Shown: positions 1 to 64,000 of the stretch, piece after piece | Position numbering within the stretch: position 1 is the stretch's first letter | Layout: every line of letters begins with the position of its first letter | From: Desulfosporosinus sp. Tol-M | GTDB taxonomy: Bacteria; Bacillota; Desulfitobacteriia; Desulfitobacteriales; Desulfitobacteriaceae | Assembly: GCA_000770645.1 (NCBI GenBank) | Contig: JQID01000039.1 | Span: 1 to 64,000, forward strand | DNA length: 64,000 nt | Direction of reading: 5' to 3' | Notes under the pieces: model-generated | Database searches by the model: none | Told to the model about the DNA's origin: nothing | The model's input: the letters and a program-made list of their open reading frames with translations, nothing else | Program-made: the position numbers and the translations under genes

Positions 1-10
1 ACAAGAACAA

Positions 11-44
11 GCAGCCTCTTTCTAAACTGAAAGGGGCTGCTTTT
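11..44. terminator. Rho-independent terminator-like hairpin
   Basis: Arms 11-22 and 29-40 pair over 12 bp with one G-T wobble around a 6-nt loop and are followed by TTTT on the plus strand. It could end a gene lying left of the window, and in the other direction it sits just beyond the stop of the minus-strand tlp gene, so it may work both ways. Confidence 0.6.
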
Positions 45-73
45 GTTGGTGGACACGAGATCGAATGATGCTT

Positions 74-289
74 CTACTGTTGAGCTTCGTCTTTTTTTTC
101 AGCAATGAAACTGTGAATACTATCTTTGCGTCGATCATTTTTAGCTTTGATAGCTTGCTTCTCATCTTCTGTGATCTGATCTGTATGCACACTCAGGTAA
201 TCCTCTGCTTCCCGCAAATTATTAAAAGTGTGGTTGATATGTTGTTGCAGGTGTACCTCGTTATCTGCCCGATTATCCGGTTTAGCCAA
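74..289 (-). CDS. tlp: Small acid-soluble spore protein, Tlp family
   Basis: A 71-residue, highly charged protein that starts MAKPDNRADN and continues with the LREAEDYL and KAKNDRRKDSI segments typical of Tlp (thioredoxin-like protein), a minor small acid-soluble protein of the Bacillus/Clostridium spore core. The family is short (about 70-85 residues), so this is full length. AGGAGG precedes the ATG at suitable spacing. In other spore formers it is made in the forespore; no sigma-G promoter was identified here with certainty. The gene is monocistronic and marks the host as an endospore former. Confidence 0.88.
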   Translation of the reverse strand: MAKPDNRADNEVHLQQHINHTFNNLREAEDYLSVHTDQITEDEKQAIKAKNDRRKDSIHSFIAEKKDEAQQ

Positions 290-382
290 TGTTATCCCTC
301 CTATTCAATCATTATTATTAGAAAAATCGAAGGATGCTATGCAAAGAAAATCTAAACAAATGATGCTATAGGGGTGATCCTA

Positions 383-617
383 ATGAATGACTTCTGCGCA
401 TCCCATCCAGAGGAAGCTACCTTAGAATGGTTCGAAGAGTCTGTCTATGAAATCGTCTTCCCAATATTGCCTCAGAGGGTGAGCATATCCTGAGCACGAA
501 GATTTCAGTGAGGTGATTCTTTGGAGAGGGCAGGATTTCGCACCTGAAATTTTAGAAAGAATTCAGGATCCAATTTCATGCACTTGTTGCTTTTTCTTTG
601 TGGATGAAGTAAAATAA
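383..617 (+). pseudogene. Frameshifted short gene of unknown family
   Basis: An ATG at 383 opens a 36-codon frame ending at 491-493. A second frame, readable from about 487 (AYPEHEDFSEVILW) to a TAA at 615-617, continues it with protein-like composition and a CTCC motif near the end. A single frameshift near 470-490 would join them into a product of about 77 residues. I do not recognise the family. It may be a decayed gene or a sequencing indel. Confidence 0.35.
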
Positions 618-738
618 CTATTGCGATATCTTTCACAACCCATACAACATAACCCAATGCTTATGTCGGTGTTTGGGCCTCAATTTTTTAACGAGGAGAT
701 TGGAGAAGCAACAAATAGAAATAATTAAGGGGTGTAAT

Positions 739-1902
739 ATGTTTAAGATCAACTATTTAAATCCTATATCAAGTGTCGCGGCAGACATATTGACGGATAA
801 TTATGTAAAGGTGGATAACTTCAGTGAAGCTAATGCAGCACTTGTCAGAAGTGCAAGTGTTCATGAATTGGAGTTGCCAAAATCTTTAGAGGCGATTGCG
901 AGAGCCGGAGCCGGCGTAAACAATATCCCTCTTGATAAATGTGCCAAAAACGGGATTGTAGTTTTTAATACTCCGGGTGCTAATGCCAATGGAGTAAAGG
1001 AACTTGTTATCGCTGGATTATTACTTGCTTCCCGGGACATTGTCGGAGGAATTAATTGGGTAGATTCAGTTAAAGAAGATCCGGAGGTCGCTAAACTAGT
1101 TGAAAAAAAGAAATCTAAGTTTGCGGGAGTAGAAATTAAAGGGAAAAAACTTGGAGTTATCGGACTTGGAGCTATAGGAGTCTTGGTAGCTAATGCAGCG
1201 CATGTTTTAGATATGGAAGTTTACGGATATGACCCATTTATTTCGGTTAAAGCAGCCTGGAATCTTTCAAGGGATATTAAGCATTGTAAGTCTTTAGAGG
1301 AAATATATAGAGAATGTGATTTTATTACGATACATGTACCTCAAATGGATTCAACTAAGGGAATGCTTAATAAAGAAGCTTTTGCTATCATGAAGGATGG
1401 AGTTAGAGTACTGAACTTTTCAAGAGATTCTCTCGTCAATGATGACGACATGATAGAAGCATTAGAGTCTGGAAAAGTTAACAAATATGTAACAGATTTC
1501 CCTACTGCAAAGATAGCAGGGGTGAAAGGTGTTATCGCAATTCCTCACTTAGGAGCTTCTACTAATGAATCAGAAGAAAACTGCGCAGTTATGGCAGTTA
1601 CACAATTAATGGACTATCTTGAAAATGGAAATATCAAAAATTCAGTAAACTATCCAGACTGTGACATGGGGGTATGTACCCAAGTCGGACGGGTTGCCAT
1701 AAATAATAGTAATATTCCTAACATGCTAAGCCAACTTACATCAGTTTTTGCGAAAGAAAACATCAATATCCCGGACATGATCAATAAGAGCAGAGGACAG
1801 TGGGCATATACCATGCTCGATATTGAAGCCCCTGCAACCCCGGAAATTGTTCAGAAGCTTGAAGCAATTGAAGGGGTATTGAAAGTTAGAATTATTAAGT
1901 AA
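739..1902 (+). CDS. serA: D-3-phosphoglycerate dehydrogenase with C-terminal ACT domain
   Basis: A 387-residue NAD-dependent D-2-hydroxyacid dehydrogenase that should oxidise 3-phosphoglycerate to 3-phosphohydroxypyruvate, the first step of serine synthesis in the cytoplasm. The Rossmann motif GLGAIG lies near residues 142-147. The substrate/catalytic segments NFSRDSLVND and PHLGAST (catalytic His) are present, and the last 70 residues form an ACT regulatory domain (LSQLTSVFAKENINIPDM). This length fits the short clostridial SerA type rather than the 525-residue form. An upstream in-frame ATG at 673 exists, but the ATG at 739 follows AAGGGGTGT and matches the family N-terminus, so it is chosen. 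No serC lies nearby. A related 2-hydroxyacid substrate cannot be excluded. Confidence 0.85.
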   Translation: MFKINYLNPISSVAADILTDNYVKVDNFSEANAALVRSASVHELELPKSLEAIARAGAGVNNIPLDKCAKNGIVVFNTPGANANGVKELVIAGLLLASRDIVGGINWVDSVKEDPEVAKLVEKKKSKFAGVEIKGKKLGVIGLGAIGVLVANAAHVLDMEVYGYDPFISVKAAWNLSRDIKHCKSLEEIYRECDFITIHVPQMDSTKGMLNKEAFAIMKDGVRVLNFSRDSLVNDDDMIEALESGKVNKYVTDFPTAKIAGVKGVIAIPHLGASTNESEENCAVMAVTQLMDYLENGNIKNSVNYPDCDMGVCTQVGRVAINNSNIPNMLSQLTSVFAKENINIPDMINKSRGQWAYTMLDIEAPATPEIVQKLEAIEGVLKVRIIK

Positions 1903-1909
1903 GCTTAAA

Positions 1910-1938
1910 ACTACCTATGTTTATTTGACATAGGTAGT
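1910..1938. terminator. Bidirectional terminator between convergent genes
   Basis: A perfect 11-bp inverted repeat (1910-1920 with 1928-1938) around a 7-nt loop lies between the stop of serA and the overlapping stop codon of the minus-strand flavodoxin gene. T-rich sequence follows on the minus strand (TTTAAG). Confidence 0.75.
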
Positions 1939-2438
1939 TAATTGAACAGTTCAACTGTCTTTTTAGCTATCCTTTCACCAAATATTCTTGCCCTTTCTTT
2001 CTGGCCTTCATCCCCTTCTTGAATGCACACAGGACCATAGTGAATAAAAGGCTGTCCCTCAGCAACACCAGACGAATAGACCAACATCCCTACTACCAAC
2101 AACTCTGCAATTAATGCTAACTCTGCCAACTCTGCTCCACCACCGACAAAACTTGCTGTAGCAAAAACGGCCCCTAGTTTTCCGCCTAACTTGACACTTC
2201 TTGCCGTATCCAACCATTGTTTTATTTGCCATGAATAGGTGCCATAAATAGTTGGGGTCCCAAAAATAACTGTTTTGGCCTCCATTAAGAATTCTTTATC
2301 AACTTCTTCAATAGACATATATTTTGCTTCGACATTTTCATTTGTGTTTGCACCCTCCGCAATGAGTTCTGCTACCTTTTTGGTATTTCCAGTCTTGCTG
2401 TAATAAACGATGGCGATCTTCATAAAATCCTCTTTCAT
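1938..2438 (-). CDS. Flavodoxin family protein
   Basis: A 166-residue FMN-binding flavodoxin-fold protein. The phosphate-binding loop YSKTGNTKKVAE lies close to the N-terminus, and the 80s-90s loops (FGTPTIYGTYSWQIKQWLD, ATASFVGGGAEL) match the NAD(P)H-quinone oxidoreductase/flavodoxin branch. It is probably a cytosolic electron carrier or quinone/nitro-compound reductase. Two starts are possible: 2438 (GGAG 9 nt upstream) or the Met five codons later; the first is used. It is divergent from an HxlR regulator across a 140-bp region with inverted repeats, the common arrangement for genes induced by electrophilic stress. Confidence 0.78.
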   Translation of the reverse strand: MKEDFMKIAIVYYSKTGNTKKVAELIAEGANTNENVEAKYMSIEEVDKEFLMEAKTVIFGTPTIYGTYSWQIKQWLDTARSVKLGGKLGAVFATASFVGGGAELAELALIAELLVVGMLVYSSGVAEGQPFIHYGPVCIQEGDEGQKERARIFGERIAKKTVELFN

Positions 2439-2483
2439 CGTAAATGGCTCCTTTACAATTATATTTTGTTTCTTGATAAGCTT

Positions 2484-2557
2484 TATGGTATGATTATATT
2501 ATAAAATCAGTTCAATGCAAGTACGCAGATAATAATGATAAAGTATGAAATACCATA
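2484..2557. promoter_or_regulatory. Candidate operator region between flavodoxin and hxlR
   Basis: TATGGTAT at 2484-2491 is repeated inverted as ATACCATA at 2550-2557, and GTAT-GAA-ATAC (2543-2553) forms an 11-bp palindrome just upstream of the hxlR ribosome site. Placement between divergent genes fits binding by the HxlR-type regulator. This is inference; no footprint is known. Confidence 0.4.
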
Positions 2558-2578
2558 CCAAGTTAAAGGAGACTATAC

Positions 2579-2968
2579 ATGAGCGAGAAGGTTATGAATG
2601 AAACATATGCTGGAGAGAATCTACTTTGCCCGATCCGCTATGCTATAGATGTTGTAGGTGGTAAGTGGAAGTTGCCAATAATCTGTATGCTTGCCAGCGG
2701 ACTGCCGACAAGGTACAGCAGTATCAAGCGTAAGCTGATGGGTGTAACAAATATGATGTTGTCGCAGTCGCTAAAAGAATTGGAATCATCTGGTATTATC
2801 CATCGTGAACAGTACAATGAAGTTCCGCCCAGAGTTGAATACACACTGACTGACAAGGGCAAAAGTATTATCCCACCCTTGGTGAAGTTGGCCGAATGGA
2901 GTGCAGGCTATATGCAGGAGGAAAAGACATACGCAGCTTTCTGCGATACATGTCAATCGACGAAATAA
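2579..2968 (+). CDS. HxlR-family winged-helix transcriptional regulator
   Basis: A 129-residue MarR/HxlR-type winged helix protein. The signature GGKWKLPIICML and the wing (PPRVEYTLTDKGKSIIPPL) are clear. An N-terminal Cys in the LLCPIRYAI segment is at the position that senses diamide or quinones in family members such as YodB and HypR, so redox control is plausible. AAAGGAG precedes the ATG. It is divergent from the flavodoxin gene, which it probably regulates together with itself. Confidence 0.9.
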   Translation: MSEKVMNETYAGENLLCPIRYAIDVVGGKWKLPIICMLASGLPTRYSSIKRKLMGVTNMMLSQSLKELESSGIIHREQYNEVPPRVEYTLTDKGKSIIPPLVKLAEWSAGYMQEEKTYAAFCDTCQSTK

Positions 2969-3012
2969 TAGTCTTGTTTGGTAATGTTCTTGATCCGCTT
3001 TTTAATAAGGAT

Positions 3013-3051
3013 AAAAAAAATTACCCTCCACGTTGATTATTCGTAGGAGGG
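3013..3051 (-). terminator. Terminator of the 89-residue minus-strand gene
   Basis: CCCTCC-ACG (3024-3032) pairs with CGT-GGAGGG (to 3051) with one bulged A. On the minus strand the hairpin is followed by eight T (3013-3020). It lies just past the stop of the gene at 3072-3341. Confidence 0.6.
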
Positions 3052-3071
3052 CGTTGGTACTGCTAACAATA

Positions 3072-3341
3072 CTATGAATAGTTCTCCGGATCATTATTAA
3101 CACCGTATTGGATCTGAATATCATTGACTCGCGGTATCCATTCAAGTAATCTTTCTTTAACTTCACTATCCTTTACCTGATCTACTACCAACACTTGATT
3201 TTCACTTAGCTGCACCGCAATCTTATATTGATTATTCTGGGTATCTGCGCTGACCAGAATTCCTTCATAGGGTTCTTTAGTGTAAGGGATATTTTGGAGA
3301 AAAGCATCTTTGCTCATTATTTTGCCCTTGACTCGGTCCAT
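3072..3341 (-). CDS. Hypothetical protein (89 aa)
   Basis: A small soluble protein, not recognised. It reads like a compact beta-rich domain (EGILVSADTQNNQYKIAVQL, NQVLVVDQVKD) with no membrane segment or signal. AGGAG lies 11 nt before the ATG, and the frame is followed by a good minus-strand terminator, which supports a real single-gene transcript. It is convergent with hxlR and divergent from the flavin oxidoreductase gene. Confidence 0.55.
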   Translation of the reverse strand: MDRVKGKIMSKDAFLQNIPYTKEPYEGILVSADTQNNQYKIAVQLSENQVLVVDQVKDSEVKERLLEWIPRVNDIQIQYGVNNDPENYS

Positions 3342-3471
3342 CTTTTATCCATCTCCTTTGCATTATTTGGCTAAAGATATGTTTCCCCGATTCGGGAAAA
3401 AAATTCGAGGATGTCCACAGAAAATATGATGTATCCGGGATAGCTTCAAGAAAAGACAGGAGATACACGCT

Positions 3472-4599
3472 ATGAATAAGATATTTGAACCTGTTCACCT
3501 TAAAAATTTAGTGATAAGGAACCGATTTGTAAGGTCAGCTACATACGACAGACTTGCGGATGTAAACGGTCAGGTTTCTGATGCCCAAATTAAGTATAAT
3601 TCAGTTCTTGCTGAGGGGGGAGTAGGTTTAATCATCTTTGGCATAACCTGCGTTCATCATAATGGACAAGTATCACGGTTTCAGAACTCCCTTGCGGGGG
3701 ATGAATACATTGCCGGTTTCAAAAAAATTACCAATGCAGTTCATGAGCGTGGCGCCAAAATTGCTGTGCAACTATTTCATGGCGGAAAGGAGGCTAAAAA
3801 TGTTAAAAATATGAATTTACTTCCCTTGGCACCATCCGTTATTGAAAATGATCCCTACTACACAGGTGAATATCGAGCAATGACTGAAAGTGATATTTGG
3901 GAAGTTATTCAGGCCTTTGGCGATGGAGCAAGAAGAGCCAAGGAAGCTGGGTTTGATGCCGTACAAATCCATGGCGCTCATGGTTATCTATTGAGTCAAT
4001 TCCTTTCCCCGTATACAAACCGCAGACAGGATCAATGGGGTGGCAGTCTCGGAAATCGTCTGCGGCTTCATTCGGAAATATATAAAGGCATCAGGAAAAA
4101 AGTTGGCTCAGACTATCCCATACTAATTAAAATAGGAGTCCAGGATGGTTTTAGGGGTGGGCTGGAATTCAATGAGGGAAAACAAGCTGCCGAATTATTA
4201 GCCAACGTTGGTTTTGATGCTTTGGAAATCAGCCAGGGTTTAAGGGGAAAATGCATTGAAGAAACCGAATTCAAAGCTAATATTAATTCCCTTGACAAAG
4301 AGGCATACTTCCGTGATTTGTGCCGGGAAATCAAAGGCCAAATAAATATTCCCATCATAATGGTTGGTGGTTTAAGAACCCTGGCACTTATGAAGGAGAT
4401 TGTGCAAAATCAAGAGGCGGATTTCGTAGCATTAAGTCGGCCGCTGATTTGTGAACCTCACCTCATCAAAGATTGGAAAATAAATGAGCATAAAAAGGCA
4501 AAATGTATCTCCTGCAATGCATGCCATGATGCCGTATCTCACGGGAAGCCGATTTATTGTTTCTTAACAACTCGCCCTCTATTACAAAACGGGGGATAG
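3472..4599 (+). CDS. NADH:flavin oxidoreductase (old yellow enzyme / FadH-like), TIM barrel
   Basis: A 375-residue FMN TIM-barrel reductase of the OYE family. Family segments include RNRFVRSATYDRLAD at the N-terminus, the active-site HGAHGYLLSQFLSP near residues 167-180, and NRRQDQWGGSLGNR. The C-terminus carries a C-x2-C-x2-C-x11-C pattern (CISCNACHD...C), as in the 4Fe-4S site of 2,4-dienoyl-CoA reductase, but the NAD-binding half of FadH is absent. Substrate unknown; enoate reduction is likely. AGGAG precedes the ATG. It is monocistronic. A paralogue lies in the operon at 10209-11417. Confidence 0.85.
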   Translation: MNKIFEPVHLKNLVIRNRFVRSATYDRLADVNGQVSDAQIKYNSVLAEGGVGLIIFGITCVHHNGQVSRFQNSLAGDEYIAGFKKITNAVHERGAKIAVQLFHGGKEAKNVKNMNLLPLAPSVIENDPYYTGEYRAMTESDIWEVIQAFGDGARRAKEAGFDAVQIHGAHGYLLSQFLSPYTNRRQDQWGGSLGNRLRLHSEIYKGIRKKVGSDYPILIKIGVQDGFRGGLEFNEGKQAAELLANVGFDALEISQGLRGKCIEETEFKANINSLDKEAYFRDLCREIKGQINIPIIMVGGLRTLALMKEIVQNQEADFVALSRPLICEPHLIKDWKINEHKKAKCISCNACHDAVSHGKPIYCFLTTRPLLQNGG

Positions 4600-4653
4600 A
4601 TTAGGTGAAATAATGTAGAATAACCTCAACGGGAAATTGTAGTTCTATCATGC

Positions 4654-5490
4654 CTATGCTTCTTTCGCACGTTGGGATGTCCTTTTTCGAGGGGTCAAGG
4701 TGGATTCCGGTTTTTCTAATTTCCCTTTTTCTTTTTCTGTCAGCTCAATACTTGCCCGCAAAGCTTCCATAAGATCGACTACTTTCGGACCCTTTGTGGG
4801 GGCCTCCACTTTAAAGTTCGCACCGGTTACTCTGCTTTCAATTAATTGGGCCATTTGTTCATGTAACTGATCGTGGTATTTCTCAGGTTCAAACGGACGG
4901 GCTAAATTATCAATTAATTGACGAGCCATTGTCAATTCTGCCTCCGTCGGAACTACACGCTCCCAAACCGCATCCATATGGCGGATTTCCTTAGGGTAGT
5001 GCATCGTTTCCATCACAAGGCCTTGTTCAAAAACACGTAGACAGGCTAAATGCTGTTTGGAGCGCATAGTAACATGTGCCAAGGCGACTTTACCACTCTC
5101 TTCCATTGCTTGACAAAGTAAACGATAAGCCTTCTGGGCTGGTTCTTCAGGGGACAGATAATACGATTTTTGATAATATATCGGATCTATTTCTTTTAAG
5201 TCAATAAAATCGAGAATATCAATTGATCGACTCATGGGTTGTTCCAAAGACGCAAGGTCTGCATCATTTATAACAACGTAGCGATCCTTTTCGTATTCAT
5301 ATCCCTTAACTAAATCTGCGGGCTCAACTTCCCGATCGCAGGAAGGGCATTTCTTGATCGAACGGATCCTGTGGTGGCACTCTTTATGGAGAAAATTAAA
5401 TTGAAAATCCTGGGATTCTGTGGCGGCATGCATTTTGACAGGAACATTAACTAAACCAAAACTAATGGAGCCTTTCCAAAGCGTATGCAT
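4654..5490 (-). CDS. ku: Bacterial Ku DNA end-binding protein
   Basis: A 278-residue non-homologous end-joining protein that forms a homodimeric ring on double-strand ends and recruits LigD. The family start MHTLWKGSISFGLVNVPVKM is clear, followed by the LHKECHHRIRSIKKCP...C segment, the YYLSPEEPAQKAY bridge region and a Lys/Arg-rich tail (TPRKRTSQRAKEA). Full length. No ligD or ATP-dependent ligase lies within the window, so the partner must be elsewhere. In spore formers Ku protects against damage on germination; forespore control is plausible but not shown. Confidence 0.95.
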   Translation of the reverse strand: MHTLWKGSISFGLVNVPVKMHAATESQDFQFNFLHKECHHRIRSIKKCPSCDREVEPADLVKGYEYEKDRYVVINDADLASLEQPMSRSIDILDFIDLKEIDPIYYQKSYYLSPEEPAQKAYRLLCQAMEESGKVALAHVTMRSKQHLACLRVFEQGLVMETMHYPKEIRHMDAVWERVVPTEAELTMARQLIDNLARPFEPEKYHDQLHEQMAQLIESRVTGANFKVEAPTKGPKVVDLMEALRASIELTEKEKGKLEKPESTLTPRKRTSQRAKEA

Positions 5491-5743
5491 TTGACATCAC
5501 TCCTCGTCTTAGTGTGAACATCAAATGTTTAACTTATTCTACCCTGAAGGATGCGGGGTGATATTGAAATTGTGACATAGAACCCTAACTCGACGTTAAT
5601 TATATGATATAATTTAACCATAATAATTGTTAAATTATATTTTCTTTTCTTTTAGGGGCGATGAGCTACTCACGGTCGGCAAAGAGAAAGTACTAAAATG
5701 AGTGATTGGTTTAGTATTTAGAAACCAAGGGGGAAGCAGAAGC

Positions 5744-6550
5744 ATGACATTGACTAACGAGCAACTTGAAAGGTATTCGAGAAACATCCTCTTAAAAGAG
5801 GTAGGTACTAAAGGGCAATTAAAACTTCTGGAGGCTAAAGTTCTTGTTATAGGAACGGGAGGGCTTGGTTCACCGGTTGCCCTGTATCTTGCGGCTGTGG
5901 GTGTAGGAACGATCGGACTTGTTGATCCGGATGTTGTTGAACTATCTAATCTGCAAAGACAGATTATTCACACCAATAAAGATGTTGGCAGGCTTAAAGT
6001 CAGATCGGGAAAAGAAACAATTAATAATTTGAATCCCGATGTCGAGGTTGTAACTTATGAAGATGGGGTTAGTTCAGCCAATATAACGGACATCATTAAT
6101 GATAGGGACTATGATTTTGTGATTGAAGCGACGGATAGTTTCCCAACAAAATTTCTGATTAACGATGCCTGCGTGCTCTTGCAAAAGCCCTTTTCCCATG
6201 GGGGAATTAGTAAGCTTTATGGGCAGACGATGACTTATGTTCCGAGCAAAGGTCCTTGCTATCGGTGCGCTTTTATAAATCCCCCATCGACCAAAGCGTC
6301 TCCCGATATTGAAGGGAAAGGGGTTCTAGGTGTTTTACCTGGTATCATCGGTAGTATTCAGGCAACTGAGGCTATCAAATATCTTCTTGGTATAGGGGAA
6401 CTCTTAACGGGAAAATTATTGGTATTTGATGCCTTGGATATGGAATTCAGGAAAGTAAAGATCGCAGCCCGGATAAATTGCAGCGTGTGTGGGCTTAAGC
6501 CGATCCTAGAAAACCTAATTGACTATGAACCATATGTTTCTGAAAAATAA
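5744..6550 (+). CDS. HesA/MoeB/ThiF family adenylyltransferase
   Basis: A 268-residue E1-like enzyme that adenylates the C-terminal Gly of a small sulfur-carrier protein (MoaD or ThiS). It has GTGGLGSPVALYLA at the nucleotide site, ELSNLQRQIIH, the catalytic-region Asp in IEATDSFPTKFLIND, and two CxxC zinc pairs (CYRC and CSVC). No rhodanese domain. The GTG at 5702 is in frame, but the ATG at 5744 has a GGGGGAAG ribosome site and the usual TLTNEQLERYSRNI start. No moa or thi gene is adjacent, so MoeB versus ThiF cannot be settled. Confidence 0.88.
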   Translation: MTLTNEQLERYSRNILLKEVGTKGQLKLLEAKVLVIGTGGLGSPVALYLAAVGVGTIGLVDPDVVELSNLQRQIIHTNKDVGRLKVRSGKETINNLNPDVEVVTYEDGVSSANITDIINDRDYDFVIEATDSFPTKFLINDACVLLQKPFSHGGISKLYGQTMTYVPSKGPCYRCAFINPPSTKASPDIEGKGVLGVLPGIIGSIQATEAIKYLLGIGELLTGKLLVFDALDMEFRKVKIAARINCSVCGLKPILENLIDYEPYVSEK

Positions 6551-6607
6551 GGTGATATGCACGATACTGTAGTTTACTAAAGTAAAACAAAAGATGGGGA
6601 GGGAATT

Positions 6608-7864
6608 GTGGTGGTTCACCCGGAATTACTGGAGATTGGTAACAGAGCCAAGCAAGCGGCTCGTCAGTTGGCTTTTGCAAGTACCGAGTCAAAAAACAAG
6701 GCCTTACTTGCTATGGCTGAGGCCCTTTTGAAAAATGAGCAAGAGATCCTGAAGGCTAATAGCCTCGATGTCCAAGCGGCAGAAGAGAAAGGACTCAAGA
6801 AAAGTCTCGTCAATCGTTTAAGGCTGACCTCGGTGAGCATTGCGCAAATCAGTCAATCCCTGAAAGAAGTGGTTGCCTTACGGGATCCCGTGGGAGAAGG
6901 GGAAGTATGGACGCGCCCGAATGGACTGCGTATTCAGCAGACGCGTGTTCCGCTGGGGGTGGTGGCGATGATTTATGAAGCTCGCCCCAATGTGACCGTC
7001 GATGCGGCTGCCCTGTGTTTAAAATCCGGTAATGTTGTGATCCTGAGGGGCGGCTCCGAGGCCTTAGAGAGTAATAAAATTCTTGCCGACGTGATTGCGG
7101 AAGCCGCTGAAGAGAGTGGCTTGCCGTCGGGATGTATCCAACTGATTACAGAGACCGGTCGAGAATGGGTCCAACAACTGATGCGTTTGAATGATTATGT
7201 GGATGTCATTATCCCAAGAGGGGGAGCTGGGCTGATACAGACCGTGGTGCAAAATGCCACCGTTCCAGTGATTGAAACCGGGACTGGTATGTGTCATGCG
7301 TTTGTTGACCGAGATGCTGATTACGAAAAGGCCATTCCAATCGTCGTTAATGCGAAGACTCAAAACCCCGGGGTCTGTAATGCCCTGGAAACTCTGCTTG
7401 TCGATGGAGCGATTGCTGAAGACTATCTTCCCTTGATCGGGGAAGAGCTCAAGCGACATCAGGTCGAAATAAGAGGATGCCCAAAAACGTGCGCCATCTT
7501 ACCTTATGCCGTCCCGGCAGTTGAGGAGGACTGGGTGGCGGAACATCTGGACTTAATTTTGAGCGTAAAAGTTGTGTCAGACCTTGATGGGGCACTGGAT
7601 CACATTTATCAATACAACACGAAGCATTCGGAAACTATCATTACTGAGAATTATTCCAGAGCCCAGCGATTTCTAAGGGAAATTGATGCTGCCGCAGTTT
7701 ATGTCAATGCCTCGACTCGTTTTACGGACGGCGGGCGTTTTGGCTTTGGAGCGGAAATCGGGATTAGTACGCAAAAATTGCATGCCCGTGGCCCAATGGG
7801 GCTGAAGGAATTAACCACGATTAAGTATATGGTTTATGGAGATGGACAGATTGTTAAATCGTAA
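6608..7864 (+). CDS. proA: Gamma-glutamyl phosphate reductase
   Basis: A 418-residue aldehyde-dehydrogenase-fold enzyme reducing gamma-glutamyl phosphate to glutamate semialdehyde with NADPH, the second step of proline synthesis. Diagnostic segments: VPLGVVAMIYEARPNVTVDAA, LRGGSEALESN, the catalytic Cys in NPGVCNALETLLVD, and FGFGAEIGISTQKLHARGP near the end. GTG start after GGGGAGGG. Glutamate 5-kinase (proB), usually its neighbour, is not in the window. Confidence 0.95.
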   Translation: MVVHPELLEIGNRAKQAARQLAFASTESKNKALLAMAEALLKNEQEILKANSLDVQAAEEKGLKKSLVNRLRLTSVSIAQISQSLKEVVALRDPVGEGEVWTRPNGLRIQQTRVPLGVVAMIYEARPNVTVDAAALCLKSGNVVILRGGSEALESNKILADVIAEAAEESGLPSGCIQLITETGREWVQQLMRLNDYVDVIIPRGGAGLIQTVVQNATVPVIETGTGMCHAFVDRDADYEKAIPIVVNAKTQNPGVCNALETLLVDGAIAEDYLPLIGEELKRHQVEIRGCPKTCAILPYAVPAVEEDWVAEHLDLILSVKVVSDLDGALDHIYQYNTKHSETIITENYSRAQRFLREIDAAAVYVNASTRFTDGGRFGFGAEIGISTQKLHARGPMGLKELTTIKYMVYGDGQIVKS

Positions 7865-7892
7865 GTTTGAGGGCTTCTTGGGGGGTTTAATA

Positions 7893-8288
7893 ATGCTGCA
7901 AAAATTAGTGGCTGACAATGAAGCGAATTATGGTAAGGAAATTCGCGAAAAATATGGTGATGAGACAGTGAACAAGTCCAATCAAAAAGTCCAAGGAATG
8001 TCGCAAGAGCAATATGATGAGGTGACGAAGCTTGCGACGGAGGTTCTTGAAACCCTTCGTGCCGCGTTTATAACGGGCGATCCCGCCGGCGAATTAGCCC
8101 AAAAAGCAGTAGATTTACATCATCGGTACCTATGCTATTATTGGGATAGCTACTCGAAGGAAGCGCATGCGGGTGTGGCTCAAATGTATGTTGATGATCC
8201 AAGATTTACCGCATATTATGACGAGAAACAACCTGGAACGGCAGCATTTTTGCGAGATGCAGTCTTGGTTTATACTGGAACGAAATAA
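7893..8288 (+). CDS. Stand-alone TipAS antibiotic-recognition domain protein
   Basis: A 131-residue protein matching the TipAS domain (the thiopeptide-binding C-terminal part of the MerR-type TipA regulator): SNQKVQGMSQEQYDEVTKLATEV, DPAGELAQKAVDLHHRYLCYYW, GVAQMYVDDPRFTAYYDE. The MerR DNA-binding half is missing; there is no room for it upstream because proA ends 28 nt before. ATG 7893 follows TTGGGGGG. Solo TipAS proteins are known and may bind small hydrophobic ligands. The gene is probably co-transcribed with proA and is followed by a terminator. Confidence 0.75.
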   Translation: MLQKLVADNEANYGKEIREKYGDETVNKSNQKVQGMSQEQYDEVTKLATEVLETLRAAFITGDPAGELAQKAVDLHHRYLCYYWDSYSKEAHAGVAQMYVDDPRFTAYYDEKQPGTAAFLRDAVLVYTGTK

Positions 8289-8316
8289 GAAGTTGTTATT
8301 GTTTCGGGCAACTAAA

Positions 8317-8346
8317 AGCGATTGGTAAAAGCCATTCGCTTTTTTC
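8317..8346 (+). terminator. Rho-independent terminator after the TipAS gene
   Basis: AGCGATTGG pairs with CCATTCGCT (one mismatch) around a short A-rich loop and runs into TTTTTT. It closes the proA-TipAS unit. Confidence 0.75.
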
Positions 8347-8392
8347 TGCGGAGAATAATTTCTATAGATATGGCGACAGATATAATTTGGCA

Positions 8393-8425
8393 TTTACAAA
8401 TAACACAAATGGTGTATAATTACAC
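8393..8425 (+). promoter_or_regulatory. SigA-type promoter with overlapping palindrome upstream of the XRE gene
   Basis: TTTACA (8393-8398) and TATAAT (8415-8420) are separated by 16 bp. The palindrome GTGTA-TAAT-TACAC (8412-8425) covers the -10 box, an ideal place for repression, probably by the XRE protein encoded directly downstream. This is likely the promoter of the whole 8448-18554 operon. Confidence 0.6.
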
Positions 8426-8447
8426 TAGGAGGGGGGTGTTGCTTCTT

Positions 8448-8906
8448 ATGACAAGGGTTGATTTTATAAAAATAGCCTCTGAAAAATTAAAACTCATCCG
8501 CATTGAAAGTGACTATACACAGGATAAAATGGCTGAAATACTGGGTATATCCAAGAAGACTCTGGTTCAGATTGAAAAAGGCCGGTCTACCCTTGGCTGG
8601 GCAGGTGCCGTATCTTTGTGTACAGTTTTTAGGAATAGTGAGGTCCTGGAGCTGACCTTTGGAGGAGATCCTCAAGATATTATACTTTCTTTAGCCTTTA
8701 CCGATTATGAAAGTAACGAAAAAACTCTGGGGGGAAAAGTATGGTGGATAAATATTAAGTCAACTGATGAATTTAGAATCCAGCAGAATATAATTTCCGA
8801 ACACTATCGGATTCTAGATGATCAGGATAGAAGAATTTGTTCTTCCTTTGATTATGAATATATCAAAAAGAGACTGCAGGAGCTTTCAGAAGATTGTGGG
8901 GTTTAA
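8448..8906 (+). CDS. XRE-family helix-turn-helix transcriptional regulator
   Basis: A 152-residue protein with a Cro/C1-type HTH at residues 10-65 (SDYTQDKMAEILGISKKTLV, QIEKGRSTLGW). The C-terminal 80 residues are of unknown fold and may sense a ligand. The ATG at 8448 fits the ribosome site AGGAGGGGGG; a longer in-frame reading from 8322 would run through the terminator and promoter and is rejected. It ends 4 nt before the GTG of the prenyltransferase gene, so it is probably first in the biosynthetic operon and its local regulator, with an operator candidate over its -10 box. Confidence 0.8.
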   Translation: MTRVDFIKIASEKLKLIRIESDYTQDKMAEILGISKKTLVQIEKGRSTLGWAGAVSLCTVFRNSEVLELTFGGDPQDIILSLAFTDYESNEKTLGGKVWWINIKSTDEFRIQQNIISEHYRILDDQDRRICSSFDYEYIKKRLQELSEDCGV

Positions 8907-8910
8907 TGAA

Positions 8911-9891
8911 GTGCTGAAATTTATTAAGGCTTATCTCAAATCAATGAGGCTTTATTACGCTTTTGTAACAGGGATTGCAGGTTGGATGGGGATGGCATTT
9001 TACGAATACATTGCCAAATCTCCCTTTCAGACAGTTGAACTGGTTCCAACAACAGAAAAAAAAGCGTTAGTACTGATCATGCTTTTTCTCAGTTGGGGTA
9101 TTAACCAGATTATTAATGACTACCTGGGCTTGCAAGAGGACAGGATCAACGCTCCGCACCGGCCCATGGTTACCGGTGAACTGGATCCCGGAAAAGCCCT
9201 CGCTTTAACGGGAGTCCTGCTGACCATGACGTTACTGATTACATACACATATCTGGAACCAATTGCCCTTATTCCCATAATCCTGGGAATCGTTTTTAAC
9301 ATTTTATATGAATACGCCAAGGGTTACGGTATTCTTGGAAATATTGTCTTTGGGCTGATGATTTCCATGTGTACTGCCTTCGGGTTTCTGGCAGCGGGTC
9401 CAACAGTGCCCCCCTATTTTACGTCCAGCCGGGTTTCGGTACTGATCCTGGTAGCCGTAATGAACGGTCTGATGACTTTTTATACATATTTTAAAGACTA
9501 TGAAGGGGATAAGGCCGCAAATAAACGAACGATCATAGTCTTGCTGGGGATTGAAAAATCCCGCTATCTTGCGGCGCTCACCGCTTTTTTCCCTGCGGGG
9601 ATCTTTGCGCTGCTTTATTTAAATCATTTTATTGAAGCCAGGGTTAACACTATGTTCCTCATCCTCGCCGGATTAACAGTTTTTCTAGAATTGTGGACGG
9701 GATATCTTTACTTTAAAAACCCCCGGGGCGAGAGAACTTATTATTCTCTGGTGGCTAATTTTCGGGCCTGTATCTGCGGCCAGGCAACCCTCATCGCTTT
9801 ATTCAATACCGAACTGGCAATGATTCTTTTTTTAGTATCCTATATGTTTGTCGGATTCTTATTTGACCTGCACACCGATCCACAAGCATAA
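8911..9891 (+). CDS. UbiA-family prenyltransferase
   Basis: A 326-residue integral membrane protein with about 8-9 hydrophobic helices. Both Asp-rich motifs of the family are recognisable: NDYLGLQEDRINAPHRP near residue 70, a variant NDxxDxxxD, and KDYEGDKAANKRT near 197. UbiA enzymes transfer a polyprenyl group from its diphosphate to an aromatic or lipid acceptor. The first motif has Gly where the third Asp/Asn is usual, but the second set is intact. GTG 8911 gives the family-like start MLKFIKAYLKSMRLYYAFVTG; the ribosome site is weak, suggesting coupling to the XRE gene. The acceptor is unknown; context suggests a lipid or amino-ketone made by the downstream genes. Confidence 0.8.
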   Translation: MLKFIKAYLKSMRLYYAFVTGIAGWMGMAFYEYIAKSPFQTVELVPTTEKKALVLIMLFLSWGINQIINDYLGLQEDRINAPHRPMVTGELDPGKALALTGVLLTMTLLITYTYLEPIALIPIILGIVFNILYEYAKGYGILGNIVFGLMISMCTAFGFLAAGPTVPPYFTSSRVSVLILVAVMNGLMTFYTYFKDYEGDKAANKRTIIVLLGIEKSRYLAALTAFFPAGIFALLYLNHFIEARVNTMFLILAGLTVFLELWTGYLYFKNPRGERTYYSLVANFRACICGQATLIALFNTELAMILFLVSYMFVGFLFDLHTDPQA

Positions 9892-9962
9892 AGGAAGAGT
9901 TGCTTCAGTTGGAGTTCAGTTGAACTTATCCAAGGGCTGAGCGCATATTTGAAACTTGAAAT

Positions 9963-10193
9963 TACTCCGAACTTCGGACTCCGAACTTCGGACCTCGCAC
10001 TTCGGACTTCGCACTCCGAACTTCGGACCCCGCACTTCGGACTTCGCACTTCGCACTTCGGACTTAGGACTTCGCACTTAGGACTTCGCATTTCGGATTT
10101 CGTACTTCGGACTTCGCACTTCGGACTTCGCACCTCGGGCTTCGGACTTCGGACTTCGGACTTCGAACCTCGAACCTCGCATTTCGTACCTCG
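9963..10193 (+). repeat. Heptanucleotide tandem repeat, 33 units of NACTTCG
   Basis: Thirty-three head-to-tail 7-bp units with consensus (G/C/A/T)ACTTCG fill 231 bp between the prenyltransferase gene and the OYE gene, with sporadic variants such as ACCTCG, ATTTCG, ACTTAG. Being free of stops in some frames, it gives spurious ORFs on both strands (heptapeptide LRTSDFG-like on plus). No ribosome site or protein family supports translation. It ends 15 nt before the next start codon, so it forms the leader of that gene. Confidence 0.95.
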
Positions 10194-10208
10194 AATTGGA
10201 GGGTTGTT

Positions 10209-11417
10209 ATGAAATTATTTGAACCAGCATTGATAGGTTCCTGCCGGTTGAAAAACAGGATTATCCGCTCGGCAACCTTCGAGGGAATGGCTGATCAGCA
10301 GGGTCATCCGCTACAAGAATATCGACTTTTGTATAAAGAATTAGCATCAGGAAGCGTGGGAGGGATAATTACAGGCTTTGTGTATATCTCTCCGGATGGA
10401 AGAGCGATGCATCCGGGTCAGGTCGGCATAGATCGTCAGGAAATGGTTGAATATCTTTTGCCAGTAACTGATGAGGTCCACAAATACGACTGTAAGATTT
10501 TTATGCAGTTGGCCCACACCGGAAGACAGACTAGGAAAAAGGAAACAGGACAGGATATCTGGGGGGTGTCCAAGAAAAAATCCTTATATTTTGGGGGTTC
10601 TCCACGGGTGCTGTCGACAGAACAGGTGTATTTACTAATCAAGCGGTTTGCAGAAGCAGCGAGCTATGCTCAAGCAGCCGGATTTGACGGTGTGCAGGTT
10701 CATGCTGCACATGGCTACCTTATCCACCAGTTTCTGCTGCCGACTATCAACAGGAGAAACGATGAGTTTGGCATTGATGCTAAGAGCAGGATAGGCACGA
10801 GATTCTTAGGTCTGGTTATCGATCAGATCAGGAAGAAGTGTGGACAGGATTTTGCCCTACTGGTCAAGGCAAGCGGGAGTGATGACTATTTTACCAGATT
10901 TACCACCGAGCAATTTGTCAGCCTTATACAATTCCTTGATGTCCAAAAAGTTGATGGCATAGAAATCAGTTATGGGACGATGGATAATGCCCTGAATATC
11001 TTTCGTGGAGAGATACCCCATAAAGTGGTTATAAAGCATAACCCTGTATTCAAAGCCAACAACGGGATTACTAAAATGCTTTATAATGCCCTGATCTACT
11101 GCTTAATGAGGAGAAAACTAAAACCTTTTACACCTGCTTATAATCTTAAGTATGCGGAACTAGCTAAATCATTAACCGGCATTCCGATCATTAGTGTCGG
11201 TGGTTTCCGGAAGGGAGAAGAAATGAGGAGGTGTTTAGAAAATGGCGTAATTGATTTTATCAGTATGTGCAGACCCTTTATTTGTGAACCGGACCTGGCA
11301 GAAAAGCTTGAGCATGACAGGAACTATTCTGCCAAATGTATAAATTGCAATATTTGTGCCATTATGTGTGATTCCGACCAACCCACACGGTGTTATAGAA
11401 ATGATTTTGATTTGTAG
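10209..11417 (+). CDS. NADH:flavin oxidoreductase (OYE/FadH-like) of the biosynthetic operon
   Basis: A 402-residue FMN TIM-barrel enzyme of the same family as the gene at 3472. It has LKNRIIRSATFEGMADQQG at the start, the active-site HAAHGYLIHQFLLPTINRR near residues 168-186, and VGGFRKGEEMRR in the phosphate region. The C-terminus has a Cys cluster CINCNICAIMC followed by Cys seven residues later, consistent with 4Fe-4S binding as in dienoyl-CoA reductase; the pyridine-nucleotide half is absent. GGAGG lies 6 nt from the ATG. It probably reduces a C=C bond in an acyl or prenyl chain of the pathway product. About 25 extra residues (KHNPVFKANNGITKMLYNAL) precede the last strands. Confidence 0.82.
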   Translation: MKLFEPALIGSCRLKNRIIRSATFEGMADQQGHPLQEYRLLYKELASGSVGGIITGFVYISPDGRAMHPGQVGIDRQEMVEYLLPVTDEVHKYDCKIFMQLAHTGRQTRKKETGQDIWGVSKKKSLYFGGSPRVLSTEQVYLLIKRFAEAASYAQAAGFDGVQVHAAHGYLIHQFLLPTINRRNDEFGIDAKSRIGTRFLGLVIDQIRKKCGQDFALLVKASGSDDYFTRFTTEQFVSLIQFLDVQKVDGIEISYGTMDNALNIFRGEIPHKVVIKHNPVFKANNGITKMLYNALIYCLMRRKLKPFTPAYNLKYAELAKSLTGIPIISVGGFRKGEEMRRCLENGVIDFISMCRPFICEPDLAEKLEHDRNYSAKCINCNICAIMCDSDQPTRCYRNDFDL

Positions 11418-11435
11418 AAGAAAGGCGTGAACAAA

Positions 11436-11687
11436 ATGGAAAATCGCGTAATTTTAACCTTGAAGCATGTTATCAGCAACAAAACATCTAAGAAAATAAC
11501 CCTGGAGAGCCGTTTGCGTGAAGACTTAAATGTGGATTCAATAGACTTCCTGATGATTATTGGGGACCTGGAGGATGAATTTTCTATCACGATTGATGAA
11601 GATGAATTTCTCGATGTAGTTACCGTCAATGATATTGTTGAAAAACTAAAAGCCAGGGGTTTAACCAAGAGAATAGTATGGTTCTGA
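11436..11687 (+). CDS. Acyl carrier protein
   Basis: An 83-residue ACP with the phosphopantetheine site DLNVDSIDFLMI; Ser35 is the attachment residue. Acidic helices II and III (GDLEDEFSITIDEDEF, VTVNDIVEKL) are typical. ATG 11436 is chosen over the GTG at 11427 by spacing from AAAGGCG. The gene overlaps the oxoamine synthase gene by 10 bp, a link seen also in bacterial sphingolipid clusters, where a dedicated ACP supplies the acyl group. It is probably a pathway-specific carrier and not the fatty-acid-synthesis ACP, whose motif is usually GADSLD. Confidence 0.9.
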   Translation: MENRVILTLKHVISNKTSKKITLESRLREDLNVDSIDFLMIIGDLEDEFSITIDEDEFLDVVTVNDIVEKLKARGLTKRIVWF

Positions 11688-12853
11688 GAGATTTCTATAG
11701 CCGGTTTAGCTTGGATGAGAGCCTTGCCGAGGTTGTGGGCCATAACCCCTATTACCAAATAATCGATTCCGGATTGGATGGTAAAATACTGGTGAACGGA
11801 CATGAGATAATTGACCTGGCCTCCAACAACTATCTGGGCTTAGCTGCAGACGGCAGGGTGAAAGGGGCTGCTGTGGGGGCTGTCCACAAGTATGGGGTAT
11901 CTCTCTGCGGCACGCCCATCGCCACAGGATACATCGATTTGTACCAAAGACTGGCGGAAAAGTTATCCGGTTTTGTCGGGCTGGAGGAGACCATCATCCT
12001 CCCTTCGTGTTACCAGGCTAATAATGGCTTATTTAGTTCCATTGCCGGTCCCCAAGACCTGATTGTAGTTGACCGGTTTGCCCATTCTTCCTTGATCCAG
12101 GGAATTAAATCCGCCGCATGTAAAATCCGGCCCTTTCTGCATAATAATCTGGAGCATCTGGAAGGGATTCTACAGCGTTCCACGGGATACCGGCAGGTCT
12201 TTGTCGTGACCGAGTCTGTGTTTTCGACGGAGGGCAGTATTGCCCCTTTTAAGGAAATCGTGCAATTGTGTGAGAACTATCAGGCTATGCCGGTGATCGA
12301 TGATTCTCACGGTATTGGAGTGCTGGGGAAATCGGGCCAGGGAATCCTTGAGGAGCAGGGAATCCAAGGATACCGGGGGATTTATACGGCGTCCTTAGGA
12401 AAGGCAATGGCCAACTCCGGCGGGATGATCAGCGGAGAAAAAGGGCTGATAGACTATCTTAAATATTACTGCTCGCACCTGGTTTATTCTACAGCCTTAA
12501 CCCCTGCAGTTCTGGCGGGTATCGGGGCAGTTCTGGATATTATTCAATCTGAATTCGAGGTGATTAAGGGTAGGCTGGTAACCTATCAACAGGAAATATA
12601 TAAAAGCCTTGTTGAGGGGGGATTTACTGTGGTACCAGGTGCGGCTCCTATTAATTCCATTCAATCCGGAAGTAAAGAAGCTACGTTTATCCTTGCCAAA
12701 AAGCTTTATGAAAAGGGGATTCTTTCCACTCCTTTTATTGAACCCTCTGTTCCAATAGGTGAAGGACGGGTTAGGCTGATTGCCGGAGCCAATCTCACCC
12801 AGGATACGGTTGCAGAAGCTGTGGAAATAATTAAAAGGATTGGACGCCCATGA
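11678..12853 (+). CDS. Alpha-oxoamine synthase family PLP enzyme (serine palmitoyltransferase/AONS/KBL-like)
   Basis: A 391-residue fold-type I PLP enzyme. Family marks: LASNNYLGLAADGRVK, GTPIATGYIDLYQRLAEKLS, the PLP-ring Asp/His segment VIDDSHGIGVLG, and the Schiff-base Lys242 in TASLGKAMANSGG. The family condenses an amino acid with an acyl thioester and releases CO2, giving an alpha-amino ketone. BioF, KBL and SPT cannot be told apart by eye, but the adjacent ACP, ketosynthase, SDR and lipid kinase, and the lack of other bio genes, favour a lipid-like product (SPT type). ATG 11678 overlaps the ACP end; translation is probably coupled. Confidence 0.85.
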   Translation: MVLRDFYSRFSLDESLAEVVGHNPYYQIIDSGLDGKILVNGHEIIDLASNNYLGLAADGRVKGAAVGAVHKYGVSLCGTPIATGYIDLYQRLAEKLSGFVGLEETIILPSCYQANNGLFSSIAGPQDLIVVDRFAHSSLIQGIKSAACKIRPFLHNNLEHLEGILQRSTGYRQVFVVTESVFSTEGSIAPFKEIVQLCENYQAMPVIDDSHGIGVLGKSGQGILEEQGIQGYRGIYTASLGKAMANSGGMISGEKGLIDYLKYYCSHLVYSTALTPAVLAGIGAVLDIIQSEFEVIKGRLVTYQQEIYKSLVEGGFTVVPGAAPINSIQSGSKEATFILAKKLYEKGILSTPFIEPSVPIGEGRVRLIAGANLTQDTVAEAVEIIKRIGRP

Positions 12854-13827
12854 GATATTTCTTAATAATGAATCCCGGTTCCGGAGGGGGAAGCAGGGAC
12901 AAGGTTAAGAAAATCCTGGCCATTTTTCATAAAAATAGGCTTGAGTTTGACTATAAGTTGACAGACACCATGGAAGATGCCTATACCCTATCCGTCGAGG
13001 GAAATATTAAGGGCTATGATACAATAGTCGCTGTGGGGGGAGACGGAACGATTAACAGGGTCATCAACGGATTTTATGACCCCTTGGGCAGTAGGATTTC
13101 CAGTTCCAAGTTGGGTGTAATTCATACCGGTACCAGCCCTGATTTATGCAAGAGCTATAATGTACCTCTGGACATCGAGCAGGCTCTGAAGACGGTTCTT
13201 GCTGGAAAGAGTGGGAAAATTCCCCTAGGAAAAATAACCTATACCAGTGTTTATGACAAGGGGTTGGATGGTCTGCCACTAAGTATGGAAAACGAACATA
13301 TACAAACCAGCTATTTTGCCTGTTGTGCCAATATCGGTCTGGGGGCCTCCGTGGCCAGAAATGCGAACAGCGGGATCAGAAACTATATCGGGGATTTCGC
13401 GGGGACGTTTGTCTCCCTGATTATAACTCTGCTAAAGTATCAACCCGGTAACTACTCCGTTAGTTTTGACGGACAGAAACAGGTTCTCGGAAATGTTTAC
13501 AATATCGCCGTGGGAAAGACAACTTACATAGCCTCGGGAATTAAGGTAAAAAACCAGTTAACTCCCGGAGACAGCCGTTTTTATACCCTGATAATCAAGG
13601 ATCTGGGGTTTGCTGATTGGGCCGGTGTCCTGAGAAAAATATACAGCGGGAAGCGGTTTTCTAATAATAAGACGATGTCCCTGCAATATGCTTCATCGAT
13701 AGAAGTGTACGGCAATAGGAGAAATCCGGAATTGGAGTTTGATGGTGATCCCAGAGGATTTCTTCCTTGTGTGATTGAAACCGCCCGGGACCACTTAGAC
13801 CTGATCTGTGAGGTTCAGGATGAGTAA
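12850..13827 (+). CDS. Diacylglycerol kinase catalytic-domain lipid kinase
   Basis: A 325-residue ATP-dependent lipid kinase of the DagK/YegS/sphingosine kinase superfamily. It starts with the nucleotide-site segment IMNPGSGGGSRDK and has the invariant GGDGTINRVING near residues 62-72, HTGTSPDLCKSY (variant of GTxND), and ends in FDGDPRGFLPC. It should phosphorylate a lipid hydroxyl at the membrane surface. Start overlaps the previous stop by 4 bp (ATGA). In this context a sphingoid- or prenol-type acceptor made by the operon is more likely than bulk diacylglycerol; this is inference. Confidence 0.85.
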   Translation: MRYFLIMNPGSGGGSRDKVKKILAIFHKNRLEFDYKLTDTMEDAYTLSVEGNIKGYDTIVAVGGDGTINRVINGFYDPLGSRISSSKLGVIHTGTSPDLCKSYNVPLDIEQALKTVLAGKSGKIPLGKITYTSVYDKGLDGLPLSMENEHIQTSYFACCANIGLGASVARNANSGIRNYIGDFAGTFVSLIITLLKYQPGNYSVSFDGQKQVLGNVYNIAVGKTTYIASGIKVKNQLTPGDSRFYTLIIKDLGFADWAGVLRKIYSGKRFSNNKTMSLQYASSIEVYGNRRNPELEFDGDPRGFLPCVIETARDHLDLICEVQDE

Positions 13828-14887
13828 AGAACATGAAATGATTGAGGTTATCCATAAGCATCTGCCCAGAAGTGCCGGTCAGCTGAATAAGCTTTTTGAA
13901 GCCGACTCGGAAATAGTCGATTTTCATGGCAAAAGTCTGCTCTACAATCTGGACGAGTTTTCGGAAGAAGACCTCTTGCGGGATGAGGACCCCTATGTTC
14001 TAGGCTGGAATATGGCAGTAGGCAGTATCAGCGACATCCTGGCCTCGGGGGGAAAACCTAAGTATTATGCTCACAGTCTGGTTATGCAAGATTCCTGGAC
14101 GAAGGACTATGTTGAAAAATTGTCTCTTGGAATTGCAGAGGTCCTAAAAGAAGCGGGGGCAGCTTTTATTGGCGGGGATTTTGGAACTTCCAAAAGCTGG
14201 CGTTATACAGGTTCGGTCATCGGGGATCTGGAGGGACCGCCCATGTTAAGGAGTGGGGCAAAGATTGGCGACGGTATTTTTATTACCGGCCCAATCGGCA
14301 GCGGCAATGTTCAAGCCGCCTTAGTTCTCTACGCCGAAAACCCATTAGTCAAATATTTAACGGGGAGTTGGAAAAATTATTTCCAGCTGAGAAGCAAAGA
14401 GGCAGAGGTAATAAAACAACACAGCTGCTGCTGCATCGATACCAGTGATGGAGTATTTAATGCTCTCAGCGCTATTTCTGAGATGAGCAGGATAGGTTTT
14501 GTCGTGGGCAGCCTGCCCTATGTGAAAAGTGGGTTATTACTGGCCAAAGCCCTTAACGTACCCAAAGAAATGCTGTTCTTAGGGGAATGCGGGGAGTATG
14601 AATTGCTTTTTACCCTAAGTAAAGAGGCTGAAGAAGAGTTTATAAATGAAGTCCGGGAGAAGAAGCTGAAGTTTTATAAAATTGGTGAAGTAATAGAACA
14701 GGGAAGTAAAGTGCTTAGGAACGGGGGCAGGGAAATTAACTTGGTAACCTACGATCTATGCGCCAGGGATTTCCCAGAGCCCAAAGCATATTTGCGAGCT
14801 GTGGTAAATTTTTTTAAGGGAGGGCAATGTGAAACGAAGAGTTGTTATTACCGGGCTAGGACCGGCCACAGCCATAGGGATTGGTAA
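13820..14887 (+). CDS. ThiL/PurM-like ATP-dependent protein (AIR synthase-related)
   Basis: A 355-residue member of the PurM/ThiL/HypE/SelD superfamily. It has the Asp-rich segment DEDPYVLGWNMAVGSISDIL near residue 60, the Gly-rich FIGGDFGTS, GAKIGDGIFITGPIGSG and a second Asp site IDTSDGVFNALS, in the order of thiamine-monophosphate kinase. No other thi gene is near, so it may act on a different phosphate ester or acyl-phosphate. ATG 13820 overlaps the kinase stop by 8 bp. Oddity: the frame runs 59 bp into the next gene, giving a tail (CETKSCYYRARTGH) that reads over the ketosynthase start and is unlike the family. Confidence 0.72.
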   Translation: MSKEHEMIEVIHKHLPRSAGQLNKLFEADSEIVDFHGKSLLYNLDEFSEEDLLRDEDPYVLGWNMAVGSISDILASGGKPKYYAHSLVMQDSWTKDYVEKLSLGIAEVLKEAGAAFIGGDFGTSKSWRYTGSVIGDLEGPPMLRSGAKIGDGIFITGPIGSGNVQAALVLYAENPLVKYLTGSWKNYFQLRSKEAEVIKQHSCCCIDTSDGVFNALSAISEMSRIGFVVGSLPYVKSGLLLAKALNVPKEMLFLGECGEYELLFTLSKEAEEEFINEVREKKLKFYKIGEVIEQGSKVLRNGGREINLVTYDLCARDFPEPKAYLRAVVNFFKGGQCETKSCYYRARTGHSHRDW

Positions 14888-16223
14888 AAAGGATTTCTCC
14901 GCAGGCCTTTATGGTTTAAAACCGTGCATAGCAGAGATACCGAGCAGTTATGAACATAATTATAAGTTCAAATCCCGCTATTTCGTACCCAAGCCGGAAT
15001 TTACCTTGACCGACATAGGAATCCATAAATCAGTTGAAGGGATGATGGAAGAATCCTCGCGACTCTCGGTATTATGCACGAAGCTGGCTTTGGAGGATGC
15101 GGGGTTTCAGATTAGTAATACTGAAAAATACCTGCAGGTTGAGGGCCTGGAAAACTGCGGCATTATAATCGGTACTGGCATGAGCAGCCTGCAGACAGCG
15201 CTGGAATCCTACGCCGCTCATATTGCCGGGACGGACAAATCGGCGGCTGAGTCTGACTGTAGATCCGGATCTAATCTTAATTCTAATTCCAATCCTAATT
15301 CTAATTCTAATTCCAATCCTAATCCTAATCCTAATCCTAATCTCAATCCTAATCTCAATCCCAATCCTAACCCTAATAAACCTCATTTCAACAGAATGGT
15401 AATTCCTAAGCTGATGACCAATGCGCCGGCAGCTTGGATATCGATACTTTTCGGCCTTAAAGGGTTCAGTTATACTCTCAATACTGCTTGTGCCTCGGGA
15501 AGCTATGCCATTGGAGAGGCCTACGAAACTATTCTATCCGGCAGATGTGATGTGATCCTGGCGGGTGGAGTTGAAGTCCTGGCAGAAAAGCATGGGGCGA
15601 TTATGAGAGGGTTTGACATGCTGTCTGCCCTTACCAGGGCAAAGGACGGAAGACCCCTGCCTTTTTCCCGGCAGAGAAGCGGGTTTTTATTCAATGAAGG
15701 CGCCGGTTGTGTTTTGGTCCTGGAAGAGCTGGCAAGGGCTCGGAAAAGGGGGGCCGGCATTTATGCGGAGATTGTTGGGTATGAAGCTTGCAGCGATGCT
15801 TACAGCATTGTCCAGATGGATCCTTCCGGGGACAGTATCACCAGTCTGTTTCAGAAGATCACTGGTGGGATCAAAGTGGACTATCTCAATGCCCATGGTA
15901 CGGCGACAATTGCCAATGATGACATTGAGGCCAAAGTAATCCAATGGATCTTTGGGGCTGCCGGTGCTCAACCGTATATCAATTCCACCAAAGGTATTCT
16001 TGGGCACAGCATTGGCGCCAGCGGTGCGATTGAGGTTGCTGTAGTAGCCCTTTCAATAAAAAAATCCAGAATCCATGGGAACATCACGACCGATCCATTG
16101 GAGAATCTGAATCTGCCCCTGGAGACCCTGACGGCTCCAATTGACTATGCTTTATCCGCTTCCTACGGCTTTGGGGGGCATAATGCCTTGATCCTGCTGA
16201 AGAGGTATGAGGACCATGAATAA
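14829..16223 (+). CDS. Beta-ketoacyl-ACP synthase (FabF/KAS II-like) with internal Asn-rich repeat
   Basis: A 464-residue thiolase-fold condensing enzyme. Catalytic Cys221 (NTACASGSYAIG), His356 (NAHGTAT) and His393 (GILGHSIGASG) are all in place, so decarboxylative Claisen condensation is expected. Start GTG 14829 (KRRVVITGLGPATAIG) has GGGAGGG upstream. Normal FabF is about 412 residues; about 35 extra residues are a low-complexity run of NP, NS and NL dipeptides (residues 149-183) inserted in the loop before the catalytic Cys. It may extend the acyl chain loaded on the operon ACP or make a dedicated ketide. It overlaps genes on both sides. Confidence 0.88.
   Translation: MKRRVVITGLGPATAIGIGKKDFSAGLYGLKPCIAEIPSSYEHNYKFKSRYFVPKPEFTLTDIGIHKSVEGMMEESSRLSVLCTKLALEDAGFQISNTEKYLQVEGLENCGIIIGTGMSSLQTALESYAAHIAGTDKSAAESDCRSGSNLNSNSNPNSNSNSNPNPNPNPNLNPNLNPNPNPNKPHFNRMVIPKLMTNAPAAWISILFGLKGFSYTLNTACASGSYAIGEAYETILSGRCDVILAGGVEVLAEKHGAIMRGFDMLSALTRAKDGRPLPFSRQRSGFLFNEGAGCVLVLEELARARKRGAGIYAEIVGYEACSDAYSIVQMDPSGDSITSLFQKITGGIKVDYLNAHGTATIANDDIEAKVIQWIFGAAGAQPYINSTKGILGHSIGASGAIEVAVVALSIKKSRIHGNITTDPLENLNLPLETLTAPIDYALSASYGFGGHNALILLKRYEDHE
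15273..15374 (+). repeat. In-frame hexanucleotide repeat inside the ketosynthase gene, 17 units
   Basis: Seventeen 6-bp units of the form AAT + (CCT/TCT/CTC variants) code for Asn-Pro, Asn-Ser and Asn-Leu dipeptides. Unit length keeps the frame whatever the copy number. A comparable Asn-rich hexanucleotide run is found at the start of cbiG at the right edge of the window. Confidence 0.95.
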
Positions 16224-17247
16224 GGTCATGATTACGGGAGCGACAGGATTTATTGGCAGCCATATTACCAGGGCTTTCTGTGCAAACCAGGTCAGGGTTG
16301 GTTGTCTAGTCAGAAAATCCAGCAGCCTTGCCAACCTTGAGGACCTGCCGGTAGAGTATAGAACCGGTGATATCAGGAACACCGGGGACTTGACCGGGGC
16401 TTTCACCGGCTATGACTGGGTTATTCATAATGCCGCCAAAGTATCCGACTGGGGGGATTATGAAGAGTTTTATCAGACGAATGTAACAGGCACAGGCAAT
16501 GTACTGACTGCCTGTGTTCAAACGGGGATTAAAAACATCCTTCTAACAGGGTCCAATTCCGTTTACGGAGAAGAGAACAATTCTACCGTAAAGAACGAAA
16601 ATTCACCCTATAATGCTCATTACCGGTACTTCGGAGACGGTCTTTTCCCCTGCAAGTTGAATTACTATCGTGATACCAAAGCCCTGGCCAAAAAAGAGGC
16701 CCTAACCATTGCCGCAACGCATGATTTGAACCTGACTATTTTGGAGCCTGTTTGGGTTTATGGTGAGGGGGAATTGAACGGAGGATTTTATGAATACCTC
16801 AAGACTGTCAAGGCGGGAATTCCCTATGTGCCGGGAGCTAAGCATAACAAATTTCATGTTATCTATGCCGGAGACCTTGCCAGGGCTTACGTCCTGGCTT
16901 ATACAAAACAGCTGGCAGGTCTTAACTGTATACTAATCGGTAATGAACAGGTTGAAAGCATGGACAAAATTTATGGATTGTTATGTTCTGAAGCAGGATT
17001 AAGAAAGCCGGGGAATCTCCCCAAGGTTCTGATCTATCCCATCGCCTTGCTCATGGAACTCTTTTACACTCTGGTTAATTCTTACAGACCTCCGATTCTG
17101 ACCCGGGGAAGGGTAAACATGTTCTATGACAATCTGGAATTTTCAGTGGAGAAGGCCAGGCAAATTCTCGGGTTCGGAAACTCCATCAGTCTGGAGGAAG
17201 GTATCAAACGAACTGTCTTATGGTATCAAGAACAAGGTCTTATTTGA
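16216..17247 (+). CDS. NAD(P)-dependent extended SDR (epimerase/3-beta-HSD-like)
   Basis: A 343-residue Rossmann protein with GATGFIGSHI at residues 7-16, VIHNAAKVSDWGDYE, the Ser of TGSNSVYG and the catalytic Tyr151-x3-Lys155 (YRDTK). It resembles the 3-beta-hydroxysteroid dehydrogenase/dihydroflavonol reductase branch, which includes CerR, the reductase of the 3-oxo group in bacterial sphingolipid synthesis, and OleD. Reduction of the beta-keto amine or keto-acyl product of the operon is a reasonable role, not proven. ATG 16216 is chosen because GAGG lies 4 nt upstream; it overlaps the ketosynthase stop by 8 bp. Confidence 0.82.
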   Translation: MNKVMITGATGFIGSHITRAFCANQVRVGCLVRKSSSLANLEDLPVEYRTGDIRNTGDLTGAFTGYDWVIHNAAKVSDWGDYEEFYQTNVTGTGNVLTACVQTGIKNILLTGSNSVYGEENNSTVKNENSPYNAHYRYFGDGLFPCKLNYYRDTKALAKKEALTIAATHDLNLTILEPVWVYGEGELNGGFYEYLKTVKAGIPYVPGAKHNKFHVIYAGDLARAYVLAYTKQLAGLNCILIGNEQVESMDKIYGLLCSEAGLRKPGNLPKVLIYPIALLMELFYTLVNSYRPPILTRGRVNMFYDNLEFSVEKARQILGFGNSISLEEGIKRTVLWYQEQGLI

Positions 17248-17261
17248 AAGAGGGTTGCCAG

Positions 17262-18554
17262 TTGATTAAGGTAAGTAATATTACCGGCAGGAAGAAAACT
17301 GTCTTTAACCTGAAACTGAAAATAAGCATCTTTTTTCACTATATCCCGCTGCTTTGGAAAGGTGATATTTCTTTCAAAAGGTTTATTCTTTTATTCAAAA
17401 GGCTGTTACTTTTTCTGTCCAGGATGCGGCACAATAAATTTGTCAAAATCAACGGCCAAACCAGATTAGGACTTTATATACCGGGTTTTCCATCCCAGGC
17501 CTTTTACACGGCCTGTCAGAAATTTAGTCAATTCTCAGAAAAAATGCCCTGTACTACGGTCCTGTTATCGATTACATCCGCCTGCCCTTATCATTGCAAT
17601 TACTGTTATCAGAAACTTGATAAGGGCAAGGATGTCGATATAGAGACTTTGATCAGAATCGTCAGAAAGCTGCAGGAGATGGGGATTGCTTTTATTAATA
17701 TTGAGGGCGGAGAGCCCTTTTTAACCTATGATCGCTTGAAGAGGCTTTGTGCAGTCATTGATGCCAGGTCGGAAATCTGGATAAATTCCACAGGGGCTGG
17801 GATGACTACGGAAAGGCTTGCGGAACTTAAAGAAATGAATGTGATAGCCATTATGTTTTCCCTGCACAGCCCTGATGCCGATGCTTTCAACCAATTTATG
17901 GGGAATACTTCCGCCTGGAATGCTATGGAGGCCGGGGTTAAGATGTGTCATGCAGCAGGCTTGGCCGTGGCTTTTAATACCTGTATGATGCGAGACGACT
18001 TTTATGACGGCACTTTTGAAAGGATTATGGAGACGGCAAGGGACTTCAAGGCCTGTCTGATCCAGATGATTAAGCCCAAACCGGCGGGAGGTTGGCTGGC
18101 TAAAGGAGATATTGAGTTCACCCCGGAGGACCTGGCTTATATTATGACTAAGGTAAACCAATACAATTTGCAGGAAGAGTTCTCGGAGTATCCAGCAATC
18201 TCAGCCCAGATCATGGAAGAAGATAAAGCTGTTTTCGGCTGTACGGCCGGAGGCACAGACCGATTTTATATCAATGCCAAGGGGGATTTGCAACCCTGTG
18301 AGTTTCTGAACATATCCTTTGGGAATATCGCGGCGGATAGATTCGAGGATATTTATCAAAAAATGCGCAGTTGCTTCGCCTGGGGCGGAGACTGTTATCT
18401 GTGCGAAAGCTGCTCGAAAGAGATTCATCAGCTTTATATGGAAAATAGTCTGAAGTCCCTGCCGCTACCCCCCGAACTGTCGGAAAAAGTCTCCGGTTCC
18501 TGGAACCGGGGGAAAAGAACGGATTTATACGAGCGATTGGAGAAAATGAAGTAA
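17262..18554 (+). CDS. Radical SAM enzyme with SPASM-like C-terminus
   Basis: A 430-residue protein with the radical SAM cluster motif CPYHCNYC (Cys107, Cys111, Cys114), the SAM-binding segment NIEGGEPFLTYDR, and a C-terminal Cys set (FGCTAGGTDRFYIN, PCEFLNISFGNI, then GGDCYLCESC) matching an auxiliary 4Fe-4S SPASM/Twitch region. About 105 residues precede the core and include an amphipathic hydrophobic stretch (IFFHYIPLLWKG), perhaps for membrane contact. TTG 17262 has GAGGG 8 nt upstream; an ATG at 17220 would overlap the SDR end by 28 bp. It may carry out a C-C bond or methyl-type rearrangement on the lipid product. Last gene of the operon. Confidence 0.8.
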   Translation: MIKVSNITGRKKTVFNLKLKISIFFHYIPLLWKGDISFKRFILLFKRLLLFLSRMRHNKFVKINGQTRLGLYIPGFPSQAFYTACQKFSQFSEKMPCTTVLLSITSACPYHCNYCYQKLDKGKDVDIETLIRIVRKLQEMGIAFINIEGGEPFLTYDRLKRLCAVIDARSEIWINSTGAGMTTERLAELKEMNVIAIMFSLHSPDADAFNQFMGNTSAWNAMEAGVKMCHAAGLAVAFNTCMMRDDFYDGTFERIMETARDFKACLIQMIKPKPAGGWLAKGDIEFTPEDLAYIMTKVNQYNLQEEFSEYPAISAQIMEEDKAVFGCTAGGTDRFYINAKGDLQPCEFLNISFGNIAADRFEDIYQKMRSCFAWGGDCYLCESCSKEIHQLYMENSLKSLPLPPELSEKVSGSWNRGKRTDLYERLEKMK

Positions 18555-18582
18555 TTCAGGGTGTGGATGTGTTCGTCTGGAA
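18511..18582 (+). repeat. Direct repeat, copy A (72 bp), end of radical SAM gene
   Basis: These 72 bp, covering the last 13 codons of the radical SAM gene (KRTDLYERLEKMK and stop) plus 28 bp, recur at 19911-19982 with 5 mismatches (67/72). The two copies are exactly 1400 bp apart and enclose the Fic gene. Confidence 0.9.
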
Positions 18583-18593
18583 GGTATGAAAAA

Positions 18594-18619
18594 AGCCGCT
18601 GCAGTAGTCCGCAACGGCT
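18594..18619 (-). terminator. Minus-strand terminator-like hairpin without a minus-strand gene
   Basis: AGCCGCTGC (18594-18602) pairs with GCAACGGCT (18611-18619), 9 bp with one wobble; on the minus strand it runs into six T. No minus-strand gene precedes it, so it may be left over from a lost gene or belong to the Fic island. Confidence 0.5.
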
Positions 18620-18728
18620 CGTGCGCCCAATCAATTTTGTCATTCTAATATATCATTAGGATCATGTGGCTTTCTATGGTCTGGAGTGGCGAATCAAGCA
18701 GTGAGTGAATAAAAAACTGTCTCAATTT

Positions 18729-18793
18729 ATCGGAATGATACAAGTAATATTGACAATAATATTGTTGTTATTATTCCGATCGTGCGGTATACT
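18729..18793 (+). promoter_or_regulatory. Promoter and candidate operator of the Fic gene
   Basis: TTGTTA (18765-18770), 17 bp, TATACT (18788-18793) form a good SigA-type promoter. ATCGGAAT (18729-18736) is repeated inverted as ATTCCGAT (18773-18780) inside the promoter spacer, with the dyad ACAAT-AAT-ATTGT between. This looks like an autoregulatory site for the HTH-bearing Fic protein. Confidence 0.5.
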
Positions 18794-18817
18794 AAAAAAG
18801 ACTCGGGAGGTGAAGAG

Positions 18818-19735
18818 ATGGAATACATTACGGTAAAACAGGCGTCGGAGCGGTGGGGCATATCTGACCGCCGTGTTCGCGTACTTTGTGAAGAGGGGCG
18901 GATACAAGGTGTCGTAAGAAAAAGACGTTCTTATCTTATTCCGACGGATGCACTGAAGCCAATTGATGGACGCAGTCTGCGCGGCAAGGAGATTCCGGAA
19001 CAATACGCTGCACTTTTTGCGACTCTCGATGAGATGAAGTCGGAGCTTGACCGCCGTCGCCCTTTGACAAGCGGGGAATTAAAGCGTTTGCAGGATGAAT
19101 TTCTCGTGGAATTTACCTACAACTCAAATGCTATCGAGGGTAACACGCTCACACTTCAGGAAACTGCACTTGCCTTGGAGGGCGTGACGATTGACCAAAA
19201 ACCCCTCAAAGATCATCTGGAGGCGGTGGGGCATCGCGATGCGTTTCTTTATGTTGTTTCTCTTGTCAGTGAAAAGGTTCCTGTTTCGGAACGGATTATT
19301 CGTGAAATCCATGCTTTAGTTCTGATTGACAGACCGGTAGACAAGGGAGTGTATAGGAAAATCCCGGTGAAGATTATGGGTGCACATCATGAACCCCCGC
19401 AACCTTATCTTGTTCCTGTTCAGATGGAACGGTTGATCGCGGAGTTGTCCAGTGACAACCGGCATATCATTGAAACGGCGGCGTTGTTCCATCTGAATTT
19501 CGAGGGAATCCATCCGTTCATCGATGGAAACGGGCGTACCGGCCGGTTGATATTGAACCTCATGCTCATGCAGGCGGGCTACCCGCCCATTGATGTGAAA
19601 TTTTCCGACAAGAGAAAATATTACACCTGTTTTGACAGCTATTATCGGGACAATGATGTGTCGCCGATGGTGAATATGGTCGGAGAGTATGTAAAAGAAA
19701 GACTTTTACAGTATTTGAGTCTGTTGCAAGAATAA
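18818..19735 (+). CDS. Fic/DOC-family protein with N-terminal helix-turn-helix
   Basis: A 305-residue Fic protein. The catalytic motif HPFIDGNGRTGR (family HPFxxGNGRxxR) lies near residue 228 and the inhibitory-helix motif SNAIEG ((S/T)xxxE(G/N)) near 100, N-terminal to the core, as in class II Fic proteins. Residues 1-55 form a MerR/excisionase-like winged helix (ITVKQASERWGISDRRVRVL). Fic enzymes usually transfer AMP to a target hydroxyl. ATG 18818 follows GGAGGTGAAG. The gene has its own promoter, terminator and flanking direct repeats, suggesting a recently acquired cassette. No antitoxin-like small gene lies beside it. Confidence 0.9.
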   Translation: MEYITVKQASERWGISDRRVRVLCEEGRIQGVVRKRRSYLIPTDALKPIDGRSLRGKEIPEQYAALFATLDEMKSELDRRRPLTSGELKRLQDEFLVEFTYNSNAIEGNTLTLQETALALEGVTIDQKPLKDHLEAVGHRDAFLYVVSLVSEKVPVSERIIREIHALVLIDRPVDKGVYRKIPVKIMGAHHEPPQPYLVPVQMERLIAELSSDNRHIIETAALFHLNFEGIHPFIDGNGRTGRLILNLMLMQAGYPPIDVKFSDKRKYYTCFDSYYRDNDVSPMVNMVGEYVKERLLQYLSLLQE

Positions 19736-19740
19736 AAGTG

Positions 19741-19775
19741 GCCTCGCGGAGAAAAAACCGCGAGGCTGTTTTGTT
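19741..19775 (+). terminator. Rho-independent terminator after the Fic gene
   Basis: A perfect 9-bp stem (GCCTCGCGG with CCGCGAGGC) and an A-rich loop are followed by TGTTTTGTT, immediately past the Fic stop codon. Confidence 0.85.
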
Positions 19776-19910
19776 ATGGCTTGGCTCTGCGAATCGCATC
19801 GACTTCATTCAAAGCTCTTTTGTGAAGCCGATGAACCCAGCGGATGTCGAGGTGCAAAATCGCTGATATATATTGGCAGCTTTTGACTCCGTAGGTTAAC
19901 TCTGACCGGA

Positions 19911-19982
19911 GGAGAAGAACGGATTTATACGCGCGATTGGTGAAGATGAAGTAATTCAGAGTGTGGATGTGTTCGTCTGGAA
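19911..19982 (+). repeat. Direct repeat, copy B (72 bp)
   Basis: Second copy of the 72-bp repeat, with 5 mismatches to 18511-18582. It still reads RRTDLYARLVKMK and stop in the frame that corresponds to the radical SAM C-terminus, but there is no gene in front of it (a TAG lies 16 codons upstream of the Lys-Met-Lys end). Confidence 0.9.
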
Positions 19983-20638
19983 TATGTACGTTTGGGGGTA
20001 CTTCATTGAAGTTTTTTGGGGCAAACCGTTCCTGCGGACAGGGCATGCGGAGGCGGTAGTATTGATGTTGTATATTATTGGACTTTTCGACTTGTTTTCG
20101 AGAACCTTAAAATCGTTGTTTTGTTTCACATACTGCGAAAGCGCTAAAAAACAGTTGACCTGTTCCCGTAAACGCTGATATCAATAATGGCAATTCAGGC
20201 AACGCGGAGTGTTTATTAGTGCAATATCGGGGTTGAGTGAAAGCCATAGTATCAGCGGGTTTGAGTTCGGAGTGACAGGGTGTACGTGGAAATATATCAG
20301 CTATAAGTTCCGATTTATAATGTACAACTTCTTCATCCAAACGCGACCGTTAATATAGGCAATTGCACAAATTAAATGAGTGAAGAAAATTATTCGGAAT
20401 TTTATAGGTCGTCTTTTATTGACGGTCTAGCTTTTTGAGTTTTCTTGGATTATTTTTGCTATCTTGGGAGGATATGAGGTTAAATGTAGAATTATTAGAG
20501 TGGAATAATATAGGTTCTTTGAAGTCAGTCAACTACAGAGTAGTAATGTCAGGGTGTGTGATAAGCCCTACATTCAATATCGCAACTTCTTGAAATAATC
20601 CTCTGTTAAGGCTTGTGTAGAATCAGAACAACTGCCAA
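19983..20638. other. Gene-poor region
   Basis: About 650 bp with only short overlapping frames on both strands, none with a ribosome site or a recognisable protein. Composition is like the surroundings. Together with the neighbouring repeat copy and the ruined kdp genes it looks like a site of past rearrangement. Confidence 0.5.
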
Positions 20639-20677
20639 AAATAATCTGCCTTAAGGTTCGCTTAAGGCAGATTATTT
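20639..20677. terminator. Perfect 17-bp inverted repeat, bidirectional terminator-like
   Basis: Arms 20639-20655 and 20661-20677 are perfectly complementary with a 5-nt loop (GTTCG). The A/T-rich base of the stem gives a T-run in both directions. No intact gene adjoins it; it may be the surviving terminator of a lost gene. Confidence 0.55.
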
Positions 20678-20803
20678 GCGTCAAGACACATCCTATAAAC
20701 TCTTTATTAAGGAATTAATCGCATAGTCGACATCCGTGAATCTTTACGTTTTGTTTATGTTTTTCAATGTTTCTTTTACACCATTTTGACGGGATACAGA
20801 TCT

Positions 20804-20896
20804 ATAATAATAGTGGGGGCCTTGACATTTTTCCCAGCTCTGGCTCTGGGGCCCATTGTCGAGCACCTGTTAATGCTGGCCGGCAAGGCCTTTTAG
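20804..20896 (+). pseudogene. kdpA: C-terminal remnant of KdpA (potassium-binding subunit)
   Basis: The frame reads [20 protein letters not shown] and 8 more residues to a TAG at 20894-20896. This is the conserved last segment of KdpA, a protein of more than 550 residues. Upstream of 20804 the frame no longer resembles KdpA. The end lies 16 nt before the kdpB start, as in intact kdp operons, so a deletion removed nearly all of kdpA. Confidence 0.8.
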
Positions 20897-20912
20897 GAGG
20901 AGTGAGCAAATT

Positions 20913-21590
20913 ATGAGTACAAGTTCAAGCATTAACCGTTCGATTTTGGCAAGGGCTATTAAAGAATCCTTTGTAAAATTAAATCCTCGGGCTTTGTGGA
21001 CTAATCCGGTCATGTTAGTGGTAGAGCTCTTAGCGGTATTGACTTCTTACTTTACTATTAGAGATATGGGCGGACCGATGAAAACCTTTTTGTTTGACGG
21101 GCAGATTACGGCGTGGTTATGGATTACCGTCCTTTTTGCCAACTTTGCCGAAGCCCTGGCTGAGGGAAGAGGAAAGGCCCAGGCTGAATCCCTTCGAAAA
21201 ACCAAGCGTGAAACGATCGCTAAAAAGGTGACCGGAGAAAAAACAGAACACATTTCGGCCGCCAAACTGGTTAAGGGGGATATCGTACTGGTTGAAACAG
21301 GGGAGTATATCCCCGGTGATGGAGAAGTCATGGAGGGCATTGCATCTGTTGATGAAAGTGCGGTTACCGGTGAATCTGCTCCGGTGATCCGCGAATCAGG
21401 CGGCGACCGCAGTGCCGTAACCGGAGGCACTAAGGTGCTTTCGGATTGGATCAAGGTGAAGATCACTGTTAATCCGGGGGAAACTTTCCTGGATCGTATG
21501 ATTAGCTTAGTCGAAGGAGCTAAGCGCCAGAAAACGCCGAATGAAATAGCCTTAACCATTCTGTTTAATCAAGCACATCTCCAAAAGTAA
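20913..21590 (+). pseudogene. kdpB: Truncated KdpB, N-terminal third of the potassium P-type ATPase
   Basis: 225 codons against about 680-690 in the family. The first TM region ([16 protein letters not shown]), the second helix ([21 protein letters not shown]) and the actuator domain with [20 protein letters not shown] are perfect. After [11 protein letters not shown] the family sequence stops abruptly and eight foreign residues (FNQAHLQK) lead to a TAA. The phosphorylation site DKTGT, nucleotide domain and last helices are missing, so no pump can form. GGAGGA precedes the ATG. Homology is certain; whether the fragment is still translated is not. Confidence 0.9.
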
Positions 21591-21632
21591 GTTTTATGAA
21601 TAAATTAAAGTTGAAGACTCAGGAGGATAAAC

Positions 21633-21902
21633 ATGCTTAACATCTTTATGCAGGGGTTATTATTAAGTGCTTCATTTCTTAACATTTTCATAATTATTGA
21701 AATTTTTAGAATAGCTGCCGACAGGGAATTGTTAATTGACAAATTGATAGCATACCTTCAAGTTGTCTATCAAGATTCTGCACCGTTTGACAGCAAAGAA
21801 ATTGATTGGCTGGGATCAGAGATACCTTTCAAAGGACAGGTAATAAATTTTTCCCTTGAGGATCTAAACAGAAAAAAAGCAAATCTATTAGTATCCAAAT
21901 AA
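21633..21902 (+). CDS. Small hypothetical protein with N-terminal membrane helix
   Basis: An 89-residue protein not recognised. Residues 3-28 are hydrophobic (GLLLSASFLNIFIIIEIFRI), giving one probable transmembrane helix, followed by a charged soluble part (DRELLIDKLIAYLQVVYQD, GSEIPFKGQVINFSLEDL). AGGAGGATAAAC ATG is an excellent ribosome site. It sits exactly where kdpB breaks off and 91 bp before the first KimA-like permease gene, so it may have come in with that gene or be an accessory subunit; this is speculation. Confidence 0.55.
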   Translation: MLNIFMQGLLLSASFLNIFIIIEIFRIAADRELLIDKLIAYLQVVYQDSAPFDSKEIDWLGSEIPFKGQVINFSLEDLNRKKANLLVSK

Positions 21903-21993
21903 AGGAAGAAGAATGACTTCAGAGGATTTAGCGTCAGCAAAGTAAGCAGTTAGTCTATTTATCCTGTTATGAGAAGGAAGGCGTCAGTTTCTG

Positions 21994-23943
21994 ATGGCCA
22001 ATATCAATAAACTTTTCTCCCTCAAACTCCGTACGCTTATTTTCGGCCATCCCCTGGCGACCAAAAATGTCGAGGAGACAAAAGTCGGTGTTGTCGGAGG
22101 GGTTCCAATTTTTGGCGCAGACATTATTTCTTCCGAGGGATATGCCCCGGATGAGATCTTGTATGTCCTGCTTTTGCTTGGAACATTGGGATATGCCTAT
22201 ATTTTGAAGATTTCATTTGTCATCGTGCTCTTGGTAATCAGTATCTTCCTTGTTTATCGCAAAACGATCCGGAAATACCCCGAAGGCGGGGGATCTTATA
22301 CGATCGCTAAAGCTTATCTCGGCGAAAGGTTTGGACTTATTGCCGGGGCAAGTTTAACACTCGACTATATTTTGACGGTAGCGGTCAGTGTTAGTTCGGC
22401 GATAGAAAACTTAACGGGAATTATTCCGTGGTTAGCCCTACCCTCCCACAAAGTTTTGGCAGACTGTTTGATCATTATGTTTATGGCCTGGATTAATTTG
22501 CGCGGCCTAAAAGAGTCCGCCCGCTTATTTTCTATCCCGGTGTACCTTTATATTGCGACCTTAGCGCTGATGATCGGTTCGGGCTTAGTGGGGATTTTGC
22601 TTCATGGGGTAACCCCAACGGCGGCTGCGAGTGAGCAGCTTGCAGCTTCCTCTGTCGGCGGAATGACTTGGTTTATCCTGGCGCGGGCTTTCGCCGGGGG
22701 AACAACGGCTTTGACAGGGTTTGAAGCGGTGAGCAATGGGGTTACGGCGTTCAAGAAGCCTTCTCAGCAGCGGGCTGTCCGCACCTTGTTGGTTTTAGCC
22801 GTTATTGTTGCTCTTGGGCTGACCGGGTTGACCTATTTAGCGGGTGCTTACCACATTGTCCCGGCCCAAGGAAATACCGTCCTTAATCAGTTAGGACTGA
22901 TAATTTTCGGGAAAACGGTTCCCTATTTTGTCTTAATGGGAGCTGCCGCAGCCATTCTGATCATTGCCTCTAATACCCCATTTGCCGGATTACCGATCTT
23001 ATTAAGTTTAATGGCTCGCGATGGCTACACGCCGCGGTATTTTAAGAACTTGGGAGATCGCTTGGTTTACAGCGCCGGTATTTGGACGTTATTCCTCGTT
23101 TCCGGCCTGCTCATTATTGTGTTTCACGGAGATACCCACACGATGCTGCCTCTTTACGCTATTGGCGTGTTTATTTCGTTTACCTTGACCGGTACCGGTC
23201 TGGCCAAGCATGTTTGGCAGGAAAGAGGAGCAAGGTGGCAGTCGGATTTTGTCATATTTTGTTTTGGCGGGATCGTTTCGTTCCTGGTTTTACTGGTCTT
23301 TATTACGACCAAGTTTATGCAAGGAGCCTGGATTATTCTGGTGCTTATGCCACTCCTCGTTTCGATGTTCCGCGGGATCCATTATGTCTACCATACGGAG
23401 ATCCAAAATTTAGAGATTACCCCGGAAGCCGCAGACGATTTTCACAGGCATGTAAAGAAAATTAAACGCCGCCGGTCGCAAATTGAACTTGCAGACTATC
23501 GTAATAAAGTGATCGTTCCGGTTTACGACTTAAACTTAATTGTTTTGAAAACTTTAAAATATGCGTATGCTCTAACCCCACAGGTTACAGCTGTGCATAT
23601 TGCTTCGGACCCAATTCGAACGGCCAAACTTTTAAGGCATTGGTCGGAACAGCATATGGAAATTCCTTTAGAAATTGTTGAGTCTCCTTATCGGGCAACA
23701 GTTCATGATTTGTTGAATTACGTAGATAAAGTTGAGAAGAACAGTAATTTTGAAACCATAACCATTGCGATCCCGGAATATGTCCCGGAAAAATTATGGC
23801 AAAACATTCTGCATAATCAAACAGGACAATTGATGAAACTGATGCTGCTTTTCCGAAAAAGTATTCTGGTAACAAGTGTACCTTACCATCCCGTACCGAA
23901 AGAAACAGCATTGATTAACGCAAACGCTAACCCAAAAAACTAA
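21994..23943 (+). CDS. APC-superfamily permease, KimA/YdaO-like probable potassium importer (copy 1)
   Basis: A 649-residue membrane protein with about 12 helices in residues 30-475 and a cytoplasmic C-terminal domain. The start GVPIFGADIISSEGYAPDEI, the GGGSYTIAKAYLGERFGL segment, VNLRGLKESA-type helix and the tail (PEYVPEKLWQNILHNQTGQL) match the KimA-type branch of APC transporters. B. subtilis KimA is a high-affinity K+/H+ symporter. The setting between kdp remnants and kdpDE strongly supports potassium uptake. The ribosome site is GAAGGAAGG, somewhat distant. Paralogue at 27855-29780. It probably answers to KdpE; no c-di-AMP riboswitch was seen in front. Confidence 0.82.
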   Translation: MANINKLFSLKLRTLIFGHPLATKNVEETKVGVVGGVPIFGADIISSEGYAPDEILYVLLLLGTLGYAYILKISFVIVLLVISIFLVYRKTIRKYPEGGGSYTIAKAYLGERFGLIAGASLTLDYILTVAVSVSSAIENLTGIIPWLALPSHKVLADCLIIMFMAWINLRGLKESARLFSIPVYLYIATLALMIGSGLVGILLHGVTPTAAASEQLAASSVGGMTWFILARAFAGGTTALTGFEAVSNGVTAFKKPSQQRAVRTLLVLAVIVALGLTGLTYLAGAYHIVPAQGNTVLNQLGLIIFGKTVPYFVLMGAAAAILIIASNTPFAGLPILLSLMARDGYTPRYFKNLGDRLVYSAGIWTLFLVSGLLIIVFHGDTHTMLPLYAIGVFISFTLTGTGLAKHVWQERGARWQSDFVIFCFGGIVSFLVLLVFITTKFMQGAWIILVLMPLLVSMFRGIHYVYHTEIQNLEITPEAADDFHRHVKKIKRRRSQIELADYRNKVIVPVYDLNLIVLKTLKYAYALTPQVTAVHIASDPIRTAKLLRHWSEQHMEIPLEIVESPYRATVHDLLNYVDKVEKNSNFETITIAIPEYVPEKLWQNILHNQTGQLMKLMLLFRKSILVTSVPYHPVPKETALINANANPKN

Positions 23944-23969
23944 CTTTAACTTCACCCGCTGAATATTCA

Positions 23970-24013
23970 AAAGCCTTTGCTTCCGAGTCTGGAAACAAAG
24001 GCTTTCTGGTTTT
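23970..24013 (+). terminator. Rho-independent terminator after permease 1
   Basis: AAAGCCTTTG (23970-23979) pairs with CAAAGGCTTT (23996-24005), with an inner TCC/GGA pair, followed by TGGTTTT. It separates the first permease from kdpDE. Confidence 0.75.
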
Positions 24014-24030
24014 GGGCATCCTTATGTTAT

Positions 24031-24090
24031 ATTTATGGTATCTTATATATTTATGGTTTCTCATGGTAAATTTATGATATCTTATGGTAT
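24031..24090 (+). repeat. AT-rich direct repeats upstream of kdpD
   Basis: ATTTATGG/A followed by a TATCTTAT-like stretch occurs three times, at 24031, 24049 and 24070 (spacing 18 and 21 bp). Their place about 200 bp in front of kdpD makes them candidate response-regulator sites or simply slipped AT-rich DNA. Confidence 0.45.
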
Positions 24091-24300
24091 TATTTATTTT
24101 TTCTTTATATTATCTTTATGCTCTTGACGCCTATTATATGCCTATTCAGTGAGTAATAGACTATAATATGGCTATATTCTACGTGAAGCGTTTGTCTGGA
24201 AAGGTATCCCTTGGAAGAAGAACGCGCAGGATATAAATATAAGACTATGCCGAAAAAAATACTATGCCGAAATGTACAGGACACAGTAAGGGTGAACTAT

Positions 24301-26979
24301 ATGGCGACGGGGAAATTGACAATTTTTTTAGGGGCTGCCTCAGGAGTCGGAAAAACTTACGCGATGTTAGAAGCTGCTCTGAGTAGACTATCGGAAGGCA
24401 TGGATGTAGTTGTGGGTCAAATCGAGACGCATGGGAGAGCGGAAACCGAAGCAATGCTCAAGGAATTGACGGTTATTCCAGCAAGGTCTCTGGTTTATGA
24501 AGGCAGAATCGTCGGTGAGCTGGATTTAGATGCTGTCTTAGCCCGCCGCCCGCAGATTGTTTTGATCGACGGATTGGCGCACACTAATATACCAGGTTCG
24601 CGGCATAAAAAACGCTATATGGATGTCCAGGAATTACTAACCGCGGGAATCAGTGTTTATACCACTGTAAATATCCAACACCTAGAGACCTTAAAGGATA
24701 TTGTTGCCCAGATTACAGGTGTTACGGTGCGGGAGACAGTTCCCGATCAAGTCTTAGAAACAGCGTTCCAAATTCAGTTGATTGATATCCCACCCGAAGA
24801 GTTAATTCAAAGATTTCAAGACGGTAAGATTAATGTTTCGGATCAGGCTGCAGCGGAGTTAAAAAAATTCCTGCGACCTGGAAATATTAACGCTTTGCGA
24901 GAATTAGCCCTGCGCTATACGGCCCAACGTGTGGACCGTCAGTTGGAATCCTATATGCAGGTTCACGGCATAGGCGGACCCTGGCCAACGGGCGAAAAGA
25001 TTTTAGTCTGTATAAGTGCCAGTCCCTTCTCTACGCAGTTGATTCGGATTGCCAAAAGAATGGCGGAGCGGGTACAGGGAGAATGGTTTGCCGTGCATGT
25101 CGAAACCCTTCAACGTTTTCCCATTAGCGAAGCTGAAAAAGACTCTCTGACTCAAAATTTTCGTTTAGCGGAGGAGTTGGGTGCTGAAATTATCGGTCTA
25201 ACGGGGAATAACGTAGTTGAAGAGATTCTGGAGCTGGCGAGAAAACGTAATGTTTCGCAGATCATTATTGGTAAACCGGAGCATTCGCGCTTCCGGGAGA
25301 TCATGCATGGCTCGATAGTCGACAAAGTTATCCGGCAGAGTCATGGAATCAGTATTCATGTTATCCCAGGAAGTCGGCAAAAGGCGGAGTTTAGCCGTAA
25401 TCAGGCAGGAACAAAACGGGATGAAGCCGGAACAAGAACTAAAAGAAGGAAGAGCTTATCCCCAGTATTTCCTTACTTAGCGTCCAGCCTGATAGTAATA
25501 CTTATGACATGGGGAATTACCCTGATTAGTTCGTTTCTCGGACTCGTTAATATTTCCCTGCTTTATCTCCTGCCGGTCTTAATAAGTGCGGCGCGCTGGG
25601 GAACATATCCGGCTATTGTGACAGCGGTGCTGGGGATACTGACTTTCGATATATTTTTTGTGCCGCCTATTTTTAGTATTACGGTAGCAGATCTCCGCTA
25701 TCTAATCAGCTTTGCTATCTTTATTTTAGTAGGATTAATTATTGGGACTCTTTCTCTGCGCTTAAAAAGACAAGTAACTTATTCACGCCAGCGGGAAAAC
25801 AGCATTTCAGCACTTTATGCCCTAAGCCGGGATATTGCCGCCGTAGATAACCTGGATGCTGTATTAGAGTGTATCGTCAGTAATGTCTCTAATACACTGG
25901 ATGGGCAAGTGATGGTGCTGCTACCCAATGAAAAAGCTCAATTAGTGCTCAGAAAAGATTCCGGATATAATAATTTCTATAATGATCATGAACTCGCGGT
26001 TGCTGCCTGGGTCTATGCAAGAGGACAAAAAGCGGGGAATGGAACGGAAACCTTTGGCGCCGCTGCCGCGCTTTATTTACCCCTCAGTACGGAGCAGGGA
26101 ACGCATGGGGTTTTAGGTATTTGTTTTAATGAAGCTGCGGCGCAATTTGACGCTGAGCGTATTCGGATCTTGGAAGCCTTTACCAGGTTGGCCGGCATGG
26201 CCATCAACAGAGTAAAATTAACGGAGCAAGCCAGAGAAACTCTTGCTTTGGTCGAGTCCGAACGCTTACGTACAGCATTGTTTAATTCTCTCTCACACGA
26301 TTTGCGCACCCCGCTGTCTTCAATTATCGGCGCAGTTACCGGACTTCTCGAAGATCAAAACGTCGTTTATAGTCCCGAGGTGCGAAGCGAGTTGCTGCAT
26401 ACTATTCTGCAGGGAGCGGAACGAATGAATCGCTTTGTCAGTAACTTGTTGGATATGGCTCGGCTGGAAAGTGGTATGCTTAGATTAAATAAAGAATGGT
26501 GCGACCTTCAAGATATTATTGGGGTTTCGATTAATAGGCTGGGAGTCGCCTTCAATCATCGTCCCCTGGATATTGATATCCAGGATGAATTACCATTGGT
26601 GCAAGCAGATGGGATTTTAATCGAGCAAGTATTTATTAATTTGTTGGACAATGCGCTAAAATATTCGGAAAAGGGCAGCATAATTGCGGTTTCGATCAGG
26701 CAGCTTGAAAAGAAACTGGTGATCGAGGTAGCTAATCGGAGTCAGGGTATTCCCGAGACGGACTTAAGTAAGATTTTTGATAAATTTTACAGACTGAATT
26801 CCCCCCTCCAGGTAAGTGGAACAGGACTCGGCTTAGCTATTTGTAAAGGGTTAATAGAAGCGCATGGCGGAGATATTTGGGCGGAAAATAATAAACTTGG
26901 AGGGGTGACCATTACTTTTACTTTGCCGTTAACCAATCAATTTACAGGTAGAGTTCCTGCGATGGATGAAGGAGATTAA
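24301..26979 (+). CDS. kdpD: Osmosensitive K+ channel sensor histidine kinase KdpD
   Basis: An 892-residue sensor kinase, complete. Order: KdpD N-terminal domain with Walker A GAASGVGKT near residue 11 and the DGLAHTNIPGSRH segment; USP-like domain about 220-350; four closely spaced membrane helices about 390-480; GAF-like region; HisKA with SLSHDLRTPLSSIIG (phospho-acceptor His near 667); HATPase with FINLLDNALKYS and GTGLGLAICKGL. It senses low K+ or turgor and phosphorylates KdpE. ATG 24301 (AAGGGTG upstream, MATGKLTIFLGAASG) is preferred; a TTG at 24211 would add 30 atypical residues. Its classic target kdpFABC is destroyed here. Confidence 0.95.
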   Translation: MATGKLTIFLGAASGVGKTYAMLEAALSRLSEGMDVVVGQIETHGRAETEAMLKELTVIPARSLVYEGRIVGELDLDAVLARRPQIVLIDGLAHTNIPGSRHKKRYMDVQELLTAGISVYTTVNIQHLETLKDIVAQITGVTVRETVPDQVLETAFQIQLIDIPPEELIQRFQDGKINVSDQAAAELKKFLRPGNINALRELALRYTAQRVDRQLESYMQVHGIGGPWPTGEKILVCISASPFSTQLIRIAKRMAERVQGEWFAVHVETLQRFPISEAEKDSLTQNFRLAEELGAEIIGLTGNNVVEEILELARKRNVSQIIIGKPEHSRFREIMHGSIVDKVIRQSHGISIHVIPGSRQKAEFSRNQAGTKRDEAGTRTKRRKSLSPVFPYLASSLIVILMTWGITLISSFLGLVNISLLYLLPVLISAARWGTYPAIVTAVLGILTFDIFFVPPIFSITVADLRYLISFAIFILVGLIIGTLSLRLKRQVTYSRQRENSISALYALSRDIAAVDNLDAVLECIVSNVSNTLDGQVMVLLPNEKAQLVLRKDSGYNNFYNDHELAVAAWVYARGQKAGNGTETFGAAAALYLPLSTEQGTHGVLGICFNEAAAQFDAERIRILEAFTRLAGMAINRVKLTEQARETLALVESERLRTALFNSLSHDLRTPLSSIIGAVTGLLEDQNVVYSPEVRSELLHTILQGAERMNRFVSNLLDMARLESGMLRLNKEWCDLQDIIGVSINRLGVAFNHRPLDIDIQDELPLVQADGILIEQVFINLLDNALKYSEKGSIIAVSIRQLEKKLVIEVANRSQGIPETDLSKIFDKFYRLNSPLQVSGTGLGLAICKGLIEAHGGDIWAENNKLGGVTITFTLPLTNQFTGRVPAMDEGD

Positions 26980-26980
26980 G

Positions 26981-27664
26981 ATGGAAAACAAAGGGTCAAG
27001 GATTTTAATTATTGATGACGAAACACCGATTCGGCGGTTTTTACGTGTTGCCTTAACAAGTAATGGATATGTGGTAAAAGACGTCGGGACAGGCAGTGAA
27101 GGTCTGGACGCGGCAGCAATGTTCAGCCCCGATGTAGTTATTCTGGATTTAGGATTACCCGATATCGATGGACTTGAAGTGCTGCGTCAATTTCGGGAAT
27201 GGACCAAAGTACCCATCATCATCCTTTCAGTCAAAGAACAGGAAAAAGATAAAATTTCTGCTTTAGACTCCGGAGCGGACGACTATGTGACCAAACCCTT
27301 TGGGATGGGTGAATTATTAGCCCGCATTCGGGCGGCTATGCGTCATACTGTTGAGGCAGAAGAACAGCCTAATTTGCAATTTGACGATCTGTCTCTGGAT
27401 TTAGTTCATCGCCGGATCAGCAGGGATAATAAAGAAATCAAGCTAACCTTAACAGAATATGAGATAGTAAAGTACTTAGCGATTAACGCTGGAAAAGTAA
27501 TTACCCACAAGGCTTTACTGCATACCGTCTGGGGGAAGGCCTATGAGAAAGAAGTACAATATTTGAGAGTTTATATTGGCCAAATCCGGAGAAAGCTGGA
27601 ACTTGATCCATCCCGCCCAAGGCATATTATTACCGAATCTGGAGTAGGATATCGTTTGCTTTAA
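26981..27664 (+). CDS. kdpE: Response regulator KdpE (OmpR/PhoB family)
   Basis: A 227-residue regulator. The receiver domain has IDDETPIRRFL, phospho-acceptor Asp in VVILDLGLPDIDG (about residue 54), and Lys in YVTKPFGMGEL. The winged-helix output domain has LTLTEYEIVKYLAINAGKVI and ESGVGYRL at the end. AAGGAG sits 6 nt before ATG 26981, directly after the kdpD stop. With kdpA and kdpB gone, the flanking permease genes are the obvious remaining targets. Confidence 0.95.
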   Translation: MENKGSRILIIDDETPIRRFLRVALTSNGYVVKDVGTGSEGLDAAAMFSPDVVILDLGLPDIDGLEVLRQFREWTKVPIIILSVKEQEKDKISALDSGADDYVTKPFGMGELLARIRAAMRHTVEAEEQPNLQFDDLSLDLVHRRISRDNKEIKLTLTEYEIVKYLAINAGKVITHKALLHTVWGKAYEKEVQYLRVYIGQIRRKLELDPSRPRHIITESGVGYRLL

Positions 27665-27854
27665 CAAAATTTTGCTCTCACCTTCCAACGACTAGATAAA
27701 TGGTTTAAATTGGAGTAGAATCACTATGTTACAAATAAATGAAGAATCCTAAGGAACATTCACTTCTTTCATAATGTCATAATCTTGTAATCTTGTAATC
27801 TCATAATGGATCAAACGTCTCAGTATAACTGTGATATTCGAAGGAGTAAGGAAA

Positions 27855-29780
27855 ATGCATTCTTTATCAAAAAAATTACCACACGTTAGTTTGAGTTCCC
27901 TAATTTTTGGGAATCCATTGAAGAGCAAAAGCGCCGAAGAGCATAAGGTGGGCGTGCTGGCTAGTATTCCGGTTTTTGGATCTTCAATTATTTCTTCGCA
28001 AGGTTATGCTGTGGATGAGATACTCTATGTCCTGGTCGCTCTGGGAGCGGTTGGTTTTGCACAGGCGTCGAAGGTTTCTTTAGGAGTTATCCTCTTACTC
28101 GGCAGTATTATGTTAGTCTATCGAAAAGCGATCCAAAAGTATCCGCAGGGAGGCGGCTCTTACACAATTGCCCGGGAGTTTCTGGGCGTTAATTATGGTT
28201 TACTGGCAGGAGCCGGTTTGTCTTTAGACTATATTCTAACAGTTGCCGTCAGTGTCAGTTCCGCTGTTGAAAACATCACCGGCGTAATACCCTGGGTGGC
28301 GACAACCCCGAATCATAAAATAGGGGTCATCATTGGGATTATTATATTTATGACGATTGTCAATTTAAGAGGTTTAAAGGAATCTGCCGCTCTCTTTTCC
28401 TTACCTGTTTATTTCTATCTATTCAGTGTTTTAACTCTGGTGGGTATTGGGGTTTATAAAACTTTAGTGTTCGGAGTTGACCCAGCGCTGGTCACCCATC
28501 CTATGGCAATTACCGGCAATGGACTGACATTATTTATATTTCTTCGAGCATTGGCAGGAGGAACGACGGCCTTAACCGGGATCGAAGCGATTAGTAATGG
28601 TGTTGCAGCTTATAAGGTGCCAGCTCAAAAAAGAGCAATTAGCACCCTTTTTATCCTTGGAGTCATTGTAACAGTTGGCTTAAGCGGGCTTGCATTTTTA
28701 GCTAGTAATTATCACACTGTTCCTACGCCTCAAAATACCGTTCTGAATCAGTTAGGGCTGATTATCTACGGTCAGACCTTTATGTATTATATTTTAATGG
28801 TTTGTTCCGCCGTGATCTTGGTAATTGCAGCGAATACTTCATTTGCAGGGTTACCAATTCTCCTTAATTTGATGGCCAGGGATGGTTATATGCCCCGTTA
28901 CTTTAAAAACCTTGGGGACCGCTTAGTCTATGATAAAGGGATCTGGCTTTTGACGATCATCGGTATCGTGTTAGTGATCATCTTCAAAGGGAATACTCAC
29001 CTAATGATTCCACTATATGCTGTTGGCGTGCTTATTGGTTTTGCTTTAACCGGGATTGGTCTGGCAAAACATACTTTTGAAGTAAAAGAACGGAATTGGC
29101 TTGGCGATATTATTGTTTTTAGTTTTGGAGGGTTCGTGTCCACTGTTATATTTCTGGTCTTTTTAGTCACGAAATTTAGAGAGGGAGCATGGATCGTTGT
29201 AATTATTTTGCCAACAATGATGGGCATATTCAAGCATGTGCATACTGTATATCAAAATGAAAAAGATGTAATCCATCCTTCGATTGCAGATATTGCCCTA
29301 TTTGCGGAACGAATTACTGAAATTAATCAGCGAAGACAATCCAGTAATCTATCCGAATATCGAAATAAGTGTATAGTGCCCGTATTTGATATAAATAGGG
29401 TGGTTCTGAAAGCCTTGCTATATGCCGCTGAAGCAACCCCCCTTGTAACGGCAGTTCATATTGCTTCTGATATGGAGAGAGCTGAAAAGCTACGGAAACA
29501 CTGGAACGAGAGTCATATCGGGATCGAACTTGAAATCATAGAGTCACCGTATCGAGAGGTTGTCAAAGATATAATTCATTATATCGATCAAGCGGAGTCT
29601 GATCCGCGCTGGACATCGATCACGGTTGTTATTCCGGAATACGTACCAAATAAATTCTGGCAGAATTTCCTGCATAACCAGACGGGACAATTACTTAAGC
29701 TGCTACTATATCTGAGAAAAAATATCTATGTTACGAGCATACCTTATCACCCACCGGCAAATATGCCAAAATTAAAGTAG
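27855..29780 (+). CDS. APC-superfamily permease, KimA/YdaO-like probable potassium importer (copy 2)
   Basis: A 641-residue paralogue of the protein at 21994, collinear over the full length (SIIISSQGYAVDEILYVLV, GGGSYTIAREFLGVNYGLL, VNLRGLKESAALFSLPVY, NKFWQNFLHNQTGQLLKLLL). About 12 membrane helices and a soluble C-terminal domain. ATG 27855 has AAGGAGTAAGG upstream; an in-frame GTG at 27831 is less likely. It lies 190 bp after kdpE, in a separate leader that holds a short TAATCTTG triplicate, and 20 bp before the PhoH-like gene, with which it is probably co-transcribed. Confidence 0.82.
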   Translation: MHSLSKKLPHVSLSSLIFGNPLKSKSAEEHKVGVLASIPVFGSSIISSQGYAVDEILYVLVALGAVGFAQASKVSLGVILLLGSIMLVYRKAIQKYPQGGGSYTIAREFLGVNYGLLAGAGLSLDYILTVAVSVSSAVENITGVIPWVATTPNHKIGVIIGIIIFMTIVNLRGLKESAALFSLPVYFYLFSVLTLVGIGVYKTLVFGVDPALVTHPMAITGNGLTLFIFLRALAGGTTALTGIEAISNGVAAYKVPAQKRAISTLFILGVIVTVGLSGLAFLASNYHTVPTPQNTVLNQLGLIIYGQTFMYYILMVCSAVILVIAANTSFAGLPILLNLMARDGYMPRYFKNLGDRLVYDKGIWLLTIIGIVLVIIFKGNTHLMIPLYAVGVLIGFALTGIGLAKHTFEVKERNWLGDIIVFSFGGFVSTVIFLVFLVTKFREGAWIVVIILPTMMGIFKHVHTVYQNEKDVIHPSIADIALFAERITEINQRRQSSNLSEYRNKCIVPVFDINRVVLKALLYAAEATPLVTAVHIASDMERAEKLRKHWNESHIGIELEIIESPYREVVKDIIHYIDQAESDPRWTSITVVIPEYVPNKFWQNFLHNQTGQLLKLLLYLRKNIYVTSIPYHPPANMPKLK

Positions 29781-29800
29781 ATGGAGGAGTAGTTTGCAAT

Positions 29801-30481
29801 ATGCCACTACCTGAGAATAACTTGTTGTTTGGGTTTGCCCCAAAATTGACCGTTGAACAACTGGAATATGTTAACGCGATATTTGATAATCAATTAGTCA
29901 TGGTAGACGCTAAAGCAGGAACTGGAAAAACCACCCTGGCAGTGGCTTGCGCTAAGATTTTTCGTAAACCGCTTACCTATATTTTTAATCCGGTCCAAGA
30001 ATCCTTAATGGGTTTTCGACCCGGTACACAGTCCGAAAAGGAAAGTATCTATCATCAGCCTCTCATAGACGCTCTCCTGGAGATCAATGAGAACCCCGTT
30101 CAGTGTGTATATAATGAGGAAGTATTGGCAAACGAAGCACTGCGGAGAAGGGTAACTCTAAAACGAGTGATGGATAACATTTGGTGTTACCCGAAGAGTC
30201 CAATATTCCTGAGAGGAACTAATCTCAAAGACATGACCATTATCATCGATGAATGTCAGAATTTTACGATCATGGAATTGCGGACGATATTTACTCGTAT
30301 CCATGATTCATGTAAGGTCATCTGTATCGGACATTCAGGACAAATTGACATTCCCGTTGCCAAGAGCGGTTTTGTTCCATATATGGAACACTTTAAGGAT
30401 CAACCGTATTGCAGGATTATTACCTTAACTAAGAACTTCCGTGGGGAATTGGCGAATTGGGCGGACGCATTGAAAGATTAG
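29801..30481 (+). CDS. PhoH-like P-loop ATPase
   Basis: A 226-residue PhoH-domain protein with Walker A AKAGTGKTTLAVA near residue 38, Walker B MTIIIDECQNF near 145, and the following GHSGQIDIP and TLTKNFRGELANW segments typical of the PhoH/PhoH2 superfamily of predicted helicase-like ATPases. It lacks KH or PIN domains. Exact role unknown (RNA metabolism or stress). GGAGGAG precedes the ATG; distance to the permease gene is 20 bp. Confidence 0.85.
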   Translation: MPLPENNLLFGFAPKLTVEQLEYVNAIFDNQLVMVDAKAGTGKTTLAVACAKIFRKPLTYIFNPVQESLMGFRPGTQSEKESIYHQPLIDALLEINENPVQCVYNEEVLANEALRRRVTLKRVMDNIWCYPKSPIFLRGTNLKDMTIIIDECQNFTIMELRTIFTRIHDSCKVICIGHSGQIDIPVAKSGFVPYMEHFKDQPYCRIITLTKNFRGELANWADALKD

Positions 30482-30524
30482 TCATATATTTAGTATCTAA
30501 AAATTCTTACTGGTGGAGGATGGT

Positions 30525-33500
30525 ATGGGATCACAAGAAGTCAAAAGAATATATGTCGAAAAAAAGCCAGGCTATGACATTGAAGCCCAGGGTCTCTATG
30601 ACGATTTAGTGGAGAGTTTGGGCATTGAAGGATTAGAGGGCTTAAGAGTCATCAACCGTTACGATATATCCGGTATTTCGGATGAGGAGTTTGCTAAGTC
30701 TCGTCCGATTATTTTTGCGGAGCCTCCGCTGGACTTAGTGTTTGACGAGGATTTGAAAATTCCGCCTGAGGACCGGGTTTTTGCTATGGAATACCTGCCT
30801 GGTCAGTATGATCAGCGGGCTGATTCCGCCGCCCAATGTGTTCAGATTTTAACCCAAAAAGAGCGACCCAATATTGCTTCGGCTAAAGTGATCGTAATTC
30901 AGGGTCAACTCTCGGAGGAAGATTTTCAGAGAATTAAGGCTTATTGCATTAACCCTGTCGAAGCACAGGAGGCTTCTCTGGAAAAACCGGAAAGTCTGGA
31001 ATTTGAACCTGTGATTCCGCCTGATGTGGAAAGTATCGAGCGTTTTATTGAGAAGTCGCCTGTTGAGCTAAAAGCATTTTTCCAAGAAACCGGTTTAGCG
31101 ATGAGTTATGAGGATTTGGCGTTTTGCCAGGCTTATTTCCGGGATACAGAGCAACGCAATCCGACGCTTACGGAGATCCGGGTAATTGATACTTACTGGT
31201 CGGATCATTGTCGCCATACGACGTTTAATACTGTTATCGAAGAGGTTTCTTTTTCGGAAGGGGATTTTGCGCGCCCACTAGCCACTGCTTATCAGGAATA
31301 CCTCACCTCCAGGAACTATGTTTATGGTGAAAATCCTTCTCAGAGAGATGTCTGTTTGATGGATATCGCTGTTTTAGCTATGAAAGAACTAAAGAAGAGA
31401 GGGGTTTTAGCAGACCTCGATCAATCGGAGGAGATCAATGCCTGTAGTATTGTAGTGAATGTCGATATCAGCGGCCAAAATGAAGAGTGGTTGGTGATGT
31501 TCAAGAATGAGACCCATAATCATCCTACAGAAATCGAACCGTTTGGAGGAGCGGCAACCTGTTTGGGTGGCGCTATCCGCGACCCTTTGTCCGGTCGCAC
31601 TTATGTTTACCAGGCTATGCGTTTGACGGGGAGCGGGGACCCCAGGACAAAACTGGAAGATACTCTAGCCGGTAAGCTGCCTCAAAGAAAGATAACCAGG
31701 GGTGCGGCGGCGGGATATAGTTCCTACGGTAATCAAATCGGAATTGCCACAGGACAAGTTACGGAAGTCTATCATGAAGGCTTTGTGGCCAAACGGATGG
31801 AAATCGGGGCTGTGATTGCGGCAGCTCCCCGTGAAAACGTGATACGCAAAGTCCCTGAACCAGGTGATGTTGTCGTTTTGGTCGGCGGAAGAACAGGCCG
31901 GGACGGGTGTGGCGGGGCTACAGGCTCTTCTAAAGAACACACTTGTGAGTCATTACTGACCTGTGGGGCGGAAGTGCAAAAAGGCAATCCTCCCACAGAA
32001 CGCAAGATCCAAAGACTCTTTCGTAAGGCGAAGGTAAGTAAATTAATTAAACGCTGTAATGATTTTGGCGCAGGAGGCGTCGCCGTTGCCATAGGGGAAT
32101 TAACTGATGGCTTGGAAATTTACTTGGATACAGTTCCTAAAAAGTATGATGGACTGGACGGAACAGAACTGGCAATTTCTGAATCTCAGGAACGCATGGC
32201 CGTGGTAATTTCAGCTGAAGACTTGGAGACGTTTGTCCGCTATGCTCAGGAGGAAAACCTGGAAGCTACTTTAGTGGCCAGGGTTAGTTCTAACCCCAGG
32301 CTCAAAATGTTTTGGCGGGGGAAGACGATAGTCGATGTCAGCAGAGAGTTTCTCAATACCAATGGGGTTAAGCAGAAAACGAAGGTCAAGGTGAATCTTC
32401 CTAATGCCGATCGTAACTACTTTAAGAGGCTACCGGAAATAATTGAGCGAAAGTTAGCCGTGATTGACGAAGACGTTTCCTTGCTTAAAGAGGCTTGGTT
32501 GGTCAATTTAGCAGACTTAAATGTTTGTAGTCAGAAAGGTTTAGTGGAGAGGTTTGACGGCAGCATCGGCAGGGCATCCGTCCTGATGCCGTTGGGTGGT
32601 AAATATCAAACGACTCCGGCGGAAGGCATGGTGGCAAAAATTCCGCTGCTGTCGGGGGAAACAAATACTGCGACCATGATGACTTATGGCTATAATCCGC
32701 AATTAGCTCTCTGGAGTCCGTTTCACGGTGCCTTATATGCTGTTATTGATGCTGTCACCAAGATTGTGGCTTTGGGTGGGGATTTTCGCCAGGTGCGGCT
32801 TACACTACAAGAGTATTTTGAAAAACTGGGGACTGCTCCGGAAAAGTGGGGGAAACCCTTCAGTGCCTTACTCGGGGCGTTTTATGCTCAGAAAAAACTG
32901 GGTATCCCGGCCATTGGCGGCAAAGACAGTATGTCCGGTACCTTTATGGATTTGAATGTTCCGCCAACGTTGGTGGCCTTTGCAGTCAATGTTATCCATA
33001 CAGATAAGGTTATATCCCAAGAGTTTAAAAGAATTGGCAGTCAAGTTGTCTTGGTATCGGCTGAGCGGGATGAACATGAAGTCCCTAATTTTGAGCAGCT
33101 GATCAAAAATTATCTCAGGATTAACGAGTTGATTCATTCCGGGAGAGTCTTGGCAACGCATACCGTGAGGATGGGCGGACTGGCCGCTGCTCTCAGCAAA
33201 ATGTCTTTTGGCAATCGAATCGGGATAGCTATAAACGCTCAGATGGATATGAAGAGTTTGTTTACTGCGGACTACGGTTCAATTGTCTTGGAAATCGCTG
33301 AAGCAGTAAATTTAAAAGATATTTTTGGTGGGGTAGAGTATCAACTGCTGGGTTTTACGCAGGAAAAATCTGTGATTACGGTTAATGGATTAGATATTGA
33401 GTTGGATGTTGCTTTACCAGCCTGGGAAAAACCACTCGAAAAAATCTTCCCTACTCAGACGGAAAAGGTTGCCGAGCCGGTCGTGGTCAGTTATGATTTT

Positions 33501-34334
33501 CGCAATACTCATATACCGTCCACTAAAGTTGCCAAGCCGAGAATCTTTATTCCCGTTTTTCCTGGGACCAATTGCGAATACGATTCCGCAATAGCCTTTG
33601 AGCAAGCTGGAGGCTTAGTTGAAACTTTGGTGATCAGAAATCTCAATGCTGTTGACGTGGAACAATCCATCTTAGAGATGGTTAAAAAGATCGGTCAGTC
33701 TCAAATTGTGATGATCCCGGGCGGTTTCAGTGCTGGGGATGAACCGGACGGTTCTGGCAAATTTATAGCTACCATGTTCAGAAATCCAAGGATTAAAGAA
33801 GCGGTGTTGGAACTATTACAAGAACGTGACGGCTTAATGCTCGGGATTTGCAATGGATTTCAAGCCTTAATTAAACTGGGCCTCGTACCTTACGGCGAAA
33901 TCAGGGATATAACCGAGGATTCTCCGACTCTTACGTATAACAAAATAGGGCGTCACGTTTCCTGCATGGTTCAAACGAAAGTTGTTTCCACCCTCTCCCC
34001 TTGGTTTAGTGGGGTTGAACTCGGTGAAGTTCATACCGTGCCTATCTCCCACGGCGAAGGACGTTTCGTTGCTTCTCACGAAGTAATCCGGACGTTGATT
34101 TCTAATGGACAAATTGCTACCCAATATGTCGATTTCCATGGTAACCCCAGTAATGATATTATCTATACTCCGAATGGTTCTTACGAAGCAATTGAAGGAA
34201 TTACCAGCCCGGATGGACGTATTCTCGGTAAGATGGCCCATTCCGAAAGAACCGGCAGGGGAGTAGCGATTAATGTCCCGGGGAATAAGTACCAACCCAT
34301 TTTCACCGGGGGAGTAAATTACTTCAGGGGATAA
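30525..34334 (+). CDS. purL: Phosphoribosylformylglycinamidine synthase, single-chain
   Basis: A 1269-residue enzyme converting FGAR, glutamine and ATP to FGAM in purine synthesis. N-terminal and linker regions are followed by the ATP-grasp-like PurM-fold pair: TYWSDHCRHTTFNT, FKNETHNHPTEIEPFGGAAT, then ALLGAFYAQKKLGIPAIGGK. The C-terminal class I glutaminase has nucleophile Cys in LGICNGFQALIKLGL and HGEGRFVAS. Such large PurL forms occur in clostridia instead of separate PurS/PurL/PurQ. ATG 30525 has GGAGG 5 nt upstream. The gene stands apart from other pur genes; no purine riboswitch lies in the 43-bp gap before it. Confidence 0.96.
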   Translation: MGSQEVKRIYVEKKPGYDIEAQGLYDDLVESLGIEGLEGLRVINRYDISGISDEEFAKSRPIIFAEPPLDLVFDEDLKIPPEDRVFAMEYLPGQYDQRADSAAQCVQILTQKERPNIASAKVIVIQGQLSEEDFQRIKAYCINPVEAQEASLEKPESLEFEPVIPPDVESIERFIEKSPVELKAFFQETGLAMSYEDLAFCQAYFRDTEQRNPTLTEIRVIDTYWSDHCRHTTFNTVIEEVSFSEGDFARPLATAYQEYLTSRNYVYGENPSQRDVCLMDIAVLAMKELKKRGVLADLDQSEEINACSIVVNVDISGQNEEWLVMFKNETHNHPTEIEPFGGAATCLGGAIRDPLSGRTYVYQAMRLTGSGDPRTKLEDTLAGKLPQRKITRGAAAGYSSYGNQIGIATGQVTEVYHEGFVAKRMEIGAVIAAAPRENVIRKVPEPGDVVVLVGGRTGRDGCGGATGSSKEHTCESLLTCGAEVQKGNPPTERKIQRLFRKAKVSKLIKRCNDFGAGGVAVAIGELTDGLEIYLDTVPKKYDGLDGTELAISESQERMAVVISAEDLETFVRYAQEENLEATLVARVSSNPRLKMFWRGKTIVDVSREFLNTNGVKQKTKVKVNLPNADRNYFKRLPEIIERKLAVIDEDVSLLKEAWLVNLADLNVCSQKGLVERFDGSIGRASVLMPLGGKYQTTPAEGMVAKIPLLSGETNTATMMTYGYNPQLALWSPFHGALYAVIDAVTKIVALGGDFRQVRLTLQEYFEKLGTAPEKWGKPFSALLGAFYAQKKLGIPAIGGKDSMSGTFMDLNVPPTLVAFAVNVIHTDKVISQEFKRIGSQVVLVSAERDEHEVPNFEQLIKNYLRINELIHSGRVLATHTVRMGGLAAALSKMSFGNRIGIAINAQMDMKSLFTADYGSIVLEIAEAVNLKDIFGGVEYQLLGFTQEKSVITVNGLDIELDVALPAWEKPLEKIFPTQTEKVAEPVVVSYDFRNTHIPSTKVAKPRIFIPVFPGTNCEYDSAIAFEQAGGLVETLVIRNLNAVDVEQSILEMVKKIGQSQIVMIPGGFSAGDEPDGSGKFIATMFRNPRIKEAVLELLQERDGLMLGICNGFQALIKLGLVPYGEIRDITEDSPTLTYNKIGRHVSCMVQTKVVSTLSPWFSGVELGEVHTVPISHGEGRFVASHEVIRTLISNGQIATQYVDFHGNPSNDIIYTPNGSYEAIEGITSPDGRILGKMAHSERTGRGVAINVPGNKYQPIFTGGVNYFRG

Positions 34335-34366
34335 GTAATAAAGTATAAGAAAGAAGAGAGAATTAA

Positions 34367-34534
34367 ATGAGAGTCTGGAACGGAACAATGAGCAGCTCCA
34401 ACCGGGCAACGGCGATAGGGGTGAGCAAAAGTCAAATCAACCTGAAATGGACGGCGGTAAGCGGGGCAACAAAAATAAAAAAGGAGAGCGTTAAGCCCTC
34501 CGCCTCGTTCGTTTCAATAAGATTTAGATGGTAA
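34367..34534 (+). pseudogene. Possible remnant of a fibronectin type III domain
   Basis: A 55-codon frame contains SQINLKWTAVSGATKIKK, which looks like the B-strand to C-strand part of a bacterial Fn3 domain (usually SxxSIxLxWTAVSGATGYKVYR). The rest of the domain is absent, there is no clear ribosome site, and the minus-strand terminator of the next gene lies within it. Probably a decayed end of a lost surface protein or chance. Confidence 0.3.
34471..34501 (-). terminator. Terminator of the 40-residue minus-strand gene
   Basis: On the minus strand GGAGGGC pairs with GCTCTCC (one wobble) and is followed by TTTTTTT. It lies 40 bp past the stop of the small gene at 34541-34663. Confidence 0.7.
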
Positions 34535-34540
34535 CTGATA

Positions 34541-34663
34541 TTAATACCATCCGTAAGGATATGGTGCATAGGCATAGGGATATGCGGATGGGTAATAGCG
34601 AGGTCTCGCTACCGTAGCTCCTAAACCAAAACCCAGAGCAAAGGGAAGAAATCCAAAAAACAT
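34541..34663 (-). CDS. Small Tyr/Pro-rich hydrophobic protein, spore-coat-like
   Basis: A 40-residue product: a hydrophobic start (MFFGFLPFALGFGLGATVA) then a Tyr/Pro/Ala tail with YPSAYPYAYAPYPYGW. Such short proteins with a membrane-like head and YPY-rich tail are common in spore formers and often coat-associated; that is a general impression, not a family match. AAGGAG 9 nt upstream and its own terminator argue that it is real. Confidence 0.6.
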   Translation of the reverse strand: MFFGFLPFALGFGLGATVARPRYYPSAYPYAYAPYPYGWY

Positions 34664-34741
34664 AAGATCAACTCCTTCTGTATTTGATGCACCATAATAT
34701 GGAAAACACGCACGACTTGTGAATAAATTCGATACGTGTGA

Positions 34742-35329
34742 TTAAAGTATCAATCCCTTATTAACAAGATCATCCAATACTCGAACATCTGTAGGAAATG
34801 CAAGCACTATGTTTTGTTCTTTGATCTCTGCAGTTGAAAAGAAATCCAATGCTTCGATATCATCCCCCGGAGCTATATTTCCTTGATATTCTTCTACTAA
34901 AAACCATATTCCCACAGTGTGTTGGGCTGGATTATGGAAATTTGAATGTATATCAAACACTATGCTTAATTTGATGTCCAGATTTGTTTCTTCTTTAATT
35001 TCTCTAATCAAGGCTTCTCTGGCATCCTCGTAATATTCCGCATACCCGCAGGGAATACACCACATATCACTGTAGCTAGCGTTTCTCCTTCCCAGAAGAA
35101 TCTTTTTATCACGAATAATTATGGCAGCAACTCCTACAGCAGGATTCTGATAGAATATTCTATTGCAATCTACGCATTTCGGTCTGCTAAGCGGAAATGT
35201 CTCTTCTAAGGATAGTTTGCCACCACAATGGGGGCAAAACTTGTACCGCAGATTGTTTTCAGATAACTTTAACCCTTCTGAACTCAGATTTCCCACCTTC
35301 TCTTTTACAAGATATAGAATTCTGCGCAC
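34742..35329 (-). CDS. NUDIX hydrolase with N-terminal zinc ribbon
   Basis: A 195-residue protein with a zinc ribbon (CPHCGG at about residue 32 and CVDC at about 52) and a Nudix box GYAEYYEDAREALIREIKEE followed by TNLD. The box has Asn where the last Gly is usual, but the catalytic REIKEE core is intact. Zinc-ribbon Nudix proteins of this type hydrolyse NADH-like or ADP-sugar diphosphates. GTG 35329 is the longest start; shorter starts before the ribbon are possible. It lies 11 bp after the DUF3231 gene, probably co-transcribed. Confidence 0.83.
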   Translation of the reverse strand: MRRILYLVKEKVGNLSSEGLKLSENNLRYKFCPHCGGKLSLEETFPLSRPKCVDCNRIFYQNPAVGVAAIIIRDKKILLGRRNASYSDMWCIPCGYAEYYEDAREALIREIKEETNLDIKLSIVFDIHSNFHNPAQHTVGIWFLVEEYQGNIAPGDDIEALDFFSTAEIKEQNIVLAFPTDVRVLDDLVNKGLIL

Positions 35330-35340
35330 TTATCCTATAT

Positions 35341-35604
35341 TCATTTGTCGGTACCTTCAAGAGTTAAATTTGGATGAGCCACCAAAAAGAGAGGTTTAAT
35401 CAAAGCCGCCCGAATCTTCGGGTCCTGTGCCTTGGTGACAAAGTACTGAAGTTGGCATTTTGATGTAGCATTATATAAATATGTTTCCCAGAGACTGCCA
35501 ATCTCAGATGCAGAAAGCCTTTCATCATGGGGACCATCTATTATAGCGTTGAAAGGGATAGGTTGTTCAGTTGCGTTTTCTGTTACTAATTGAACGTTTT
35601 CCAT
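35341..35604 (-). CDS. DUF3231 family protein, short
   Basis: An 87-residue protein with the DUF3231 opening (ERLSASEIGSLWETYLYNAT, SKCQLQYFVTKAQDPKIR). Family members are mostly about 160-330 residues in Bacillus and Clostridium and are built of one or two ferritin-like bundles, so this one ends early (LVAHPNLTLEG and stop) and may be a truncated gene. ATG 35604 has GGAGG 5 nt upstream; earlier in-frame codons are ignored. Confidence 0.65.
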   Translation of the reverse strand: MENVQLVTENATEQPIPFNAIIDGPHDERLSASEIGSLWETYLYNATSKCQLQYFVTKAQDPKIRAALIKPLFLVAHPNLTLEGTDK

Positions 35605-35709
35605 TTTAACCTCCATAAAATTTTTATTTTCATTGTAATTGGCTCGGACTTTCACGATCAGCAGCTTGCGGAATAGTTCCCAGTCAACCACTTTGAAGCA
35701 TAAGATCAA

Positions 35710-36059
35710 AAGTATCTTTCGTCCAGCAAAATTATAGAATTTTTCTTCAAGGATACCGAATCTATTAATGTATCTTGACCCCCGAATGGGTCAATTATTC
35801 TTAATCAATGTCATCGGATTTCGTCCCATGCCATTAACGGGTTTAATGCTGTGAGGCAAGGAACTGAAACATTAGACTAATCATGGAAAACTAAGCTTAA
35901 ATTATTCTTCATGATTTCCATTACGATGAAGAGATTTAAATATTTAGCAATTCGAATCAAACTTGCTTCCCACGCTGTAAGACTAAGCTCAACGAGTTTG
36001 GAGAAATTGGATCGATTCTGGATAGAGATTTCAATTAAGTAACTTTAAGTATGGTATAG
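35710..36059. other. Intergenic region without recognised gene
   Basis: About 350 bp, AT-rich. A 38-codon frame starting MKRFKYLAIRIKLASH near 35932 has no ribosome site. No tRNA or other RNA gene was seen. It should hold the promoter of the minus-strand DUF3231-NUDIX pair. Confidence 0.4.
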
Positions 36060-36103
36060 TAGAATAAAAATGCGTCTATCGGCTTTGGACCGTTAGGCGC
36101 ATT
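36060..36103 (-). terminator. Terminator of the DUF378 gene
   Basis: AATGCGTCTA (36069-36078) pairs with TAGGCGCATT (36094-36103) with one wobble; on the minus strand the hairpin is followed by TTTTATTCT. Confidence 0.7.
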
Positions 36104-36126
36104 CCTAATGATAAAATAAAACGAAA

Positions 36127-36363
36127 TTAATGATCTGCTAGTTTATCAGTCTTAACTGCAGTGTCCCTAAAAAGAAAAGAGATAGAATAAAGACCTGCAA
36201 GGCCAACCAGTGCATAAATTAACCTGCTTAATATAGATGAATTTCTAAATGTGTCTCCTCCAAAAATAGCAGTTACAAGGTCCCATTGAAAGACACCGAC
36301 CAACAACCAATTTAGGGCTCCGACAATTACAAGTATTAAAGCAGTTTTTGATAACCAATCCAT
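36127..36363 (-). CDS. DUF378 small membrane protein
   Basis: A 78-residue protein with two hydrophobic helices (LILVIVGALNWLLVGVF and IYALVGLAGLYSISFLF) and the family core GALNWLLVGVFQWDLVTAIFG. DUF378 proteins are widespread short membrane proteins of unknown function. AAGGAGG precedes the ATG. Single gene with its own terminator. Confidence 0.88.
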   Translation of the reverse strand: MDWLSKTALILVIVGALNWLLVGVFQWDLVTAIFGGDTFRNSSILSRLIYALVGLAGLYSISFLFRDTAVKTDKLADH

Positions 36364-36597
36364 TATATAGCCTCCTTATTGTATTTTATTCTATTATTTA
36401 CTGAAATATCCGACTTTATACATTATTGTCAGCAGAATATGTTCTCACGGCACTATCGGAGTTTGGATCAGGAAAATTGCCAATTGTTTGTGTCTTTTAT
36501 TTTAGAAGAAGTCGAAGAGGTGATGAAAGAGATATCAAATAATCGATAATTTCTCTTTTCAAATAATCAAAAAACTAAAGGATGGAGGGCCATATTG

Positions 36598-36939
36598 ATG
36601 AAACAAGTTTATAAAGCATCAGAATACGACTATCTAAATGTACTTGAGGGTATTAAACGCAAAACCCTTGTTTTTGGAAGCAACAGTTTAATGACCGAAT
36701 TCAGGTTGGAAAAAGGGAAAAACCTCCCTCTACATAGACATTCCAATGAACAGACGGGCTACCTGATTTCGGGACATATAATCTTAAACATTGACGGGCA
36801 AAATTTTGAAATGCATGCTGGAGATAGTTGGTGTATACCAGGAGATACTGAGCATGGTGCTGAAATTATTGAAAATTCCATTGCGATTGAAGTATTTTGT
36901 CCGGTCAGGGAAGATTATTTACTGGGGAGGTCGCTATGA
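36598..36939 (+). CDS. Cupin-domain protein
   Basis: A 113-residue single-domain cupin. The metal-site motifs are present: LPLHRHSNEQTGYLISG (His, His, Glu) and PGDTEHGAEI (His). Function cannot be told from the fold; small cupins act as isomerases, dioxygenases or sensors. GGAGGG lies 8 nt before ATG 36598. It overlaps the next gene by 4 bp. Confidence 0.85.
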   Translation: MKQVYKASEYDYLNVLEGIKRKTLVFGSNSLMTEFRLEKGKNLPLHRHSNEQTGYLISGHIILNIDGQNFEMHAGDSWCIPGDTEHGAEIIENSIAIEVFCPVREDYLLGRSL

Positions 36940-37526
36940 TATTTTTCCGTAATTTTACTACCCCGCTCCGGGGGATATTTGCCGGCAATCTGCTGCTTTT
37001 GTTTTGCAGTTTGTTTTATCTAATCTGGTGGGCTATTTCCTTTCGGCAAAATTCATCCGGTGGGTTGGCAGGCATGTTGGCTGGCGTGTTCTGCATCACA
37101 GCCGCTTTTATTTCAGGAATTGCCGCGATTGTTCTGATGTCAGGCGGCATTTACTCGCTTTCTCAGGATTCAAAAAGTTCGCCGGTGAGGTTTATTTTGC
37201 TGGGCGGTGCCGTTTTATTTCTCGTGCTGCTTCTGGTCACAGTCATCGCATTTCACCGGATAGTGACATTGGAACTGCTAATCATACATATCTGGGCGGC
37301 GTTGGAGTTGTCCGTGGTTTCTGTACTGTACGGCATAGGGCGCTTTGGCTTGGGACGTGCGGTGATATTGGCGGCTCTTGTGGCAATCGCCACCGTTGTC
37401 GCTTTGATCTGCTACGTGCTTTATTACCGTCTAAACGGTACGGCAAGTTACTTGGATGGCATGGTCCCGTTGATGGTGGATGCATTTATAATGGCCTTGT
37501 TCCTGGGAGTGTTGGCGGTTTCATAA
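36936..37526 (+). CDS. Hypothetical multi-spanning membrane protein
   Basis: A 196-residue, very hydrophobic protein with about six predicted helices (for example LLLLFCSLFYLIWWAISF, FILLGGAVLFLVLLLVTVIAF, VILAALVAIATVVALICYV). No family recognised. ATG 36936 has GGGGAGGT upstream and overlaps the cupin stop (ATGA), so the two are translated together. Nothing after it looks operonic. Confidence 0.7.
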   Translation: MIFFRNFTTPLRGIFAGNLLLLFCSLFYLIWWAISFRQNSSGGLAGMLAGVFCITAAFISGIAAIVLMSGGIYSLSQDSKSSPVRFILLGGAVLFLVLLLVTVIAFHRIVTLELLIIHIWAALELSVVSVLYGIGRFGLGRAVILAALVAIATVVALICYVLYYRLNGTASYLDGMVPLMVDAFIMALFLGVLAVS

Positions 37527-37631
37527 GAAGCGAATATCAAACACGGGGTTAAGAAGGGTATATAGAAAACTTAGAATAATGTTTTGCGCTTCTGGTAACA
37601 ATAGCCATAGGAAAAATAGGAGGAATGCTCA

Positions 37632-37850
37632 ATGGAAGCTGGGGTAAGGAATAAGCTATATGGGGTTATTGAAGAGATCCAGGCAGATGATCTTATGGCC
37701 TTGGTCAAAATTAGTGTTGAAGGTTGAAGCAATGCACCGGAAGTCGCGTCCGTGATGACGCGGGAAAGTCTCGAAGACGTTGGGTTTAAAAAAGGAGATA
37801 CCGTAGAAGCTCTAATAAAAGCGATTAATGTTGTATTTGTCAAACACTAA
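37632..37850 (+). pseudogene. Mop/TOBE molybdopterin-binding protein gene with an in-frame TGA
   Basis: The frame starts at ATG 37632 after AGGAGGAATGCTCA. It codes RNKLYGVIEEIQADDLMALV, then meets TGA at 37725-37727 (codon 32), and continues in the same frame (SNAPEVASVMTRESLEDVGF, VEALIKAINVVFVK) to TAA 37850. Both halves form one TOBE domain (molybdate/tungstate-binding, about 70 residues). The TGA is where a Gly codon (GGA) would fit, so one base change explains it. Alternatives are readthrough or sequencing error. A strong terminator follows. Confidence 0.75.
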
Positions 37851-37863
37851 TTAAGAGCAAAAC

Positions 37864-37897
37864 AATGATAGCCCCCCGATCCCGGGGGGCTATCATT
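37864..37897 (+). terminator. Very strong terminator hairpin
   Basis: A perfect 15-bp stem (37864-37878 with 37883-37897) rich in G-C with a 4-nt loop lies 13 bp after the Mop pseudogene stop. Confidence 0.85.
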
Positions 37898-37981
37898 GAC
37901 TTATCCTTCTAATGGCTTATCATGTAGGAGTAACCATTAAATCCAGGGATAGTATCTGATTGATTAACGGATAAGGTAAGG

Positions 37982-39193
37982 ATGAAAGCCGTGCAAAAAG
38001 CTGTGCAAATAGAACCTAAAAACTATGATTTCGACAAGATTATCGATCGGTATCATACGAGCTGTCTAAAGTGGGATTTTAATCAACGAACGTTCGGCCG
38101 CGAGGATATTTTACCGATGTGGGTCGCGGATATGGACTTTCCGGCTCCGGAAGCCGTGGTTGAGGCACTCGTGAACCGAGCGAAACATGGGATATATGGT
38201 TATTCTGATGGAATGGAAGGTTATTACGGAGTACTTATCGACTGGATGAAAGAGCGCCATGGTTGGGAGATCCAAAGAGACTGGATCTCTTTTAGCCCTG
38301 GAATTGTTCCTGCCTTAAATGAATTGGTGCGGAGTTTAACCAAGGCTGGGGATAAGATCCTGGTACAGTTTCCGGTTTATCCGCCTTTTTTTCAAGCCGT
38401 AAAGAACCATGGTCGTGAGCTTGTCGGCAGCCAACTGATCCTGGAAAAAGGTCGCTATACTATGGATTTTGCGGACTTAGAGGAGAAATTCTTCTCTGGG
38501 ATCAAGATAATGATTCTTTGCAATCCGCACAATCCCGTTGGGCGGGTATGGGAACGGGTTGAACTTGAACGCTTAGGGCAGCTTTGCTTAACCCATGGGG
38601 TCCTAGTCATCTCGGATGAAATTCACAGTGATCTTATTTATAAGGGTTACCGTCATATTCCCTTTGCGTCTCTATCCCCGGAATCAGCTCTGCAATCAAT
38701 TGTTTGTACTGCCCCGAGTAAGACGTTTAATTTAGCCGGTTTACAAACTTCAAATTTGATCATTCCTAATGCCAAATATCGACTCGCCTTTCGAGCGTCG
38801 CTTAACTTAACCGGGATTCATTACCCGAATGTGTTTGGCATGACGGCTATGGAAGCGGCCTACCGGCATGGCAGAGACTGGTTGGATCAATTATTGGACT
38901 ACTTGTCGGGAAACTTGAGATTTCTAAACTCGTTTCTTGATCGGGAACTGCCTCAAATTACGGCAATTCAGCCCGAAGGAACCTATCTCGTCTGGCTTGA
39001 TTTTAGTGCTTTAGGAATGAACCCAAAAGCCTTACAGAATTTTTTGGTTCATGAGGCGGGTGTAGGTTTAAGCCCAGGCTATCTATTTGGACCGGGCGGA
39101 GAAGGCTTTGCAAGACTGAATATAGCTTGTGCCCGTTCTGTGCTCGAAGAAGGGTTACAACGCATCAAAACAGCAGTCAAGGGATTGGAGTAA
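37982..39193 (+). CDS. MalY/PatB-family PLP lyase/aminotransferase
   Basis: A 403-residue fold-type I PLP enzyme. MalY/PatB marks: ILPMWVADMDFPAPEAV near the start, SFSPGIVPALNELVRSLT, CNPHNPVGRVW, VISDEIHSDLIYKG and the PLP Lys in APSKTFNLAGLQTSN. These enzymes usually act as cystathionine/cysteine beta-lyases. ATG 37982 follows AAGGTAAGG. It stands alone, convergent with the next minus-strand pair. Confidence 0.88.
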   Translation: MKAVQKAVQIEPKNYDFDKIIDRYHTSCLKWDFNQRTFGREDILPMWVADMDFPAPEAVVEALVNRAKHGIYGYSDGMEGYYGVLIDWMKERHGWEIQRDWISFSPGIVPALNELVRSLTKAGDKILVQFPVYPPFFQAVKNHGRELVGSQLILEKGRYTMDFADLEEKFFSGIKIMILCNPHNPVGRVWERVELERLGQLCLTHGVLVISDEIHSDLIYKGYRHIPFASLSPESALQSIVCTAPSKTFNLAGLQTSNLIIPNAKYRLAFRASLNLTGIHYPNVFGMTAMEAAYRHGRDWLDQLLDYLSGNLRFLNSFLDRELPQITAIQPEGTYLVWLDFSALGMNPKALQNFLVHEAGVGLSPGYLFGPGGEGFARLNIACARSVLEEGLQRIKTAVKGLE

Positions 39194-39206
39194 GTTCAGC
39201 CTCTCT

Positions 39207-40478
39207 TTATTTAAGTGGTTGTAATTCCGCCAGAGTGGAAGTTTCTTGCTGGTTTAATTGAATAAGCTCTGCGCCGTCAATAGAGATATAATTTTCTTCT
39301 CCATCGAATTTTATTTCTTTCATTTGCCCGTCTGTGACGATATAAGCAATTTGATGATCATAGACAACTACTTGGCCTTTTGAACCGATGAGCATACGAA
39401 CATTCTTGAAGGGAATTAAGCCTTCCCACTCAGTTTTCAGAGAAGGGTTATCCGTTAAATCTGAGCGGTCCGAAGTAGTTTTTATCTTTACGAGTTCATC
39501 ATTTTGGACTTCACCAATATAGACCTTTCCCGCTCTGATTCCCAAGATCCTGTCGTTTGAATTTTTAGAGATGACCCAGCGCTTAGAACCCTTTAAGGCG
39601 ATAACCTGATGGTTTTTACCAATTTTACTATTAATAAAAAGTGTTCCATAGCGATCTGAGGCAGCCATATTATCAATAGTCTCTCCGGATTTATTCAGTG
39701 TACTTACGTCTTTCATGACATCTATTTCTATTAGCTGTTGAGAGGCTGGGCTTTTCACTGTGAGATAGATTAAATTAGTAGATGTAGAGAAAACCAATTG
39801 TTCAATTTTTCCGCCTTTTGGTAATTTGTCAATCGTTCGATTAAAACGATCATCTGGAAGGGTCTCATTATCATTACTTTCGGGTAATTCAAGTGAATAC
39901 AATTCCATAATTTGTGGATTTCCATACCGTTTTTCGATCCGAGGCTCTACAGGAACCACTGGAACTACTTTCGGTTCTACATTCGGTTTAACCGTTGGTC
40001 CTGTCTTATCGTTTTTTTGGTTGGGGTCTTCTGTATTTGGTTGATTAGGAGTCGGTTTCTGGGTTGGGGTCTGGACTGTAGTTTTAGGGTATATGGTGAC
40101 GGTCGTTACTTCATTTGGATTTTTCTTGGCATAAAAATAGAGTAAGGTATTTCTGTCGGGCAGCCATTGGTACGCAATAACCCCTAATGTCTTGTCAGTA
40201 GTAGAAGGTGACTTTTTTTCAAAAACTTGCTTACCTTGGATGAGGTTGAAGATTTTAAGTGTACCATTCTCTGTATAGGCTAAATAATCCTTGGCGTAGG
40301 ATATTTGAATGTTTGTAAGGTCAGCGCCAGGAATAGTGGCCTTGAGTTTAACAGTAATTGGTGGCTCTTCTGATGGGGATATAACTTCTTTAACTTTGTT
40401 GTTCAAAAAGAAGTACGCTCCACCTTGCAAGAACAGGGAAACTAAGGTCCAAACTAAAATGATACGCAGTTTTCTCAT
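39207..40478 (-). CDS. Membrane-anchored extracytoplasmic protein of unknown function
   Basis: A 423-residue protein with an N-terminal signal-anchor (LRIILVWTLVSLFLQGGAYF) and an extracytoplasmic part that looks like a beta-propeller (repeated strands such as DYLAYTENGTLKIFNL and YGTLFINSKIG). A Thr/Pro/Asn-rich linker (about residues 135-190, TVQTPTQKPTPNQPNTEDPN) interrupts it. No known family named. ATG 40478 has AAGGAG upstream; an earlier in-frame codon at 40562 is not favoured. It lies 40 bp downstream of the phosphodiester glycosidase gene and is probably co-transcribed with it. Confidence 0.65.
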   Translation of the reverse strand: MRKLRIILVWTLVSLFLQGGAYFFLNNKVKEVISPSEEPPITVKLKATIPGADLTNIQISYAKDYLAYTENGTLKIFNLIQGKQVFEKKSPSTTDKTLGVIAYQWLPDRNTLLYFYAKKNPNEVTTVTIYPKTTVQTPTQKPTPNQPNTEDPNQKNDKTGPTVKPNVEPKVVPVVPVEPRIEKRYGNPQIMELYSLELPESNDNETLPDDRFNRTIDKLPKGGKIEQLVFSTSTNLIYLTVKSPASQQLIEIDVMKDVSTLNKSGETIDNMAASDRYGTLFINSKIGKNHQVIALKGSKRWVISKNSNDRILGIRAGKVYIGEVQNDELVKIKTTSDRSDLTDNPSLKTEWEGLIPFKNVRMLIGSKGQVVVYDHQIAYIVTDGQMKEIKFDGEENYISIDGAELIQLNQQETSTLAELQPLK

Positions 40479-40518
40479 GCGTAATTGCTCCTTTTTAGCA
40501 TTAATTACTATATAATTT

Positions 40519-41484
40519 TCAAGGCGTAACAACAAAGGCCGTAGGAATATAGCGTTCACCAAAAATATTCCAAAGACGATTCAGGACTTTGCCGTTATAG
40601 ACGAGTTCAGAGGAAGAACCACCATCGAGATTGACAGCGTTCACTGCATGATAATCTTCAAAGACCCGCATGAGGCCACGTAAATCCGCGCCAAGACTCC
40701 ACGTGGGCTGACGTCCATCTATGACAACAAAGATAACGGTTCCATCCGCCATTTGTCCAATGCCGGTTCGGGGGGCGATACCCCAGCCACCGTCTCCTTG
40801 AATCATAGATTTACCTTCGACAATAAGATTAGGTTCAAAGGTAACGACCTCGCGCATGTTTTTCTCAACTAGTTGATTGGCTGTCATTTTACCGAGGACT
40901 AATTTACCTTGATCATTAAACCCAACAATGTTGACTGCCTTGTCTCCGACATTGTTGTGGACCAGTTGTCCCTCATGCATGGTTAAACCGTCTGGGAACG
41001 CTCCGTTTCCTTTACCGTCCGGGTCATAGAAACCGCCGGCATTTATTCCGGCAATAGCCCCCATATTTTTAACCAAATCGCTGACACGTTCTCCTGTAAC
41101 CCCAAGTTCTCTGGTAACAGATAATTTAATTCGTTTGGGGTCTTTAATCAGCATGACCTTACCCTTGAAGCTTGAGCCCTTGATATCTTCAATTGTGATT
41201 CCCGTACTCGGATCAGAAATTACTTTGGTACGATCGATTACTTCGCTGACGCTTATCCCTCGATAATTATTGAGGTTCATAATCCTATCTATTTCAGCTT
41301 GGGATAGAAAAGCCTGCACAACCTGGGGATGTCGTGAAGTGGCAACCGAGCCAACAGCCATTACTTTGAGGGACTCGAAGGGTCCCCAGAACAGCACAAA
41401 GGGACATAGTATTGCAGCAAAAATAAGATTATAGCCAATAAAGACTAGAATCATCTTAAATCGGATAGTGCGCTTTGTTTTCAT
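40519..41484 (-). CDS. Phosphodiester glycosidase (NAGPA/DUF2233) family protein
   Basis: A 321-residue exported or membrane-anchored protein (N-terminal helix MILVFIGYNLIFAAILCPFV). The C-terminal 200 residues carry NAGPA-domain marks: AIAGINAGGFYDPDG, RTGIGQMADGTVIFVVIDGR, YHAVNAVNLDGGSSSELVYNG. Family members cleave phosphodiester-linked sugars, for example on cell-wall polymers or exopolysaccharides. GAAGGAG precedes the ATG. Upstream gene of a two-gene unit with the beta-propeller-like protein. Confidence 0.85.
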   Translation of the reverse strand: MKTKRTIRFKMILVFIGYNLIFAAILCPFVLFWGPFESLKVMAVGSVATSRHPQVVQAFLSQAEIDRIMNLNNYRGISVSEVIDRTKVISDPSTGITIEDIKGSSFKGKVMLIKDPKRIKLSVTRELGVTGERVSDLVKNMGAIAGINAGGFYDPDGKGNGAFPDGLTMHEGQLVHNNVGDKAVNIVGFNDQGKLVLGKMTANQLVEKNMREVVTFEPNLIVEGKSMIQGDGGWGIAPRTGIGQMADGTVIFVVIDGRQPTWSLGADLRGLMRVFEDYHAVNAVNLDGGSSSELVYNGKVLNRLWNIFGERYIPTAFVVTP

Positions 41485-41956
41485 ATAACTATTTTTCTCC
41501 TTCTTAAGTTATGAGCGTATATGTTTTTCAGGAATATGCGACTCTAAACCTTAAGATATGCTGCTTTAATATGTGAATTTAAGAATATCAACATTTTTCA
41601 ATAACTCCGCATAAGTATAACAAAACTACCAAACTCTATCAAGGAAAGTAATGTTATTTCGGAATTGATTTAAGGCAGCATTATTTGGAAAATCAAGATT
41701 AAAATCTTAGTTTTGAAATAATTTGAAATAAGATTATTAATTACTAATATTTTATGAAGGTATAAAGCATTGGATTAGAGAATAGTTTATCCATTGGGGA
41801 TTCAAACGAAGTAAAGTGGGTGCTATGATTAAATGGACAATAAGTGTTTTCTTGGCTGCATGATCAAACTTTTTCTTTGACACTTAACGTTGCTCTCTTA
41901 GAAGTAGTTTTCTTAAAACCAAAGGTTGAATCGTTAGGTATTGGAGGAACTAAAGT
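41485..41956. other. Intergenic region between the glycosidase pair and the glycogen operon
   Basis: 470 bp of AT-rich DNA between divergent transcription units. A TTGACA at about 41877 may belong to the glgP promoter, but no convincing -10 box was found at the right distance. No conserved RNA element was recognised. Confidence 0.4.
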
Positions 41957-44431
41957 ATGTTTTTAGATAAAGAAAATTTTAAGCAGGCCTATTTGAGGGA
42001 GTTGTTTGAGGGGGAAGGGGTTGCCCCGGATCAAGCAAGCCCATGGGATAAATTTAATGCCTTAGTCGTATTACTGAAAGAAAGAATGCGTTATTACCGA
42101 GCCATAAACAGAAAGTCTGTGTCCCAAGGGAAACATGTTTTTTATTTTTCGATGGAGTTTCTGATTGGTAAGCTGCTGCATAATTATCTGGTCAATTTCC
42201 AAATAGAGGATCTCGTCAGGGAAGGTTTGGCAGAGTTGAATATCAATCTAGATGATTTATACGAACAAGAAGTAGATCCGGGCTTGGGTAATGGCGGTTT
42301 AGGAAGATTGGCAGCATGTTTCCTCGATTCAATGGCTTTCTTAGGAATTGCGGGATATGGTAATGGGATTCGTTATAAGTATGGGTTGTTTGAACAAAAA
42401 ATCGTGGACGGCAAGCAGGTCGAAGTAGCGGACAATTGGCTGAAAAATGGTTATCCTTGGGAAATAAGAAAGCCAGATAAGGCAGTTGTTGTAAAATTTA
42501 AAGGGTCGGTGAGAACAGAGCAAAGAGAGGGAAAATTATTATTTATCCACGAGAACTATGAAGCGGTGCTGGCCGTACCTTATGATGTCCCTATTATGAG
42601 CTATGATAATTTTATGTATATTAATAATCTAAGGTTATGGAGTGCCGAAACGGTCACTTGCGAACTGGATTTAGACAGTTTCAATCGTGGGGAGTTTAAG
42701 CAGGCTTCAGGCAATAAATCTGAGGTTGAGGCGATTTCCTATATTCTTTATCCTGACGATAGCAGCCCTGCCGGAAGAGAGTTAAGACTTAAACAGGAAT
42801 ACTTTTTTGTTGCTGCCGGGTTAGGGTCTATCGTATTGAGTTACAAAAAAGGGAATGATACAGATTCGTTGCATAACTTCTCGCGATTAGTTTCAGTTCA
42901 TATCAATGATACTCATCCAGTTTTGTGTATCCCTGAGCTGATGCGCATCTTAATTGATGAAGAAGGAATGGGATGGGATGAGGCCTGGAATATCACAGTG
43001 AATACCATATCCTTTACAAACCATACCATCATGTCTGAAGCCATGGAAAAATGGCCGATTGATTTAGTCAAGAGTCTTTTACCCAGGATTTACCAGATTA
43101 TTGAGGAAATAGATCGAAGATTTAAGGAAGATCTAAGAGTACGATTATTGGATGATGAGGAGGGGATTCGCAACACAGAGAGTTGGGAAGTGATTCGCAA
43201 CACTCAGATTATCAAAGATGGGTATGTCTGGATGGCCCATTTGGCGATTATCGGGAGCTCATCAGTGAATGGGGTTGCGCAATTACACACTAAAATCCTT
43301 AAGGATGAGGTCTTTAAAGATTATTATCGTATTTTTGGTTATAAATTTAATAATAAAACAAATGGTGTTAATCACAGGAGATTTCTGTTAGCCGCAAACC
43401 CTAAACTTGCGGATCTGATCACCGAGGCGATAGGACCATCCTGGAAGGAAGAGGCGGGAAAGCTAAAAAAACTCCAAGCATACAAGGACGATCACAGTTT
43501 TCTGGAACAACTCGCGAAAGTAAAGTACGAAAACAAATGCCGCTTTGCCGAGAGGGTTAAGGCAAAACAGGGTCTGATCCTTGATCCTTTGTCCATCTTT
43601 GATGTTCAAGTGAAGAGAATCCATGCCTATAAGAGGCAATTGCTTAATGTGCTGAAGATCATGCATTTATATAATAAGGCAATCAACGACCCGGAGTCAT
43701 TGACAGGTTCCCATACCTTTATCTTCGGGGGAAAAGCGGCGCCAGGTTATCGTTATGCAAAAGTCGTGATTAAGCTGATTCATGCTTTAAGTCAGAAAAT
43801 AGAGCATGATCCTAAGGTTAGCCAAAAACTAAAGGTCGTATTTATTGAGAATTTTAATGTGTCCCAGGGAGAGTTGATTTATCCGGCAGCAAACATCAGT
43901 GAACAGATATCTACCGCCAGTAAAGAGGCTTCGGGGACCGGAAATATGAAATTCATGATGAATGGTGCCCTAACCTTGGGAACCTTAGATGGAGCCAATG
44001 TCGAAATTAAGGAGGCGGTGAGTGAGGATAATATCTTCATCTTTGGGCTTACAGCCAAACAAGTTCTGAACTACACTCAAAATGGGGGGTATAAATCATG
44101 GGATGAATACCATACCAACTCCGATATTCAAACGTGTGTGGATCAATTAATCAGTGGATTTTTCGATAATATGGGGGAAGAGTTCAAAGTTTTATTCGAT
44201 TCCCTGATGCTCTATAACGATGAATTCTTCGTTTTAAAAGATTTTCATTCTTACCTTGAAATGTATGACAAGCTTCAAAAACTTTATCTGAATCAAAAAG
44301 AATGGAACAGGATTTCCTTAATCAATATCGCCAATTCAGGAAGATTCTCAAGTGACAGGACAATTAGAGAATATGCCGATTGGATCTGGAAAATCAGATA
44401 CCGGACCATTAATAATATTATTCCTTGTTAA
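41957..44431 (+). CDS. glgP: Glycogen/alpha-glucan phosphorylase
   Basis: An 824-residue GT35 enzyme that releases glucose 1-phosphate from the non-reducing ends of glycogen. Family segments: FYFSMEFLIGKLLHNYL, GLGNGGLGRLAACFLDS, HINDTHPVLCIPELMR, and the PLP site EASGTGNMKFMMNGALTLGT. Length is typical. GGAGG precedes the ATG. First gene of glgP-glgC-glgD-glgA-amylase/MalQ. Confidence 0.97.
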   Translation: MFLDKENFKQAYLRELFEGEGVAPDQASPWDKFNALVVLLKERMRYYRAINRKSVSQGKHVFYFSMEFLIGKLLHNYLVNFQIEDLVREGLAELNINLDDLYEQEVDPGLGNGGLGRLAACFLDSMAFLGIAGYGNGIRYKYGLFEQKIVDGKQVEVADNWLKNGYPWEIRKPDKAVVVKFKGSVRTEQREGKLLFIHENYEAVLAVPYDVPIMSYDNFMYINNLRLWSAETVTCELDLDSFNRGEFKQASGNKSEVEAISYILYPDDSSPAGRELRLKQEYFFVAAGLGSIVLSYKKGNDTDSLHNFSRLVSVHINDTHPVLCIPELMRILIDEEGMGWDEAWNITVNTISFTNHTIMSEAMEKWPIDLVKSLLPRIYQIIEEIDRRFKEDLRVRLLDDEEGIRNTESWEVIRNTQIIKDGYVWMAHLAIIGSSSVNGVAQLHTKILKDEVFKDYYRIFGYKFNNKTNGVNHRRFLLAANPKLADLITEAIGPSWKEEAGKLKKLQAYKDDHSFLEQLAKVKYENKCRFAERVKAKQGLILDPLSIFDVQVKRIHAYKRQLLNVLKIMHLYNKAINDPESLTGSHTFIFGGKAAPGYRYAKVVIKLIHALSQKIEHDPKVSQKLKVVFIENFNVSQGELIYPAANISEQISTASKEASGTGNMKFMMNGALTLGTLDGANVEIKEAVSEDNIFIFGLTAKQVLNYTQNGGYKSWDEYHTNSDIQTCVDQLISGFFDNMGEEFKVLFDSLMLYNDEFFVLKDFHSYLEMYDKLQKLYLNQKEWNRISLINIANSGRFSSDRTIREYADWIWKIRYRTINNIIPC

Positions 44432-44476
44432 ATGGTTGGAAGACAGGTTTAATATTTGTGAGGAAGGTGAACTAAG

Positions 44477-45676
44477 TTGAAAAAGCAGGAATGTGTGGCA
44501 CTGCTTTTAGCAGGCGGACAAGGAAGCCGATTGGGTGGCCTAACTCGAAATCGTGCTAAACCGGCAGTTTCCTTTTGTGGTAAGTATAGAATCATCGACT
44601 TTAGTTTGAGTAATTGCACAAATTCTAACATTCACACGGTCGGTATTCTTATCCAATATAAGCCTTTTCTACTTAATTCATATATCCGTTTAGGTTCGGC
44701 TTGGGATTTAAATAATCCTTTTGGTGGGGTTCATGTTCTTCCCCCTTTTCTTGGGGATGCGGAAGGAAGTTGGTATAACGGTACAGCGAATGCCGTATAC
44801 CAAAATTATGAATTTATTGATTTTTATAATCCAGAGTATGTGATTATTCTCTCAGGGGATCATGTCTATAAAATGGATTATTCCCTTATGTTAAAATTTC
44901 ATAAAGAAAAAAATTCGGAAATAACCCTGGCAACGATTGAAGTTCCTTGGGAAGAAGCTTCTCGGTTTGGTATCCTAACCGTTGATGGGGATGCAAGAAT
45001 TACCAAGTTTACAGAAAAACCAGCTCAACCGGATAGTAATCTTGCTTCCATGGGAGTCTATATTTTTAATTGGTCTACCCTTAAGCAAGCCTTGGTTGAA
45101 GATAATAGAGATTATCAGTCTGAAAACGACTTTGGTAAAAATATCATTCCACAGCAAGTTAAACAAGCCAAACGAGTCTATGCCTACAATTTTCATGGTT
45201 ATTGGCGAGATGTCGGTACAATCGAAAGCTATTATCAGGCCAATATGGAGTCCTTAAGAGAGGACCGCTTCCTTAATATTTTTGATCGAGAGGTCCGAAT
45301 ATTTTCGAATGAAGATATTTTACCCCCCCACTTTGTGGGATCTGCAGCAGAAATAGAAAACAGTCTTATTTGTAATGGGTGTATTGTTCAGGGTAAGGTG
45401 GCGAATTCGATCCTGGCGCCAGGAGTATATGTGGGAAAAGATGTAGAAATTATGGATTCAATTTTGTTGCCTTATGCAAAGGTTCAAAATGGATCCGTCA
45501 TTCATAAGACAATTGTTGGAGAAAATGCAGAAATTATGAGTCATTGCCAGGTTGGTGTTGCGGGGAAAAATATACCTGATCAAGAAGGCATCACGGTTAT
45601 TGAGGACAATTATATAGTTCCTGAAGATTCTGTGATCGAAGAGGGTAGGAATATTGGCAGGATTCGGGCGATTTGA
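44477..45676 (+). CDS. glgC: Glucose-1-phosphate adenylyltransferase, catalytic subunit
   Basis: A 399-residue ADP-glucose pyrophosphorylase. N-terminal nucleotidyltransferase: [43 protein letters not shown]-terminal left-handed beta-helix repeats ([20 protein letters not shown]). TTG start at 44477 after GAGGAAGGTGAAC. Works with GlgD as in Bacillus GlgCD. Confidence 0.96.
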
Positions 45677-45691
45677 AAGGCGGGAGCAATA

Positions 45692-46813
45692 ATGGCGAAC
45701 AATGCAGGGATTGTTTATGCGAATAGCTCAACGGACAATTTACAAGGACTTACCCTGAAAAGGCCAATAGCTGCAGTACCCTTTGGAGGAAGATATCGGA
45801 TCCTCGATTTCGCGTTATCCAGCATGGTTAACTCAGGGATTAAGACGATTGGAGTGGTTACGCCATACCATTGTAGACCGCTTCTCGATCATTTGGGAGC
45901 CGGTAAAGTCTGGTTTCTGGATAGGAAAAATGGCGGGTTGTTTATTTTGCCTGGAGACATCCATGGCTTGTTGGAAAACAATCATACGTTTTGTGTTAAG
46001 GATTTACAAAAAAATATCGAGTTTTTGCAGAAGGATTTTGCAGAAAATGTGATCATCTGCAGCGGTGATCAAATATTTAATATAAATTTTCAGAATGCGC
46101 TGGAATTTCATAATGACATGCATGCCGATGTGACCTTGATTTATCAAGAGGGTGCTAACTTGGGCGATCTGATCCAGGAGAGGTTTCTTGAGATGGATGA
46201 GAATCAAAAAGTTTCTAAGATTATTGACCAAAAGGATCATGCAGGGGCAGAGCCCGGTCACCCTTATTTTGTAAATATATTAATAATTCGGCGCGAGATT
46301 TTATTGGATATTGTTGAGAAGTATAGTTTCATTGGGTGTATTGACTTACTGGATATTTTTACTTCAAATCTGGAAGTCCTCAAAATCTACGGTAGTCCAA
46401 CTTGTTCCTTGATTGGGACGATTCGCACGCTTAAGGATTATTTTCAGAGAAGTATGGATCTTCTGAACCTGGAAGTTCGGAGAAAATTATGGTCGGGAGC
46501 GGACAAGATCCATACCAAGATCAAGGACAACCCCCCTGCTCAATACACTTCCCACGCCAAAGTCAGCAACTCATTGATCGCCAGTGGGTGCTCTATCTCA
46601 GGAGAAGTTGTCAACTCGATTGTTTTTCGAGATGTGATTATTGAGCAAGGGTGTATAATCAGAAATAGCATAATCATGCCGAAATGTTATATTCATGCCC
46701 ATGCTCAAACAGACTATGCTATTCTCGATAAATCGGTCAAGGTTAACACAGAAAATGTCTTGAAAGGGAGTTTTAATAATCCTTTGGTTGTCCTCAAAAG
46801 AACAGTGATCTAG
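45692..46813 (+). CDS. glgD: Glucose-1-phosphate adenylyltransferase, regulatory subunit GlgD
   Basis: A 373-residue GlgC paralogue. RPIAAVPFGGRYRILDFALS and the beta-helix tail are kept, while the catalytic GGxGxRL loop is replaced by AGIVYANSSTDNLQGLTLKR, which marks GlgD. It raises the activity of GlgC in a mixed complex. It lies 15 bp after glgC. Confidence 0.93.
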   Translation: MANNAGIVYANSSTDNLQGLTLKRPIAAVPFGGRYRILDFALSSMVNSGIKTIGVVTPYHCRPLLDHLGAGKVWFLDRKNGGLFILPGDIHGLLENNHTFCVKDLQKNIEFLQKDFAENVIICSGDQIFNINFQNALEFHNDMHADVTLIYQEGANLGDLIQERFLEMDENQKVSKIIDQKDHAGAEPGHPYFVNILIIRREILLDIVEKYSFIGCIDLLDIFTSNLEVLKIYGSPTCSLIGTIRTLKDYFQRSMDLLNLEVRRKLWSGADKIHTKIKDNPPAQYTSHAKVSNSLIASGCSISGEVVNSIVFRDVIIEQGCIIRNSIIMPKCYIHAHAQTDYAILDKSVKVNTENVLKGSFNNPLVVLKRTVI

Positions 46814-46833
46814 ACTTTGAAAGGAGGGAAAGT

Positions 46834-48264
46834 ATGAAACTGGTTTTTGCGGCTGCAGAAGCGGATCCTTTTATTAAAACCGGTGGCTTGGGAGAAGTAG
46901 TTGGTTCATTATCTGCTTACTTGCATAAAAAAGGTGTGGACGTCCGGGTCATTATACCAAGGTATGGAATGATTCCCGAGGATTTCCAAAAACAGTTTAA
47001 GCATTTGGCCCATTTTAATGTTCGAGTCGCTTGGCGTCAACAATATTGCGGTTTGGAGGAAATGATCTATCAGGGAGTGCATTATTATTTTATTGACAAC
47101 GAGTATTACTTTGTGCGCCCGCGCGTTTATGGGGAATTTGATGAGGCGGAGCGTTTTGCTTTCTTTTCCCGGGCCGTTCTGGAAAGTTTAATGCACATAC
47201 CAGGGTTCAAACCGGATATTATCCATTGCCATGATTGGCATACAGCTTTAATCCCGCTGATGCTTAAGAAGTTTTATGACCGGGAACCCCTTCATTATCC
47301 GCTGAAAACTATATTTACGATTCACAACCTGAAATATCAAGGGATTTTTTCCAAGGAAGTTCTGAGCGATATTTTGGGGCTTGGTATGGAGTATTTTGCG
47401 GAAGATACCTTGGAATTTCATGGCGCGGTTAATTTCATGAAGGCGGCTCTGCTCTATGCAGATCGGATTACGACAGTAAGTCCAACGTATGCTGAGGAAA
47501 TCAAAAATCCTTATTTCGGCGAAAAACTTGATGGGCTGTTAAGAAAAAGAAGTGAATTTCTAAGGGGCATCCTCAATGGCATTGACTATGAGGTTTATGA
47601 TCCGCTGAAGGAACCCGATCAAGTCATGCCAAATAGTAATTTTCCTCATGCTAAAGAAACAAAGAAAAAGCACTTGCAAAGTATTATGGGGCTTCCGGTT
47701 CGAGGAGATAGAGCAGTACTGGGGATGGTATCCCGATTTGTAGATCAGAAAGGCATCGATTTATTGCTTCACGTGTTGGAAGAAGTACTGGAGCTGGATG
47801 TTCAGTTGGTTATCCTCGGAACAGGAGAGCAGCGCTATGAAGAAATGCTGCGTTATTTCATCGCAAAATATCCTGAAAAACTGGCGCTAAAATTAGAGTT
47901 CTCGGATAAACTTGCACATGAAATTTATGGAGGGGCAGACATGTTCTTGATGCCATCGCGTTTTGAACCCTGCGGTATTTCTCAGATGATTGCCATGCGC
48001 TTTGGGACGGTTCCGATCGTCCGGGAAACCGGAGGATTAAAGGACACAGTCATGAACTATAATGAACTGACCGGTTCAGGCAATGGATTTAGTTTTGTCA
48101 ATTATAATGCTCACGAATTGTTATTCGCGGTGCAACGTGCCGTGAGAATTTACTATGCTAATAAGTCGGTATGGGAGAGTATACGGCAGAATGCTTTAAC
48201 GAGTGATTTCAGTTGGGACAGATCCGCCAATGCTTACATCGAAATCTATGAGTCATTATTATGA
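46834..48264 (+). CDS. glgA: Glycogen synthase (ADP-glucose)
   Basis: A 476-residue GT5 enzyme. The ADP-glucose site is KTGGLGEVVGSL near residue 16; HDWHTALIPLMLK, TIHNLKYQG, and near the end PSRFEPCGISQMIAMRFGT and ETGGLKDTV are all typical. AAAGGAGGG precedes the ATG. It overlaps the next gene by 4 bp. Confidence 0.97.
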   Translation: MKLVFAAAEADPFIKTGGLGEVVGSLSAYLHKKGVDVRVIIPRYGMIPEDFQKQFKHLAHFNVRVAWRQQYCGLEEMIYQGVHYYFIDNEYYFVRPRVYGEFDEAERFAFFSRAVLESLMHIPGFKPDIIHCHDWHTALIPLMLKKFYDREPLHYPLKTIFTIHNLKYQGIFSKEVLSDILGLGMEYFAEDTLEFHGAVNFMKAALLYADRITTVSPTYAEEIKNPYFGEKLDGLLRKRSEFLRGILNGIDYEVYDPLKEPDQVMPNSNFPHAKETKKKHLQSIMGLPVRGDRAVLGMVSRFVDQKGIDLLLHVLEEVLELDVQLVILGTGEQRYEEMLRYFIAKYPEKLALKLEFSDKLAHEIYGGADMFLMPSRFEPCGISQMIAMRFGTVPIVRETGGLKDTVMNYNELTGSGNGFSFVNYNAHELLFAVQRAVRIYYANKSVWESIRQNALTSDFSWDRSANAYIEIYESLL

Positions 48265-51200
48265 CGATAATGTTAAAGGCCCATCATGATTCTCACGATT
48301 TGTTTTACCGTGAACCATTTGGCGCGGTTACGTGTGGACAGCGGATAACCTTTCGTTTGAGCACGTTTTCAGCGGCACCCGTTGAAGCTTGTCATTTTCG
48401 TCTTTGGGAAAAGGACCAGCCGCAAATAACTCTTGTCATGCATAAAACCCTGGAGAAGATAAGTTCCAGTTCTGCTTTAAATCCGGCACCCAAATCCCTT
48501 GAAAGCTCTGATAACCGAGAATTATATGAAGTAGAATATGAGGTACCCAACACCCCAGGACTAATCCGGTACTATTTTGTGATTTGGTTAGGAGCTCAAA
48601 CTTATTATTATGGAAATAACTTAAAGAGACTTGGTGGGGAGGGTAGTCTCTATGAACAAGAACCACCTTTTTACCAAATAACAGTTCATAAGCAGATAAC
48701 AATCCCCGAGTGGTATAAACGAGGGGTAATGTATCAAGTTTTTGTCGATCGATTTTTCAATGATCAGACAAACGGGTTCACCTACTTTCCCAGGAAAAAC
48801 ACTCTGTTGCATGCCAATTGGTCTGATCCGCCGCTCTATATTAAGGACGAGCAGGGAAGAGTTACCGATTGGGACTTTTTTGGCGGAACTCTGCGGGGGG
48901 TGCTTGCCAAGTTGCCCTACTTCCAAGAGTTGGGCATTAGCATTCTTTACTTTAATCCTATTTTTGAGGCTGCGAGTAATCACAAATATGACACGGCGGA
49001 TTATCTTCGGATTGATCCGATGTTCGGGGATGATGCGGTTTTTGAACAATTGATCGTCACTGCCCAACAGTACGGGATCTCTATTATTCTGGATGGAGTA
49101 TTCAGCCATACCGGAAGTGATAGTATCTATTTCAATAAATATAACAATTATCCAGGTGTGGGGGCGTACCAATCAGCTGATTCCCCTTATTTTGCTTGGT
49201 ATAAGTTTAAGCCGAACTGCCAGGAGTATGTATGTTGGTGGGGGGTTGATTCTCTTCCGGAAGTGGACGAAATGAACCCTTCCTATAGACAGTTTATCTA
49301 TGGCTCGGCAGATAGTGTCATTCATAAGTGGCAAAACCTTGGGGTTGCAGGTTGGCGCTTGGATGTTGCCGATGAACTTCCTGATGAGTTCATTCAGGAA
49401 CTTCGGGAGGCAATAAAGAGCGTTCGCCCAGATGCTGTTCTGATCGGAGAAGTGTGGGAAGACGCTTCAAATAAAATAAGCTATGGCAGGCAGCGCAACT
49501 ATTTTTCGGGGGATGAACTGGATTCGACGACGAACTATCCTTTGCGCGCTAGTTTTCTGCGGTTTTTTCTTGGGCAAAGTGATTCCCGAGTCGTTCACCG
49601 GGAGGTCATGAGCTTATATGAAAATTATCCCCGTGAAAATTTTTATGCTGCCATGAATTTTATCGGGAATCATGATACGATCCGAATTTTGACGCTTTTA
49701 GGAGATACCCCAGCCGAACAGAGTTTGACCCTAACAGAGCGAAGGAACTTTCGACTTTCCCCGAATGCCCGGCAATTGGCTGTCCAAAGGCTCAAGCTCT
49801 TTAGTTTGGTGCAAATGACATTTCCCGGAGTTCCTTGTATTTACTATGGTGATGAGGCAGGTGCGGAAGGTTATGCCGACCCTTATAATCGGGGGACTTA
49901 TCCGTGGGGTAAGGAAGACGGAGAAATCATGGCTTGGTATCGCCGGATTCTTCGTTTGCGCGCTGAATATGAGGTGCTGCAGACGGGTGATTTTCAGTCC
50001 ATTTTCTTTGAACCGGATGTTTATGGTTTTTTGCGGCTGGGGAACGATGAGAAAATCATCATCCTGATCAATCGTCACAATGAGGAAACAAAAACTGTGG
50101 ATCTGAGCACAATGCTCCAACCCTCCTCGTTTGGAGTTGATTTAATAAATGGGGATAGGCTTTGGTCAGAAACGTTTAGGACCGTATCCATAAGTCCGTT
50201 GGGGGGAAGAGCACTTTTCATCAAAGACAAGCGCCCTCATGATTTTCAACTTGATCGTTCGTGCGGGGTATTATTGCATATAAGTTCTTTGCCTTCTGCT
50301 TGGGGCCTTGGAGATTTTGGAACAGAAGCTTACGATTTTGTAGATTTTCTGGCCAACTCCGGCCAATCCTTGTGGCAGGTCTTACCCTTGAACCCGACGG
50401 GAGTAGAGGATTGTCCTTATCAAAGTGAATCAGTTTTTGCGGGAAACACGGTGTTTATCAGTCTCGACCACTTGATCAGGGAGGGATTATTAAACCTCGG
50501 GGAGACACGTAACAGATTCGAAAAGGTCAGGAGTTTGGGCTTAAGGAAAAGTTTATTATTCCTTGCCTATAAAGATTTGAAACGTGATTTACTCTCCGAA
50601 GCTTATCGGAAATTTCTGGAGCAGCTTGAAGGCAACTCACTCAGTTCGGCTGTTTCTGCACAATCAACCTATCTTTCGCAGGAGAACTTTTTAAAATTTA
50701 AAACTCATAATCAAATATGGCTCAATGATTACGTTCTTTTCAGGGCTATAAAGACTCATTTCGGAGATGTTCCCTGGTATGATTGGGAGCCGGAGATTGC
50801 TTCCCGTGAGACGAAAAAGTTAGCAGAGTATAGGGTGCTCCTCCGAGAAGAAATGGGTTTTCTTGAATTCTTACAATACACTTTTTTCTATGAATGGGCT
50901 AAACTCAAAACTTATGCCAAGGTTAAAGGAATTCAAATAATCGGAGATTTACCCCATTTTGTCGCCGCCGATAGCTGTGATGTCTGGGTGAACCGTGGCT
51001 TGTTCGTCCTTGATGAGCAGGGTAGACCGACTAAAACTGCAGGGGTACCTCCGGACTATTTTAGCAAGACCGGCCAGTTATGGGGGAATCCGATCTATAA
51101 CTGGCAGGCTTTGGCCAATACGCAGTATGATTGGTGGAAAAAGCGCATCCAGATGGGCCTGGAATTATTTGACTACCTTCGTCTGGATCATTTCCGGGGG

Positions 51201-51779
51201 TTTGAAGCCTATTGGGAGGTTGATGCCCGGGAAGAGACGGCCGAAAAGGGCCGTTGGCTCAAAGGTCCGGGGAAACGATTCTTCGAAAGCATGCTGGAAA
51301 CGTTTGGGAAGCTCCCCTTGATTATGGAGGACTTAGGTTTCATAACTACAGAAGTCAAGATTTTAAAACAGCTAATTGGGTTTCCCGGAATCAAGGTTCT
51401 TCAATTTACGCCTTTGCCAGAAATAATGGCTGAGGAAACTAATTTTGTTTATTATACGGGAACCCATGATAATAACACCTTATTGGGCTGGTATGAAAAG
51501 AGTCATTTGACTGATGAAGAAACTCTGCTCAACAACCGGCTGGACCAAACCCTAATCAACCAACAAGTATGCCGGAAAATGATCGAAGAAGTATATTCGA
51601 GCCAAGCAGCATGGGTTATCTTGCCGTTGCAGGATATTTTAGGTTTGGGTGAGGAAGCCAGAATGAATGTCCCAGGCACTGTCCATGGGAATTGGCAGTG
51701 GCAGCTGGCTAAGATACCGGAGACGGAGGAAATAATAGATTGGCTCCGCAGCCTAGCCAAGAAAACAAAGAGAAAGTAA
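48261..51779 (+). CDS. Fusion of GH13 alpha-amylase/neopullulanase and GH77 4-alpha-glucanotransferase
   Basis: 1172 residues in two enzymes. Residues 1-145: N-terminal beta-sandwich domain. About 150-650: GH13 barrel with catalytic Asp in WRLDVADELP, Glu in LIGEVWEDA and Asp in FIGNHDT, and the neopullulanase-like GVMYQVFVDRFFND start. About 665-1172: MalQ-type GH77 (GVLLHISSLPSAWGLGDFG, SLWQVLPLNPTG, YLRLDHFRGF, LIMEDLG, GTHDNNT), all catalytic acids present. There is no signal peptide, so it should act on cytoplasmic glycogen or maltodextrin, shortening and re-linking chains. It may stand in for a missing debranching enzyme; no glgB is in the window. ATGA overlap with glgA. Confidence 0.93.
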   Translation: MTIMLKAHHDSHDLFYREPFGAVTCGQRITFRLSTFSAAPVEACHFRLWEKDQPQITLVMHKTLEKISSSSALNPAPKSLESSDNRELYEVEYEVPNTPGLIRYYFVIWLGAQTYYYGNNLKRLGGEGSLYEQEPPFYQITVHKQITIPEWYKRGVMYQVFVDRFFNDQTNGFTYFPRKNTLLHANWSDPPLYIKDEQGRVTDWDFFGGTLRGVLAKLPYFQELGISILYFNPIFEAASNHKYDTADYLRIDPMFGDDAVFEQLIVTAQQYGISIILDGVFSHTGSDSIYFNKYNNYPGVGAYQSADSPYFAWYKFKPNCQEYVCWWGVDSLPEVDEMNPSYRQFIYGSADSVIHKWQNLGVAGWRLDVADELPDEFIQELREAIKSVRPDAVLIGEVWEDASNKISYGRQRNYFSGDELDSTTNYPLRASFLRFFLGQSDSRVVHREVMSLYENYPRENFYAAMNFIGNHDTIRILTLLGDTPAEQSLTLTERRNFRLSPNARQLAVQRLKLFSLVQMTFPGVPCIYYGDEAGAEGYADPYNRGTYPWGKEDGEIMAWYRRILRLRAEYEVLQTGDFQSIFFEPDVYGFLRLGNDEKIIILINRHNEETKTVDLSTMLQPSSFGVDLINGDRLWSETFRTVSISPLGGRALFIKDKRPHDFQLDRSCGVLLHISSLPSAWGLGDFGTEAYDFVDFLANSGQSLWQVLPLNPTGVEDCPYQSESVFAGNTVFISLDHLIREGLLNLGETRNRFEKVRSLGLRKSLLFLAYKDLKRDLLSEAYRKFLEQLEGNSLSSAVSAQSTYLSQENFLKFKTHNQIWLNDYVLFRAIKTHFGDVPWYDWEPEIASRETKKLAEYRVLLREEMGFLEFLQYTFFYEWAKLKTYAKVKGIQIIGDLPHFVAADSCDVWVNRGLFVLDEQGRPTKTAGVPPDYFSKTGQLWGNPIYNWQALANTQYDWWKKRIQMGLELFDYLRLDHFRGFEAYWEVDAREETAEKGRWLKGPGKRFFESMLETFGKLPLIMEDLGFITTEVKILKQLIGFPGIKVLQFTPLPEIMAEETNFVYYTGTHDNNTLLGWYEKSHLTDEETLLNNRLDQTLINQQVCRKMIEEVYSSQAAWVILPLQDILGLGEEARMNVPGTVHGNWQWQLAKIPETEEIIDWLRSLAKKTKRK

Positions 51780-51785
51780 AAATAG

Positions 51786-51817
51786 AATCCCTATTTTTGG
51801 GCTCAAAAATAGGGATT
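51786..51817. terminator. Bidirectional terminator between the glycogen and kor operons
   Basis: A perfect 14-bp stem (51786-51799 with 51804-51817), 4-nt loop, with a T-rich right arm, lies between the stops of the convergent operons. Confidence 0.85.
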
Positions 51818-51823
51818 TCTAGT

Positions 51824-52762
51824 TTATCTTCTGCATTTTATTGATGCCTGCTTCGCGAATTTTCCTTGCCATGAATCTCGCCGTTCTAATTCAGCATCGA
51901 TAGCATTGAGAACCTCCCATTTTTTACGGCTCCATAGAGGTCCAAGGAGATCATCTGGCGGACCGTCACCTGTTAAGCGATGGATAACCACCTCTGGCGG
52001 CAGGATCTCTAAAATATCGACGACAAGCGAAACATACTCTTCTTTCGTCAGAAGATCAAAAGGCACGTTTTGATAAATGGTTGCCAAAGGGGTTCCCCTT
52101 AAAACGTGGAGCAAATGAATTTTTATCCCTTGTAACGGCAGCTGAGCAACTGCTTGCGCGGTTTCCACCATCTCCGCTTTCGTTTCTCCAGGCAGTCCAA
52201 GGATTATATGGGCACAAACCCGTATTCCTCTGGCCTGCAACTGCTCAAGACCCTTGAGAAATTGGGCATAGTCATGCCCCCTGCCAATCCATTCCATAGT
52301 TTTGCTGTGAATGCTTTGCAACCCCAGTTCGACCCACAAATAGGTTCTCCGGTTCAGCTCCTCAAGATAATCAAGCACATCTTCCGGCAGGCAGTCTGGC
52401 CTTGTTGAGATGGATAGCCCTACAACGTTTTCCTCTGCCAAGGCCTCTTCATAGACCTCACGCAACCGCTTAACCGCAGCGTAGGTATTGGTATGCGCTT
52501 GAAAATAAGCGATATACTGTGCAGAGGGCCATTTATTCTTCATCCGTTCCTTCACTGCAATAAACTGATCGGGAATGGATAACCTCTGATCTCCGGCATA
52601 ATCCCCGGAACCCCGTTCGCTGCAGTAGACACACCCGCCTATTCCCAGCGTTCCATCCCGGTTAGGGCACGTAAATCCGGCATCCAAAGAGATCTTAACT
52701 ATTTTTCCTCCGAACCTTTCACGCAATTGTTCATTAAAGGTCCGATATCGCTTTTTTTGCAT
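51824..52762 (-). CDS. TIGR01212-family radical SAM protein (YhcC-like)
   Basis: A 312-residue radical SAM protein with the unusual cluster spacing of this family, Cys-(x14)-Cys-(x2)-Cys in CPNRDGTLGIGGCVYC. Other marks: AYFQAHTNTYA, GLSISTRPDCLPEDVLDYL, WVELGLQSIHSKT, GLPGETKAEM. Function is not established. It overlaps the end of korC by 29 bp and is the last gene of the kor transcript. Confidence 0.9.
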   Translation of the reverse strand: MQKKRYRTFNEQLRERFGGKIVKISLDAGFTCPNRDGTLGIGGCVYCSERGSGDYAGDQRLSIPDQFIAVKERMKNKWPSAQYIAYFQAHTNTYAAVKRLREVYEEALAEENVVGLSISTRPDCLPEDVLDYLEELNRRTYLWVELGLQSIHSKTMEWIGRGHDYAQFLKGLEQLQARGIRVCAHIILGLPGETKAEMVETAQAVAQLPLQGIKIHLLHVLRGTPLATIYQNVPFDLLTKEEYVSLVVDILEILPPEVVIHRLTGDGPPDDLLGPLWSRKKWEVLNAIDAELERRDSWQGKFAKQASIKCRR

Positions 52763-53300
52763 AGCTTGCTTCCATTCCCATTTGCCATCCTAATTCCAGA
52801 GCTTTGATGTTTCGTTCCGTCGTACCTTGAGGAGCCCATTGCCGAGCAGCCTGCAAAACATTGTCCAAAGAAATTCTACCACTTAATGAAGCCACAATTC
52901 CCAATGCCACTAGATTAGCGCCTTCCTCGGAACCAAAGTGAGTGCGGGCAGTTTTTGTGATCGGCAGCGCATAAAAATTACTACTACGCGGCGTAAATTC
53001 TGTAACCTGGGAATTATCCGCAATCAGGCTTGCATCTTCATGAAGATGCAAGCCGTACTTAATATAGGCTTCTTGGCTGAAGGTTAAGACAAAGTCAGGT
53101 TTTTCGACTTTAGGGTAATGAATCGCTTCGTTACTGATGATGACTTCAGCCCGACTGGCCCCTCCCCTGGCCTCGGGGCCATAGCTTTGACTCTGAGCAA
53201 CATTTTGACCGGCATTAATTCCGGCCTGAGCCAATATTATGGCAGCTAAAATCAGGCCTTGTCCGCCCGCTCCGGTGAACAGAAATTCTTGCTTAGTCAT
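52734..53300 (-). CDS. korC: 2-oxoacid:ferredoxin oxidoreductase, gamma subunit
   Basis: A 188-residue gamma domain with GAGGQGLILAAIILAQAG at the start and QSQSYGPEARGGASRAEVI, typical of KorC/PorG. It is part of the complex that oxidatively decarboxylates a 2-oxoacid (probably 2-oxoglutarate) to the acyl-CoA with reduction of ferredoxin, or the reverse. It overlaps korB by 8 bp. Confidence 0.92.
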   Translation of the reverse strand: MTKQEFLFTGAGGQGLILAAIILAQAGINAGQNVAQSQSYGPEARGGASRAEVIISNEAIHYPKVEKPDFVLTFSQEAYIKYGLHLHEDASLIADNSQVTEFTPRSSNFYALPITKTARTHFGSEEGANLVALGIVASLSGRISLDNVLQAARQWAPQGTTERNIKALELGWQMGMEASYAKKAISDL

Positions 53301-54105
53301 GGAGACTGCCCTCCCTTAACTTCTGTCTGAGCTTCTCGTATTCTCGCGTATACTCCGGCGCCTGTAGTTTAAAAATCTCGCCGATCTGGAAATCTTCTTC
53401 ATCAACAGCCCGTTGCCCGGCTTTAAAGGCGTGCTCCTTTTGCCAGAGCAGCATATCAACTGGGGTTTTAAACTCATTGCGGCGTCCATAGGAAACAGGA
53501 CACTGGGAAATAGCCTCCACTAGCGAGAAACCTGGATTGTTATAGGCATCCATAACCAGTTTCGTGAGGAGCAGATTATGGTAAGCCGTGGCTCTAGCTC
53601 CATAAGTAGCACCTGCCGCTTTAACCAACTCCAGAATTTGAAAGGGTCTCTCCAGGTTGCCAAAAGGAGAGGTCGTACCCCGTTTGTCACGGGGGGTTAG
53701 GGGGGAGGTCTGACCACCCGTCATACCGAAAATACTATTATTTATTATCAAAGCTGTTAGATCAATATTGCGCCTGGCGGCATGAATTAAATGATTACCA
53801 CCAATGGCAGTTGAATCCCCATCTCCCATGATGACGAAGACAGCCAACTCTGGGCGAGCGGCTTTAATTCCAGTGGCGAAGGGTATAGCTCTCCCATGGG
53901 TAGTATGAATGGTGTTAAAGTCTAAGTATCCTGGCATACGAGAGGAACAGCCAATTCCCGAAACAAGGATTACCTTATTTTGGTCAAGCTGCAACGTTTT
54001 GATAGCCCCGACGATGGCCGCCATGATGGTTCCCAGACCACAACCTGGGCACCAAATATGCGGTAAAGTCTCGGTCCGGAAATATTTTGCAATATCACTA
54101 AACAT
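53293..54105 (-). CDS. korB: 2-oxoacid:ferredoxin oxidoreductase, beta subunit (TPP-binding)
   Basis: A 270-residue subunit. HIWCPGCGLGTIMAA binds the 4Fe-4S/TPP region, and FVIMGDGDSTAIGGNHLIHAARR with NNSIFGMTGGQTSP is the TPP-binding fold. The short form without its own ferredoxin domain is matched by the separate korD. It overlaps korA by 8 bp. Confidence 0.93.
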   Translation of the reverse strand: MFSDIAKYFRTETLPHIWCPGCGLGTIMAAIVGAIKTLQLDQNKVILVSGIGCSSRMPGYLDFNTIHTTHGRAIPFATGIKAARPELAVFVIMGDGDSTAIGGNHLIHAARRNIDLTALIINNSIFGMTGGQTSPLTPRDKRGTTSPFGNLERPFQILELVKAAGATYGARATAYHNLLLTKLVMDAYNNPGFSLVEAISQCPVSYGRRNEFKTPVDMLLWQKEHAFKAGQRAVDEEDFQIGEIFKLQAPEYTREYEKLRQKLREGSLHD

Positions 54106-55222
54106 TTTGGATGGCCTTCCTTATTCTGTCCAAAATTTCCGTGGGAGTTATTAATACTCCGTCCATGCGGTTCAGGCGTTCGACTGTTTTATAGCCAACG
54201 ATTCTTTCAACTTCGCCGACTAATTGACCGCTGTTCATCTCCACAACTAAGTACTTACAGTCAGCATATTTCGCCAGCTGTTTTTGCGGAAAAGGCCAAA
54301 TCGTGATGGGGCGAAAGAGTCCAACCTTTAGACCATCGTTGCGGGCAATATGCACTGCCTCCAAGGCTGAACGGGCGGTACAGCCGTAAGCTACCACGAT
54401 CACCTCCGCATCGTTAAGCTGTATCTCTTCGACTAATTGGATCCGATCTAAATATGGATTTAGCTTCTGGGTTAAACGCTGCAGAAAATTTTTTGTCACT
54501 TCCGGGTTCCCTGTTGGCAAGCCCTTTTCATCATGAGTTAACCCTGTTACATGGTAGCGGTATCCGTCGCCAATGTTCGCCATGGCTGGGATCATACTCT
54601 CGTCGTTTTCATAAGGGATATATTCGCCAGGCGGTACAGTTGGCTTTTTCCGGTTAACGATGGTTAATTCTTGAGCTAAGACAACATTTTCCCGCAAATG
54701 GCCAATCACTTCATCCATGAGTAGAACTACGGGAATGCGAAACTCCTCGGCAAAATTAAAGGCTATTACTGTAAGTTCATAACACTCCTGTACGGAGGAT
54801 GGCGTTAAGACTATGATTGGATGGTCGCCATGGGTACCCCACCTCGCTTGCATAATGTCAGCTTGGGCGGGGGACGTTGGTAATCCAGTGCTTGGTCCGC
54901 CTCTTTGCACATTGACCACGACACAAGGAACTTCCGTAGCTATGGCATACCCCAGATTTTCCTGTTTAAGAGAAAATCCTGGCCCGCTGGTTGCGGTCAG
55001 GGTTTTGAGTCCGGTTAAGGAGGCCCCGATAATAGCTGCCATACTCCCTATTTCGTCTTCCATTTGGATAAAAGTACCACCGATAAAAGGCAATCTTTCG
55101 GCCATTATTTCAGCTATTTCAGTGGAAGGAGTGATCGGGTATCCTGCGTAAAAAAGAACCCCGGCCGCTAAAGCCCCTTCTGCTACGGCTTCATTTCCTT
55201 GCATTAATCTAGCTTTATTCAT
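54098..55222 (-). CDS. korA: 2-oxoacid:ferredoxin oxidoreductase, alpha subunit
   Basis: A 374-residue alpha subunit: GNEAVAEGALAAGVLFYAGYPITPSTEIAE, TSGPGFSLKQENLGYA, QRGGPSTGLPTSPAQADIMQ, and the C-terminal VVEMNSGQLVGEVER. These fit KorA (2-oxoglutarate) better than pyruvate enzymes, though a branched-chain substrate remains possible. It overlaps korD by 8 bp. Confidence 0.93.
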   Translation of the reverse strand: MNKARLMQGNEAVAEGALAAGVLFYAGYPITPSTEIAEIMAERLPFIGGTFIQMEDEIGSMAAIIGASLTGLKTLTATSGPGFSLKQENLGYAIATEVPCVVVNVQRGGPSTGLPTSPAQADIMQARWGTHGDHPIIVLTPSSVQECYELTVIAFNFAEEFRIPVVLLMDEVIGHLRENVVLAQELTIVNRKKPTVPPGEYIPYENDESMIPAMANIGDGYRYHVTGLTHDEKGLPTGNPEVTKNFLQRLTQKLNPYLDRIQLVEEIQLNDAEVIVVAYGCTARSALEAVHIARNDGLKVGLFRPITIWPFPQKQLAKYADCKYLVVEMNSGQLVGEVERIVGYKTVERLNRMDGVLITPTEILDRIRKAIQNV

Positions 55223-55430
55223 CTATAGTCACCTCAATATTGATGGCAAAGTCAGGGCAAAGACGTTCACAAATCTTACAGGCTATGCACTGTTCTGGTT
55301 TGGCAACCACAACCCTCCCGGATTCGTCGTTTTCCAGCACTTTATTAGGACAAAATGCTATGCATATTCCGCACCTCTTACACCAATTCTCACTGACCAA
55401 AACGGTAGCAGTCTGTATCGCCAGTACCAA
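55215..55430 (-). CDS. korD: 2 x 4Fe-4S ferredoxin subunit, delta
   Basis: A 71-residue ferredoxin with two C-x2-C-x2-C-x3-C sets (CKRCGICIAFCP and CIACKICERLCP). First gene of korDABC. The start is TTG at 55430 with AAGGAG 11 nt upstream. Confidence 0.88.
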   Translation of the reverse strand: MVLAIQTATVLVSENWCKRCGICIAFCPNKVLENDESGRVVVAKPEQCIACKICERLCPDFAINIEVTIDE

Positions 55431-55554
55431 AACCTTAACATCTCCTTATGCTTTCCGGACATTAATCCTGGAATAAATGCTCTGCGTACGGTCACTTTTC
55501 TCAAGTCAACGCTTCTTAACTAATTCACTCACTTTCCAGGGAAGTGGCGCTGCA

Positions 55555-55582
55555 TATTTATTCCTTTATACTTCTAGGTCAA
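55555..55582 (-). promoter_or_regulatory. Candidate promoter of korDABC
   Basis: On the minus strand TTGACC, 16 bp, TAAATA lies about 125 bp before the korD start. The -35 is good and the -10 only fair. Confidence 0.35.
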
Positions 55583-55696
55583 CAGAGCGAATACCTTCTT
55601 ATCTTAGCACCCAAGCGGAGAAAACAAAGAGATCGGAGAAAGGAATCGGAAAAGCTTAACCTATTCCTTCAGATAATCAAGATTTTGCAAATGAAG

Positions 55697-55734
55697 AGGG
55701 GGTGCAACAAACTTAAATATTCGTTACACCCCCT
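55697..55734. terminator. G-C-rich hairpin between kor and DUF1540 regions
   Basis: AGGGGGTGCAAC (55697-55708) pairs with GTTACACCCCCT (55723-55734) with one mismatch. No T-run follows, so terminator function is uncertain; it could end the DUF1540 transcript (minus strand) about 118 bp past the stop. The rest of 55431-55851 shows nothing recognisable. Confidence 0.4.
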
Positions 55735-55851
55735 TAAATTCCCGGTTTGGGTAAAAGTTATTGTTACACATATGGGATCTGGTAATTGTTCAGTTACCAA
55801 TTTCCAGTTGACTGTAACCCAAAAGCTTAGTGGTATAAGGATAACCTGTCC

Positions 55852-56040
55852 TTAATAATTCAAGACGTTTAAAGAGAGATAGGTCGCACAGTCTGTCATT
55901 TCAGAGCTACTGGAGTTACGAGATTGAACTTCGATCTTGTCAGCATGACAATGATCGCCTGAACCATAAAAATGACATGTGTTAACATAACATTTGATCC
56001 CACCGTTAGGTTGCGGCATTTTTTTTACTTGATTTGACAT
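55852..56040 (-). CDS. DUF1540 domain protein
   Basis: A 62-residue protein with the DUF1540 Cys pattern: IKCYVNTCHFYGSGDHCHAD, KIEVQS, then MTDCATY. Four conserved Cys suggest metal binding. Such small proteins are common in spore-forming clostridia; function unknown. AAGGAGG precedes the ATG. Confidence 0.88.
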   Translation of the reverse strand: MSNQVKKMPQPNGGIKCYVNTCHFYGSGDHCHADKIEVQSRNSSSSEMTDCATYLSLNVLNY

Positions 56041-56118
56041 TTGGATTCCTCCTTCAAGTTAATTCAACATTTAATATTCCTGGATTGTTTGGTTTTTATG
56101 AATAACTTTCAACTTAAA

Positions 56119-56541
56119 TTAATGGTAAGTCCCTTGCGATATACTACTAAGTGCATCGCCTGCTTCATCAATGTGAATTTTTTCAATGGCCAGATCACCC
56201 AGGGCTACAATTCCCACTAATTTACTCTTATCTAAGACCGGTAACCTCCTAATTTGATACTTCGACATCAAATTCGCCGCCTCATGTACATCCTGATCAG
56301 CGGACACGCAAATAGTATCTGTACTCATAATATCCCCGGCGGATATATTATTGGGATTTCCTCCTGCTGCAACAACTTTCAGAACAATATCCCTGTCTGT
56401 AATAATGCCAATCAAGCTATTATCTTGACAAATCGGAATAGAACCTACATCATCTTTCTTCATCAACTGTGCAACTTCAACAACTGAGGTTTCAGGAGTA
56501 ACCCAATCGACTGAACTTGTCATAACATCTCGAACCTTCAT
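56119..56541 (-). CDS. CBS-domain pair protein
   Basis: A 140-residue protein made of two CBS domains (MKVRDVMTSSVDWVTPETSV to GIITDRDIVLKVVA, and IMSTDTICVSADQDVHEAA to GIVALGDLAIEK). It forms one Bateman module that probably binds adenine nucleotides and acts as an energy-state sensor for an unknown partner. AGGAGGGG precedes the ATG. Confidence 0.92.
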   Translation of the reverse strand: MKVRDVMTSSVDWVTPETSVVEVAQLMKKDDVGSIPICQDNSLIGIITDRDIVLKVVAAGGNPNNISAGDIMSTDTICVSADQDVHEAANLMSKYQIRRLPVLDKSKLVGIVALGDLAIEKIHIDEAGDALSSISQGTYH

Positions 56542-56636
56542 ACTTCAGCCCCTCCTAATGATTTTTTCCATAGCTAGTATTAACATTTTGACTAAAAAGC
56601 ATACAAGATATTCTTGCAGGCTTTTCTAATACTAGT

Positions 56637-56726
56637 CAGAAAGTATAAACTGACCGGTAACAGTTAGTTTATACTTTCTGGAAGCATAAGTGGTTTGCAC
56701 AGGTACCCTACATAACTTATACTTTC
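56637..56726. promoter_or_regulatory. Inverted and direct repeats between the CBS gene and cbiD
   Basis: A perfect 15-bp inverted repeat (56637-56651 with 56666-56680) contains the decamer GAAAGTATAA/TTATACTTTC; a third copy of the decamer lies at 56717-56726, 48 bp from the second. No T-run, so an operator is more likely than a terminator. Confidence 0.45.
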
Positions 56727-56785
56727 ATTATATACCGAGCTAAATATCTAATACTAAATGATAAATTTGATGTGGGAGAGAAACT

Positions 56786-57925
56786 ATGGCACGAGATAAA
56801 GATCGACATACATGGCGTGAAGGATACAGCACAGGAAGTTGTGCAGCCGGTGCTGCCAAAGCAGCCTGTCTGCTCCTCCAAGGGGACGGTTTACCCGAGC
56901 GAGTAGAGATTCCCCTGCCGAATTCCGCACGTTTAATAATGCCCATCCACGGGGGTAAAACCGGATATCCTGAAGCCAGGGCATGTATTGTGAAAGACGG
57001 CGGGGATGATACGGATATTACGCATGGGCTTGAGATCCATGCAACCGCGCGCTATATTTCTCCTCTGGGAGAGGTTTACATCCGAGGAGGTCATGGGGTT
57101 GGGACCATCACTAAAAAAGGCTTAGCCATTGAGGTTGGGGAGAGCGCTATTAACCCTGTGCCACGGAGAATGATCCGTGAAGCGGTTCGGGAGGTCTTTC
57201 CAAAAGAAGAACTGGAAATTATTATTGAGGTCCCTGTCGGGGAAGCCGTTGCTATGGGCACCCTTAATCCCAGGCTGGGGATTGTCGGAGGAATTTCTAT
57301 TCTTGGAACAAGTGGAATAGTCCGGCCGATGTCCGAGGAGGCGTTTAAAACTTCTATTCTACCGGAATTGGACCAGGCAGTGGCTTATGGACATAAAACC
57401 ATCGTGCTCACTCCAGGACACTATGGATATAGAGTCGCGAGAGAGCGTTTTAAGATCCCAGCTGAAGCTATAATCCAAATGGGTAACTATATAGGCTTTC
57501 TATTGGAAGAAGCGGTCTACAGGAGGATTGAACAGGTTATTTTATTGGGTCACATAGGAAAGCTTATTAAAGTATCGGGCGGAATTTTCCAGACCCATAA
57601 TCGTGTCGCAGATGCTCGAATGGAAATATTACTGGCGCATGCCGCACTAGCAGGGATTAATAAAGATACTTTGAAATATCTGGCGGAGTTTCCAACGACT
57701 GAAGGGGCCGCTTCAGAGCTCTTGCGCCTTGGGGAGCAAAAGTTGCTTCATCATTTAGCACACTTGGCGAGTGTTAGAGCTCAGGCGTTCACTTATGGAC
57801 AGCTAAGCGTTGGAACGGTCATGACGTTATTGAACGGACAACCGGTTGGGTGGGATACGAGAGCTCGAAAAATTATGGAAGAACAAGTCTGGGTGTGGTC
57901 AGTTGGACCGAAGAGTTCGAGCTAA
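56786..57925 (+). CDS. cbiD: Cobalt-precorrin-5B (C1)-methyltransferase
   Basis: A 379-residue enzyme of the anaerobic cobalamin path, methylating C1 after ring contraction. Marks: REGYSTGSCAAGAAKAAC at the start, RGGHGVGTITKKGLAIEVGE, TPGHYGYRVARERFKIP. GGGAGAG precedes the ATG. It is separated from the other cbi genes by the divergent ablAB pair and has its own leader without a recognisable B12 riboswitch. Its 3' end overlaps the ablB 3' end by 53 bp. Confidence 0.95.
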   Translation: MARDKDRHTWREGYSTGSCAAGAAKAACLLLQGDGLPERVEIPLPNSARLIMPIHGGKTGYPEARACIVKDGGDDTDITHGLEIHATARYISPLGEVYIRGGHGVGTITKKGLAIEVGESAINPVPRRMIREAVREVFPKEELEIIIEVPVGEAVAMGTLNPRLGIVGGISILGTSGIVRPMSEEAFKTSILPELDQAVAYGHKTIVLTPGHYGYRVARERFKIPAEAIIQMGNYIGFLLEEAVYRRIEQVILLGHIGKLIKVSGGIFQTHNRVADARMEILLAHAALAGINKDTLKYLAEFPTTEGAASELLRLGEQKLLHHLAHLASVRAQAFTYGQLSVGTVMTLLNGQPVGWDTRARKIMEEQVWVWSVGPKSSS

Positions 57926-58739
57926 CCCAGATATTCATGTCCTCAAAGGAACCTGCGATATGGCAATTGTTAATCAGGCACCCTTGATAGCTATACCCAA
58001 GTTTGTGAAACACTCTGTTCATTCCGTAGGACTGGGCGCGTGCCAAAGTATATATGATGAATGAGCCATTATTTACTTCCTGCTCTAATAACCAGAGTAA
58101 ACTTTCGGATAATGAAAGTCCCCGATAATCTTCTAAAGTTGCACAATCCGTCATTTCGCAACGGTTAAGAATTGGATCAGGGTAAGCTGCCGCCACACTA
58201 ACCAGCTGATTTTTTGATAATGCCCCGGCAAAAATAATCCCATCCTGTATTAGGGAGCGGATATATTGAGGATTTTCTACCGGGGAGGGATAACTTATAA
58301 AAACCCGTGTTAATATTTGGGATATTCGTTGGGCGTAGGATTCATTTAAGAGTTTTAATTCTATTCCAGGAGGCAAATGTTCTGAGCGTTTAAGCGGTAC
58401 CGTTCTTACGTTATGGATAATATTTATCTCTGCTTGCAACTTATGAGAATGACCTCTTGACTCACTAACATAATAGGCTAAGCTAACAGCGAATTCCTCA
58501 TAGTTACCACGGAAGAGGCTGCCTTCGATACGAAAGCCGTATTGCATAAATTCAGAAATATCGGCAGGTAATGCCCAGAGCCATATTTTTTCCAGCTTCC
58601 TTGTTAAGGCTAAATGAATAAGATGCGGCCCGAATAATGAAGGCTTGGTTCCTTGTGCGTAGCCGTTGACAACCAGCCGTTTATTCCTCTCATCAGTAAT
58701 GGGGTTAAAGAAACTCACAGGGCTCGTCGTGTTAAGCAT
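57873..58739 (-). CDS. ablB: Beta-lysine N-epsilon-acetyltransferase, GNAT family
   Basis: A 288-residue protein with a C-terminal GNAT fold (FAGALSKNQLVSVAAAYPDP, MTDCATLEDYRGLSLSESLL, ARAQSYGMNRVFHKLGYSY). It follows lysine 2,3-aminomutase by an 8-bp overlap, the hallmark ablA-ablB (kamA-yodP) pair that makes the compatible solute N-epsilon-acetyl-beta-lysine. ATG 58739 has AGAGGTGA upstream; GTG 58748 is the longer option. Confidence 0.9.
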   Translation of the reverse strand: MLNTTSPVSFFNPITDERNKRLVVNGYAQGTKPSLFGPHLIHLALTRKLEKIWLWALPADISEFMQYGFRIEGSLFRGNYEEFAVSLAYYVSESRGHSHKLQAEINIIHNVRTVPLKRSEHLPPGIELKLLNESYAQRISQILTRVFISYPSPVENPQYIRSLIQDGIIFAGALSKNQLVSVAAAYPDPILNRCEMTDCATLEDYRGLSLSESLLWLLEQEVNNGSFIIYTLARAQSYGMNRVFHKLGYSYQGCLINNCHIAGSFEDMNIWVSSNSSVQLTTPRLVLP

Positions 58740-60015
58740 TTGCTTCACCTCTGCGACGACTGGATATTATTTTTCTTCTCTCCAGGCGGATATTTTCTTG
58801 AGGTGTCAGACTAATCAGCTTACCTTTCAGCAATTTAGCAAGACCAATCTGGCGAGTTTTAGAGCTGAAACAGTTCTTTGTGCATGTTTTACAACTGCTT
58901 GTTTTATCTTCAGGTTCTTGATATACACTAATGACTCCTTCATAATTGCGCAGTATGACTCTGTCATTGGATTGCGAGATTAAATAGTTGGGCTGCAGAG
59001 GGATTTTACCACCACCTCCCGGTGCATCGACAACGAAGGTTGGAACAGCGAAACCGGAGGTATGTCCCCTGAGCATTTCAATTATTTCTAAACCTGTGCT
59101 GACAGATGTCCGGAAATGCTCAATGCCGGTGGATAAATCGCATTGGTACAAGTAGTATGGTCTTACCCTGCATTTTACGAGCTCATGAACCAGTTTTTTC
59201 ATAGTGACAGGACAATCATTAATTCCTTTAAGCAAAACTGTTTGGTTACCAAGCGGAATACCGGCATTAACCAGTTTAGCCAGGGCATTAAGGGCTTCAA
59301 CGGTAAGCTCTTGAGGATGATTGAAGTGTGTGTTAATCCAAAGTGGGTGGTATTTTTGCAAAACCTCGATGAGGTGATCTGTTATGCGCATAGGGAGAAC
59401 AACCGGGGTTCTTGTCCCGATCCGTATAATCTCGACGTTTGGAATAGAACGAAGATTGGACAGGATATACTCCAAACGGTCATCGGAAAGGGTAAATGGA
59501 TCTCCTCCGGATATCAGTACATCACGTATCTGAGGGTTGGACCGGATATATTCCAAGGCGAGCTTAAATCGATTGAGCGGCAAAGCTTGGTCGTTTTGTC
59601 CCGCCATTCGTCTTCTGGTGCAATGTCTGCAGTACATTGAGCATTGATCCGTCACCAGCAGCAGAACTCGGTCAGGATAGCGGTGCGTCAGGCCAGGTAC
59701 CGGCGAATCGATTTCTTCATGCAGCGGGTCGTCTAAATCGCATGAGGATTTGCTCAATTCGTGGATCGAAGGAATTGCTTGTTTTCTGATCGGGCACTCC
59801 GGATCCTGGGGATCCATCATGGAAAAATAGTAAGGCGTAATGGCCATGCGGAAATTTTTCAGACAACGTTTAATTTGTTCAGCTTCCTCAGAGGGAAGAG
59901 ACATAAATTCAAGTAATCCTTCCTGGGTTGTGATTCGGTTGGACATTTGCCAATGCCAATCATTCCATTGCTCATCACTTATATGAAGCCATAATTTTCG
60001 TTGTTGTGCATTCAT
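58732..60015 (-). CDS. ablA: L-lysine 2,3-aminomutase
   Basis: A 427-residue radical SAM/PLP enzyme converting L-lysine to beta-lysine. The cluster motif is CSMYCRHC, followed by ISGGDPFTLSDDRLEYIL, TRTPVVLPMRIT and the PLP Lys region DAPGGGGKIPLQ; a Cys set near the C-terminus (CKTCTKNC) is also typical. Full length. It provides substrate for ablB, for osmoadaptation. Confidence 0.95.
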   Translation of the reverse strand: MNAQQRKLWLHISDEQWNDWHWQMSNRITTQEGLLEFMSLPSEEAEQIKRCLKNFRMAITPYYFSMMDPQDPECPIRKQAIPSIHELSKSSCDLDDPLHEEIDSPVPGLTHRYPDRVLLLVTDQCSMYCRHCTRRRMAGQNDQALPLNRFKLALEYIRSNPQIRDVLISGGDPFTLSDDRLEYILSNLRSIPNVEIIRIGTRTPVVLPMRITDHLIEVLQKYHPLWINTHFNHPQELTVEALNALAKLVNAGIPLGNQTVLLKGINDCPVTMKKLVHELVKCRVRPYYLYQCDLSTGIEHFRTSVSTGLEIIEMLRGHTSGFAVPTFVVDAPGGGGKIPLQPNYLISQSNDRVILRNYEGVISVYQEPEDKTSSCKTCTKNCFSSKTRQIGLAKLLKGKLISLTPQENIRLERRKIISSRRRGEANA

Positions 60016-60249
60016 TAGTTCAACCTCCCCGTTAGACTAACAACCTGTATATATATAATAAGTTGTCATATAGCAAATGTCAACCCTTAGATATGTAAAC
60101 TTTATCCATCAATATTTTTCTAAGGTAATAACCCACGAGAAATTCATGCTGGTTCACTTAAGTTTTTCCTAACTTCTTTCTATCAGAAAGAACTTGGTAT
60201 ATAATAATAAACGAATGTTCGTCGAATACACCACTCGTGAATTTAATAG

Positions 60250-60440
60250 CGTTATGCTTAAGGTTCCTCTGCGCTAGAGGATTAAAAAGGGGAAGTCGGC
60301 GAAAGTCCGACGCGGTCCCGCCACTGTAAACAAGGAGTTCTCATTTATCCCGCGAGTTATTACCATGATGGGTAGAGAATGATGATATGAAGCCAGAAAA
60401 CCTGCCTTGAGAAATATCACAGACCTACGGGCGATAGGTG
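60250..60440 (+). ncRNA. Cobalamin (AdoCbl) riboswitch
   Basis: A classic B12 element: AAGGTTCCT near 60259, GGGAAGTCGGCGAAAGTCCGAC-type stem, CGCGGTCCCGCCACTG (the B12 box, 60311-60326), and GAAGCCAGAAAACCTGCCT at 60389-60407. It controls cbiET-cbiL-cbiF-cbiG by premature termination at the hairpin at 60464-60490. Confidence 0.95.
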
Positions 60441-60463
60441 ATGTGTGTTTTTTTAAGGTAAAC

Positions 60464-60490
60464 ATACGAGCCGCTCCGGTTCGTATTTTT
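60464..60490 (+). terminator. Riboswitch expression-platform terminator
   Basis: ATACGAGCC pairs with GGTTCGTAT (one wobble), loop GCTCC, followed by TTTTTATTT. It sits about 55 bp after the riboswitch core. Confidence 0.8.
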
Positions 60491-60506
60491 ATTTACCCAT
60501 CCATTA

Positions 60507-60674
60507 GTGAACTCGTTCAACTAAAGTTGAACATCGAGTCTTCGGTGACGAAAGCCTCCAGTGGAGGGTTTTGCCGAAGCCGCACGTCCCAAAAGGAATT
60601 CTTAGCGGCGAAGTCGGAGTCTACCCCCACCGAAGCAGAATAAGGTGTACCTCTCCCTCTTGTAGAAGTGGGAG
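60507..60674 (+). ncRNA. Structured RNA element, HEARO/IscB omega-RNA-like, without an IscB gene
   Basis: After GTGA (60507-60510) comes a chain of nested hairpins: ACTCG-TTCAACT-aa-AGTTGAA-cat-CGAGT (60511-60539); CTTCGGTG (60540-60547) pairing with CACCGAAG (60628-60635) and enclosing the CCTCC-AGT-GGAGG hairpin and a CCGC/GCGG stem; and CTCCCTCT-TGT-AGAAGTGGGAG (60653-60674). Sequence blocks such as GGGTTTTGCCGAAGCCGCAC and TCTTAGCGGCGAAGTC resemble, from memory, HEARO RNAs, which insert after ATGA/GTGA and serve as guide RNAs of IscB nucleases. No IscB frame follows. Insertion lies between the riboswitch terminator and cbiET. Confidence 0.6.
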
Positions 60675-60742
60675 TCTTACGATTGGATAAACGTTTGGTT
60701 TCTACGAGACTTAAATAAAATCCAGGGAAGAAGGTTTATTAT

Positions 60743-61960
60743 ATGTTACAAGTGATCGGCGTCGGACCTGGGCGGCCGGAATGGTTGCCGCCGGCAATCA
60801 CTGAACTTGTTAAGCACTGCGATGTATTAGTTGGAGGTTCAAGGGCACTGAAACTCTTTCCGGATTTTTCAGGACGCCGGTATGACCTATCAGTTGATCT
60901 AGACGGCAGTATTGAAGTGATTAGAAACGCACTTCCGGAAGGGAGAGTCGTCGGGGTTTTAGTCTCCGGCGACCCTGGGTTTTTCAGTTTATTACCCAGA
61001 CTGAAGAAAGAATTTCCGGAGGAGAGAATCGACGTCTATCCTGGGATCAGTTCTCTGCAATTCGCTTTTGCCAGAGCGGGGCTTCCTTGGCAGGAGGCAA
61101 CCTTTGCCAGCGTTCACGGTCGAGAGTTGACCGTACTGCCTCAGATGATAACTAGTCCTACAGCGGTTCTAACCGGTGGGGAAAATACTCCCCAGAAAAT
61201 CGCACAGCACTATCTGGAGCGCGGTTATAATCCACAGATCCTGATCGGGAATGCTCTTGCTTATCCCGAGGAATTTTGGGCGTCAATGGATGCAGAGCAG
61301 TTGGCTCAGGAAAAGACGTTGTTAAAGAATGCTATTGTTATTCTCTACCCGGATAAGCAGCAACCCACTCAGCAAGGCAATGGATGCCGGATAGGGATTT
61401 CAGACGAAGAGTTCCTACGGGGAAATGTTCCCCTGACCAAGGCGGAAATTCGTGTGCAAGTACTCGCCAAAGCCCAAATATTAAAATACGATCGTGTCGT
61501 GGATATTGGAGCCGGTACCGGAAGTATTAGTATAGAAGCCGCCGGTCTCGCTTCTGAGGGCGTAGTATATGCGATTGAACATAATCCAGAGGCTCAAGCT
61601 CTTATTTTGGCCAATCAGCGTAAGTTTGGCGTATCAAATCTGTATCTGATTCCCGGAACTGCGCCGGATGTCTTCGGGGAGCTTCCCCCAGTCGGTGTCT
61701 GTATTATTGGTGGGAGTAATGGGCGTTTAGCAGAAATCTTAGAAACTGTTCCTCTTGTTGCAGGTGGAAGAATCGTAATCACAGCGGTGACGATCGAAAC
61801 AGTGGCTCAAGGATTGAATCTGCTGACAGACCTTAACTATCAGGATATCGATATCGTTTCAATTCAAGCAATCCGTTGGAAAGCGGTACAAACACTGCAT
61901 ATGGCCCAGGCTTTGAACCCAATTTTTATATTATCAGCACGAAAAGGGGAAGCTTTATGA
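60743..61960 (+). CDS. cbiET: Fused cobalt-precorrin-7 C5-methyltransferase / precorrin-6B C15-methyltransferase (decarboxylating)
   Basis: A 405-residue CbiE-CbiT fusion (CobL type). The N-terminal tetrapyrrole methylase has VIGVGPGRPEWLPPA and LVSGDPGFFSLL; the C-terminal Rossmann methyltransferase (from about residue 205) has VVDIGAGTGSISIEAAGL. AAGAAGG precedes the ATG. First gene after the riboswitch. Confidence 0.94.
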   Translation: MLQVIGVGPGRPEWLPPAITELVKHCDVLVGGSRALKLFPDFSGRRYDLSVDLDGSIEVIRNALPEGRVVGVLVSGDPGFFSLLPRLKKEFPEERIDVYPGISSLQFAFARAGLPWQEATFASVHGRELTVLPQMITSPTAVLTGGENTPQKIAQHYLERGYNPQILIGNALAYPEEFWASMDAEQLAQEKTLLKNAIVILYPDKQQPTQQGNGCRIGISDEEFLRGNVPLTKAEIRVQVLAKAQILKYDRVVDIGAGTGSISIEAAGLASEGVVYAIEHNPEAQALILANQRKFGVSNLYLIPGTAPDVFGELPPVGVCIIGGSNGRLAEILETVPLVAGGRIVITAVTIETVAQGLNLLTDLNYQDIDIVSIQAIRWKAVQTLHMAQALNPIFILSARKGEAL

Positions 61961-62694
61961 ATACAACATGGGGAAAATTCTTTGGAGTTGGGGTCGGTCC
62001 CGGTGATCCTCGTCTCTTAACATTGCAGGCTGTTGATGTTTTGAAATCAGTCGATCTGGTTGCTATTCCCAAATCCAAGCTTGACCGGGAAAGTGTGGCC
62101 TGGGATATAGCTAAAATATATTGTCCAGCCAATGTCCGCCTAGTCAAACTCGAAATGCCCATGACTGCGGATCAGCAGGTTTTAGTAAAGGCCTGGCAAG
62201 ATGGGGCGCAAACTCTCCTGGCCGAACTGAAACAGGGCAAATCCGTCGCCTTTATCACGCTGGGGGATCCTTCGCTTTATAGTACTTACAGTTACCTGCT
62301 TAACATTCTTCAAGAAGAACTGCCTCAGGAGTGTATTGCAACAGTGCCGGGCATTACAGCTATGTCTGCAGCGGCAGCCAGGATTAACTTGCCTCTTGCC
62401 ACAGGGGATGAGCCCCTCCTAATCTTGCCAAGTACCGAAGACGTAGGGGAGTTTCTCAATTTCCCCAATTTAGTCTTTATGAAAGTCTCCCGAAGGCTGC
62501 CTGAGATTTTGACGCTGCTCGAAGGGCTCAAGAGAAAAGCAGTCTTGTTAACTCGCCTCGGACAAGCTAGCGAGAGAATCTGCTGGCAACCAAAACCTCA
62601 GGATTTCACATCCGACAAAATTGATTATCTCAGTTTGTTACTTGTCAAACAAGATTTGTTGGGGAGGGAAAACAGTGAGCCGGAGAAAAACTAA
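61957..62694 (+). CDS. cbiL: Cobalt-factor II/precorrin-2 C20-methyltransferase
   Basis: A 245-residue tetrapyrrole methylase: FGVGVGPGDPRLLTLQAVDVL, LGDPSLYSTYSYLL, VPGITAMSAAAARINLPLA. ATGA overlap with cbiET; the longer in-frame start at 61876 is rejected. Confidence 0.93.
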   Translation: MNTTWGKFFGVGVGPGDPRLLTLQAVDVLKSVDLVAIPKSKLDRESVAWDIAKIYCPANVRLVKLEMPMTADQQVLVKAWQDGAQTLLAELKQGKSVAFITLGDPSLYSTYSYLLNILQEELPQECIATVPGITAMSAAAARINLPLATGDEPLLILPSTEDVGEFLNFPNLVFMKVSRRLPEILTLLEGLKRKAVLLTRLGQASERICWQPKPQDFTSDKIDYLSLLLVKQDLLGRENSEPEKN

Positions 62695-63463
62695 CGGCCA
62701 AGTAATTTTCGTTGGTGCCGGTCCGGGTGATCCGGAACTAATAACGGTCAAAGGTGCACGTGCGCTGGAGAGGGCGGACCGGGTGATTTACGCCGGCTCT
62801 TTAGTCAACCCGGAGTTGCTCGGACTTTGCCACCCGGGAACACCTGTTCATGACAGTGCTTACCTAACGCTCGAGGAAGTAGTAGATTTGATGGATGAGG
62901 GGACAAGGCGAGGGGAAACTATTGTTCGTCTCCATACGGGTGATCCCAGTATGTTCGGGGCAATTAAGGAACAATTCGACTACTTAGACAAGCAATATAT
63001 TCCGTATTCCGTCATTCCTGGAGTCAGTTCGGTGTTTGCGGCCGCTGCGGCGGTTAAACGTGAATTTACTCTGCCGGATATCAGCCAAACGTTGATTCTC
63101 ACCCGCTTGGCGGGAAGGACCCCTGTACCGGAGCGTGAAGCACTAGCCAACTTGGCGAAACACCAAGCCAGTATGGCAATTTTCTTAAGTGTTCAGGATA
63201 TGCACTCAGTTGTCGAAGCCTTGCTGGAAGGTGGTTACCCTGCCTCTACCCCGATAGCCGTAATTTCTAAAGCGAGTTGGCCAGATGAAGAGGTTCTGCA
63301 GGGAACATTGGAAACCATCGTAGAAAAAGTTAAAACGGTGGGAATCCGCAAACAGGCCCAAATCCTGGTAGGCGATTTTTTAGATCCCGCTAATGGGTAT
63401 GCTCGTTCAAAGCTCTATAACCCGACTTTTACACACAACTATCGGCAAGGTACTGAAACGTGA
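62675..63463 (+). CDS. cbiF: Cobalt-precorrin-4 C11-methyltransferase
   Basis: A 262-residue tetrapyrrole methylase: FVGAGPGDPELITVKGARAL, IYAGSLVNPELL, RLHTGDPSMFGAIKEQ, VIPGVSSVFAAAAAV. GTG 62675 has GGGGAGGG upstream. It overlaps cbiL by 20 bp and the next gene by 4 bp. Confidence 0.93.
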   Translation: MSRRKTNGQVIFVGAGPGDPELITVKGARALERADRVIYAGSLVNPELLGLCHPGTPVHDSAYLTLEEVVDLMDEGTRRGETIVRLHTGDPSMFGAIKEQFDYLDKQYIPYSVIPGVSSVFAAAAAVKREFTLPDISQTLILTRLAGRTPVPEREALANLAKHQASMAIFLSVQDMHSVVEALLEGGYPASTPIAVISKASWPDEEVLQGTLETIVEKVKTVGIRKQAQILVGDFLDPANGYARSKLYNPTFTHNYRQGTET

Positions 63464-64000
63464 ATAAAAACGATAAGGCAAACCCAAACGCAAACACAAA
63501 CCCGAACGCAATCGCAGCCCCAAACGCAAATACAAACCCAAACACAAAAACGAATATTGCACTTGTATCGTTAACTGACCGAGGGATGGCCACAGTCCGG
63601 CGTATTGGAGAGAAACTTCCGGGCACAGTCGTTCAGGAACTCTATATTCACGAGAAAACACTCGGTTCAAACAAGGATCACGGAGAAGGGGAAGGGCACC
63701 CTCGACCGCAATTGCATCTGTTTCGGCGTTTGGGGGATATCGTCCCGGGACTATGGCAGGAGTATGCTGTTCTCATTTTCGTCATGGCTACAGGAATTGT
63801 GGTACGCCAAATCGCTTCCCTTATCGAAGGCAAAGATCGGGATCCGGCGGTGCTTGTCTTAGATGAGGAGGGGAAGTTCATTATCCCTTTACTTTCCGGA
63901 CATTTGGGTGGCGCAAATACTTGGGCAAATCATCTTGCCTGTCAGATTGGGGCTCAAGCGGTTATTACGACAGCGACCGATGTTCGGGGCTTAGTTGCGC
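63460..64000 (+). CDS. cbiG: Cobalt-precorrin-5A hydrolase CbiG, N-terminal part (runs off the window)
   Basis: GTG 63460 overlaps the cbiF stop (GTGA). 180 codons are visible and there is no stop before the edge. After about 33 Asn/Ala/Pro-rich residues the CbiG N-terminal domain begins (IALVSLTDRGMATVRRIGEK), continues with FVMATGIVVRQIASLIEGK, and reaches the family core LSGHLGGANTWANHLA. CbiG opens the delta-lactone with loss of acetaldehyde. The repeat-coded N-terminal extension is unusual. Confidence 0.9.
   Translation, partial: MNKNDKANPNANTNPNAIAAPNANTNPNTKTNIALVSLTDRGMATVRRIGEKLPGTVVQELYIHEKTLGSNKDHGEGEGHPRPQLHLFRRLGDIVPGLWQEYAVLIFVMATGIVVRQIASLIEGKDRDPAVLVLDEEGKFIIPLLSGHLGGANTWANHLACQIGAQAVITTATDVRGLVA
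63478..63540 (+). repeat. In-frame hexanucleotide repeat at the start of cbiG
   Basis: About ten 6-bp units related to CCAAAC/GCAAAC/ACAAAC code for Asn-Pro, Asn-Ala and Asn-Thr dipeptides between the start codon and the CbiG domain. It parallels the repeat in the ketosynthase gene but with different third bases, so it arose separately. Confidence 0.85.

What the first reader, a model, noticed from the sequence alone, without database searches (positions are those of the whole stretch)
8448..18554. Undescribed operon joining an alpha-oxoamine synthase, ACP, lipid kinase, ketosynthase, SDR, UbiA and radical SAM enzymes
Ten genes in one direction with overlaps of 4-59 bp form a single unit, behind one promoter with an operator-like palindrome. 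The ACP + serine-palmitoyltransferase-like + CerR-like SDR + lipid-kinase set is what bacterial sphingoid-base synthesis uses, yet sphingolipids are not known as a normal feature of this type of Firmicute. A FabF-like enzyme, an OYE with Fe-S Cys, a ThiL/PurM-like protein, a UbiA prenyltransferase and a SPASM radical SAM enzyme point to a new amino-lipid or prenylated amino-ketone. Seen: families and layout. Known: family chemistry. Inferred: product.
Basis: partly seen in the sequence, partly recalled or inferred. Interest (0 to 1): 0.88.

Follow-up and report, generated by a model that had tools for sequence, protein, structure and literature searches.

The report
Undescribed widespread anaerobe lipid-like biosynthesis operon
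A block of nine enzyme genes plus its own regulator, which by its parts should build an unknown amino acid-derived lipid-like molecule, sits in this sulfate-reducing bacterium and recurs as a unit in at least 14 phyla; no description of it was found in the open literature searched.

Summary
The operon is real. Ten same-strand genes (8448-18554): XRE regulator, UbiA, Fe-S old-yellow-enzyme (OYE), ACP, alpha-oxoamine synthase (AOS), DAGK-type lipid kinase, ThiL-like kinase, FabF-like ketosynthase (KS), extended SDR, radical SAM/SPASM. All ten keep their order in every fully read relative of the genus (apparently Desulfosporosinus); AOS, UbiA and rSAM occur in the same half of 30 genus genomes. 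One scan of 84,980 species genomes found 52 loci in at least 14 phyla; 23 of 29 untruncated loci hold all nine enzymes, while flanking genes differ. The AOS forms its own clade (100/100), outside SPT, BioF, KBL and ALAS, so this is neither biotin synthesis nor ordinary sphingolipid synthesis. Catalytic motifs are intact. A palindrome before the XRE gene is conserved in all 19 aligned loci. Best reading: a self-contained pathway condensing an ACP-bound acyl chain with an amino acid to an aminoketone, then reducing, phosphorylating and prenylating (or pseudo-prenylating) it, with one radical-SAM step. Product and step order are inferred. No description turned up in open-access full text. New variant of AOS-initiated lipid or natural-product pathways; possibly a new lipid class.

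The parts
8393..8420 (+). sigma-70-like promoter TTTACA-16-TATAAT
   Evidence: 11 of 12 matches; the TTTACA box is kept upstream in many relatives
8411..8426 (+). operator palindrome GGTGTATAATTACACT overlapping the -10 box
   Evidence: AGTGTAAnnTTACACT footprint in all 19 aligned loci; the single exact copy in five of six genomes searched lies at this locus; window copy has 2 mismatches
8448..8906 (+). XRE/HTH_19 regulator, probably autoregulator
   Evidence: Pfam HTH_19/HTH_3; found only in part of the Bacillota loci
8896..9891 (+). UbiA-family intramembrane transferase (ORF opens at 8818; likely start GTG 8896)
   Evidence: PF01040 1.1e-26; AF2 model pLDDT 89, best fold match archaeal DGGGP synthase 6m31; motif NDYLGxxED instead of NDxxDxxxD
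9964..10195 (.). degenerate 7-bp tandem array between UbiA and OYE
   Evidence: TRF, about 28 copies of ACTTCGG
10209..11417 (+). old-yellow-enzyme oxidoreductase, single domain, with conserved Cys377/380/383/395 (likely 4Fe-4S)
   Evidence: PF00724 1.3e-54; conserved Cys; YqjM/FadH relatives in PDB
11427..11687 (+). acyl carrier protein
   Evidence: PF00550; Asp37-Ser38 attachment motif conserved; directly upstream of AOS
11678..12853 (+). alpha-oxoamine synthase (PLP), new clade
   Evidence: PF00155; own clade 100/100; Lys242, Asp208/His211, Arg366 kept, substrate loop differs
12850..13827 (+). DAGK/YegS/sphingosine-kinase-type lipid kinase, GGDGT motif
   Evidence: PF00781 7e-22, YegS_C; nearest solved DgkB
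13808..14887 (+). ThiL-like (PurM-superfamily) kinase with the ThiL Asp set
   Evidence: TIGR01379 1.6e-38, below cut-off; nearest solved structures are ThiL; conserved D49, D76, D124, D211, D214, GExGEYEL
14829..16223 (+). FabF-like ketosynthase, Cys221-His356-Lys388-His393 intact; holds an in-frame 6-bp array at 15271-15377
   Evidence: TIGR03150 3.8e-80; conservation; array
16207..17247 (+). extended SDR (3beta-HSD/HpnA/OleD type), Tyr154-Lys158
   Evidence: PF01370/PF01073; HpnA 141 bits, OleD-type 122-133 bits
17220..18554 (+). radical SAM/SPASM enzyme with conserved N-terminal extension
   Evidence: PF04055 and PF13186; Cys122/126/129; AF2 pLDDT 90, best fold match SkfB 6efn

Best explanation
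An autoregulated, mobile biosynthetic cassette for an unknown amino acid-derived lipid or lipid-like metabolite. Proposed route, inferred from family chemistry: a dedicated ACP carries an acyl chain; the ketosynthase may lengthen it by one malonyl unit; the AOS releases it by decarboxylative condensation with an amino acid (identity unknown, not assumed to be serine) to an alpha-aminoketone, which may cyclise to a hydroxypyrrole if the chain is a beta-ketoacyl one; the SDR and the Fe-S OYE reduce it; the lipid kinase phosphorylates a hydroxyl, and the ThiL-like kinase may add a second phosphate (monophosphate to diphosphate is what ThiL does); the UbiA enzyme then joins the product to, or uses it as, a (poly)prenyl-diphosphate-like partner in the membrane; the radical SAM/SPASM enzyme makes one further radical modification. 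The XRE protein represses the operon through the palindrome over the -10 box. Shown: gene content, motifs, conservation, co-occurrence, operator footprint, AOS clade. Inferred: substrates, order of steps, product, repression.
For: All enzymes keep catalytic motifs. ACP sits directly 5' of AOS nearly everywhere. Nine-enzyme core complete in 23 of 29 untruncated loci across at least 14 phyla; recurring flanking families are almost absent, flanks sampled are housekeeping or unrelated, and the junctions leave no room for a conserved precursor-peptide gene. In 61 relatives UbiA and rSAM occur in the same 16 genomes, AOS orthologues in 15 of these. Divergences of the genes correlate, e.g. SDR-rSAM 0.92 outside the genus. 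AOS own clade. UbiA nearest in sequence and fold to the archaeal lipid synthase DGGGPS. Operator footprint.
Against: No product is known and no step is tested. UbiA lacks the second Asp of motif 1 (Gly104, with Glu at 107), so its donor may not be an ordinary prenyl diphosphate. The ThiL-like gene is absent in one untruncated locus (L071), OYE in two and KS in four, so these steps are not obligatory or can be covered by the host. UbiA-AOS divergence correlates only weakly (0.38). The literature search covers open-access papers only.
Confidence: 0.6

Rival explanations
1. Canonical sphingoid-base or sphingolipid pathway acquired by a Firmicute: AOS is a serine palmitoyltransferase, the SDR is CerR, the lipid kinase is a sphingosine kinase.
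For: ACP + SPT-like AOS + SDR + lipid kinase present; SPT structures are the top phmmer hits at 208.6 bits, KBL close behind at 205.1.
Against: AOS outside the clade with SPT 3a2b; SPT loop SRF replaced by TPI/TPV; no bCerS-like acyltransferase in the core; a host (G470) also has a true SPT-clade enzyme; UbiA, OYE, ThiL-like and rSAM have no place in that pathway.
Confidence: 0.1
2. Prodiginine-like logic: KS + ACP + AOS make a beta-ketoacyl-ACP and condense it with an amino acid to a (hydroxymethyl-)hydroxypyrrole carrying an alkyl chain; the kinases activate its hydroxymethyl group as a diphosphate and UbiA uses this as donor or prenylates the ring.
For: KS-ACP-AOS is the PigJ/PigH module set (own knowledge); the KS also matches the PigJ model weakly (70.9 bits); a lipid kinase + ThiL-like pair fits mono- to diphosphate.
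Against: KS is absent in four of 29 untruncated loci; AOS was not compared with PigH; no direct chemistry.
Confidence: 0.2
3. A diffusible signal: AOS makes an aminoketone autoinducer of the CqsA/CAI-1 kind, sensed by the XRE protein.
For: CqsA-type AOS are homologous; XRE plus operator at the operon head.
Against: XRE is only in part of the Bacillota loci; the further enzymes with kinases, UbiA and rSAM far exceed CAI-1 needs; no sensor kinase in the cluster.
Confidence: 0.06
4. A redox-active prenylated membrane cofactor (quinone-like) for anaerobic electron transfer.
For: UbiA plus flavo-FeS oxidoreductase; hosts appear to be mostly anaerobes by their names.
Against: Half the genus lives without it; hosts seem to include fermenters; two kinases unexplained; the genome has a separate, higher-scoring UbiA homologue.
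Confidence: 0.1

Closest known systems
Bacterial sphingolipid synthesis (Spt, CerR, bCerS with ACP; Caulobacter)
   Same: ACP-linked AOS, an SDR reductase, lipid kinase type known from sphingoid metabolism
   Different: AOS clade distinct, no bCerS, added UbiA, OYE, ThiL-like, KS and rSAM enzymes
Sulfonolipid/capnine synthesis (cysteate acyl transferase)
   Same: AOS condensing an acyl thioester with an amino acid
   Different: no cysteate synthesis genes; that AOS scores lower (28eh_A 125.9 bits versus SPT 208.6); extra enzymes
Prodiginine MBC branch (PigJ ketosynthase, PigH ACP-ACP-AOS)
   Same: KS + ACP + AOS module logic
   Different: separate proteins, no PCP/adenylation, no methyltransferase; kinases, UbiA, rSAM and OYE added; not compared by phylogeny
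Archaeal DGGGP synthase (UbiA family)
   Same: nearest solved sequence and fold of the UbiA protein
   Different: motif 1 second Asp replaced by Gly with Glu three residues on; substrate unknown
ThiL thiamine-monophosphate kinase
   Same: fold family and Asp/EYEL motifs
   Different: below the TIGR01379 cut-off in every genome tested; cluster context

Membership tests
Serine palmitoyltransferase (SPT) | AOS falls in the clade of known SPT | tested here: not met
   core clade separate 100/100, SPT 3a2b with L117 elsewhere; one SPT reference only plus paralogues
Bacterial sphingolipid pathway | bCerS-type acyltransferase present in the cluster | tested here: not met
   no acyltransferase of that kind in the ten genes; the rest of the genome was not searched for it
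Bacterial sphingolipid pathway | SDR is CerR | not tested
   best models HpnA and OleD; no CerR sequence compared
BioF (biotin synthesis) | clusters with BioF and with biotin genes | tested here: not met
   TIGR00858 292 bits below cut-off 426; tree; no biotin genes near
KBL / glycine C-acetyltransferase | clusters with KBL | tested here: not met
Alpha-oxoamine synthase superfamily | PLP Lys, Asp/His cofactor residues, C-terminal Arg | tested here: met
UbiA superfamily | UbiA fold and two Asp-rich motifs | tested here: inconclusive
   fold met; motif 2 KDYxGD met; motif 1 lacks one Asp
ThiL | passes the curated thiL cut-off | tested here: not met
   124-136 bits versus 184
Prodiginine MBC-type pathway | AOS in the PigH clade | not tested
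   no PigH sequence at hand
SPASM radical SAM | CxxxCxxC and SPASM domain | tested here: met

The most novel reading that the evidence does not exclude
A categorically new class of bacterial lipid or lipid-like cofactor made by a nine-enzyme pathway in which an AOS-derived amino-alcohol is activated by two successive kinases to a diphosphate and joined by a variant UbiA in the membrane, spread by horizontal transfer through anaerobes of at least 14 phyla.
Probability: 0.4. Interest if true: 0.88.

Novelty: new variant of a known kind. Interest (0 to 1): 0.74.

Why it matters
A pathway of nine enzymes that stays together in at least 14 phyla must make something useful, yet no product or description was found. 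There is a ready set of cultured carriers (e.g. Desulfosporosinus hippei DSM 8344, D. lacus DSM 15449, Alkaliphilus peptidifermentans DSM 18978, Acetivibrio alkalicellulosi DSM 17461) and close relatives without it for lipidomics, and a route to a new amino-lipid, membrane cofactor or natural product. It also warns that 'Spt homologue' surveys of sphingolipid producers need to keep this AOS clade apart.

Tried and rejected
Biotin or threonine-degradation operon: rejected by tree and context. Single-genome oddity or MAG artefact: rejected, since isolates, some in one contig, carry it. RiPP operon around the SPASM enzyme: no small conserved ORF fits in the tight junctions. Substrate hints from flanking genes: only three weak recurring flank groups, sampled flanks are housekeeping. 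A regulon for the operator: in five of six genomes the only exact copy is at this locus; one-mismatch copies elsewhere were not followed. Literature: AOS + UbiA + radical SAM, Desulfosporosinus + sphingolipid, + aminolipid, and similar term sets gave nothing on this cluster. The first AOS tree had paralogues read on the wrong strand and was replaced.
Full report
WHAT IS THERE. The ten ORFs lie at the stated place, on one strand, and each family call holds: HTH_19 regulator, UbiA (PF01040), Oxidored_FMN (PF00724), ACP (PF00550), Aminotran_1_2/AOS (PF00155), DAGK_cat + YegS_C, ThiL-like AIRS, ketoacyl-synthase, extended SDR, radical SAM + SPASM. Junctions are overlaps of 4-59 bp or a 9-bp gap except UbiA-OYE (317 bp, mostly a 7-bp tandem array). 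A near-consensus promoter (8393-8420) and a palindrome (8411-8426) precede the regulator.

WHOSE IT IS. The genome is a 206-contig draft (3.04 Mb, listed 98.85% complete and 8.27% contaminated). Named Desulfosporosinus records match its same-genus set, contig lengths included, so the host is taken to be Desulfosporosinus; this is inference from neighbours. In 30 genus genomes the AOS orthologue (at least 71% identical) is in 15, and UbiA and rSAM are in the same 15 plus one fragmented draft; none of the 31 further genomes of the family and order has UbiA or rSAM at the thresholds used, or an AOS above 36% identity. A wider class and phylum sample adds no further AOS at E <= 1e-75. Thirteen fully read relatives hold all ten genes in the same order and a fourteenth is cut by a contig end.

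HOW WIDE. One scan of 84,980 species genomes with two peptide patterns of the AOS gave 52 loci, a lower bound. They lie in 14 named phyla plus Ozemobacter-type bacteria without a phylum label: Bacillota, Bacteroidota, Pseudomonadota, Fibrobacterota, Omnitrophota, Calditrichota, Sumerlaeota, Latescibacterota, Auribacterota, Fidelibacterota, Synergistota, Cloacimonadota, Bdellovibrionota, Spirochaetota. Many are MAGs, but isolates are among them. With profiles of the nine enzymes, 23 of 29 untruncated loci hold all nine; KS is missing in four, OYE in two, ThiL-like in one; UbiA, ACP, AOS, SDR and rSAM never. Gene order is the same in most, rotated in Bacteroidales, split in Ozemobacter. The reduced Synergistaceae locus shows a lipid-kinase start joined to the tail of the ThiL-like gene, a decay remnant. 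Pairwise divergences of the nine proteins correlate across loci (0.38-0.92 outside the genus), and the AOS tree mixes phyla, which points to spread as a unit by horizontal transfer; a formal test was not run.

WHAT THE ENZYMES CAN DO. AOS: own clade, 100/100, all bootstrap trees, apart from KBL, BioF, ALAS and SPT references. Lys242, Asp208, His211 and Arg366 are kept, but the loop that reads GSRF in SPT and SVRF in KBL reads GTPI or a close variant here, so the amino acid substrate cannot be read off. ACP lies within a few bases upstream of AOS in most loci, in keeping with an ACP-borne acyl donor. KS has Cys-His-Lys-His; SDR has Tyr-Lys; OYE has His165/His168 and four conserved Cys in CxxCxxC-x11-C; the lipid kinase has GGDGT; the ThiL-like protein has the ThiL Asp set and a GExGEYEL motif. 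UbiA is closest in sequence and fold to archaeal DGGGP synthase but has NDYLGxxED in place of NDxxDxxxD. The rSAM enzyme has its three cluster Cys and a SPASM domain, and an N-terminal helical extension; the fold search gives SkfB, SuiB, BlsE, i.e. peptide and small-molecule SPASM enzymes.

MECHANISM. ThiL phosphorylates a monophosphate to a diphosphate and UbiA enzymes use diphosphates (established knowledge), so a lipid kinase, a ThiL-like kinase and a UbiA enzyme in one operon suggest R-OH to R-P to R-PP to transfer. This idea is mine, untested, and the locus without a ThiL-like gene (L071) speaks against it being obligatory. The safer statement is an AOS-initiated pathway to an amino acid-derived lipid-like product (confidence 0.6).

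REGULATION. AGTGTAAnnTTACACT, with few mismatches, lies just before the XRE start in all 19 aligned loci, from this genus to Petroclostridium and Anaerovorax; in the six genomes searched it has exact copies only here. Repression by the XRE protein is inferred.

COMPARISON AND NOVELTY. Bacterial sphingolipid synthesis is the nearest described pathway by logic; a survey of anaerobes (PMC11334938) treats AOS outside its Spt clade as of divergent activity, in line with this result, and J Biol Chem 2024 (PMC11087976) defines the pathway by Spt, bCerS and CerR, of which bCerS is absent here. No paper found describes the nine-gene set; subscription papers and preprints were not searchable. I therefore file it as a new variant of AOS-initiated pathways and leave a new lipid class as the novel case.

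Noticed in passing
window 9964-10195; L050 and L051 UbiA-OYE gaps: Degenerate 7-bp tandem array (ACTTCGG, about 28 copies). At the same place two other Desulfosporosinus have heptamer arrays of different unit (CGAATAT, ACTACGA), while others have none.
   Followed up: partly
window 15271-15377: In-frame 6-bp array (CTAATC) inside the ketosynthase gene gives a run of Asn-Pro/Leu/Ser residues, lacking in most relatives.
   Followed up: no
window 60244-60423 +: Cobalamin riboswitch, 78 bits.
   Followed up: no
window 18782-19735 +: Fic/DOC protein with an N-terminal HTH_17 domain just after the operon.
   Followed up: no
window 20913-21590 +: Short ORF matching the E1-E2 ATPase domain (225 aa), looks like the truncated start of a KdpB-type P-type ATPase.
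   Followed up: no
L084:11104-11541; L092: Cluster remnants in insect-gut bacteria: lipid-kinase start joined to a ThiL-like tail in a Synergistaceae MAG, and only ACP-AOS-DAGK found in a Zoogloeaceae MAG contig.
   Followed up: partly
L071:12667-14046 +: A MatE transporter gene lies inside the Ozemobacter version of the cluster.
   Followed up: no
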